From Prevotella sp. (lineage in GTDB: Bacteria; Bacteroidota; Bacteroidia; Bacteroidales; Bacteroidaceae): DNA of 33,427 nt. The stretch is taken from the NCBI GenBank assembly GCA_017442825.1, contig JAFRYZ010000027.1, forward strand, positions 1 to 33,427, written 5' to 3'. This document shows, in pieces, positions 1 to 33,427 of this stretch; position 1 is the stretch's first letter, and each line of letters opens with the position of its first letter. The notes under the pieces were generated by a model. That model did no database searches. It worked only from the letters and a program-made list of their open reading frames with translations, and was not told where the DNA came from. The position numbers were made by a program, and so were the translations under genes.

Positions 1-141
1 CTGCTGACGCTGGTTGTGCGCCAGCTGCTGCGCAGTGCGCGGTTCGTGGACGGTTTCGGCGGTGAGGGCTGGCAGTTGTGGATAGACCAGAACGAACTGG
101 CGAACCTGACCATTGACAAGCTGACGGTGCGCCAGGTGATG
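1..141 (+). other. Fragment of an unrelated coding sequence at the left edge (possibly phage-tail-like)
   Basis: Frame 1 is open from base 1 and encodes about 47 residues including GFGGEGWQLWIDQNE and LTIDKLTVRQVM. None of this resembles an ammonium transporter. In the transporter frame there is a TGA at 137-139, and transporter similarity starts only at about 143. The pattern of a 'GFGGEGW..W' stretch followed by 'LTIDxLTVRQVM' reminds me of structural or tail proteins in Bacteroidales prophages. That is recollection, not a search result. The opening of a CBS domain (LTVRxVM) is a weaker alternative. Either way this piece is truncated at both ends, by the window edge and by the junction. Confidence 0.4.
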
Positions 142-832
142 CATCCCGTTTGTACTGTTGGGCGCAGCACTTCTCTGGCTAGGCTGGTTTGGTTTCAATG
201 CTGGTTCGTCGCTGCATGCCGACGGACAGGCCGTCAAGGCTTTTCTGAACACCAACACAGCCTCTGCCACAGCCATGATGACGTGGATATTTTTCGATTG
301 TCTGCGTGGCCGTAAACCGTCGGCTATGGGGGCAGCCGTAGGTTGCGTAGTTGGTCTTGTAGCCATCACACCGTCGGCTGGTTATGTTACAGTCGGACAA
401 AGCATCTTCATAGCCTTTGTCATTACACTCATCTGCAACGTGGCCGTCTATTGGCGCTCTCATACCAGCATAGATGATGCCCTTGACGTGTTCCCCACTC
501 ATGGAACGGGCGGAATCTTCGGTACTGTCTTAACTGGAATCTTTATTCAGGAGGGACTGGTATCTGGAACTTGGGACGGCTTCGTCGTTTTCCTTTACCA
601 TTTGCTGGCCATCGTCATCGTATTTGTCTATACTTTCGCTATGAGCTGGCTGGGCTACAAACTCATCGACCGACTCATACCCATGCGTGTCTCTACCTAC
701 AGCGAGAAGGTGGGTCTCGACTTCTCGCAGCACGATGAGCACTATGGCCTGGCACATATCGGTGAACGAGAACTGGCTGAATATGAAGAGCATATAAGGG
801 GGAAGGGTGAGAATTTAAGAGTTGAGAGATGA
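140..832 (+). CDS. amt: Ammonium transporter (Amt family), C-terminal part only
   Basis: This encodes the C-terminal half of an Amt/AmtB channel, which conducts ammonium or ammonia across the inner membrane. The family signature LLGAALLWLGWFGFNAGSSL is intact at the start. Several membrane segments follow, then DVFPTHGTGGIFGT, which carries the second pore histidine (compare DVFGVHG in AmtB). The cytoplasmic tail is long, charged and acidic. About 230 residues are present, against 400-450 for the family, so roughly the first half, including the first pore histidine, is missing. No plausible start exists: the frame is closed by TGA at 137-139 and upstream sequence encodes something else. The gene is therefore a truncated pseudogene or one side of an assembly join. 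It lies just upstream of pyrG, a PurF-like gene and asnB, which fits a nitrogen-assimilation cluster. No glnK/PII gene lies between it and pyrG. Confidence 0.85.
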   Translation, partial: CIPFVLLGAALLWLGWFGFNAGSSLHADGQAVKAFLNTNTASATAMMTWIFFDCLRGRKPSAMGAAVGCVVGLVAITPSAGYVTVGQSIFIAFVITLICNVAVYWRSHTSIDDALDVFPTHGTGGIFGTVLTGIFIQEGLVSGTWDGFVVFLYHLLAIVIVFVYTFAMSWLGYKLIDRLIPMRVSTYSEKVGLDFSQHDEHYGLAHIGERELAEYEEHIRGKGENLRVER

Positions 833-865
833 GAGGAAAGAGTTTAGAGATGAGAGGAAAGAGTT
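825..865. repeat. Tandem direct repeat, 20 bp, 21-bp period, at the end of amt
   Basis: AGAGATGAGAGGAAAGAGTT occurs at 825-844 and again at 846-865 without mismatch. The first copy contains the amt stop codon. A looser second duplication, GAAGGGTGA-GAAT, flanks it at about 812 and 872. The sequence is purine-rich. I see no terminator or Bacteroidetes-type promoter here, so pyrG may be read through from upstream. Confidence 0.8.
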
Positions 866-897
866 AAAAAAGAAGGGTGAAGAATCAAATTAAAGAT

Positions 898-2514
898 ATG
901 CAAACTAAGTACATTTTCGTCACGGGCGGTGTGGTGTCTTCTTTGGGAAAGGGGATCGTTTCCGCCAGCATCGGCAAACTGCTCCAGGCAAGAGGGTACA
1001 GGGTTACCATTCAGAAGTTTGACCCTTATATCAATATAGACCCTGGGACCTTGAACCCCTACGAGCATGGAGAGTGCTACGTGACGGAGGATGGATTCGA
1101 AACCGACCTTGACCTGGGGCACTACGAGCGTTTTACAGGTATCCGCACTACGCGCAACAATAGCATCACGACGGGGCGTATCTACCAAACGGTTATTGAA
1201 CGCGAACGTCATGGCGACTATCTGGGAAAGACGATTCAGGTAGTGCCGCACATTACGGATGAAATCAAACGGCGGATGCTCCGTTTAAGTGAACTTTCAA
1301 CACCGGCAGGGAATGCTTCACCCGATTATGACTTTGTCATTACCGAGGTCGGGGGCACCATTGGCGACATTGAGAGTGCTCCCTTCATGGAAGCTATCCG
1401 TCAGTTGCGTTGGCAGTTAGGGCGCGATGCTGTCTGTGTGCATCTGACGTACGTTCCTTACCTGAGGGCTGCCGGCGAACTGAAGACCAAGCCTACTCAA
1501 CACTCGGTGAAGGAATTGCAATCAATGGGCATCCAGCCCGACATCCTCGTGCTTCGTACTGAGCACCATCTTGATGACGGGGTGCGCAAAAAAGTAGCGT
1601 CGTTTTGTAATGTTGATTTGGAATGCGTCGTGCAGAGTGAGGACATGCCCAGCATTTACGAGGTGCCAGTGAGGATGCAGCAGCAGGGACTTGATGCAGC
1701 TATCTTGCGGAAGATGGGCATACCTGTGGGGGAGAAACCTGCCATGAAACCGTGGCATGACTTTCTCGACAAGCAGCGCAAGGCTACCCGCGAGATACAC
1801 ATCGCGCTGGTGGGAAAATACGACCTCCAGGATGCCTATAAGAGTATACGTGAGAGTCTGAATCTGGCAGGTATCTACAATGATGTAAAGGTGAATATCC
1901 ATTTCGTCAACAGCGACGAACTGAATCAGGAAAATGTAGTCGCACTGTTGGGGAGTATGGCGGGAATACTTATCGGTCCTGGCTTTGGCAAGCGTGGCGT
2001 CGAGGGAAAAATCATTGCAGCTGAATATGGGCGCACACACGATGTTCCGACTTTCGGCATCTGTCTCGGTATGCAGATGATGGTGGTTGAATTTGCCAGA
2101 AATGTGTTAGGCTATCACGACGCTAACAGCAGTGAGATGTCGGCCGATACGTTGCATCCCGTCATAGACTTGATGGAAGAGCAGAAGAATGTCACCCAGA
2201 TGGGGGGAACAATGCGACTCGGTGCCTACGACTGTGAATTGGTTAGAGGCAGTCGTGTACAGAAAGCATACGGCGATGCATCTATCATAAAGGAAAGGCA
2301 TAGACACCGGTATGAGTTTAACAATCAGTATAAGAAGAATTACGAGGATGCCGGTATGAAGTGTGTGGGCATCAACCCTGGGACACGATTGGTGGAGATA
2401 GTCGAGATTCCCGACAAGCGTTGGTTCATCGGTACGCAATTCCACCCCGAATACTTTTCTACAGTACTGCACCCGCATCCGTTGTTTATGAGTTTTGTTA
2501 AAGCCTGTGTCTAA
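898..2514 (+). CDS. pyrG: CTP synthase (glutamine-hydrolysing)
   Basis: CTP synthase converts UTP to CTP using ATP and ammonia released from glutamine, the last step of pyrimidine nucleotide synthesis in the cytoplasm. The product is 538 residues, the normal length. The N-terminal synthetase domain begins KYIFVTGGVVSSLGKG (P-loop) and contains the conserved KFDPYINIDPGT and EVGGTIGDIES stretches. The C-terminal class I glutamine amidotransferase domain has the nucleophile in GICLGMQ (Cys389) and the His/Glu pair in FHPEY (His516, Glu518). I chose ATG 898, because MQTKYIFVTGG is the usual family start; GTG 877 would add seven unsupported residues. The PurF-like gene follows after a single base, so the two are almost certainly co-transcribed and probably translationally coupled. 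Confidence 0.97.
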   Translation: MQTKYIFVTGGVVSSLGKGIVSASIGKLLQARGYRVTIQKFDPYINIDPGTLNPYEHGECYVTEDGFETDLDLGHYERFTGIRTTRNNSITTGRIYQTVIERERHGDYLGKTIQVVPHITDEIKRRMLRLSELSTPAGNASPDYDFVITEVGGTIGDIESAPFMEAIRQLRWQLGRDAVCVHLTYVPYLRAAGELKTKPTQHSVKELQSMGIQPDILVLRTEHHLDDGVRKKVASFCNVDLECVVQSEDMPSIYEVPVRMQQQGLDAAILRKMGIPVGEKPAMKPWHDFLDKQRKATREIHIALVGKYDLQDAYKSIRESLNLAGIYNDVKVNIHFVNSDELNQENVVALLGSMAGILIGPGFGKRGVEGKIIAAEYGRTHDVPTFGICLGMQMMVVEFARNVLGYHDANSSEMSADTLHPVIDLMEEQKNVTQMGGTMRLGAYDCELVRGSRVQKAYGDASIIKERHRHRYEFNNQYKKNYEDAGMKCVGINPGTRLVEIVEIPDKRWFIGTQFHPEYFSTVLHPHPLFMSFVKACV

Positions 2515-2515
2515 A

Positions 2516-4327
2516 ATGGAACAATTGAAACATGAATGTGGTGTGGCGATGATCTGCCTGCTGAAGCCACACGACTATTACGAACGGAAATACGGCACAC
2601 GGACCTACGGACTGAACAAGCTCTATCTGATGATGGAGAAGCAGCACAACCGAGGTCAGGAGGGGGCCGGCGTGGCATGTGTAGATATGGGTGCCCCTGC
2701 AGGCTGTGAATATATGTTCAGGGAAAGAGCTGAGGGGAAGGATGCCATCACCGAGGTGTTCAAGAAAATTGTGCCTGAGACATGGGAGGGTGCTTCGCTG
2801 TTGATGGGACACCTGCGCTACTCTACTATCGGCAAGAGTGGTCTGCAGTATGTCCATCCGTTTCTCAGACGCAACAACTGGCGTGCAAAGAACTTGTGCC
2901 TGTGTGGCAACTTCAACATGACCAACATCGATGAGATTTTCCGTTTTCTCACTGCCCAAGGACAGTCGCCACGTGTCTATGGCGATGCCTATATCACGCT
3001 CGAACTGATGGGACACCGGTTAGACCGCGAAGTGGAACGACGCTATGGCGAGGCGAAGCAGCTGGGACTGCAGGGGACCTGCATCACCGACTATATTGAC
3101 AACCACGTAGATATGGCGGACGTGCTGCGCAAGACGATGAGCCTCTACGATGGAGGATATGTCATGTGCGGATTGACGGGGAGCGGCGAGATGTTCGCCG
3201 TGCGCGACCCCTGGGGCATACGACCAGCCTACTATTATCGTGACGACGAGGTGATAGCTGTGGCCAGCGAGCGCCCCGTATTACAGACGACTTTCAATGT
3301 GCAGGCAGAGGCGGTTTGCGAACTTCAGCCTGGAAAGGCGCTGCTTGTGCACCACACGGGGGAGGAAAAGAAATGGCGGGACGAAATACGGCAAATCCTT
3401 CCGGCAGGAAAATTCAGCGCCTGCAGTTTCGAACGCATCTATTTCAGCCGAGGGTCGGACCGCGACATCTATCAGGAGAGGAAACGGTTGGGCGAACAAC
3501 TGAGTCCTGCCATCATGCAAGCCATTGGAGGAGATTTAGCCCACACCGTCTTCTCTTATATCCCTAACACCGCCGAGGTGGCTTTCCACGGCATGACGGA
3601 CGGCATACGACGGATGATGCCGCAAAGTGGCAGCCCAAGCCAAAACCACGAGCTCAGGATGGAGAAAGTGGTCTGGAAGGATATCAAACTGCGTACCTTC
3701 ATCGCTGACGACACCGAGCGCAACGACTTGGCTGCACACGTTTATGACATCACTTACGGCAGCCTGCAACCTTACGAAGACAACCTTGTCATTATAGACG
3801 ACTCCATCGTGCGCGGCACGACATTGAAAGAAAGCATCTTTAAAATGCTGGACAGGCTTCATCCAAAGAAAATCGTGATGGTATCTAGTTCGCCACAGAT
3901 TCGCTATCCCGACTACTACGGCATCGACATGTCGTGTCTGGAAGAGCTTTGCGCCTTCAGGGCTGCCATAGCACTCATCAGGGAACGGGGATGGGAACAC
4001 ATTGTCGAGGAGACTTATCGGAAATGCAAGGCTGACGCGAAGTCTGCGGCATCGCAAAGTGGCTGCCCAAGCCAAAACCACGTACGCGACATCTATGCGC
4101 CATTCTCAGTAGAGGAAATTAACGGGAAAATTGTAGAGATGCTGAGTCTAGAAGGCATGCAAACGCCCGTAGTACTGGTTTTTCAGAGCATCGAGGGGCT
4201 GCACCTTGCATGTCGCGACAATCCTGGCGACTGGTATTTCACAGGACTCTACCCTACACCTGGCGGCATAAGGATGGTGAATCAGGCATTTGTAAATTAT
4301 TACGAAGAATCTTATAATCGTATTTAG
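2516..4327 (+). CDS. Amidophosphoribosyltransferase-like protein (long Bacteroidales PurF paralogue)
   Basis: The 603-residue protein combines an N-terminal class II glutamine amidotransferase domain with a type I phosphoribosyltransferase domain, the architecture of PurF (PRPP + glutamine to 5-phosphoribosylamine). After a seven-residue propeptide (MEQLKHE) the predicted N-terminal nucleophile is Cys8 (CGVAMI). HNRGQEGAG, GHLRYST and CGNFN follow. The PRPP loop is LVIIDDSIVRGTT (residues 426-436). It is well over 100 residues longer than standard PurF and matches a long Bacteroidales paralogue, so its exact acceptor substrate is not certain. Two surface-loop insertions, residues 370-378 and 514-522, have the nearly identical sequence QSG(S/C)PSQNH, from a 30-bp DNA repeat. 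The gene starts 1 base after pyrG and ends 1 base before asnB. Confidence 0.85.
   Translation: MEQLKHECGVAMICLLKPHDYYERKYGTRTYGLNKLYLMMEKQHNRGQEGAGVACVDMGAPAGCEYMFRERAEGKDAITEVFKKIVPETWEGASLLMGHLRYSTIGKSGLQYVHPFLRRNNWRAKNLCLCGNFNMTNIDEIFRFLTAQGQSPRVYGDAYITLELMGHRLDREVERRYGEAKQLGLQGTCITDYIDNHVDMADVLRKTMSLYDGGYVMCGLTGSGEMFAVRDPWGIRPAYYYRDDEVIAVASERPVLQTTFNVQAEAVCELQPGKALLVHHTGEEKKWRDEIRQILPAGKFSACSFERIYFSRGSDRDIYQERKRLGEQLSPAIMQAIGGDLAHTVFSYIPNTAEVAFHGMTDGIRRMMPQSGSPSQNHELRMEKVVWKDIKLRTFIADDTERNDLAAHVYDITYGSLQPYEDNLVIIDDSIVRGTTLKESIFKMLDRLHPKKIVMVSSSPQIRYPDYYGIDMSCLEELCAFRAAIALIRERGWEHIVEETYRKCKADAKSAASQSGCPSQNHVRDIYAPFSVEEINGKIVEMLSLEGMQTPVVLVFQSIEGLHLACRDNPGDWYFTGLYPTPGGIRMVNQAFVNYYEESYNRI
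3621..3650 (+). repeat. 30-bp in-frame coding repeat, copy 1
   Basis: Bases 3621-3650 match 4053-4082 at 29 of 30 positions (a/t at position 12). Both copies are in the same reading frame and encode QSGSPSQNH here. The flanks are unrelated. Remembered Bacteroidales homologues are variable in sequence and length here, so this looks like a small element inserted into a permissive loop. Confidence 0.85.
4053..4082 (+). repeat. 30-bp in-frame coding repeat, copy 2
   Basis: This is the second copy of the repeat at 3621-3650, encoding QSGCPSQNH, just before the conserved RDIYAPF block of the PurF-like protein. It has one mismatch to copy 1, unrelated flanks and the same frame. The complementary strand is also open and reads VLAWAATLR in both places. 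Confidence 0.85.
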
Positions 4328-4328
4328 T

Positions 4329-6110
4329 ATGTGTGGAATCGTAGCAATATTAAACATTCGGCATCAGTCTGCTGAACTGCGCCAGAAGGCATTGAAGATG
4401 AGTAAGAAAATACGCCACCGCGGTCCTGACTGGAGTGGTATCTATGTCTCGCCTGACAAAGGGACAACGGCTGAGGAACACCAAGGGGCCATTCTGGCTC
4501 ATGAACGGTTGAGCATTGTTGACCCGGAATCGGGTGGGCAACCCCTCTATTCGCCTGACAGGAAACGGGTACTGGCTGTCAACGGCGAAATCTATAACCA
4601 TCAGGAAATACGCCGTCGCTTTGCGGGACAATATGATTTCCAGACGGGTAGCGACTGTGAGGTCATCCTTGCGCTTTACAAAGAATGGTGCGGACGGTCA
4701 CTATCCCGCGGAGAGGGTAACCGCAAAGCGCTTGACAGAGCAGGAACGGATGCCAGCACCTTCCTGGAGTCGCTCAACGGCATATTCGCCTTTGTGCTCT
4801 ACGACGAGGAAAATGGCAACTACTTGATAGCCCGCGACCCCATCGGGGTCATCCCACTCTATATCGGCTATGACAACGACGGAACGCTTTATGTCGCATC
4901 GGAACTGAAAGCGCTCGAAGGGCAGTGCAACCACTACGAACCGTTCCCACCGGGACACTACCTCCATAGTGGGATGGCAGACCTCAAACCGCAGCGTTAT
5001 TACCAACGAGACTGGTTCTCCTATGAGGCCGTAAAAGACAATAATGCTTCGGTTCATGCCATACGCGATGCCTTGAAAGCTGCTGTCCGCCGACAACTCA
5101 TGTCCGACGTGCCTTATGGGGTATTATTAAGTGGCGGCCTTGACAGCAGCATCATCTCTGCCATCGCCCAGAAGTTCAGCGAACACCGCATTGAGGACGA
5201 TAGTAAGACAAAAGCCTACTGGCCACGACTGCACTCTTTTGCCGTGGGACTGAAGGGGGCTCCCGACCTTGCGAAAGCAAGACTGGTGGCTGACCATATC
5301 GGCACTGTACATCACGAAATCAACTATACCATTCAGGAAGGATTTGATGCCATCCGCGACGTCATATACTACATCGAGACTTACGATGTTACCACCGTCC
5401 GCGCTTCTACTCCTATGTACTTGCTGGCACGTGTCATCAAGTCAATGGGCATCAAGATGGTACTATCGGGCGAAGGTGCCGATGAAATTTTCGGTGGCTA
5501 TCTCTACTTTCACAAAGCTCCGTCTGCTCGTGATTTCCACGAAGAGACGGTGCGTAAGTTGGAAAAGCTACACCTATACGACTGCCTGCGAGCAAACAAG
5601 AGTCTCTCGGCATGGGGTGTCGAGGGCCGCGTGCCTTTCCTCGACAAAGAATTTCTTGATGTTGCCATGCGTACCAATCCCGAAGCCAAGATGTGTCCAG
5701 GATCGACCATCGAGAAGAAGATTGTTCGCGAGGCTTTTGCCAACTTATTGCCTGAGGCTGTCGCATGGCGACAAAAGGAGCAATTCTCGGATGGTGTAGG
5801 TTATTCGTGGATTGACACCTTGAAGGACATCACCTCCAAAGCCGTGTCAGACGAACAGATGGCTCATGCTGCAGAACGCTTTCCCATCAATCCACCAAAG
5901 AACAAAGAGGAATACTACTATCGCAGCATTTTCGCCGAGCATTTCCCCAGCGACTCTGCAGCCCGTAGCGTTCCCTCAGAGGCCAGCGTGGCATGTTCTA
6001 CAGCCATTGCACTTGAGTGGGATGCCGCCTTTCAGGGAATGAACGACCCAAGTGGTCGGGCCGTCAAAGGCGTGCATGAGCAGGCTTATTCTAAATCGTC
6101 ATTCAAGTGA
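4329..6110 (+). CDS. asnB: Asparagine synthase B (glutamine-hydrolysing)
   Basis: AsnB makes asparagine from aspartate, ATP and glutamine-derived ammonia. The 593-residue protein begins MCGIVAIL, so Cys2 is the glutaminase nucleophile after Met removal. RHRGPDWSG, the NGEIYNH motif and the GSDCEVIL motif complete the class II amidotransferase domain. The synthetase domain carries the pyrophosphate loop LSGGLDSS (about 267-274) and LSGEGADEIFGGY (about 379-391). The C-terminal ACSTAIALEWD and DPSGRAVKGVH blocks are typical of the enzyme. Residues about 121-141 (CGRSLSRGEG...) appear as an insertion relative to what I remember of the family. The ATG lies one base after the stop of the PurF-like gene, making a tight pyrG-purF-like-asnB operon. 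The next gene converges with it after 25 bases, with no obvious terminator. Confidence 0.96.
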   Translation: MCGIVAILNIRHQSAELRQKALKMSKKIRHRGPDWSGIYVSPDKGTTAEEHQGAILAHERLSIVDPESGGQPLYSPDRKRVLAVNGEIYNHQEIRRRFAGQYDFQTGSDCEVILALYKEWCGRSLSRGEGNRKALDRAGTDASTFLESLNGIFAFVLYDEENGNYLIARDPIGVIPLYIGYDNDGTLYVASELKALEGQCNHYEPFPPGHYLHSGMADLKPQRYYQRDWFSYEAVKDNNASVHAIRDALKAAVRRQLMSDVPYGVLLSGGLDSSIISAIAQKFSEHRIEDDSKTKAYWPRLHSFAVGLKGAPDLAKARLVADHIGTVHHEINYTIQEGFDAIRDVIYYIETYDVTTVRASTPMYLLARVIKSMGIKMVLSGEGADEIFGGYLYFHKAPSARDFHEETVRKLEKLHLYDCLRANKSLSAWGVEGRVPFLDKEFLDVAMRTNPEAKMCPGSTIEKKIVREAFANLLPEAVAWRQKEQFSDGVGYSWIDTLKDITSKAVSDEQMAHAAERFPINPPKNKEEYYYRSIFAEHFPSDSAARSVPSEASVACSTAIALEWDAAFQGMNDPSGRAVKGVHEQAYSKSSFK

Positions 6111-6135
6111 CAGGCCTGAATCCACGATGAAATGG

Positions 6136-6981
6136 CTATTTTTTCTTCATCTCCAACACGAGATTTCCAATCCAAATGCCGTGCTTACCATTCTGATCGA
6201 CGGGGATGAGTTTGCCGGAAGCATCTTTGACGTATTCAAGGTTCTTCAAGTAGGTGTGTGAATGTCCGCCGAGGAAGAGGTCGGTGTTGCGGGTGTGGGC
6301 AATAACATAGTTGTCGTCTTCGCCACCAAGTTTCCATCCCAGATGTGAGATACAGATAACCAGATCGCACTTCTTTTTGTTTTTCAAAAAATCGGCAGTC
6401 TCGTTAGCTACCTTCACAGGGTCGAGGTATTTCACACCGCCACACTTGTTACGGTCAACAAGTCCATCCATCTTAGGCGCAAGCCCATAGACACCGATTT
6501 TCATCCCCTTGTGTTTCAGGATGATGTAGGGCTTTACCAGTCCTTCCACGGGCGTACCGGTGAAATCGTAGTTAGCACAAACTATGGGGAATTGAGCCAT
6601 GCGGAAAAGGCGTGCCATATTATCGAGTCCGAAGTCGAACTCATGATTGCCTATGGTGGCGGCATTAACCCCCATCTGGTTCATCAGCCCCACTTCAACA
6701 TCGCCCTTATAGAGCGTATAGTAGGGAGAACCCTGAGAAAAGTCGCCGCTGTCAAAATAGAGCAGGTCGGGATCTTTCTTGCGTTCTTCCTGCAACATTA
6801 CCATGCGGCGAAGATATCCACCTCTGCCAGCAACAGACGTGTCGGCAAGGTTAGGATTCAACTGCATGATGCAACTATGAGTATCATTTGTGTGCAGAAT
6901 ATGTATCTGCTTGGTTTTCTGTGCCGATAAGGGCAACACAGCAAAAGCTGCAAACCATATCATTATAGGTATTCGTTTCAT
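6136..6981 (-). CDS. Secreted metallophosphatase, 5'-nucleotidase N-terminal domain (UshA-type)
   Basis: The 281-residue protein has a Sec signal peptide (MKRIPIMIWFAAFAVLPLSAQ). A calcineurin-like metallophosphoesterase domain follows with the full set of metal-ligand motifs: HTNDTHS, DSGDFSQGS, GNHEFDFG, SHLGW and GGHSHT. These are typical of periplasmic 5'-nucleotidase/UshA enzymes, which release phosphate from nucleotides. The C-terminal nucleotide-binding domain of UshA is absent here and is encoded by the upstream gene at 7092-7853. The pair thus reproduces a whole 5'-nucleotidase as two polypeptides. The two genes lie on the same strand 110 bases apart and are probably co-transcribed. 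Substrate could equally be a nucleotide sugar or another phosphoester. Confidence 0.9.
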   Translation of the reverse strand: MKRIPIMIWFAAFAVLPLSAQKTKQIHILHTNDTHSCIMQLNPNLADTSVAGRGGYLRRMVMLQEERKKDPDLLYFDSGDFSQGSPYYTLYKGDVEVGLMNQMGVNAATIGNHEFDFGLDNMARLFRMAQFPIVCANYDFTGTPVEGLVKPYIILKHKGMKIGVYGLAPKMDGLVDRNKCGGVKYLDPVKVANETADFLKNKKKCDLVICISHLGWKLGGEDDNYVIAHTRNTDLFLGGHSHTYLKNLEYVKDASGKLIPVDQNGKHGIWIGNLVLEMKKK

Positions 6982-7091
6982 ATCGTATTCTAGTAATTGA
7001 GAAATTGAATAAAATGCATTTGGCCTTAAACTTTAGACCTTTCTTTTAGTCGCTTCGCTTGGTAAAAGCGCTTCGCGATTAGACCTTAGAC
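6982..7091. repeat. Spacer with GCGAAGCG-type repeat between the split nucleotidase genes
   Basis: The spacer contains the motif TTAGACCTT twice and an imperfect inverted repeat around 7050-7078 (CGCTT/AAGCG units separated by GGTAA). It resembles other 'cgcttcg/gcgaagcg' patches in this window (19604-19690, 20671-20710, 33345-33357). There is no T-tract, so I do not call it a terminator. Confidence 0.45.
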
Positions 7092-7853
7092 TTACTCTAC
7101 CACCACACGTCCTTCGACAGAAGATTCGACGGATTTACCCGCTTTCTGCATGGCACGGAAATAGTCAATAATATAATAACGTACATTGTTTTTCTCTTCT
7201 TGCGGTGACACAAGGTCGGTAGCCGCCTTGAAAGCCACCATTTCATCGTTACCTTGCGACAGATAGTCGAGCGTGACGATGCGGTATTTTGCCTGTGGAT
7301 CTATCTCCTTGCCGTTGAGACGTGCCGACAGCAGTTTACCGTCTTTTGTAATATGCAACTGAACACCGTGACTCAATCCTTCACCACCACGATGGGCTAT
7401 CTGCTGGAACAATTCCAAGACTTTCTCACCAGTTAAGGTAAGGAAGCACACCTTGTTTTCAAATGGAGCCACATCAACAATATCGCCGTAGGTCACCTTA
7501 CCTTCGGCAAGAGCAGCTCGAATGCCTCCGATGTTATAAACAGCAAACTGCGGTTGCTCGTTGAAGAACTGTCCCGTCCACATCATAATGTCAGGAAGAA
7601 GGTTCGACAGTGGAGCTTCTGGTCGATCGGCATGGAGATAGGTTGCCGCCGTACCTACGACAGGACTCATCATACTGTCAACTTTCACTTTGAAGGGAGC
7701 GAGGAATGCTTCTGCCTGTGGTGATGGGGCATCATACTTCTTGTCAATCAAGATACGCGAACGGCTTACATTCGCCAACTGGTAATGCGACTGACACGAT
7801 GCCATCACCAACATCGCCGCTACCAGCGTGGTTAAGAGAGTCTTGCTTTTCAT
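7092..7853 (-). CDS. 5'-nucleotidase C-terminal domain lipoprotein
   Basis: The 253-residue protein begins with a lipoprotein signal, MKSKTLLTTLVAAMLVMASC, giving an acylated Cys20. The rest matches the 5'-nucleotidase C-terminal domain (PF02872 type): PEAPLSNLLPDIM, the YNIGGIRAAL core (usually N.GGIR), GDIVDVAPFENKV and a KYRIVTLDYLSQGND block that usually forms the adenine-stacking pocket. It has no metallophosphatase domain of its own. The downstream gene encodes that half, so the two likely assemble or cooperate at the outer or inner membrane surface in nucleotide salvage. This gene is first in the pair and has a Bacteroidetes -7 element upstream at 7875-7882. Confidence 0.88.
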   Translation of the reverse strand: MKSKTLLTTLVAAMLVMASCQSHYQLANVSRSRILIDKKYDAPSPQAEAFLAPFKVKVDSMMSPVVGTAATYLHADRPEAPLSNLLPDIMMWTGQFFNEQPQFAVYNIGGIRAALAEGKVTYGDIVDVAPFENKVCFLTLTGEKVLELFQQIAHRGGEGLSHGVQLHITKDGKLLSARLNGKEIDPQAKYRIVTLDYLSQGNDEMVAFKAATDLVSPQEEKNNVRYYIIDYFRAMQKAGKSVESSVEGRVVVE

Positions 7854-7874
7854 ATCATTAAAAGATTATTTTTG

Positions 7875-7882
7875 CAAAGATA
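7875..7882 (-). promoter_or_regulatory. Bacteroidetes -7 element for the split 5'-nucleotidase operon
   Basis: On the minus strand this reads TATCTTTG followed by C, matching the TAnnTTTG consensus about 20 bases upstream of the start codon. I do not see a clear -33 TTTG. Confidence 0.6.
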
Positions 7883-7999
7883 CGAAAAAAATCCATTCTG
7901 CGCGTTCTTAGAATGATGTTTACTGCCACACAATGTTAAATATCTTTAATTTAAAACACAAAACCACACAACCTTCAGCCCTCAACTCTCAACTTTTAT

Positions 8000-8007
8000 T
8001 ACCTTTG
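8000..8007 (+). promoter_or_regulatory. Bacteroidetes -7 element for rplS
   Basis: TACCTTTG matches TAnnTTTG and would give a leader of about 80 bases before the rplS start. No convincing -33 element is visible. The 240-base region 7854-8093 otherwise holds only this element and the divergent one at 7875-7882. Confidence 0.6.
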
Positions 8008-8093
8008 CATCCGCTTTCGCGTAACCGCTGGCAGTGGAAGAGTCATTGGCCATGTTGCGTTGAGCAATTCACCATTAACAATTCAAACAGAAA

Positions 8094-8462
8094 ATGGATT
8101 TAATCAAAGTTGCTGAAGAAGCATTTGCTACCGGTAAGAAATTCCCGGAGTTTAAAGCTGGTGACACCATCACCGTAGCCTACAAGATTATTGAGGGTTC
8201 AAAAGAGCGTATCCAGCTCTATCGTGGTGTCGTTATCAAGATTAGCGGTCATGGTGACAAGAAACGTTTCACCGTACGCAAGATGTCAGGAACTGTGGGT
8301 GTTGAGCGTATCTTCCCCATCGAGTCTCCGAACATCGAATCTATCGAAGTGAACAAAGTGGGTAAGGTTCGCAGAGCTAAGCTCTACTACCTGCGCAAGC
8401 TCACCGGTAAGGCAGCGCGAATCAAGGAGAAGCGTGTTGTCAACACAGAGAAAAAGGACTAA
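8094..8462 (+). CDS. rplS: 50S ribosomal protein L19
   Basis: L19 sits at the interface of the large and small ribosomal subunits. The 122-residue protein shows the family blocks [43 protein letters not shown] and RRAKLYYLR in order, with a basic C-terminus. The length is normal. It is a single-gene unit here: the upstream neighbour is divergent and a strong intrinsic terminator follows. The long leader of about 80 bases could carry autoregulation, as is known for some ribosomal protein genes, but I cannot identify a specific structure. Confidence 0.98.
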
Positions 8463-8515
8463 TTACTCTGTACAGATTTGGCAATGCTTTATTGTTGAAT
8501 CATCAGCACAGAAAG

Positions 8516-8544
8516 AAAAAAGGGAAACGCTGTTTCCCTTTTTT
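8516..8544. terminator. Bidirectional intrinsic terminator between rplS and the small basic protein gene
   Basis: The perfect inverted repeat AAAAAAGGGAAA / TTTCCCTTTTTT with loop CGCTG gives a hairpin with a U-tract on both strands. It lies 53 bases after the rplS stop and directly abuts the stop codon of the minus-strand gene at 8545. Confidence 0.9.
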
Positions 8545-8748
8545 TTATCGTTTTCCTTTGTTCCTATTGGCACGTTGCTGACGGTATTTGGCTTTCTGCA
8601 TAGCAGAACCGCTGCCGTGGGCTCCAGTGATATACTTCTTCTTTTTGGCTTTCGTCTTCACCTTGCCGTCATCAGCGGTCTTAGGCTTACCTCCTCCCTT
8701 CTTGAAGGAAATGCCATTCTCCAAAATTGATTGGAAGTCGTCGTTCAT
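8545..8748 (-). CDS. Small lysine/glycine-rich basic protein of unknown function
   Basis: This 67-residue protein starts MNDDFQSILENGISFKKGGG. It then becomes strongly basic (KVKTKAKKKKYITG, and a C-terminal RQQRANRNKGKR). No known domain or signal peptide is visible. The composition suggests nucleic-acid or ribosome association, but that is inference only. It lies 27 bases downstream of the AICAR formyltransferase gene on the same strand and ends at the shared terminator, so it is probably the last gene of that transcript. The reading frame is clean and the ATG is well placed, which supports a real gene. Confidence 0.65.
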   Translation of the reverse strand: MNDDFQSILENGISFKKGGGKPKTADDGKVKTKAKKKKYITGAHGSGSAMQKAKYRQQRANRNKGKR

Positions 8749-8775
8749 GATTCGTTAGAATTTAGACCTTCAACC

Positions 8776-9957
8776 TTAATGGTGGAACAAGCGTACACCG
8801 GTAAACGCCATTGCAATGTCATACTTGTCACACGTTTCAATAACGTTATCGTCACGGATGCTGCCGCCAGCCTGCGCGATAAATTCCACACCACTCTTAT
8901 GTGCCCGTTCGATATTGTCACCAAAGGGGAAGAAGGCATCAGAGCCAAGTGCCACTTTTGTGTTCTTGGCAATCCAAGCTTTCTTTTCTTCTGTCGTGAA
9001 GACTTCAGGTTTCTCGGTGAAGAACTGTTGCCAAGTTCCATCACGGAGTACGTCTTCATATTCGTCACTGATGTAAACATCTATAGTGTTGTCTCGGTCG
9101 GCACGACGGATGTCATCCTTAAACGGCAGATTCATCACCTTCGGTGACTGGCGCAACCACCAGATGTCAGCTTTCTGTCCGGCAAGACGTGTACAGTGAA
9201 TGCGGCTCTGCTGACCGGCACCGATTCCGATAGCCTGTCCATCCTTGACGTAGCAGACGGAGTTCGACTGTGTATATTTCAAGGTAATCAAAGCAATAAT
9301 GAGGTCGCGACGTGCTTCGTCAGTGAAGGTCTTGTTCTTCGTGGGAATGTTTTCAAAGAGTGCAGGGTCGTCCAATTTGATTTCATTACGTCCCTGTTCG
9401 AAAGTAATACCAAACACTTGTTTGCGCTCGATGGGGTTGGGAACGTAGTCAGGATCAATCTTAATGACATTATAAGTACCTTTGCGTTTGTCCTTCAATA
9501 TCTCAATGGCTTCAGGGGTATAGTCGGGTGCTATGACACCATCGCTGACCTCGCGCTTAATGAGCGTAGCAGTAGCTGCATCGCAGGTATCGGAAAGCGC
9601 TACAAAGTCACCATAAGAACACATGCGGTCGGCACCACGGGCACGGGCGTAGGCACAAGCCAGCGGAGAGAGTTCAACCTTAACGTCATCGACAAAGTAA
9701 ATCTTTTTCAGCGTATTGCTCAACGGCAGTCCTACGGCAGCACCTGCAGGGCTGACATGCTTGAAGGAAGCTGCAGCCGGCAGACCTGTGGCTGCTTTCA
9801 GTTCTTTCACCAACTGCCATGAGTTCAATGCATCAAGGAAGTTGATATAGCCAGGACGGCCGTTGATGACTTCAATAGGTAATTCACCTTCGTCCATATA
9901 GATACGCGAAGGCTTCTGATTCGGATTGCATCCGTACTTTAATGCTAATTCTTTCAT
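8776..9957 (-). CDS. AICAR formyltransferase (free-standing PurH transformylase domain)
   Basis: The 393-residue protein corresponds to the AICAR transformylase part of bifunctional PurH. It transfers a formyl group from 10-formyl-tetrahydrofolate to AICAR, late in purine synthesis. The catalytic Lys-His pair is visible in SFKHVSPAGAA, and the conserved CSYGDFVALSD, TLKYTQSNSVCYVK, GIGAGQQSRIHCTRLA and GSDAFFPFGDNIE stretches are present. It lacks the N-terminal IMP cyclohydrolase domain, so cyclisation must be done elsewhere, for example by a separate full-length PurH. I chose the ATG at 9957 (MKELALKYGC); an in-frame upstream codon at 9981 would add eight residues. A Bacteroidetes -7 element lies at 10046-10053. 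Confidence 0.9.
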   Translation of the reverse strand: MKELALKYGCNPNQKPSRIYMDEGELPIEVINGRPGYINFLDALNSWQLVKELKAATGLPAAASFKHVSPAGAAVGLPLSNTLKKIYFVDDVKVELSPLACAYARARGADRMCSYGDFVALSDTCDAATATLIKREVSDGVIAPDYTPEAIEILKDKRKGTYNVIKIDPDYVPNPIERKQVFGITFEQGRNEIKLDDPALFENIPTKNKTFTDEARRDLIIALITLKYTQSNSVCYVKDGQAIGIGAGQQSRIHCTRLAGQKADIWWLRQSPKVMNLPFKDDIRRADRDNTIDVYISDEYEDVLRDGTWQQFFTEKPEVFTTEEKKAWIAKNTKVALGSDAFFPFGDNIERAHKSGVEFIAQAGGSIRDDNVIETCDKYDIAMAFTGVRLFHH

Positions 9958-10045
9958 ATCGTCACTTTTATATTTGCCCACAGATGTTCACAACACGATA
10001 CACAACTCCGCCTTTACGCGCGTTATGTTTTTTATATTTTGACTA

Positions 10046-10053
10046 CAAAGGTA
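10046..10053 (-). promoter_or_regulatory. Bacteroidetes -7 element for the AICAR formyltransferase gene
   Basis: The minus strand reads TACCTTTG, a full match to TAnnTTTG, giving a leader of about 80 bases. The -33 element is unclear. Confidence 0.6.
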
Positions 10054-10092
10054 CGAAAATTATGCCAAAAATACATGTTTTTCATCATTTCT

Positions 10093-10124
10093 TTTGGCGA
10101 AACGAAAAAAAAGGCCTAAGTTTG
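10093..10124 (+). promoter_or_regulatory. Promoter of the lipoprotein/radical SAM pair
   Basis: TTTG at 10093-10096, a 20-base spacer and TAAGTTTG at 10117-10124 match the Bacteroidetes housekeeping promoter (TTTG-N19/20-TAnnTTTG). Transcription would start near 10131, about 60 bases before the lipoprotein ATG. Confidence 0.7.
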
Positions 10125-10192
10125 CAGCGTATAGTAGATAACAAACAACCAATCGTTATCATCAATAGTTGCAACTAAAAACCACACGTGTT

Positions 10193-10588
10193 ATGAAAAT
10201 CAAATGGCTCAACCCACTGATGCTCACCTGCCTCTCTACAGCATTCGTAGCACTTGGCTTCGGTTCCTGCAAGTCGCAAAGCAATGTCTCAAAGCAACAG
10301 CGTGCTGAACTGAAAGGGAAAATGGCTAAAATCCAGCAAGAGATTTCCGACAACCATGCGACACTGGCAAAAATGCGCTCCGACTATGAAAACATCGGGC
10401 GCGGCGAATGTGTCTATGGTGGCCCTAACATGATGCAAGAAGCTGTTTCCCGTATGCAAGAACGACAAGATAATCAGCGTTCTTACGCCCGTAAAAAGAT
10501 GAATGAGGTACAGCAGGCCATTGACAGTCTGAATCGGGAAAGAGACAAGGTTGCCACAGAGCTTGAACAGTTAGACAAGAAGAAATGA
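10193..10588 (+). CDS. Putative lipoprotein of an rSAM/lipoprotein system (TIGR04134-like)
   Basis: The 131-residue protein has a hydrophobic signal segment ending ALGFGSC, so Cys26 is the predicted acylated residue. The mature part is almost entirely charged helix with coiled-coil character: residues about 33-66 and about 80-131. A short glycine-rich turn, GRGECVYGGP (residues 69-78), separates the helices and contains the only other mature-part cysteine, Cys73. The shape suggests a helical hairpin exposing a Cys/Tyr/Gly loop. Its stop codon overlaps the start of a radical SAM/SPASM enzyme (ATGA), implying translational coupling. I recall this pairing as the TIGRFAM families TIGR04133/TIGR04134 of Bacteroidetes, whose function is not established. 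The loop could be the modified site, but that is inference. ATG 10193 is preferred over an upstream TTG at 10169. Confidence 0.8.
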   Translation: MKIKWLNPLMLTCLSTAFVALGFGSCKSQSNVSKQQRAELKGKMAKIQQEISDNHATLAKMRSDYENIGRGECVYGGPNMMQEAVSRMQERQDNQRSYARKKMNEVQQAIDSLNRERDKVATELEQLDKKK

Positions 10589-11673
10589 AATACCGCGGTC
10601 TCTCATTGAGAAAACGCTTGGGATTGGAGATACAACGGAAGATACAGCAACAACTTATTGCTGACCATCCGTTGTATCAGTTGTTTTGGGAGTGTACACT
10701 ACGATGCAACCTACATTGCCGTCATTGTGGTAGCGATTGTAAGACAGTGGCTGGGCACGACGACATGCCACTGGAAGACTTTATCCGCGTACTCGACAGT
10801 ATCGCAGCAAAAACAGATTCACGCCAAGTCTTTATTATCATCACAGGTGGAGAACCACTAGTGAGGGAAGACATCGTGGAGTGTTGCCGAGCTATCCGTG
10901 ACCATGGATTTCCGTGGGGGATGGTCACCAACGGACTATATCTTACTCCGGAACTGTTACACCAACTGGTGGATGCCGGCATGCATGCCATGACCATCAG
11001 TCTCGATGGATTAGAGGATAACCACAATTGGATGCGTGGCAACAAAGACAGTTTCCGTGCCGTTTCGGATGCCATTGACTTGTTGCGCGAAGAACCCAAC
11101 ATCGTTTGGGATATTGTAACCTGTGCCACGGAACACAATTTCAGTGAACTGCCTGCCTTGCGAGACTTTCTCATTGACAAGGGCGTACCGTCATGGCGAT
11201 TGCTCGATGTGTTCCCCGTTGGACGTGCTGCTACAACCCCCGAAGTGCTACTCAGCGACAAGCACTACCGCCAACTGTTAGAGTTTATCCGAGAGACTCG
11301 TCGCAAAGGAAGTATCCGCACGGCATACGGATGCGAAGGTTTTGTAGGCGAATTCGAATTGGACGTACGCGACTACGGCTTTTTCTGTAAGGCTGGCATC
11401 ACCGTCGGCTCCGTTCTCATCGATGGCAGCATCTCCGCCTGCTCCAGCATACGCTCTGACTACCATCAGGGCAACATCTATGAGGACGACTTCATGGACG
11501 TGTGGGAAAACCGCTTCCTACTTTATCGAGACCGGAAATGGATGCACAAGGAGGACTGTGGTGAATGCAACATGTTCCGCTATTGTAAGGGAAGTGGCAT
11601 GCATCTGCGTGACGGTGACGGAAAACTGCTGCAATGCCATGTTCAACGGCTGTTAAGGGCAGAACATCCTTAA
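10585..11673 (+). CDS. Radical SAM/SPASM enzyme of the rSAM/lipoprotein system (TIGR04133-like)
   Basis: The 362-residue enzyme has the radical SAM iron-sulfur motif CX3CX2C at Cys41, Cys45 and Cys48 (CNLHCRHC) and the SAM-binding GGEP at residues 88-91. MVTNG and ISLDG follow as expected for the partial TIM barrel. Further cysteines in the C-terminal third (YGCEGF, FFCKAG, SACSS, CGECNMFRYCKG, QCHV) fit a SPASM domain holding one or two auxiliary clusters, typical of peptide-modifying enzymes such as anaerobic sulfatase maturases. It overlaps the preceding lipoprotein gene by four bases. The obvious hypothesis is that it modifies that lipoprotein, although the enzyme is cytoplasmic and would have to act before export. 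Heme or cofactor-related SPASM enzymes are an alternative. Confidence 0.88.
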   Translation: MKYRGLSLRKRLGLEIQRKIQQQLIADHPLYQLFWECTLRCNLHCRHCGSDCKTVAGHDDMPLEDFIRVLDSIAAKTDSRQVFIIITGGEPLVREDIVECCRAIRDHGFPWGMVTNGLYLTPELLHQLVDAGMHAMTISLDGLEDNHNWMRGNKDSFRAVSDAIDLLREEPNIVWDIVTCATEHNFSELPALRDFLIDKGVPSWRLLDVFPVGRAATTPEVLLSDKHYRQLLEFIRETRRKGSIRTAYGCEGFVGEFELDVRDYGFFCKAGITVGSVLIDGSISACSSIRSDYHQGNIYEDDFMDVWENRFLLYRDRKWMHKEDCGECNMFRYCKGSGMHLRDGDGKLLQCHVQRLLRAEHP

Positions 11674-11690
11674 CCTTGTTATCAAAGAAA

Positions 11691-12518
11691 CTACTCCTTA
11701 AGCAGAATGCCGGTAAAGATACGGCCACTATTAATGCCTAAACGACGTGCTGAGAAATACTCGTCACATCGGTCATACGAACAGATGTCAGATAGTTGAA
11801 TCTGTTCTTTTTCCAATCCACAATCTATCAGCTGCAAACGATTGCATTCAGGAAGGTCAAGATGCCATCGCATAAGGTCATCTGACGTTTTTCTATCTTC
11901 TATGGACACAGAAACAGGATAATGTTGCGCTATCTTGTCCATAGGAAAATCTGCCTCACGAAATGCGTTATAGACTTCATCGCCCACTTCAAAGTTTCTC
12001 AATGAAATTCCTGGTCCAATGACAGCACGCAGCTGTTGAGGATGGGTGTGATAGATTTCTTCCATCTTCCTGACAGTCTTCACCACGATGCGAGCCACAG
12101 TACCGCGCCAACCAGCATGTACCGCAGCCATGGCATGATGAGCCTCATCATAGAGCAAGACGGGGATGCAGTCGGCAGTGGAAACACCGATACAAACACC
12201 AGGCAAGTCGGTCATCACTACATCTACACCTTCCAAGAAGGAATTGCGTTCGTCGTTAGTCAATTCATAAAAGGAAGGAGTGATAGCACGAACCTCTGTC
12301 TGATGCGTTTGATGCGGATACACCAACTGCTCATCTGTAATATGCAGCAGGTTGCACAGAGCGGAACGATTGATAGAGATAGCCTTTTCGTCATCACCAC
12401 AATAATGATTGATGTTAAAGGTTGCATAGTTACCTTCACTCACCCCACCCTGTCTGGTGGTAGTGAAAGCAACAACACCGTCACCTATTAGATATGAGTG
12501 CAAGACGGGAAGATTCAT
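11691..12518 (-). CDS. pgeF: Peptidoglycan editing factor PgeF (YfiH/laccase-domain family)
   Basis: The 275-residue protein belongs to the multicopper-polyphenol-oxidase-like DUF152/YfiH family. It has the metal-binding residues in [18 protein letters not shown] and [10 protein letters not shown], plus IGPGIS. E. coli PgeF (YfiH) keeps L-serine out of peptidoglycan stem peptides; some homologues act as purine nucleoside phosphorylases or deaminases. The ATG overlaps the obgE stop by four bases (ATGA), so the two are translationally coupled. Being in an operon with hpt and adk makes a purine role worth considering. The radical SAM gene converges with it 17 bases away with no obvious terminator between them. 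Confidence 0.87.
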
Positions 12519-13687
12519 TCGTCCTCGTATTCAAAATCTTCGATTTCATCGACAAACTCAACGTCATCCATATCTTCGTCATCAAGGATAAGGATGTCTT
12601 CGCCTTCGTCTTCCATTTCCTTGGCAAAACGACTCATCTCCTTGTCACGGTGTACCAGCGTGTCTTCTGCAGTAATTGACTGCAACTTGTTGCTCTCGCT
12701 GTTGAGTTCCTCCCAAAGGACATCCTTCAACTCGTCCAAACCCTTTCCTGTAACAGAAGAAATAAAGACAGTTTGTACGTCATCGGGCAACGTATCGCGC
12801 AACATCTCTATGAGTTCGTCATCTAACAAGTCGCACTTCGTCACAGCAAGGACGCGATGTTTATCCAACAACTCAGGATTAAATTGCCGTAGCTCATTCA
12901 ACAAGATGTTGTACTCCCGTTTGATGTCATCGGTATCGCCAGGCACCATGAACAACAACAGCGAGTTGCGTTCTATATGTCGCAAGAAACGCAAGCCAAG
13001 TCCTTTTCCTTCGCTGGCACCTTCGATGATTCCAGGTATATCGGCCATGACAAACGACTTATTGTCACGATAGCCCACAATTCCAAGACTTGGTTCCATC
13101 GTGGTGAATGGATAGTTGGCAATCTTAGGACGAGCATTAGAAAGGGAAGAAACCAAGGTAGATTTACCAGCATTAGGGAAACCAACAAGTCCGACATCGG
13201 CAAGGAGTTTCAGTTCGAGGATGACGGTCATCTCCTGCATCGGCTCTCCCGGTTGCGCATAACGCGGTGCTTGATTCGTTGCCGATCGGAATTGGAAGTT
13301 GCCGAGTCCTCCCCTTCCCCCTTTCAGCAGCAAGACAACTTGCCCGTCTTCTGCCACGTCACAGACAAACTTTCCGGTTTCTGCATTATAGACCACCGTG
13401 CCACAAGGAACGTCAATATAGATATCCTTGCCGTCAGTTCCGTGGCATTTATCCCTGCCGCCGTTACCACCATGCTCTGCAAACACATGACGTTGGTATT
13501 TCAGGTGTAACAACGTCCAATAATTATGATTTCCACGCAGATAGATGTTCCCCCCACGACCACCATCTCCCCCGTCAGGACCTCCATTGGGGTTATACTT
13601 CACGTGACGCAGGTGCATAGAGCCCTTGCCGCCCTTTCCAGAGCGGCAATGAATCTTCACATAATCTACGAAATTGGACTCTGCCAT
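12515..13687 (-). CDS. obgE: GTPase Obg/CgtA
   Basis: ObgE is an essential GTPase associated with the large ribosomal subunit and the stringent response. The 390-residue protein begins with the glycine-rich Obg fold ([20 protein letters not shown], and further GG repeats to about residue 155). The G domain follows, with G1 GFPNAGKST, the switch II region [12 protein letters not shown] and G4 VTKCD. The C-terminus is a long acidic tail (about residues 363-390, mainly D and E), common in the family. It lies between adk and pgeF on the minus strand. The 65-base gap to adk holds an unusual CCTAGG array. Confidence 0.97.
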
Positions 13688-13702
13688 ACCATTTATTTTT
13701 TA

Positions 13703-13747
13703 CCTAGGTAATCCTAGGTTGTCCTAGGAAACCCTAGATACCCTAGG
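13703..13747. repeat. Phased array of CCTAGG palindromes between adk and obgE
   Basis: CCTAGG occurs at 13703-13708, 13713-13718, 13723-13728 and 13742-13747, with a one-base variant CCTAGA at 13733-13738. Centres are spaced 10, 10, 10 and 9 bases apart, close to one helical turn. The array starts 16 bases upstream of the obgE start. It could be a phased protein-binding site, a repeat prone to slippage, or part of an RNA structure. I know of no assigned function. Confidence 0.9.
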
Positions 13748-13752
13748 AATTT

Positions 13753-14325
13753 CTAAATTCTATCGATCACCTCACAAATGCGTGAGAAGATATCATCGAC
13801 CGTGCCGAGACCTTCAACATGATAATGAATACCCTCGCCATCATACCACTTAATCAGCGGTTGTGTCTGATGATGATAGACATCGAGACGTTTTTTGATG
13901 GTCTCTTCATTATCATCAGAACGACCACTCAACTGACCGCGGAGCAGCAGGCGCTTCATCAGTTCGTCTTCAGGAACATACAATTCTATCATAGCAGCAA
14001 TCTGATGACCGCGTTCCGATAGCATCTTCTTTAAAGCTTCAGCCTGCGGAATAGTACGAGGGAAACCATCGAAGATGACACCCTCATGATCCGTACCAAA
14101 GGAATCATAAACACTGGCAAGGATGTTAACCATCAAGTCGTCGGGGATGAGCTGACCTTGGTCGATAAATCCTTTGGCAGTTTTTCCTAACTCTGTTCCA
14201 TTTTTGATTTCATTGCGTAGCACATCACCGGTGGAGATGTGTCCGAAACCATACTTCTCAATCATCTTGTCGCTCTGAGTGCCTTTACCAGCACCCGGAG
14301 CTCCGAATATTACAATATTTTTCAT
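13753..14325 (-). CDS. adk: Adenylate kinase
   Basis: Adk interconverts ATP, ADP and AMP. The 190-residue protein has the P-loop FGAPGAGKGTQ at residues 6-16, the AMP-binding HISTGDVLR and GFPRTIPQAE motifs, and a short LID (RLLLRGQLSGRSDDNEETIKKRL region). It lacks the zinc-cysteine insert of long-form enzymes. The length is typical of the short form found in Bacteroidetes. It sits 46 bases downstream of hpt, consistent with a purine salvage pair in one operon. Confidence 0.97.
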   Translation of the reverse strand: MKNIVIFGAPGAGKGTQSDKMIEKYGFGHISTGDVLRNEIKNGTELGKTAKGFIDQGQLIPDDLMVNILASVYDSFGTDHEGVIFDGFPRTIPQAEALKKMLSERGHQIAAMIELYVPEDELMKRLLLRGQLSGRSDDNEETIKKRLDVYHHQTQPLIKWYDGEGIHYHVEGLGTVDDIFSRICEVIDRI

Positions 14326-14371
14326 ATCCTTTTTTCGGGCTGTTCTCTTACAATGCCCTTATCCTTATAAC

Positions 14372-14911
14372 TTAATCTTTCACCAATGTATAGATGTCAC
14401 GTAAATTGCGACCTGCTTGATCATAGTCGAGTCCATAACCAACTATGAAGTCGTTGGGAATCTCCATGGCAGCATATTCTATGTTTAAATCTACTTGGAG
14501 CTTATCTGGTTTCAGCAACATCGTACAGATGTGGATGGATTCGGGATGGCGCGTTCCCAAAGTTTCTATCATGCGTTTCATCGTCAATCCCGTATCTACA
14601 ATATCTTCCACGATAACCACTGTACGGTTGGAGATGTCTTCATTGATGCCCAACACCTCTGTGATTTTTCCTGATGAAGCCGTACCTTGATACGATGCCA
14701 ACTTCACAAAAGAAATCTCACAAGGAATAGTAATATTGCGCATCAAATCGGCAGCAAAAATGAAGGAACCATTCAGCACAGCGATAAACAAGGGATTCTT
14801 GTCTGCCAAATCATGGTTAATACGTTCTGCCACTGCCTTAACTTTCTCCAAGATGACAGCCTCTGGAATAGAAGTCTCGAAGGTCTTGTCCTTAATAGTT
14901 ACTCTACTCAT
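14372..14911 (-). CDS. hpt: Hypoxanthine phosphoribosyltransferase
   Basis: The enzyme salvages hypoxanthine (and often guanine) with PRPP to give IMP or GMP. The 179-residue protein carries the PRPP-binding loop VVIVEDIVDTGLTM, preceded by FVKLASYQGT and followed by PNDFIVGYGLDYDQAGRNL, all characteristic of the HPRT family. It is the first gene of the hpt-adk-obgE-pgeF operon. Unlike most genes here it has a strong Shine-Dalgarno sequence, AGGAGGC at 14918-14924, six bases from the ATG. A Bacteroidetes -7 element lies just upstream. Confidence 0.95.
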   Translation of the reverse strand: MSRVTIKDKTFETSIPEAVILEKVKAVAERINHDLADKNPLFIAVLNGSFIFAADLMRNITIPCEISFVKLASYQGTASSGKITEVLGINEDISNRTVVIVEDIVDTGLTMKRMIETLGTRHPESIHICTMLLKPDKLQVDLNIEYAAMEIPNDFIVGYGLDYDQAGRNLRDIYTLVKD

Positions 14912-14917
14912 AATAAT

Positions 14918-14946
14918 GCCTCCTATTTAATTTGGGTGCAAAATTA
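14918..14946 (-). promoter_or_regulatory. hpt -7 promoter element and strong ribosome binding site
   Basis: On the minus strand TAATTTTG (14939-14946) fits TAnnTTTG, and AGGAGGC (14918-14924) is a near-perfect Shine-Dalgarno site six bases before the hpt ATG. This is notable because Bacteroidetes mRNAs usually lack such sites. Confidence 0.7.
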
Positions 14947-14989
14947 CAAAAAACTTCAAACTTTATACGCTAAACTATAAACTTTTCAT

Positions 14990-14997
14990 TACTTTTG
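14990..14997 (+). promoter_or_regulatory. Bacteroidetes -7 element for nnrDE
   Basis: TACTTTTG followed by C matches TAnnTTTG about 55 bases upstream of the nnrDE ATG. It is divergent from the hpt promoter within the 141-base intergenic region. Confidence 0.6.
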
Positions 14998-15052
14998 CAA
15001 CATCTTTACACGTTGACCATGCCTACAAACGGCAATATTGACACCGGAGAAG

Positions 15053-16570
15053 ATGAAGATATTTACAAGTACGCAGATACGAGAGCTCGATCGCTATACG
15101 ATGGAACATGAACCTATCCGTTCCATCGACTTAATGGAACGTGCTGCCAAAGCATTGACTGCAGCCATCACGGAGCGGTGGACCAACCGCACTCCTATCG
15201 TTGTCTTTGCTGGTCCTGGCAATAATGGCGGTGACGCATTGGCAGTGGCAAGGATGCTGGCAGAGAAAGACTATCAGGTCAGCACGTTCTTGTTCAACAT
15301 CAGCAACCACTTGTCGGAAGATTGCATCACCAACCGTCAGCGAGCAAAGGACACAAAAAAGATGAAGGACTTCACGGAGGTGACAACACAATTCGACCCT
15401 CCCATATTGGAAGCGAACATGCTGGTCATTGACGGTCTGTTCGGTTCTGGTCTGAACAAACCTTTGGCTGGCGGCTTTGCCTCATTGGTAAAATACATCA
15501 ACCAATCTCCTTCTACTATCGTCAGCATCGACATGCCGTCTGGACTGATGACGGAAGACAACACTTATAACATCAGTGCCAACATCATCCGGGCCGACCT
15601 GACGCTGACTTTACAGATGAAGAAATTGGCGTTCATGATGCCCGACAACCAACAGTTTATTGGCGAGTTGCGTATCTTGGATATTCGGTTGAATCAAGAT
15701 TTTATCAAACTTACGGAGTCTTCCTATAGCATTTTAGAGGAAAATGACATCCGCGCCAAATTAAAAGGACGCGACGACTTTGCTCATAAAGGGACGATGG
15801 GCAGCGCACTGTTAATAGCCGGTAGCTATGGTATGGCAGGAGCTGCCATTCTAGCTTCGCAAGCCTGTCTGCGTACAGGGGTGGGAAAGGTTACCGTTCA
15901 TACTCCAAAGAAAAACTATAATGTCATGCAGATAGCTGTTCCGGAAGCTGTCATGCAGATGGACCACGAAGAAACCTATTTCTCCGAAGCTGTCGATGCT
16001 GAAGATTTCGACGCAGTAGGAATAGGACCTGGGTTAGGTCAACATGAGAATAGCGCTATAGCCCTCATTACCCAACTGCGGCGCTCCCAATGTCCTATTG
16101 TTGTTGATGCTGACGGCCTGAACATTCTTGCCTCTCATCGGGCGTGGTTGCAACAGTTGCCAAAAGGGATTATCATGACACCCCACCCCAAGGAGTTCGA
16201 CCGCATTGCTGGCACATCCTGCAATGGCGACTACGAAAGATTGCACAAAGCATCAGAGTTAGCACAAAATCTACAGATATACATTCTGCTGAAAGGTCAT
16301 TATTCTGCTCTTTGTACCCCGACGGGAAAAATTATCTTCAACTCAACAGGTAACAGTGGTATGGCAACAGCAGGCAGCGGCGATGTGCTGACAGGCATCA
16401 TCACAGCCCTGTTGGCTCGTGGTTATCACGCCTGTGATGCCAGCGTCGTAGGAATGTACCTGCACGGATTGGCAGGCGACTTAGCCATCAAAGACCTGGG
16501 TAAGGAAAGCCTGATTGCCGGTGACATCATCAAATACCTGCCTGCAGCTTTTAAGAGACTGAATGAATAA
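15053..16570 (+). CDS. nnrD: Bifunctional NAD(P)H-hydrate epimerase / ADP-dependent dehydratase
   Basis: This fused repair enzyme restores damaged (hydrated) NADH and NADPH. The N-terminal part (about residues 1-220) is the epimerase with the YjeF_N signature FAGPGNNGGDAL and the block DGLFGSGLNKPL. The C-terminal part (about 225-505) is the ribokinase-like dehydratase: GSALLIAGSYGMAGAAILA, GIGPGLG, DADGLN, TPHPKEF and TAGSGDVLTGII with the catalytic Asp. The total of 505 residues fits the NnrE-NnrD fusion. I chose ATG 15053 (MKIFTSTQIREL), preceded by a GGAGA box; TTG 15038 is a less likely start. The gene is alone on its strand and ends at a strong terminator shared with the aldolase gene. 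Confidence 0.95.
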   Translation: MKIFTSTQIRELDRYTMEHEPIRSIDLMERAAKALTAAITERWTNRTPIVVFAGPGNNGGDALAVARMLAEKDYQVSTFLFNISNHLSEDCITNRQRAKDTKKMKDFTEVTTQFDPPILEANMLVIDGLFGSGLNKPLAGGFASLVKYINQSPSTIVSIDMPSGLMTEDNTYNISANIIRADLTLTLQMKKLAFMMPDNQQFIGELRILDIRLNQDFIKLTESSYSILEENDIRAKLKGRDDFAHKGTMGSALLIAGSYGMAGAAILASQACLRTGVGKVTVHTPKKNYNVMQIAVPEAVMQMDHEETYFSEAVDAEDFDAVGIGPGLGQHENSAIALITQLRRSQCPIVVDADGLNILASHRAWLQQLPKGIIMTPHPKEFDRIAGTSCNGDYERLHKASELAQNLQIYILLKGHYSALCTPTGKIIFNSTGNSGMATAGSGDVLTGIITALLARGYHACDASVVGMYLHGLAGDLAIKDLGKESLIAGDIIKYLPAAFKRLNE

Positions 16571-16588
16571 AAAGAATACAAATGACTC

Positions 16589-16630
16589 TATCAAAAAAAC
16601 GACCTGCCAGTGACAGGTCGTTTTTTGATA
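16589..16630. terminator. Bidirectional intrinsic terminator between nnrDE and fbaA
   Basis: The stem ACGACCTG / CAGGTCGT (16599-16606 and 16614-16621) is flanked by A-tract and T-tract that extend the pairing. This gives a hairpin with a U-run on either strand, and it serves both converging genes. Confidence 0.92.
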
Positions 16631-16663
16631 ATATGTCATTGTAGCTAAGCTACCAAACATTTC

Positions 16664-17668
16664 TTACTGTGCCAGTTTGTTGTCAGAACCCAGCACATCA
16701 ACAATCTTATGTTCATACATCTTAACCATCTCGTCGCGAGCAGGACCGCAGTATTTACGCGGGTCAAACTCACCTGGTTTCTCTGCGAAGACCTTACGTA
16801 CAGCTGCCGTAAAGGCAAGACGAGAGTCTGAGTCGATGTTAATCTTGCAGACAGCACTCTTTGAGGCCTTGCGGAGCTGCTCCTCAGGAATACCTACTGC
16901 GTCAGGCAACTTGCCACCATACTGGTTGATAATGTCAACATACTCCTGCGGAACAGAAGAAGAGCCATGCAGCACAATGGGGAATCCTGGCAGTTTCTCC
17001 ATGATAGCATCCAATACGTCGAATGCCAATGGAGGAGGAACGAGCTTACCCGTCTTCGGGTCGCGTGTACACTGCTCTGGAGTAAACTTGTAAGCTCCGT
17101 GAGAAGTACCGATAGAAATGGCAAGAGAGTCACAGCCTGTGCGAGTAGCAAAGTCGATAACCTCCTCAGGCTTTGTATAGTGAGACTCAGCAGCAACGAC
17201 ATCGTCCTCAACACCAGCCAGCACACCCAACTCAGCCTCAACGGTAACGTCAAACTGGTGAGCATACTCTACCACTTTCTTTGTCAGGGCAATATTTTCC
17301 TCATAAGGCAGTGAAGACCCGTCGATCATCACAGAAGAGAAACCGAAATCCACACAACTCTTACAGGTCTCAAAACTGTCACCATGATCCAAGTGCAGAG
17401 CAATCTCTGGGTGTTCACAACCCAATTCTTTTGCATATTCCACTGCACCCTGTGCCATATAGCGAAGCAATGTCTGGTTAGCATAATTGCGGGCACCCTT
17501 GGAAACCTGCAGGATGACAGGTGATTTCTTTTCTGAAGACGCTTTGATAATAGCCTGCAATTGCTCCATGTTATTGAAGTTGAATGCAGGAATGGCATAT
17601 CCGCCATTGATGGCTCTCTTGAACATCTCACGGGTGTTCACCAAGCCGAGTGATTTGTAATCTACCAT
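16664..17668 (-). CDS. fba: Class II fructose-bisphosphate aldolase
   Basis: The enzyme cleaves fructose 1,6-bisphosphate to dihydroxyacetone phosphate and glyceraldehyde 3-phosphate in glycolysis, using zinc. The 334-residue product has the class II signatures ALHLDHGDSFETCKSCVDFGFSSVMIDGS-type active site (catalytic Asp and zinc His in LDHGD), VEAELGVLAGVEDDV, SIGTSHGAYKF and PIVLHGSSSVP. I chose the ATG at 17668 (MVDYKSLGLVN), because the longer frame adds 22 residues of low-complexity basic sequence overlapping the aquaporin gene. It lies 40 bases downstream of the aquaporin gene and may be co-transcribed with it. Confidence 0.95.
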   Translation of the reverse strand: MVDYKSLGLVNTREMFKRAINGGYAIPAFNFNNMEQLQAIIKASSEKKSPVILQVSKGARNYANQTLLRYMAQGAVEYAKELGCEHPEIALHLDHGDSFETCKSCVDFGFSSVMIDGSSLPYEENIALTKKVVEYAHQFDVTVEAELGVLAGVEDDVVAAESHYTKPEEVIDFATRTGCDSLAISIGTSHGAYKFTPEQCTRDPKTGKLVPPPLAFDVLDAIMEKLPGFPIVLHGSSSVPQEYVDIINQYGGKLPDAVGIPEEQLRKASKSAVCKINIDSDSRLAFTAAVRKVFAEKPGEFDPRKYCGPARDEMVKMYEHKIVDVLGSDNKLAQ

Positions 17669-17708
17669 AGTATTATAAATATTAAAAATGAATAGTTTAT
17701 GATTTCTC

Positions 17709-18398
17709 TTATTGTTTATCTTCTTGCGGATCAATGAATTTCCAAATCAAAGCAGCAACTGCAGCACCGATAAACGGACCTACAATAAAAATCCAGAGGT
17801 TTGCCAATGCGGTGCCTCCTTGGAAAATTGCCGGAGCTATTGAACGGGCGGGATTGACAGATGTACCTGTGTAGCGGATGCAAACCAAGTGTACCAGAAC
17901 AAGGCTCAAACCAATTGCCAGACCAGCAAAGTTGTTCGTTGCACCATTGGTCTTTGCTGTTGCACCGAGCACAACAAGCACGAAGACGCAGGTAAAGATG
18001 ATTTCAGCCAGCAAACCGCCGATAGCCGTCACACCCAGCTGCAAGTCGTTGGCACCTGTACCGGCAATAGCACCACCGTCGGAAGATGCTGTCAATGCAT
18101 ACAACAATGCCGAACCGATAAATGCACCTACCACCTGAAACAGCATATACATTCCGCAATCCTTTGCACTGATACGTCCGGAAAGGAAGCATCCGAGCGT
18201 AATAGCAGGATTGATATGGCAACCAGAGATGCCACCGATAGTATAAGCCATCGCTACGACAGCCAAACCGAAGGCAAATGCCGTACCTACCACTGCTGGG
18301 ATATTGGTTACTGGGTCACAACCCAAACTGACTGCTACGCCGCAGCCCATCAAAACGAGCACCATGGTGCCCACCATTTCTGCTAAATACTTTTTCAT
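17709..18398 (-). CDS. Aquaporin (MIP family, AqpZ-like)
   Basis: This is a six-helix membrane channel of the major intrinsic protein family. Both half-helix motifs are intact: CHINPAITLG and TSVNPARSIAP, the second carrying the selectivity-filter arginine. LVLVHLVCIRYTGTSVNPARS aligns with the E. coli AqpZ region around its selectivity histidine, which favours a water channel over a glycerol facilitator. Glycerol facilitators usually have NPAR followed by D and longer loops. The 229-residue length fits AqpZ. Two ATGs three codons apart (18407 and 18398) are possible; I favour MKKYLAEMVGT. The 5' leader is highly structured. It sits immediately upstream of the aldolase gene. Confidence 0.92.
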   Translation of the reverse strand: MKKYLAEMVGTMVLVLMGCGVAVSLGCDPVTNIPAVVGTAFAFGLAVVAMAYTIGGISGCHINPAITLGCFLSGRISAKDCGMYMLFQVVGAFIGSALLYALTASSDGGAIAGTGANDLQLGVTAIGGLLAEIIFTCVFVLVVLGATAKTNGATNNFAGLAIGLSLVLVHLVCIRYTGTSVNPARSIAPAIFQGGTALANLWIFIVGPFIGAAVAALIWKFIDPQEDKQ

Positions 18399-18437
18399 AT
18401 CAGTCATTTTTTAAAGTGTTTTTTCGTTTAATCTTAA

Positions 18438-18497
18438 AATAAACGGAGAACAACCTCCATTTATTGCATGAAGCCCATGCTTCATGTAAGCATGGGC
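18438..18497 (-). promoter_or_regulatory. Two-hairpin leader of the aquaporin mRNA
   Basis: Hairpin 1 is GCCCATGCTT/AAGCATGGGC (18473-18482 and 18488-18497, loop 5) and begins at or near the predicted transcription start. Hairpin 2 pairs 18438-18448 with 18455-18465. Its one non-Watson-Crick position becomes a G-U wobble only in the minus-strand RNA, so the fold suits aquaporin mRNA. An alternative stem CATGAAG/CTTCATG (18467-18473 and 18480-18486) overlaps hairpin 1 and would be mutually exclusive with it. Function is unknown; mRNA stabilisation or attenuation is possible. Confidence 0.65.
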
Positions 18498-18527
18498 AAA
18501 AGTAAGCATTTTCTTTGAGCCGAGCAA
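18497..18527 (-). promoter_or_regulatory. Aquaporin promoter
   Basis: On the minus strand TTG (18525-18527), a 20-base spacer and TACTTTTG (18497-18504) fit the Bacteroidetes promoter. Transcription would start near 18490, inside or next to the first hairpin. Confidence 0.6.
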
Positions 18528-18555
18528 GAAAATTGCTAAAAAAGACAAAAAATAA

Positions 18556-19572
18556 CTAAAACTCCACCAGAATACGGAACACCTTTTGGGGATTTTCCGA
18601 CCACCAAGCCAATGTCTCACCAGCTTTTTCCGGCTTAACCACCTTGGTAATGAGTTTGTCATACGGAACGTCAGCCGTTGCCATATATTTGGCAACAGCT
18701 CGGAAATCGCCTGGTTCTGCATTGCGCGAGCCGCGGATGTCGAGTTCCTTCTGCACAAAGAGTTTTGTCTGGAAAGAGACATCCGCCTTGGCATAGCCGA
18801 TGCAGACCACACGTCCCGTAAAGCCAACTTCTTTGACTGCCATCTGGTATGTGGAGGGGGCTCCAACAGCCTCGATAACCACATCGGGCATCAAGCCGTC
18901 TGTCAGTTCCACCAACCGTTCATGTACGTCCTCCGTTGCCGAGTTAATCGTATAGGCAGCACCTACAGCCTTGGCTCCTTCCAGTTTCTCGTCATCCAAG
19001 TCGCATGCAATGACCGTAGCGCCACGAAGAGCCGACCGTACGATAGCTCCGACACCAATCATGCCACAACCGATAACCAGAACCACGTCGCTATCGGTCA
19101 CCTGAGCACGGTTGACAGCATGGAAGCCCACACTCATCGGCTCAATCAAAGCACACTGCTTTGCCGTCATGTTCACCGTCTGAATCACCTTCTGCCAAGG
19201 CAGAGCGATGTATTCACACATGGCACCGTTGCGTTGTACGCCCAACGTCTCATTATGTTCACAAGCATTTACACGCTTGTTACGACATGCAGCACAATGC
19301 TCACAATTGGTATAAGGCGTCACCGTCACAATATCACCTACATGAAGATTCTCAGGCACATTCTGTCCCTTCTCTTCAATGACAGCACCTATCTCATGGC
19401 CTGGAATGACCGGCATCTTCACCATCGGATTACCTCCGCGATACGTATTCAAGTCACTGCCACAAAAGCCCACATATCGTAGGCGTAACAACACCTCATC
19501 ATCACCATACTGTGGTTTAGCGAGGTCCACAACCTCCACTTTCTCAGTTTCTACAATTCTTACAGCTTTCAT
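18556..19572 (-). CDS. Zinc-dependent medium-chain dehydrogenase, putative L-galactonate dehydrogenase
   Basis: The 338-residue protein is a medium-chain dehydrogenase of the alcohol/sorbitol/threonine dehydrogenase type. It has the catalytic zinc ligands in GFCGSD and PGHEIGA, and the four structural zinc cysteines in CEHCAACRNKRVNAC. The Rossmann motif is VIGCGMIGVGA, and a QNVPENLHVGDIV-like quinone-type loop is present. Its closest remembered relatives act on sugar acids (L-galactonate 5-dehydrogenase type). It is the third gene after an L-galactose-type aldo/keto reductase and a COG3618 lactonase. Together these resemble the Bacteroides vulgatus L-galactose route (L-galactose to lactone to L-galactonate to D-tagaturonate). 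The enzyme class is certain; the substrate is inferred from context. Confidence 0.8.
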   Translation of the reverse strand: MKAVRIVETEKVEVVDLAKPQYGDDEVLLRLRYVGFCGSDLNTYRGGNPMVKMPVIPGHEIGAVIEEKGQNVPENLHVGDIVTVTPYTNCEHCAACRNKRVNACEHNETLGVQRNGAMCEYIALPWQKVIQTVNMTAKQCALIEPMSVGFHAVNRAQVTDSDVVLVIGCGMIGVGAIVRSALRGATVIACDLDDEKLEGAKAVGAAYTINSATEDVHERLVELTDGLMPDVVIEAVGAPSTYQMAVKEVGFTGRVVCIGYAKADVSFQTKLFVQKELDIRGSRNAEPGDFRAVAKYMATADVPYDKLITKVVKPEKAGETLAWWSENPQKVFRILVEF

Positions 19573-19603
19573 TACTTCTTATTTATTATTTCTTATTTCT
19601 CAT

Positions 19604-19690
19604 TCGATCGAAGCGACTAAAAAGAACTCAAAGCCCTCCGCTCTCCGCTCTAGTTCGAGCTTGCTCGCTTTCACATAGCGAAGCGACTGA
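19604..19690. repeat. Intergenic patch with GCGAAGCG / CGAGCTTGCTCG repeats
   Basis: The 132-base gap between the two sugar genes contains CGAAGCGACT twice and the sequence TTCGAGCTTGCTCGCTT (19654-19670). The latter recurs exactly at 20675-20691 in the next gap. CGAGCTTGCTCG is itself an inverted repeat. No gene is visible here. Confidence 0.6.
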
Positions 19691-19704
19691 AAGAACCCTA
19701 AACT

Positions 19705-20658
19705 CTACTCCGACATATTCTTAACGTAAGGCAAATCTACTAAATGGTCGAAACCAAAGAGACTGCGGGCATTTTCACACAAGAACAGTTCTTTTTCCTG
19801 TTGACTCAACAAATCAGTCTTCTGTATCCAGTCGAACGACTGTCTATAGGTAATGGCGGTGATGGTGCGCGGATAGTCCGATCCCCACATCAGTTTCTCC
19901 ATCCCCACTTCATCGGCAGCCTCACGTATCGCCTTCACAGCAGAAGGGAACGGGTAATATTCATCATTGAACAGCCAAGTTATCCCACCACTTTCAATAT
20001 ATACGTTTGGGTGATGCGCCAGCTTAATTTGTTCCATCCAGTCTTGCCGCGTCACCATGCCAAAGTGGCCAATAATGATTTTCAGTTTGGGAAAAGCTCG
20101 GATAATATCCTCCATTTCATCGAGCTGTACCGTTCCGTCAGCCAGTTCCACGGCAAGCATCACACCCCGTTGTTCCATCAGACTGTACATCTGCATAAAC
20201 TCCGGTGCATTGATATAGATGCGTGAAGGAATGGGCTGTACTTCGGAATAACCTTGCGCCACATGAGGTGAAATCAACCGTGCTGCAGGAATCTTTATGC
20301 CCTTAAAGCCACGACGAATCAGATACTGTGCGTCAACAAGGAACCCTGATTTGCGATACTCACACATACCGAAGACAAAGAAACGGTCAGCCCATCGTCT
20401 GGCTACATATTCCAAATAATCGTTTTGCAAGCCATCGATAAACTCTTGTGTAATCACAGCCGCCGACACCTGCGCATAATTCATGTTCGCCAGCATCGTC
20501 TCTGCCGAGTTCCGATTATCCGTCATAAACGGAGGGAGCATCTGCACTTCGTTGCCGAAAAACATCGCCCGTCCGTCGGGCAGCTGGTAGTTATGCTGTC
20601 CATCTACCACCGTGTCTTGCCAAAGCCACAAGTGTGCGTGTGCGTCAATAATCTTCAT
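19705..20658 (-). CDS. COG3618 amidohydrolase, putative L-galactono-lactonase
   Basis: The 317-residue protein is a TIM-barrel amidohydrolase of the COG3618 (Amidohydro_2) type. The N-terminal metal motif is IDAHAHLW. Later it has KIIIGHFGM with the conserved histidine and LMWGSDYPRT with the catalytic aspartate. Family members hydrolyse sugar lactones (L-rhamnono-, L-fucono-, L-galactono-lactone). It lies between an L-galactose-dehydrogenase-like reductase and a sugar-acid dehydrogenase, which places it as the second step of an L-galactose or L-fucose oxidative route. 4-sulfomuconolactonase and amidohydrolase decarboxylases share the fold but fit the context less well. A 62-base gap with a repeat separates it from the reductase gene. 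Confidence 0.78.
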   Translation of the reverse strand: MKIIDAHAHLWLWQDTVVDGQHNYQLPDGRAMFFGNEVQMLPPFMTDNRNSAETMLANMNYAQVSAAVITQEFIDGLQNDYLEYVARRWADRFFVFGMCEYRKSGFLVDAQYLIRRGFKGIKIPAARLISPHVAQGYSEVQPIPSRIYINAPEFMQMYSLMEQRGVMLAVELADGTVQLDEMEDIIRAFPKLKIIIGHFGMVTRQDWMEQIKLAHHPNVYIESGGITWLFNDEYYPFPSAVKAIREAADEVGMEKLMWGSDYPRTITAITYRQSFDWIQKTDLLSQQEKELFLCENARSLFGFDHLVDLPYVKNMSE

Positions 20659-20674
20659 TATTTTTCAATTGTCT

Positions 20675-20691
20675 TTCGAGCTTGCTCGCTT
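20675..20691. repeat. 17-bp repeat TTCGAGCTTGCTCGCTT, second copy
   Basis: This is identical to 19654-19670. It contains the palindrome CGAGC-TT-GCTCG and lies between the lactonase and aldo/keto reductase genes. Confidence 0.75.
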
Positions 20692-20720
20692 GCAGAGAGA
20701 AGCGGAGCAAGAATTATCCA

Positions 20721-21653
20721 TTAAGTATTTGCCCACGAAACACGCTGTTGGTCACCGATGATTTCGCGTACTTTCGCCACCAATTCCCAATCTATCGGTT
20801 CGTTGACATAGGCAATATTCTTTTTCAGGTTGTCTGCACGTGTCGTACTGAACACCGTTGAAGCGATGCGCGGGTTGCTCACGGCAAACTGCATGGCAAG
20901 TTTCTCTATCGGATAGCCCACCTCTTTACAATATGCTGCTGCCTGTTCGCAAGCTTTCACCAAAGGTTTCGGTGCTGGATGCCATGCCGGCACGCCCCGC
21001 TCCGTCAGCAGTCCCATTGAGAACGGAGATGCACTCGTCACACCTACGTTGTGTTGCTCAAAGAAGTCAAAGAAATCTACCAGTTTATCATCACACAGAC
21101 AATAATGACAGAAGTTCAGCAGACATTCCACCGTTCCTGGTTCCGTATATTCTATTATCCATTGCAGGTTCTCCAACTGCAAGTCTGTGCATCCAACATG
21201 CTTCACGATTCCCTTTTGCTTCAGTTCGTGCAAGGCTGGCAACGTCTCGTCGGCTATCTGCTGCAAGTCGGCAAATTCAATGTCATGAACGTACAAGATA
21301 TCCACAAAATCCACATGTAGCCGCTCCATGCTCTCATAGATGCTGCGCTTCACCCGTTCAGCCGAGTAGTCCCACGTGTTATGTCCATCCTCGCCATAGC
21401 GTCCGACCTTAGTAGAAAGGACAAACTTCTCATGCGGAATATCCTTCAGTGCCTTACCCAATACTGTTTCTGCCTTGTAATAACCATAGTAGGGTGACAC
21501 ATCGATATAATTGATTCCCTCATCAATTGCCGTAAACACAGCATCGATGCCACGCTTCTCGTCAAAATCATGGAAGACACCACCCAATGATGATGCTCCG
21601 AATCCCAACTTCGACACACGAAGACCTGTTTTTCCTAAATCTCTATATTCCAT
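20721..21653 (-). CDS. Aldo/keto reductase, putative L-galactose (or L-fucose) 1-dehydrogenase
   Basis: The 310-residue protein belongs to the aldo/keto reductase superfamily. The catalytic Tyr is in DVSPYYGYYKAE, the Asp in the preceding INYIDVSP, and the Lys in LSTKVGRYG. VDFVDILYVHDIEF supplies the usual His-containing strand. It ends in a conserved cofactor-binding region (VFSTTRADNLKKNI). It resembles plant and Bacteroides L-galactose dehydrogenases, which oxidise the sugar at C1 to a lactone with NAD. The downstream lactonase and sugar-acid dehydrogenase complete the route. L-fucose is a plausible alternative substrate because it differs from L-galactose only at C6. The gene begins 17 bases after the stop of the large receiver/PPDK-N gene. 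Confidence 0.78.
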   Translation of the reverse strand: MEYRDLGKTGLRVSKLGFGASSLGGVFHDFDEKRGIDAVFTAIDEGINYIDVSPYYGYYKAETVLGKALKDIPHEKFVLSTKVGRYGEDGHNTWDYSAERVKRSIYESMERLHVDFVDILYVHDIEFADLQQIADETLPALHELKQKGIVKHVGCTDLQLENLQWIIEYTEPGTVECLLNFCHYCLCDDKLVDFFDFFEQHNVGVTSASPFSMGLLTERGVPAWHPAPKPLVKACEQAAAYCKEVGYPIEKLAMQFAVSNPRIASTVFSTTRADNLKKNIAYVNEPIDWELVAKVREIIGDQQRVSWANT

Positions 21654-21657
21654 TTTT

Positions 21658-21677
21658 CAATTGTCAATTGTCAATTT
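21658..21677. repeat. CAATTGTCAATTGTCAATTT tandem repeat overlapping a gene end
   Basis: This is a short tandem of CAATTGT units. It fills the 17-base gap between the receiver/PPDK-N gene and the aldo/keto reductase gene and overlaps the stop codon of the first. Related ATTGACAATT sequences are at 26236-26263 and, within coding sequence, 33181-33215. Confidence 0.7.
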
Positions 21678-24600
21678 AACACCACCACTCCTTCTTGTTT
21701 CTTTCCGTCCATCATGATGCACAGCGGTTTCTCAAAGCGCACGTGGCGCACGAACTCCGTCTCTGCCACAGCGGGCATATTGTCGAGCAGTTGTTTTTGA
21801 TAAACACCTTCATTTTTATATGGATTCACCGTAAAATAGCCAACACCAAACGAGGTCAGGTTTTGAAAAAAGTGTGTGCCCTGCGAAGGGTCAACACGAT
21901 AATTTTTCAGTCCTTCTTCCACGATTACACGCGCACCACTGATATGTGGCCACTTCACGGGTATCCCCAACCACGGGTCACTGCTCCCCCATCGTCCTGG
22001 TCCTATCAGCACATAGTTCTTGCCTTCAGCCAGGAACTGACGATTGATGCGCTCGATATGTTCGGCAATAGTCGGATTGTTCATGGCTGTGAAATTATCG
22101 TCGGTTTTCACATAGACCACGTCAACAACATCCTCGCTGATACCATGTCCCAACGACATGTGCGAACGCAGCAGGCAGTCCTCGTCAGCAATCGCCGAGA
22201 GGTCTTCTTCCAACACCTGCTTGGAATCAACAATCGGACGGATCTGCAACAGATACAGTTCCCCGAAGGGTTTCTCGTTATTATCTGTCGGCGGGGTGAT
22301 GTTGCAAGCAAACTCTATCTCCACCGGACGGCGCATTGCTTCTGCCCCGAACGTCATCGACATCTGCAACAACTCCGGCAATGGAACGACGCCTTGCTGC
22401 AGAACGCCACAGAAAGAGATCACCTTCCTACCACCTTCGTAGAGTCCTTCCCTGATTACTTGGTCATAAGCGTCAAAAGTAGAAGCGATATATTGTAACG
22501 GATGCTGCATAGCCCCTGTTGACTGTTCACTATCTTCCTTCCTGTTCGGTAACATAGGGAAATACTGGTCAGCTTCTTTCACCTTCAGCGTCTTGATGTT
22601 AAAGCCGTCATCCACCTTAAAATCCTCTCCCACATGTGTCATGTCCAACGCATAGAACTTCGTCTGCGTCTCTTTCAGTGCAATGTCCATTTCACTGGTC
22701 TGCAACACCTGATCTGGATGATAAGGCGACACGCGCAGCGTCTGTCCGCCATCCACAATATACTTGCCGAGTCCCAATGCCAGCGAGGCAATGCCATCCT
22801 CAGCCTTCTCGTCACCGATAGGATAATAGTTCAGCGAGCGCAGCACGCCGCTGATATTGGGATAATAGTATTCCCCATATTGGTTGCCGACGACCTCCTG
22901 CAGGATTACCGCCATCTTCTCTTGGTCAATGACGTTACTTGTCGCCATCATGTATGCTTTCGAGTCTTGATAGAACACCGACGCATATACGCCCTTGATG
23001 GCACAGGCAAGCATCCGAAGCATCGCGTCTTTGTCTTCCAGATACGGAATCATATACGTGGAATAGATGCCTGCAAAGGGTTGATAGTGCGCATCTTCGA
23101 GTAACGAAGACGAGCGGATGGCTATCGGGGCATGCGTCGCCTCAAAGAAAGCATAAAAGTCATCGATGAATGCATCCGGCAACTGTGCCCGCAGGAATTG
23201 CTGCAGTATCTCCTCGTCGCTGGCATCACTGAGTGCAATCTGGTAGAGGTTGTTCTTTTCCATGAATTCATCGAAGACATCGGTACAAAGCACCACCGTC
23301 TTCGGAATCTGCACCGTTGCGTTGGGGAACTTCTTGAAGTCAGGATGAGTCTTGATGACATGGTCAAGGAACGCCAGGCCACGCCCCTTTCCACCCAACG
23401 AGCCATCACCGATGCGGGCGAAATGTGAGAAACGGTCGAACTTCTTGCGGTCGAACACTGCCACCACGCCAATATTCTTCATGTGGCGGTACTGCACGAT
23501 GGCATCATAGATAATCTGCTTGTGCACATCCACGTCCTGCAGCTTGTGCCAAGTGATGTCTTTCAGAAATGCCGACACAGGGAAGATGGCACGTGCACAT
23601 AGCCAGCGGCTCATGTGGTTACGCGATATATGGCGCAACATGGCATCGTTGGGAATGCGGAAAATATTGTCCTGCAGTTCTTTCAGGTTGCTCACCCGCA
23701 TAATCTCCTCGTGTGTCTTCGGATCTCTGAAGATGAAATCACCGAAGCCCATGTGCTCCTCCATGATCTTATGCAGGTCGCGGTTCATCGTCTTTGAATT
23801 CTTGTCAACGAAGCGGAACCTTTCTGCCATAGCCCGTTCGCGGTTCACCGTCTCGGCACTCTGCAAGATGAGCGGCACGTACTCGTCGCGCCGGCGTATC
23901 TCCTCCAGCAACTTAAAGCCCGCCTCAGGGTCTTTGTCTGCCGATGATGCTTCGGCAGGAACGGCGTCGCCCATGGGGAATCGCACATCGCTGATAACAC
24001 CCAGCGTATTGTCGTGGTACTTCTCGTACAGCGCCATCGCCTCCTCATAGTTACGCGCCAGCACCACCTTAGGTCTTCCGCGCATGCGCAATGTGGCAGC
24101 ATGGCGGTTCAGCGCTTCGGTTGAAAAGCGCTGACTTTGCACCAACAGGTAGCTATAGAGATTGGGCAGGATAGAGGAATAGAAGCGTATGCTGTCCTCT
24201 ACCAGCAGAATCATCTGCACACCAGCCTCAGCAATGTCATGTTCGATGTTCATCTTGTCCTCTATCAGTTTGATAATCGACAGGATGAGGTTCGTATTGC
24301 CCAACCAGCAGAACACATAGTCGAAGATGCTTAGGTCCTCGTGCTCCATGCGTTTTGTGATACCGTGAGAGAAAGGCGTGAGCACCACACACGGCATCTT
24401 GGGGAACTGCGCCTTCACCCCACGTGCCACATCGAAGGCATCGTTATCCGCATTACCCGGCATACAGATGACCAAATCGATATTCGTCGTCTTCAGCACA
24501 CTCGCTGCCTCTTCTGTAGTCGATACCTGCGTAAAGGTAGGAGGATAACGCAGTCCCAGTTCCATGTATTCGTTGTAGATTTTCTCCTCAACCCGTCCGT

Positions 24601-24736
24601 CGTCTTCCAACATGAAGGCGTCATAGGGATTGGCTATAATCAGCACGTTATAGATGCGGCGCATCATCAAGTTGACAAACGACACATCTTTCAACAGGAA
24701 CTTGTTCCATTGTTGGGGTATAGGATGGCTATTCAT
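21671..24736 (-). CDS. Response-regulator / PPDK N-terminal-domain fusion protein of unknown function
   Basis: The 1021-residue cytoplasmic protein has three parts. Residues about 28-165 look like a degenerate receiver domain. Residues about 173-330 look like a complete receiver: acidic pair E180-D181, phospho-acceptor Asp250 (ISDVRFP), Ser293 and Lys312. Residues about 440-835 match the ATP-binding domain of pyruvate phosphate dikinase/PEP synthase, with GDGSLGGKGRGLAFLD (about 443-458), IAIRSSSLLED with the key Arg541, and LYLLQIRPI (about 828-835). Residues about 836-1021 are unassigned, with PGRWGSSDPW. The phosphohistidine swivel domain and PEP-binding barrel are missing, so it cannot run the normal dikinase cycle. 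A phosphotransferase under two-component control is a reasonable guess. It heads the minus-strand run that includes the putative L-galactose genes. Confidence 0.82.
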   Translation of the reverse strand: MNSHPIPQQWNKFLLKDVSFVNLMMRRIYNVLIIANPYDAFMLEDDGRVEEKIYNEYMELGLRYPPTFTQVSTTEEAASVLKTTNIDLVICMPGNADNDAFDVARGVKAQFPKMPCVVLTPFSHGITKRMEHEDLSIFDYVFCWLGNTNLILSIIKLIEDKMNIEHDIAEAGVQMILLVEDSIRFYSSILPNLYSYLLVQSQRFSTEALNRHAATLRMRGRPKVVLARNYEEAMALYEKYHDNTLGVISDVRFPMGDAVPAEASSADKDPEAGFKLLEEIRRRDEYVPLILQSAETVNRERAMAERFRFVDKNSKTMNRDLHKIMEEHMGFGDFIFRDPKTHEEIMRVSNLKELQDNIFRIPNDAMLRHISRNHMSRWLCARAIFPVSAFLKDITWHKLQDVDVHKQIIYDAIVQYRHMKNIGVVAVFDRKKFDRFSHFARIGDGSLGGKGRGLAFLDHVIKTHPDFKKFPNATVQIPKTVVLCTDVFDEFMEKNNLYQIALSDASDEEILQQFLRAQLPDAFIDDFYAFFEATHAPIAIRSSSLLEDAHYQPFAGIYSTYMIPYLEDKDAMLRMLACAIKGVYASVFYQDSKAYMMATSNVIDQEKMAVILQEVVGNQYGEYYYPNISGVLRSLNYYPIGDEKAEDGIASLALGLGKYIVDGGQTLRVSPYHPDQVLQTSEMDIALKETQTKFYALDMTHVGEDFKVDDGFNIKTLKVKEADQYFPMLPNRKEDSEQSTGAMQHPLQYIASTFDAYDQVIREGLYEGGRKVISFCGVLQQGVVPLPELLQMSMTFGAEAMRRPVEIEFACNITPPTDNNEKPFGELYLLQIRPIVDSKQVLEEDLSAIADEDCLLRSHMSLGHGISEDVVDVVYVKTDDNFTAMNNPTIAEHIERINRQFLAEGKNYVLIGPGRWGSSDPWLGIPVKWPHISGARVIVEEGLKNYRVDPSQGTHFFQNLTSFGVGYFTVNPYKNEGVYQKQLLDNMPAVAETEFVRHVRFEKPLCIMMDGKKQEGVVVLN

Positions 24737-24814
24737 AGCTCAATATTCTTTCGTGCAAAGGTCGTAATATTTATCGGTTCTGCCAAATTATCATTCCTTT
24801 TTCCATTGTTTTTA

Positions 24815-24846
24815 TTTGGCTGTTCGGAAGAAAGTATATACTTTTG
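24815..24846 (+). promoter_or_regulatory. gdhA promoter
   Basis: TTTG at 24815-24818, a 20-base spacer and TACTTTTG at 24839-24846 match the Bacteroidetes consensus very well. The start would be near 24853, with a leader of about 40 bases. Confidence 0.75.
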
Positions 24847-24892
24847 CGACACCAAATAGACAATTTGTGATACTAACCTAATACATATTACC

Positions 24893-26230
24893 ATGGAAGT
24901 AGAGAAAATCATGCAGGATCTGGAGCAGAAGCATCCAGGCGAATTGGAGTATTTGCAGGCCGTACGCGAAGTTTTGATCTCTGTCAAGGATGTCTATAAC
25001 CAGCATCCTGAGTTCGAAAAAGCCAAAATCATCGAACGCCTCGTCGAACCTGAGCGCGTCATCACCTTCCGTGTGCCGTGGGTGGACGACAAAGGAGAAG
25101 TACATGTCAACATCGGCTACCGTGTACAGTTCAACAGCGCTATCGGTCCCTATAAGGGCGGACTGCGTTTCCACTCGTCGGTCAACCTCAGCATCCTGAA
25201 GTTTCTCGGATTTGAACAGACATTCAAGAACGCACTCACCACACTGCCGATGGGTGGCGGCAAAGGCGGTTCCGACTTCTCCATCCGCGGCCGCTCCGAT
25301 GCCGAGGTGATGCGTTTCTGTCAGGCGTTTATGACCGAGTTATACCGCCATATCGGACCCGACGAGGATGTGCCGGCAGGCGACATCGGCGTAGGCGGAC
25401 GCGAAATAGGCTATCTCTTCGGCATGTACAAGAAGCTAAAGCATCAGTTCCAAGGTGTCCTCACAGGCAAGGGACTGGAATATGGCGGTTCACGCATACG
25501 TCCGGAGGCAACAGGCTACGGTGCCATCTACTTCGTCAACCACATGCTGGCAACACGCGGCATCGACATCAAGGGCAAGACCGTCGCCCTGTCGGGCTTC
25601 GGCAATGTGGCATGGGGCGCAGCAAAGAAAGCTACGCAACTGGGCGCCAAGGTCATCACCATCAGCGGTCCCGACGGTTACATCCACGACCCTGCCGGTC
25701 TCGACGAGGAGAAGATTGCCTACATGCTCGAACTGCGTGCCAGCGGCAACGACATCTGCCAGCCCTACGAAGAGGAGTTCAGCGGTTCGGTGTTCTATGC
25801 AGACAAGAAACCATGGGAACAACAGGCCGACATCTACCTGCCTTGTGCTACACAGAACGAGTTGAACGACGCTGATGCCGACCAGATTCTTGCCAACAAC
25901 CCCATCTGCATTGCAGAGGTGTCTAACATGGGCTGCACGGCAGAGGCAGCCGAGAAGTTCGTCGCTGCCAAGGCTCTCTTCGCGCCAGGCAAGGCTGTCA
26001 ATGCCGGCGGTGTCTCAACCAGCGGACTGGAGATGACGCAGAACTCCATGCGCCTGACATGGAGCGACCGTGAGGTGGACGACAAACTGCATTACATCAT
26101 GCACTCCATCCACGAGCAGTGCGTCAAGTACGGAAAACAGCCCGACGGCTACATCGACTATGTCAAGGGAGCCAACATTGCCGGCTTCATGAAAGTGGCT
26201 AAAGCCATGCTGGCACAGGGGATTGTGTGA
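24893..26230 (+). CDS. gdhA: Glutamate dehydrogenase
   Basis: The enzyme joins 2-oxoglutarate and ammonium to give glutamate, usually with NADPH in this family. The 445-residue length and the motifs GPYKGGLRFH, LPMGGGKGG (catalytic Lys region), DVPAGDIGVGGREIGYLFG and the Rossmann motif LSGFGNVAWGAA fit the hexameric GDH family. CATQNELN and NAGGVSTSGLEMTQN are also present. With the amt-pyrG-PurF-asnB cluster at the left, it supports ammonium assimilation as a theme of this stretch. It has its own strong promoter; an RlpA-like gene follows on the same strand after 75 bases of repetitive spacer. Confidence 0.97.
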   Translation: MEVEKIMQDLEQKHPGELEYLQAVREVLISVKDVYNQHPEFEKAKIIERLVEPERVITFRVPWVDDKGEVHVNIGYRVQFNSAIGPYKGGLRFHSSVNLSILKFLGFEQTFKNALTTLPMGGGKGGSDFSIRGRSDAEVMRFCQAFMTELYRHIGPDEDVPAGDIGVGGREIGYLFGMYKKLKHQFQGVLTGKGLEYGGSRIRPEATGYGAIYFVNHMLATRGIDIKGKTVALSGFGNVAWGAAKKATQLGAKVITISGPDGYIHDPAGLDEEKIAYMLELRASGNDICQPYEEEFSGSVFYADKKPWEQQADIYLPCATQNELNDADADQILANNPICIAEVSNMGCTAEAAEKFVAAKALFAPGKAVNAGGVSTSGLEMTQNSMRLTWSDREVDDKLHYIMHSIHEQCVKYGKQPDGYIDYVKGANIAGFMKVAKAMLAQGIV

Positions 26231-26235
26231 TAATG

Positions 26236-26288
26236 GACAATTGATAATTGATAATTGACAATTCACCCCCTTTAGGGGGCTGGGGGGC
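26236..26288. repeat. ATTGATAATTGACAATT tandem plus CCCCCTTTAGGGGG hairpin
   Basis: Overlapping ATTGATA/ATTGACA units fill 26236-26263, followed by the perfect inverted repeat CCCCC-TTTA-GGGGG (26266-26279) and a G-rich stretch. There is no clean T-run, so its role as a gdhA terminator is uncertain. It looks like a dispersed Prevotella-type intergenic repeat. Confidence 0.65.
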
Positions 26289-26305
26289 TTTCAATTCATA
26301 ATTGA

Positions 26306-26920
26306 ATGGAAATAACAACAGAAAGATGGCGACGGAAACTATTGGCGAAAATCCCTTTCGCCATTTTTCTGTTTGTAGCCATACCCTCATGGGCACAGGA
26401 CACGGAAGGGAAGGCTTCCTACTATCACAACTCGCTGCACGGACGCAGGATGAGCAACGGACAGCCTTACGACAAGAACAAGATGACATGTGCTCACCGC
26501 ACGCTGCCATTCGGCACGAAGCTGCGCGTCACCAACCCTACCAACGGCCGACAGGTCATCGTCGAGGTGACCGACCGCGGACCGTTTGTCCGGGGTCGCA
26601 TCATCGACCTCTCCTATGCTGCCGCACGCGAGCTGGGCACGCTGATGGCAGGCGTCGGACTGGTACAAATTGAAATCCTTCCCAACGACATCGAACTGCC
26701 TTACATGGCAACAGATAACACCCTCGACATGGAAACCATCGAATATGGCGCTGCCGGGGTCTGCTATGAGTTCATACCGGAATGGAAGAAGGAAAAGAAA
26801 ACCAACGCGCAAACTACGACAACACCTCCGGCAGAACCCAGACGCAAGCCTGTGGAAACCAAGAAAGAAGCCAGTCGCTTATGGACCGACTTCTTTCGTC
26901 AGCTGCGTTCTACCCACTAA
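26306..26920 (+). CDS. RlpA-like double-psi beta-barrel protein, secreted
   Basis: The 204-residue protein has an N-terminal signal segment (AIFLFVAIPSWAQ after a basic n-region). A double-psi beta-barrel (RlpA) domain follows at about residues 36-125, with GKASYYHNSLHGRRMSNG, TCAHRTLPFGTKLRVTN and EVTDRGPFVRGRIIDLS, the last holding the expected catalytic aspartate. RlpA proteins are lytic transglycosylases or rare-lipoprotein-A-type wall proteins. The C-terminal 60 residues are low-complexity and basic (K, T, P rich), and no SPOR domain is visible. There is no lipobox cysteine, so it is probably periplasmic. It converges with the glycine-zipper lipoprotein gene only 6 bases away. Confidence 0.85.
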   Translation: MEITTERWRRKLLAKIPFAIFLFVAIPSWAQDTEGKASYYHNSLHGRRMSNGQPYDKNKMTCAHRTLPFGTKLRVTNPTNGRQVIVEVTDRGPFVRGRIIDLSYAAARELGTLMAGVGLVQIEILPNDIELPYMATDNTLDMETIEYGAAGVCYEFIPEWKKEKKTNAQTTTTPPAEPRRKPVETKKEASRLWTDFFRQLRSTH

Positions 26921-26926
26921 TCATTT

Positions 26927-27403
26927 TTAGAACTCTATGCGGTCATCTCCGCTATTCGTCTCATCGACAACAGGCTGATGGTGGTTGTTGCCGCTGCTCT
27001 GGAAGTCGCGGGCATTGTAGCTCGGCACATCACGAGCCGTACTCGGCGACGACGGAGCACGATAGCTGTCATTAGAGTAGCGAACTCGGTCGGCATTCTC
27101 CCTGGCATAAGGATTGAAGCCACGCGCCTTGTTCTCCTGCACGCGCCTGTAGTGCTCGTGCACCTCGCGGCGGTCTCTGTCGTCAGCTTCCTGTCCGATG
27201 GCTGCACCGAGAATGGCACCACCAGCCATGCCGACAATCGCTCCTACATCCGAACCACGCCAGCCGCCGGCGATGCCGCCTACAGCCGAACCTAATATTG
27301 AACCGAGACCGGCACCGGCATAGGCGCCTGCTCCTGCATACGTTCCGCAACTGCTCAGAAGGAGCACGAGGGCGGTCACTGATAATACCATTGTCTTTTT
27401 CAT
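26927..27403 (-). CDS. Glycine-zipper lipoprotein
   Basis: The 158-residue protein has a lipoprotein signal MKKTMVLSVTALVLLLSSC (Cys19). A glycine-zipper segment follows at about residues 28-70, with repeated GxxxG spacing (GLGSILGSAVGGIAGG, GAIVGMAGGAILGAAIG), as in outer-membrane YMGG/Gly-zipper_2 proteins. The C-terminal half is charged and polar (EADDRDRREVHEHYRR, then S, N, P-rich) and looks disordered. Such proteins insert in or span the outer membrane; no enzyme activity is expected. It has a good promoter on the minus strand at 27433-27463. Confidence 0.82.
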   Translation of the reverse strand: MKKTMVLSVTALVLLLSSCGTYAGAGAYAGAGLGSILGSAVGGIAGGWRGSDVGAIVGMAGGAILGAAIGQEADDRDRREVHEHYRRVQENKARGFNPYARENADRVRYSNDSYRAPSSPSTARDVPSYNARDFQSSGNNHHQPVVDETNSGDDRIEF

Positions 27404-27432
27404 ATCTTTACCCTTTCTATTATTCTACGATG

Positions 27433-27463
27433 CAAAAGTATGAAGAAAAAAACAACCAGCAAA
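27433..27463 (-). promoter_or_regulatory. Promoter of the glycine-zipper lipoprotein gene
   Basis: On the minus strand TTTG (27460-27463), 19 bases, then TACTTTTG (27433-27440) match the Bacteroidetes consensus exactly. Confidence 0.75.
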
Positions 27464-27507
27464 AACCTTTTTCCCTATTTTGCAGTAGGAAAATCCCTAT
27501 ATTTGTT

Positions 27508-27515
27508 TATCTTTG
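27508..27515 (+). promoter_or_regulatory. -7 element directly before the M15 peptidase ATG
   Basis: TATCTTTG followed by CACCC ends only five bases before the ATG at 27521. If used, transcription would start at or just after the ATG, giving a leaderless mRNA or forcing use of a downstream ATG such as 27554. No clear -33 box at ideal spacing is seen. Confidence 0.5.
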
Positions 27516-27520
27516 CACCC

Positions 27521-28258
27521 ATGCAGACATTCAACCTCCACAAAATTATCGCAATGTTGCTGCTCCTCACGGTAGCCGCAATAGGTATGGCACAAGAGAA
27601 GATGGGCGGCTATAAGCCCATAGAGCAATGGGAACCGGGCATTCGCGTCAGCCAAGACGACGTGAAGCGCCTCGGCATGAACTTCTTCTTCCGGGCAGAA
27701 CCCATCCCCGACCATGTTTTCCAACGCATGCAGGGAAAGTCCTACCCCAAGGACTGCCCCATCCCACGCAAAAACCTGCGCTACCTGCGCCTGATGCATG
27801 TTCGGGAAGACGGAAAGGCATGGACGGGAGAGATGGTGTGCAACAAATCCATTGCCAAAGACCTGGTGGACATCTTCCGCGAACTCTACCAGCAGCGCTA
27901 CCCCATCGAACGCATGCTGCTCATCGACGACTTCAATGCCAACGACGAGCAGTCCATGTCCAACAACAACTCTTCCTGTTTCTGCTACCGCACCATCGCC
28001 AATAAGAAAAAACTCTCGAAGCATGCCCAAGGCTTAGCTGTGGACATCAATACCCTCTACAACCCCTATTACATCGACCGCAGCAACGGCACCCGCTTCA
28101 TACAGCCCGCAACGGGTGCCCCCTACTGCGACCGCACCAAGTCCTTCCCCTACAAAATCGACAAGGGCGACCTTTGCTACCGTCTCTTCATCAGCCACGG
28201 CTTCCGCTGGGGTGGCGAGTGGCACAGCTGCAAAGACTTCCAACATTTCGAGAAGTAA
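27521..28258 (+). CDS. M15-type (VanY/D-Ala-D-Ala carboxypeptidase-like) peptidase
   Basis: The protein has a signal segment (KIIAMLLLLTVAAIGMAQ) and about 225 mature residues. The zinc-peptidase motif SKHAQGLAVDIN fits the SxHxxGxAxD signature of M15 peptidases, and the distal KDFQHFE supplies the third zinc ligand. WGGEWHSC lies in the region where the catalytic glutamate is expected. These enzymes trim peptidoglycan peptides in the periplasm. I prefer ATG 27521 over 27440, because a promoter-like -7 element lies between them and the longer N-terminus is low-complexity. 27554 is possible if the mRNA is leaderless. The gene converges with a nucleotidyltransferase gene at a shared hairpin. 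Confidence 0.85.
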   Translation: MQTFNLHKIIAMLLLLTVAAIGMAQEKMGGYKPIEQWEPGIRVSQDDVKRLGMNFFFRAEPIPDHVFQRMQGKSYPKDCPIPRKNLRYLRLMHVREDGKAWTGEMVCNKSIAKDLVDIFRELYQQRYPIERMLLIDDFNANDEQSMSNNNSSCFCYRTIANKKKLSKHAQGLAVDINTLYNPYYIDRSNGTRFIQPATGAPYCDRTKSFPYKIDKGDLCYRLFISHGFRWGGEWHSCKDFQHFEK

Positions 28259-28296
28259 AAAAAACGAAGACGCCAGGCATTCAGCTTGGCGTCTTC
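28256..28296. terminator. Hairpin terminator between the M15 peptidase and nucleotidyltransferase genes
   Basis: The perfect stem GAAGACGCCA / TGGCGTCTTC (28266-28275 and 28287-28296) has an A-tract at 28257-28264, a U-tract for minus-strand transcripts. It overlaps the 3' end of the nucleotidyltransferase coding sequence (stop at 28281). On the plus strand only a short TTCTT follows. Confidence 0.8.
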
Positions 28297-29408
28297 TTAA
28301 ATAGGTAAGGTATTCTTTTCCAATAGTAAGAACTGTAGATGGCGAAGGACTCCCGTGGCGACAACGCCATCGTTCTGATATGAATCCGTAACGTATAGAC
28401 CAGCATGCGCCATTTACGCAACAGCCCTTTGCCGGCATGTTGTTCTGCATACGTCTTGCGGTCGTTTTGTCCAAAACGTCCACTCTCCAACACCATACGC
28501 TCGACAAGTCGATATGCTCTCTTGTAGCGGTTGCTGAACAACGGAAACTCTTGCTCTGGCAACCCCAGTAAGCCGGTGAGCATCTTTCCAAGCACCTGCC
28601 AGGCTCGCAACAAGTCAGCTTCGCGCAGCAAACGTTCCAACTCTTCTTGGTCTATATCGTCATGACAATGGTGCAAAATCAATGCCCAGTCGCAAAGTTG
28701 GCGCAACCCAATCCCGCCTTTCATTAAATGGAGCCAGATGTGAACGAAGACGAACACCAGTTCAAACATTTGGGAAGGAACCAAGACCGCACAACCGTCT
28801 ATCTCCACCCGCCTGCTGTTGTCTATGCGAAGTTCGCGTGACTCCCACTGCGCCAAGACTCTTGTTGTTTTCCGCTTATAACGGTTGATGGCAAACCTGT
28901 GCAACTCAAGTTCCACCCCCTTCATTTCCAAATTCAAGTGCTTGGCACTCTTATCCCTATAGCTGTCAGGCTCGGCATACGGCATCAGAATCTCTGCAGC
29001 ACGCTGAGCCTCACTGCCCAGAAAGACATCGATATCGCCGGCAGTACGCAACTCGGGGCGTGGATAGAAACGTGCCACACCTTGTCCTTTCAGCAGAATC
29101 GGAGAGAGTCCTTCATGCGCTAACAGCTGTTGCACCTCCGCCAGCACCTTATTGATGTGTTGGTTTTGCTGAATGGCATTAAACTGACCTTTCATGCAGG
29201 CATCCTCCATGTCTTCTGGCAAGTCGGTTCCCGTTAGGTCAGCCCACCGAAGTATCGTTGCAGCCACCAAGCCCCAGACCGCCTTCTTCTCGCTCAGTAT
29301 GCGGATAGCGTGCCAGTCGGTCTCAGCCGACAGCAATCCGCCATCGTCATCCTGCTGCCAGAGTGCCATACGCACCAGGCACAGCATCTGTCTCTCTACT
29401 TTGGTCAT
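28281..29408 (-). CDS. Uncharacterised nucleotidyltransferase family protein (NTP_transf_5 type)
   Basis: The protein of about 375 residues contains ILLKGQGVARFYPRPELRTAGDIDVFL, the GDIDVF part resembling the metal-binding D-x-D of the nucleotidyltransferase fold. It matches what I know of the Bacteroidetes-rich NTP_transf_5 family (PF14907). Function is unknown; relatives often lie near polysaccharide or lasso-type gene clusters. The rest is helical with several H and W residues (FVHIWLHLMKGGIGLRQLCDW). I chose the ATG at 29408 (MTKVERQML), because the longer 387-residue frame has a weak start. No cysteine clusters or signal peptide are seen. Confidence 0.72.
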   Translation of the reverse strand: MTKVERQMLCLVRMALWQQDDDGGLLSAETDWHAIRILSEKKAVWGLVAATILRWADLTGTDLPEDMEDACMKGQFNAIQQNQHINKVLAEVQQLLAHEGLSPILLKGQGVARFYPRPELRTAGDIDVFLGSEAQRAAEILMPYAEPDSYRDKSAKHLNLEMKGVELELHRFAINRYKRKTTRVLAQWESRELRIDNSRRVEIDGCAVLVPSQMFELVFVFVHIWLHLMKGGIGLRQLCDWALILHHCHDDIDQEELERLLREADLLRAWQVLGKMLTGLLGLPEQEFPLFSNRYKRAYRLVERMVLESGRFGQNDRKTYAEQHAGKGLLRKWRMLVYTLRIHIRTMALSPRESFAIYSSYYWKRIPYLFKKTPS

Positions 29409-29413
29409 GGGCG

Positions 29414-29421
29414 CGAAGATA
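29414..29421 (-). promoter_or_regulatory. Possible -7 element for the nucleotidyltransferase gene
   Basis: The minus strand reads TATCTTCG, one mismatch from TAnnTTTG, five bases before the ATG at 29408. The arrangement is like the one before the M15 peptidase. Confidence 0.35.
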
Positions 29422-29493
29422 CTCAATTTTATCGGGTTGGACAAACAGGTTTCTTTAAAATTGTTTTCTCTTCATAAAAACATACGGATTTTC

Positions 29494-29524
29494 TTTGTAC
29501 CTTCAACAACTTTTGCTATTTTTG
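29494..29524 (+). promoter_or_regulatory. Pectinesterase promoter
   Basis: TTTG at 29494-29497, a 19-base spacer and TATTTTTG at 29517-29524 match the Bacteroidetes promoter. A leader of about 75 AT-rich bases precedes the ATG. Confidence 0.72.
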
Positions 29525-29605
29525 CAACCATATTTCGAACACTCAAACTTCTAACCAATATCATTGTTTTTTTAACTTTATCATAATTATTAACCAAATT
29601 CATTT

Positions 29606-32600
29606 ATGAAACAAAACTATCTATTCAAGACGTTGCTCCTGTTATTAGCTATAATGGGGGTGACAACAGTGAATGCGCAGTCCTATGACAATGAGGACTT
29701 CAGCGTCACGTGGAGCATGGCGAATGGTGACATTAGCACTGGTTCTGCATCTATAGAAGGTGTCATCGCACAAGATTCATGGTCGAAGAGCAGTAAGATT
29801 AACGTAAACTCAACTTCTGCTTATGGTGGAAACACTATTACAAAATTCGAGCCGACTGCAGACCACAACCCTAGAGTGGAAAGAAATGCAGACTACTATG
29901 TAGAATGGACATTTACACCTGCTGCTGGTTTTACCTTCACTCCGACTGGTGTATCCTTCGATGCTGTAAAATGTGGAACTGGCGATCCATCAATTGACGT
30001 TGACTTTACGGATGGAGCCGGTGTTACCGAGCAGCTTGCAACAAACACAGCCATTAATAGAGACGGTAATGGCGACCCTGCTATTAACCACTCATATACG
30101 CTCACGACCGCTAACAGTGCTTCAGGAAATGCGGTAAAACTCCGTATTTACATAGGAAAAATAAAGGTTGGCAAGCAAATTGCCTTTGGTCGGGTTGTTA
30201 TCACTGGCAAACTCAATGGTTCACTTCAGACTTACACTACCGTCTATAACCTCGCTACCGCTATCGCTGCCAATGGAAACATTGAAGGCGGAACGGGCAG
30301 TTTAGACCCGACAAGTGCCGACGAAGCTGCTAATGCTCCTCAAATCCAGGTAGATGCTACAAGCGGTAAGTTAGGAGCCAATGGCGACTGGGCACAAATC
30401 AATGAGAACACCGTTTTGACACTCCCCGGCGTTCCCGCAGGAGCTACCCTCACATTTGTACTTTACAACACTACGGCACTAACCATCAATGGTGCTGCCT
30501 ATCAGAATGGCGATACCTATTCCCCCACAAAGGACGAGAATGTGGTCATGACCTGTACAACCAGTGGCTACATCAAGACCATCACCGTTGAAGGTCCGGC
30601 ATTCGTTGAGCCTATTGCTTCCGACGGTTATACCCATACATGGTATTTCGGCAAGAGCAACGGCGCACCAGAATTCGCATTACAAGGCTCTGCCGAATAT
30701 GAATACACCGTAGATGAGAAATCACTGATCATCAACACCGACAAAGGTAAGTTGAACAATGCCAGCCGTACAGACCAGTGGTCACAGTGTAACAATGGTA
30801 CATTGTTCAAGATTCCTGTCTATGCTGGTTCCAAACTTTCTTGGGGCAGATATGCTACAGGTAGCGATGCAGGTTTCACCGTTGACGGTCAGCTGTTCAA
30901 CACCTCTTATATTGCTACCGAGGAAGGCACCGTTGAACTTACTGCTAAGGACATCAGCTACCTCAGCTATATCAAGATTGAACCTGTTGACCTTTACGAA
31001 GTCACAGGTACTGTTACCGGCGGCAGCGTAGATGGTGCCAATATGATTCTGACAGCTGCAGGCAACGGACAGGCTTACACGGCGGCTATTGCTTCTAGTG
31101 CTTTCAATGCGAAAGTTCCTGCCGACACCTATACCTTCAGCCTCAGCAATGATGTCAACTATGTTGTCAGTGCTCCAGAGAGCCAGCTCATCAATGCTGA
31201 GAACAACTCTGTTGACATCACCATCATCGAAGCTCAGCCACAGACCATAACAGGTCAGATTACCAATGCTCCTGCCGAAGCGTTTACGCTGACCTTCACC
31301 GGTGCTTCAAATACTGAGAACGTGCAGTGTGAGGCTGGTGCAACAACTTACAGCGTTACCCTCAACCCCGACACCTATACCATCAGTTCTTCTGTCGGAA
31401 CACTGTCACCCCTCTCTCAGGCAAGCTTCAAGGTGCTGAAAGACGCTGTCACCTTCAACATCTACTATCCAGAGGCTGCTGTTCCTGCTGCTACACAGCA
31501 GGAGATTACCGTTGACAAGAACGCTACCGTTGCTGCCAACGTCTATAACACCGTTACCGATGCTCTTGCTGCTGCCAAGGCTGGCAACATCTCTGCACCG
31601 GTTATTACACTGACCAGCGGTCAGACCTATCAAGAGCAGGTCATCGTCGATATGGCTAACGTTACGTTAAAGACCAGCGGCACCGAAAAAGCCACCATCA
31701 CCTGGTACTACGGCATCGGCTACACTTACTACAGCCTCGGTGAGAACGGTTACTATGACAAAGACCGCGCCAACACGCGCAACTCTATCATCATGAAGGA
31801 TCCGCAACGTTGGGGAGCTACTGTCCTCGTAACCAGGAATGGTACGAACTTCAAGGCAGAGAACATCATTTTCGAAAACAGCTTCAACCAGCGCTATACT
31901 GCAGAAGAAGTTGTTGACGGTGTTCGTCCTAACGGCGCACAACAAATTACCTACGACCGCACTCTGACTTCGGGTGAGGCTGGCTACAAGGCTGCCGATG
32001 CCAAGGACGTTACAGAGCGTGCTGCTGCCATCGGCTTCGAAAACAATCCGACCGGCATTCAGCTTTACAATTGTACTTTCATTGGTTCGCAGGATACCTT
32101 CTACAGCAGCGGTACCATCTACGTGAAGAACTGTAACATCGTAGGTAACACCGACTACATCTTCGGTGGAGGATTTGTTGTATTCGACAAATGCGACCTG
32201 ACCATTGGCGGCTACAGCGACAAAAAGACCAGCGCTTACATCACTGCCTATAAGGATGGTACTACACTCGATGCCAACAAGAAGTATGTCTTCCGCGACT
32301 GTACCGTCAAGAAGAGTGACCGCCAATATATACTTGCCAACTTCGGACGCGACTGGGGTGGTGCTGCTTCCAGCGTTTACTTCTTCAACCTGAAGAATGA
32401 GATTGGCAACGCCCTCGAATATCATTGGCAAGACATGTCTGCAAACGGCTCTATCTCTCAGGGTACAGCCGACCTGCACATCTACGACTTCGATCCGGCC
32501 ATCAACGCCAACTACAACACGACCGGCAAGACGGGTGCCAACGTTAACGGAGTACTCACCGACGAAGTTGCCCTTGATGTCTATGCTAACGTCATTGCAA

Positions 32601-33304
32601 AACTTGGCTTCACTCCCGAGCGTATCTACGAAGACGCAGTAGAACTCGACGAGAACAGCTTCTACAACATCTGCCGCATCGCTGCCAGCGACAATGCAGA
32701 CAGAGATGTCACCGTAGCACGCACCATCGGTGCCAACAAGTGGAATACACTGGTAGTACCGTTCAACATGTCTGAGGCACAAGTGAAGGCAGCCTTCGGC
32801 AACAATGTCAAGGTGGCTAACTTCAAGGAAGGAAATGCCGAGGAAGTTGTATTCCAAACGGCTTCGGAGATTGTTGCAAATCAACCTTGCATGATCTTCG
32901 TTGAAGATGACGTTCAGGAATTCAATGCAACAGGTGTAACCTTTGCCAATGCAGAACCTGTTCAGACTATCGGCGACTGGCAGTTCGCAGGAAGCTATCA
33001 GCCTGAAAACGACATCCCTGTCAATGCCTTCTTCGTTGCAAACAACGAATGGCAGAAAGCTGAAGACGACACCAACAAGTTCCGTGCTACACGCGCGTAC
33101 CTTAATTATAATGGTGCATCAGCTGCCAAGATTAGCTTCAGAGTCATCGATGGTGACGAGGAAATCGCTACAGGCATCAATTCAATTGACAATGGACAAT
33201 CCACAATTGACAATGATGCTCCCGCTTACAACCTCGCAGGCCAGAAGGTCGGCAAAGGCTACAAGGGAGTCATGATTCAGAATGGCAAGAAAGTAGTAAA
33301 ATAA
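29606..33304 (+). CDS. Large secreted pectinesterase (CE8) with N-terminal beta domains and C-terminal anchoring tail
   Basis: The 1232-residue protein starts with a signal peptide (FKTLLLLLAIMGVTTVNAQ). Residues about 26-620 contain several beta-rich domains with no catalytic motif that I recognise. A pectin methylesterase (CE8, beta-helix) domain follows at about residues 625-965, with the catalytic-site motifs GSQDTFY (about 826-832), GNTDYIFGG (about 846-854) and FGRDWGG (about 911-917). It would remove methyl esters from homogalacturonan. Residues about 1030-1170 form another beta domain common in Prevotella surface proteins. The tail PAYNLAGQKVGKGYKGVMIQNGKKVVK resembles C-terminal sorting or anchoring tails. 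The linker before it is made from ATTGACAAT-type repeat DNA. It has its own promoter and is the last gene in the window. Confidence 0.9.
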   Translation: MKQNYLFKTLLLLLAIMGVTTVNAQSYDNEDFSVTWSMANGDISTGSASIEGVIAQDSWSKSSKINVNSTSAYGGNTITKFEPTADHNPRVERNADYYVEWTFTPAAGFTFTPTGVSFDAVKCGTGDPSIDVDFTDGAGVTEQLATNTAINRDGNGDPAINHSYTLTTANSASGNAVKLRIYIGKIKVGKQIAFGRVVITGKLNGSLQTYTTVYNLATAIAANGNIEGGTGSLDPTSADEAANAPQIQVDATSGKLGANGDWAQINENTVLTLPGVPAGATLTFVLYNTTALTINGAAYQNGDTYSPTKDENVVMTCTTSGYIKTITVEGPAFVEPIASDGYTHTWYFGKSNGAPEFALQGSAEYEYTVDEKSLIINTDKGKLNNASRTDQWSQCNNGTLFKIPVYAGSKLSWGRYATGSDAGFTVDGQLFNTSYIATEEGTVELTAKDISYLSYIKIEPVDLYEVTGTVTGGSVDGANMILTAAGNGQAYTAAIASSAFNAKVPADTYTFSLSNDVNYVVSAPESQLINAENNSVDITIIEAQPQTITGQITNAPAEAFTLTFTGASNTENVQCEAGATTYSVTLNPDTYTISSSVGTLSPLSQASFKVLKDAVTFNIYYPEAAVPAATQQEITVDKNATVAANVYNTVTDALAAAKAGNISAPVITLTSGQTYQEQVIVDMANVTLKTSGTEKATITWYYGIGYTYYSLGENGYYDKDRANTRNSIIMKDPQRWGATVLVTRNGTNFKAENIIFENSFNQRYTAEEVVDGVRPNGAQQITYDRTLTSGEAGYKAADAKDVTERAAAIGFENNPTGIQLYNCTFIGSQDTFYSSGTIYVKNCNIVGNTDYIFGGGFVVFDKCDLTIGGYSDKKTSAYITAYKDGTTLDANKKYVFRDCTVKKSDRQYILANFGRDWGGAASSVYFFNLKNEIGNALEYHWQDMSANGSISQGTADLHIYDFDPAINANYNTTGKTGANVNGVLTDEVALDVYANVIAKLGFTPERIYEDAVELDENSFYNICRIAASDNADRDVTVARTIGANKWNTLVVPFNMSEAQVKAAFGNNVKVANFKEGNAEEVVFQTASEIVANQPCMIFVEDDVQEFNATGVTFANAEPVQTIGDWQFAGSYQPENDIPVNAFFVANNEWQKAEDDTNKFRATRAYLNYNGASAAKISFRVIDGDEEIATGINSIDNGQSTIDNDAPAYNLAGQKVGKGYKGVMIQNGKKVVK
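33181..33215 (+). repeat. ATTGACAAT repeats translated as the linker of the pectinesterase
   Basis: Bases 33181-33215 contain TTGACAAT, TGGACAAT and TTGACAAT units, read as SIDNGQSTIDND. The same motif family appears in intergenic DNA at 21658-21677 and 26236-26263. A repetitive non-coding element seems to have been taken into the coding sequence. Confidence 0.7.
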
Positions 33305-33427
33305 CTTAAGTTCGGAAGTTAAAGGGAAGTTAAAGGGAAGTTATGCCGCTTCGCGGCGAAGTTAAAGGGACAAAAGATTCTCCAACTGAGAAAACTATCG
33401 TCCAAGCGGCATGAGCCGCGAATACGA
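33305..33427. repeat. GAAGTTAAAGG repeats and GCCGC hairpin after the pectinesterase
   Basis: The 11-bp unit GAAGTTAAAGG is present at 33315-33325, 33326-33336 and 33358-33368, with a partial copy at 33337-33342. The hairpin GCCGC-TTC-GCGGC occupies 33345-33357. AAGCGGCATGAGCCGCG near the right edge is a related inverted repeat. No gene is visible in these 123 bases, and no T-rich terminator is seen. Confidence 0.75.

Follow-up and report, generated by a model that had tools for sequence, protein, structure and literature searches.

The lipoprotein and radical SAM gene pair

In the window, i.e. the whole stretch of 33,427 nucleotides that was analysed, a lipoprotein gene and a gene for a radical SAM/SPASM enzyme lie side by side on the forward strand. 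The pair, already described in an initial annotation of this DNA, is real: the open reading frames at 10193-10588 and 10585-11673 overlap as ATGA, the stop codon of the lipoprotein overlapping the start codon of the enzyme at 10585. Because the neighbouring long open reading frames (8776-9981 and 11691-12518) both lie on the minus strand, the operon is seen as consisting of these two genes only. Its features are the following.

10093..10124, + strand: Bacteroides-type promoter-like element TTTG-N20-TAAGTTTG; pattern match, consensus only
10193..10588, + strand: lipoprotein gene, 131 aa, proposed substrate; from ATG at 10193 to TGA at 10588, adjoining the enzyme gene
10193..10270, + strand: signal peptide ending in LGFGSC, with lipobox Cys26; from the sequence, an LGx{1,4}C ending being frequent in partner proteins
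10397..10435, + strand: loop GRGECVYGGPNMM, aa 69-81; best-kept part among the closest pairs
10412..10420, + strand: putative splice site Val74-Tyr75-Gly76, the XYG of XYGxP; from motif statistics and the XYG motif of PMC10533398
10585..11673, + strand: TIGR04133 radical SAM/SPASM enzyme gene, 362 aa; NCBIfam 541.3 bits, Pfam Radical_SAM and SPASM
10705..10728, + strand: radical SAM cluster motif C41-X3-C45-X2-C48; from the sequence and a 107-sequence alignment
11332..11637, + strand: SPASM auxiliary cluster cysteines C250 to C351; from the same alignment
11652..11674, + strand: terminator-like hairpin ending the operon; consensus only, 4 in the region against 2.5 expected

The pair had been placed under one clear promoter. 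A promoter-like TTTG-N20-TAAGTTTG, which we take to be the Bacteroides promoter consensus, is present; the loose pattern occurs three more times in the window, and it is therefore regarded as a consensus match only.

The signal peptide of the lipoprotein ends in a lipobox (...LGFGSC26) and the mature protein starts with CKSQSNVS. Translation of the open reading frame confirmed that, besides the lipid-bearing Cys26, Cys73 is the sole cysteine of the mature part. It lies within GRGECVYGGP (aa 69-78), in a loop that plausibly joins two long charged helices, as predicted from the sequence. No Pfam or NCBIfam family was found above its cut-off for this protein; among the matches listed, those to SMC, DivIC and similar proteins all stayed under their cut-offs and were set aside as coiled-coil noise. 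The initial annotation had named TIGR04134 for the lipoprotein, which could not be upheld: the protein gives no match to this model (cut-off 39.8). In its own genome, which is 79% complete, neither a TIGR04134 protein nor a second copy of the lipoprotein was found.

Acidic residues behind the lipid-bearing cysteine mark lipoproteins that are exported to the surface. Since no acidic run follows this cysteine in CKSQSNVS, we would place the lipoprotein facing the periplasm rather than the outside, contrary to the cell-surface position suggested earlier.

In the case of the enzyme, the family number given earlier proved correct, with 541.3 bits against TIGR04133 (rSAM_w_lipo; curated cut-off 425) over 349 of 350 model positions; both family models, TIGR04133 and TIGR04134, carry the type hypothetical equivalog. 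The CX3CX2C motif and the cysteine-rich C-terminus were likewise borne out: across 107 aligned sequences, window included, C45 and C48 are present in 100% and C41 in 99%, while C250, C268, C286, C325, C328, C334 and C351 are each at least 99% conserved. One copy of the enzyme was found in the window's own 79%-complete genome. Counting this genome in each figure, the model was above cut-off in 2/296 genomes spread across the phylum, and hits of E 1e-80 or better were obtained for the enzyme in 116/399 genomes of the family, which we infer to be Bacteroidaceae, and in 75/299 genomes of the genus. Among the up to 80 loci listed, the named relatives belong to Prevotella, Alistipes, Paludibacteraceae, Prolixibacteraceae, Marinifilaceae and others, mostly as metagenome bins. 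Plasmid records that hold a relative come from Phocaeicola massiliensis, Parabacteroides distasonis and Treponema saccharophilum.

A YGxP motif in the proteins beside related enzymes

The motif YG.P was first noticed among the open reading frames flanking 106 distinct enzymes, namely 105 from the 121 family rows (15 were left out and one was the window) and one from the phylum-wide search. Of 81 own-genus rows, 70 were taken in and 10 left out, the last one again being the window. A locus was counted when YG.P occurred in a same-strand open reading frame of at least 35 aa, no more than 700 bp from the enzyme. In a set of named loci, from which the truncated L206 (39%) was left out (L153 was not used either), the motif was found beside the enzyme in 44/54 loci, compared to 1/25 loci of other radical SAM enzymes given the same treatment and 6/54 when the opposite strand of the named loci was read. 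Combined, 123/160 loci carry it (shuffled-protein expectation 11.5), 106 of the 160 being the ones in which the motif was first noticed. It was found in 56/70 own-genus loci (4.3 expected) and in 3/3 plasmid records. Because named and earlier loci sometimes look identical, these partly overlapping sets (L201/L113, L177/L116, L207/L302, L208/L238 and L155/L258 look alike) are not fully independent. In viral contigs the best enzyme match reached 35%, and no YG.P partner was seen in the two of 50 that were scanned (L307, L308).

The co-occurrence of enzyme and partner, set as a test in the initial annotation, is strong but not universal, as YG.P was absent within 700 bp at 37/160 combined and 14/70 own-genus loci. 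Some of these show near variants (CYGPAP, VYGPRP, MYGVRPP). Ten of the 37 lie downstream of a gene encoding IIIDEYGSLRGIVT or a near copy (L098, L104, L105, L129-L132, L134-L136), with no YG.P partner nearby; this gene encodes a CNNM/CBS membrane protein by Pfam in L129 and by the common stretch in the other loci. At others nothing was seen. A separate observation concerns a 469-493 aa upstream protein with a conserved KRDDxVYGRPYI (L113, L116, L117, L120, L122, L123, L125, L127), which may be a chance match or a further target. As a conserved stretch of that protein, the KRDDxVYGRP match was left out of the 160-locus count; it was kept in the 54-locus count, where it is the sole basis for scoring L177 as positive.

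The scaffolds that carry the motif are unrelated. They include TIGR04134-like beta-sandwich lipoproteins, helical lipoproteins resembling that of the window, 60-95 aa lipoproteins made of little but motifs, and soluble-looking proteins (L119, L124, L126). In 176 distinct contexts the tyrosine is mostly preceded by M (35%), E (22%), L (12%), V (10%), K (6%), I (5%) or C (5%), and the residue after the glycine is mostly T (28%), V (18%), P (16%), G (9%) or S (8%). Several sites can occur within one protein: L126 has four, and L069, L075, L167 and L208 have more than one. In L167, a longer relative, the hairpin is repeated and carries the two sites TVYGTPEVM and CVYGSPEVI. Apart from the motif, a signal peptide ending in LGx(1-4)C was found in 82/122 partner proteins against 1/30 other lipoprotein-like open reading frames, both sets being pattern-picked and the control set of 30 small and noisy. 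The LGFGSC-type signal peptide of the window may serve as a leader for the enzyme.

Some partners are of interest in their own right. In L192-L197, L200, L204, L205 and L358 (2613-3002, Treponema saccharophilum) the apparent lipobox cysteine itself precedes YG, as AC-YG-xP or SC-YG-MP; in these proteins the lipid-bearing cysteine would be the X of XYG. In L126 the enzyme is flanked by a protein of 189 aa that looks soluble and carries four sites, VYGGPP/VYGPPV (4173-4739), and, on its other side, by a Ser/Thr kinase-FKBP fusion (1072-2979). Single open frames of enzyme and TIGR04134-like lipoprotein occur in L074 (533 aa, enzyme first) and L054 (506 aa, lipoprotein first) and are either natural fusions or sequence errors.

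The closest enzymes found, L287 and L288, are 75% and 78% identical to that of the window and each has a lipoprotein directly upstream; L288 has a second one, about 430 bp upstream. The three lipoproteins were first pulled by the motif pattern, the first of each locus being re-confirmed by position alone, and their loops (aa 67-82) are 81, 69 and 69% identical to that of the window, compared to 60, 56 and 44% for the signal peptide, 29, 20 and 10% for the first helix and 41, 24 and 4% for the second. Leaving out Y75, G76 and P78, the loop still keeps 10, 8 and 8 of 13 residues (62-77%), so the expectation that the loop is the best conserved part of the lipoprotein is supported in these closest pairs. 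For the third-closest enzyme (L295, 69% identical) no such partner was found in the available stretch. Taking by position alone the open reading frame directly upstream of the 16 closest enzymes (of 124 loci), two pairs of which look identical, YG.P was present in 12 and CYGPAP in 2, while 2 had no such frame; one of the latter, L262, has a YG.P partner downstream. An alignment of the lipoprotein with seven relatives gave C26, R70, Y75, G76 and P78 as invariant columns; because these relatives were picked by a motif-containing pattern, the invariance of Y, G and P is circular. An alignment of 13 helical partners suffers from the same selection and was not used.

TIGR04134 offers a way around this circularity, since its members are searched by their own model and the motif is thereby kept separate from the choice of sequences. 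It was found above cut-off in 51/399 family genomes, 46 of which also have the enzyme (chance about 8e-23). Among the 61 hits, YG.P is present in 55/56 from enzyme-bearing genomes, compared to 1/5 from genomes where the enzyme was not found (p 5e-5). L143, the single hit that keeps the motif although no enzyme was found, precedes a masked stretch that could contain the enzyme. L147, which has lost the motif despite an enzyme in the genome, is a second copy, far from the enzyme. Of the four hits with neither motif nor enzyme, that in L146 is a protein of 613 aa, barely above cut-off. Between the same flanking genes, L152 has both enzyme and motif (...RCEYGTPYAK..., the lipoprotein frame breaking off after 63 aa, past the motif), whereas L142 (...SENCTSYAK...) and L144 (...ENYAEHT...) have neither. 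In L145, EYGTP reads EHGTP, so that only the tyrosine is missing, in a genome where no enzyme was found. The lipoproteins of L148 and L149 retain the motif although they lie distant from the enzyme of the same genome. TIGR04134 lipoproteins beside the enzyme resemble the window pair in having xYGxP after the lipid-bearing cysteine, while the window lipoprotein differs in being charged, probably helical and without similarity to TIGR04134.

Spliceases and the proposed reaction

Altogether, the XYGxP motif is well supported as the probable modified site. What stands of the earlier interpretation is a TIGR04133 enzyme beside a substrate-like lipoprotein with the loop as the likely place of modification; the TIGR04134 assignment falls away, a Cys cross-link is unlikely and the cell-surface position finds no support. 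XYG tyramine splicing, a more specific reading, does not figure in that interpretation.

Among the known systems closest to the pair are the PlpXY spliceases. As published, these excise tyramine at X-Y-G and close the chain again, a loss of C8H9NO that is printed as 135.0757 (PMC10533398) and that we compute as 135.068. The natural PlpX sites are MYG and LYG, the engineering tag PIRPLYGLPI contains LYGLP, and another tested tag, GYGVV, lacks the proline there (PMC10533398). PlpX belongs to IPR026482 as a radical SAM/SPASM enzyme, and its partner PlpY is a truncated RRE (PMC11002830); a precursor can be spliced at several sites (PMC10373908), and the spliceotide products are termed protease inhibitors (PMC11117315). 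The window pair shares with this system a SPASM radical SAM enzyme and an XYG site (VYG at aa 74-76), and its family shares the multi-site precursors and a motif of the kind contained, as LYGLP, in the minimal tag. It differs in several respects. X is valine in the window, compared to the Met and Leu of the natural sites named in PMC10533398. Neither a Nif11 nor a nitrile-hydratase-type leader is among the NCBIfam and Pfam matches listed for the lipoprotein (for Pfam the best 25 of 32), and the presumed TIGR04133 substrates are mostly signal-peptide lipoproteins. An RRE partner was not found in the operon itself, and the PqqD model gave no match above its cut-off across the genome, which is 79% complete, PlpY itself being a truncated RRE. 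Finally, the window enzyme is not a member of TIGR04103, with 112 bits against a cut-off of 725, and it reaches 113 bits with TIGR03913, both behind the NirJ2, TIGR04053 and AhbD models. This order of scores, the RRE search that found nothing and the 37/160 loci without YG.P speak against the splicease reading.

We take TIGR04103 to be the same family as IPR026482. In a tree of 32 sequences, covering few families and no PlpX, TIGR04133 groups with TIGR04103/TIGR03913-like enzymes, apart from NirJ2 and AhbD, with a support of 93/93 that is below the programme's strong mark and with long branches flagged. Five residues, chosen post hoc from all columns (E36, L120, W204, G252, S288), are common to TIGR04133 (16-17/17) and the TIGR04103/TIGR03913-like enzymes (5/5) and occur in 0-2/10 of the others. 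These signatures and the tree give moderate support to a relationship of TIGR04133 with the splicease branch. L154 groups with TIGR04133 in the tree; its enzyme scores 526 bits with TIGR03913 (cut-off 592) and 417 bits with TIGR04103 (cut-off 725), below both, and is outscored by L004 to L009 against TIGR04133. Alongside it lie two tiny XYG precursors, with PYG and LYG. L154 is nearest to the GDL-motif peptide maturases of TIGR03913 and to TIGR04103, and its precursors differ from the lipoproteins in being small and soluble with the motif at the extreme N-terminus; one of them matches DUF1843.

From these observations we propose, with fair confidence, that the pair consists of substrate and enzyme and that the TIGR04133 enzyme splices the lipoprotein at V74-Y75-G76 in the manner of PlpX. 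Firstly, the enzyme would bind the lipoprotein precursor while it is still cytoplasmic, perhaps using the LGFGSC-type signal peptide as leader. Secondly, it would act at Val74-Tyr75-Gly76 of the YGxP loop by splicease-type radical chemistry. The modified lipoprotein would then be exported and lipidated, giving a small membrane lipoprotein whose hairpin would bear an electrophilic ketoamide at its tip. The variety of partners suggests an enzyme that edits, at YGxP, the backbone of lipoproteins which are unrelated apart from this motif. The system would work like a splicease system; both splicing as the reaction and the splicease identity are drawn by analogy.

The motif evidence identifies a site and not a chemistry, and a different reaction at YGxP, such as a C-C or ether cross-link of Tyr75 to a neighbour, oxidation at Gly76 or side-chain cleavage at Tyr75, has to be weighed, although we regard it as rather unlikely. 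A precedent exists in the mycofactocin maturase, MftC, likewise a radical SAM enzyme with a Val-Tyr pair as its target; it decarboxylates the tyrosine and links it to the adjacent valine (PMC8326336). The window differs from it in that its Val-Tyr pair is internal and its enzyme is only a distant match to the model, with 102 bits. MftC acts at the C-terminus of its peptide. Against a cross-link speaks the residue at +2, which can be glycine, as in the window, and then has no side chain to link; moreover, -2 is highly variable and -1 is M, E, L, V, K, I or C in 95% of the 176 contexts. Varied residues at -2 and -1 are the pattern expected for XYG splicing. As Y, G and P define the search pattern, they are themselves uninformative on the type of reaction.

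It is improbable that YGxP acts as a docking tag, the modified residue lying elsewhere in each partner. The very different scaffolds, in which the signal-peptide end is the only other common feature seen, would fit such a role, but the partners in L208 and L069 hold little beyond repeated motifs, and a motif present in several copies is more readily explained by several target sites than by several docking points.

The initial annotation had favoured Cys73, joined to Tyr or Gly in a cross-linked or oxidised surface lipoprotein. Cys73 attracts attention as the only mature-part cysteine besides the lipid anchor, and cysteine does take the column two before Tyr (-1 being X) in 18% of the 176 contexts. 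In most other contexts this position holds Val, Leu, Ala, Asp or Thr, and in the L287 lipoprotein it is Thr. Because the loop cysteine is not conserved, it was dropped as the key residue and a Cys-Tyr cross-link is unlikely; as no surface-export signal was seen either, we consider this explanation very improbable. Least credible is an enzyme that makes a heme-like small molecule, as NirJ2 and AhbD do, with the lipoprotein merely binding the product: NirJ2 (137 bits), TIGR04053 (128) and AhbD (125) are the next-best NCBIfam models for the window enzyme, but NirJ2 and AhbD sequences lie outside the TIGR04133 group in the tree and the partners share YGxP despite unrelated folds.

Returning to splicing at V74-Y75-G76, a lipid-anchored hairpin with a ketoamide would keep an electrophile at the envelope and, by analogy with the spliceotides, be suited to protease inhibition or to covalent capture of nucleophiles. 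Only tentatively do we extend this to a set of chemically armed lipoproteins throughout the envelope of gut and rumen bacteria, including one lineage in which the lipid-bearing cysteine is itself X (AC-YG-TP); this may well prove wrong.

Significance and further genes of the window

TIGR04133 and TIGR04134 are already named families whose names give neither a reaction nor a site; what is added here is the shared XYGxP site. In the literature searched, no paper with TIGR04133 or TIGR04134 was found, and none of the listed titles and abstract openings (20 of 37) concerned their pairing. The splicease survey of Scott et al. (Chem 2022), on ‘peptides and proteins’, could list pairs of this kind already. 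With the shared site named, what was ‘function unknown’ comes down to a single mass-spectrometry question. If splicing is true, backbone-edited proteins with reactive ketoamides would be common in this family and genus, given the enzyme in 116/399 and 75/299 of their genomes. There would then also be splicease variants with no RRE gene seen adjacent and with short XYGxP sites in larger proteins, and such variants would be useful for protein labelling.

Elsewhere in the window, several other genes were noted. On the minus strand, a 5'-nucleotidase is split over two genes (6136-6981 and 7092-7853), of which one encodes a metallophosphatase domain and the other a lipoprotein-like protein that carries the 5'-nucleotidase C-terminal domain. 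Also on the minus strand, 21671-24736 encodes a 1021-aa protein with a PPDK-type ATP-binding domain at residues 446-848; the long N-terminal region ahead of this domain gave no Pfam match at E 1e-4. On the plus strand, 29606-33304 encodes a secreted-looking protein of 1232 aa whose sole Pfam match is pectinesterase, at residues ~807-925.
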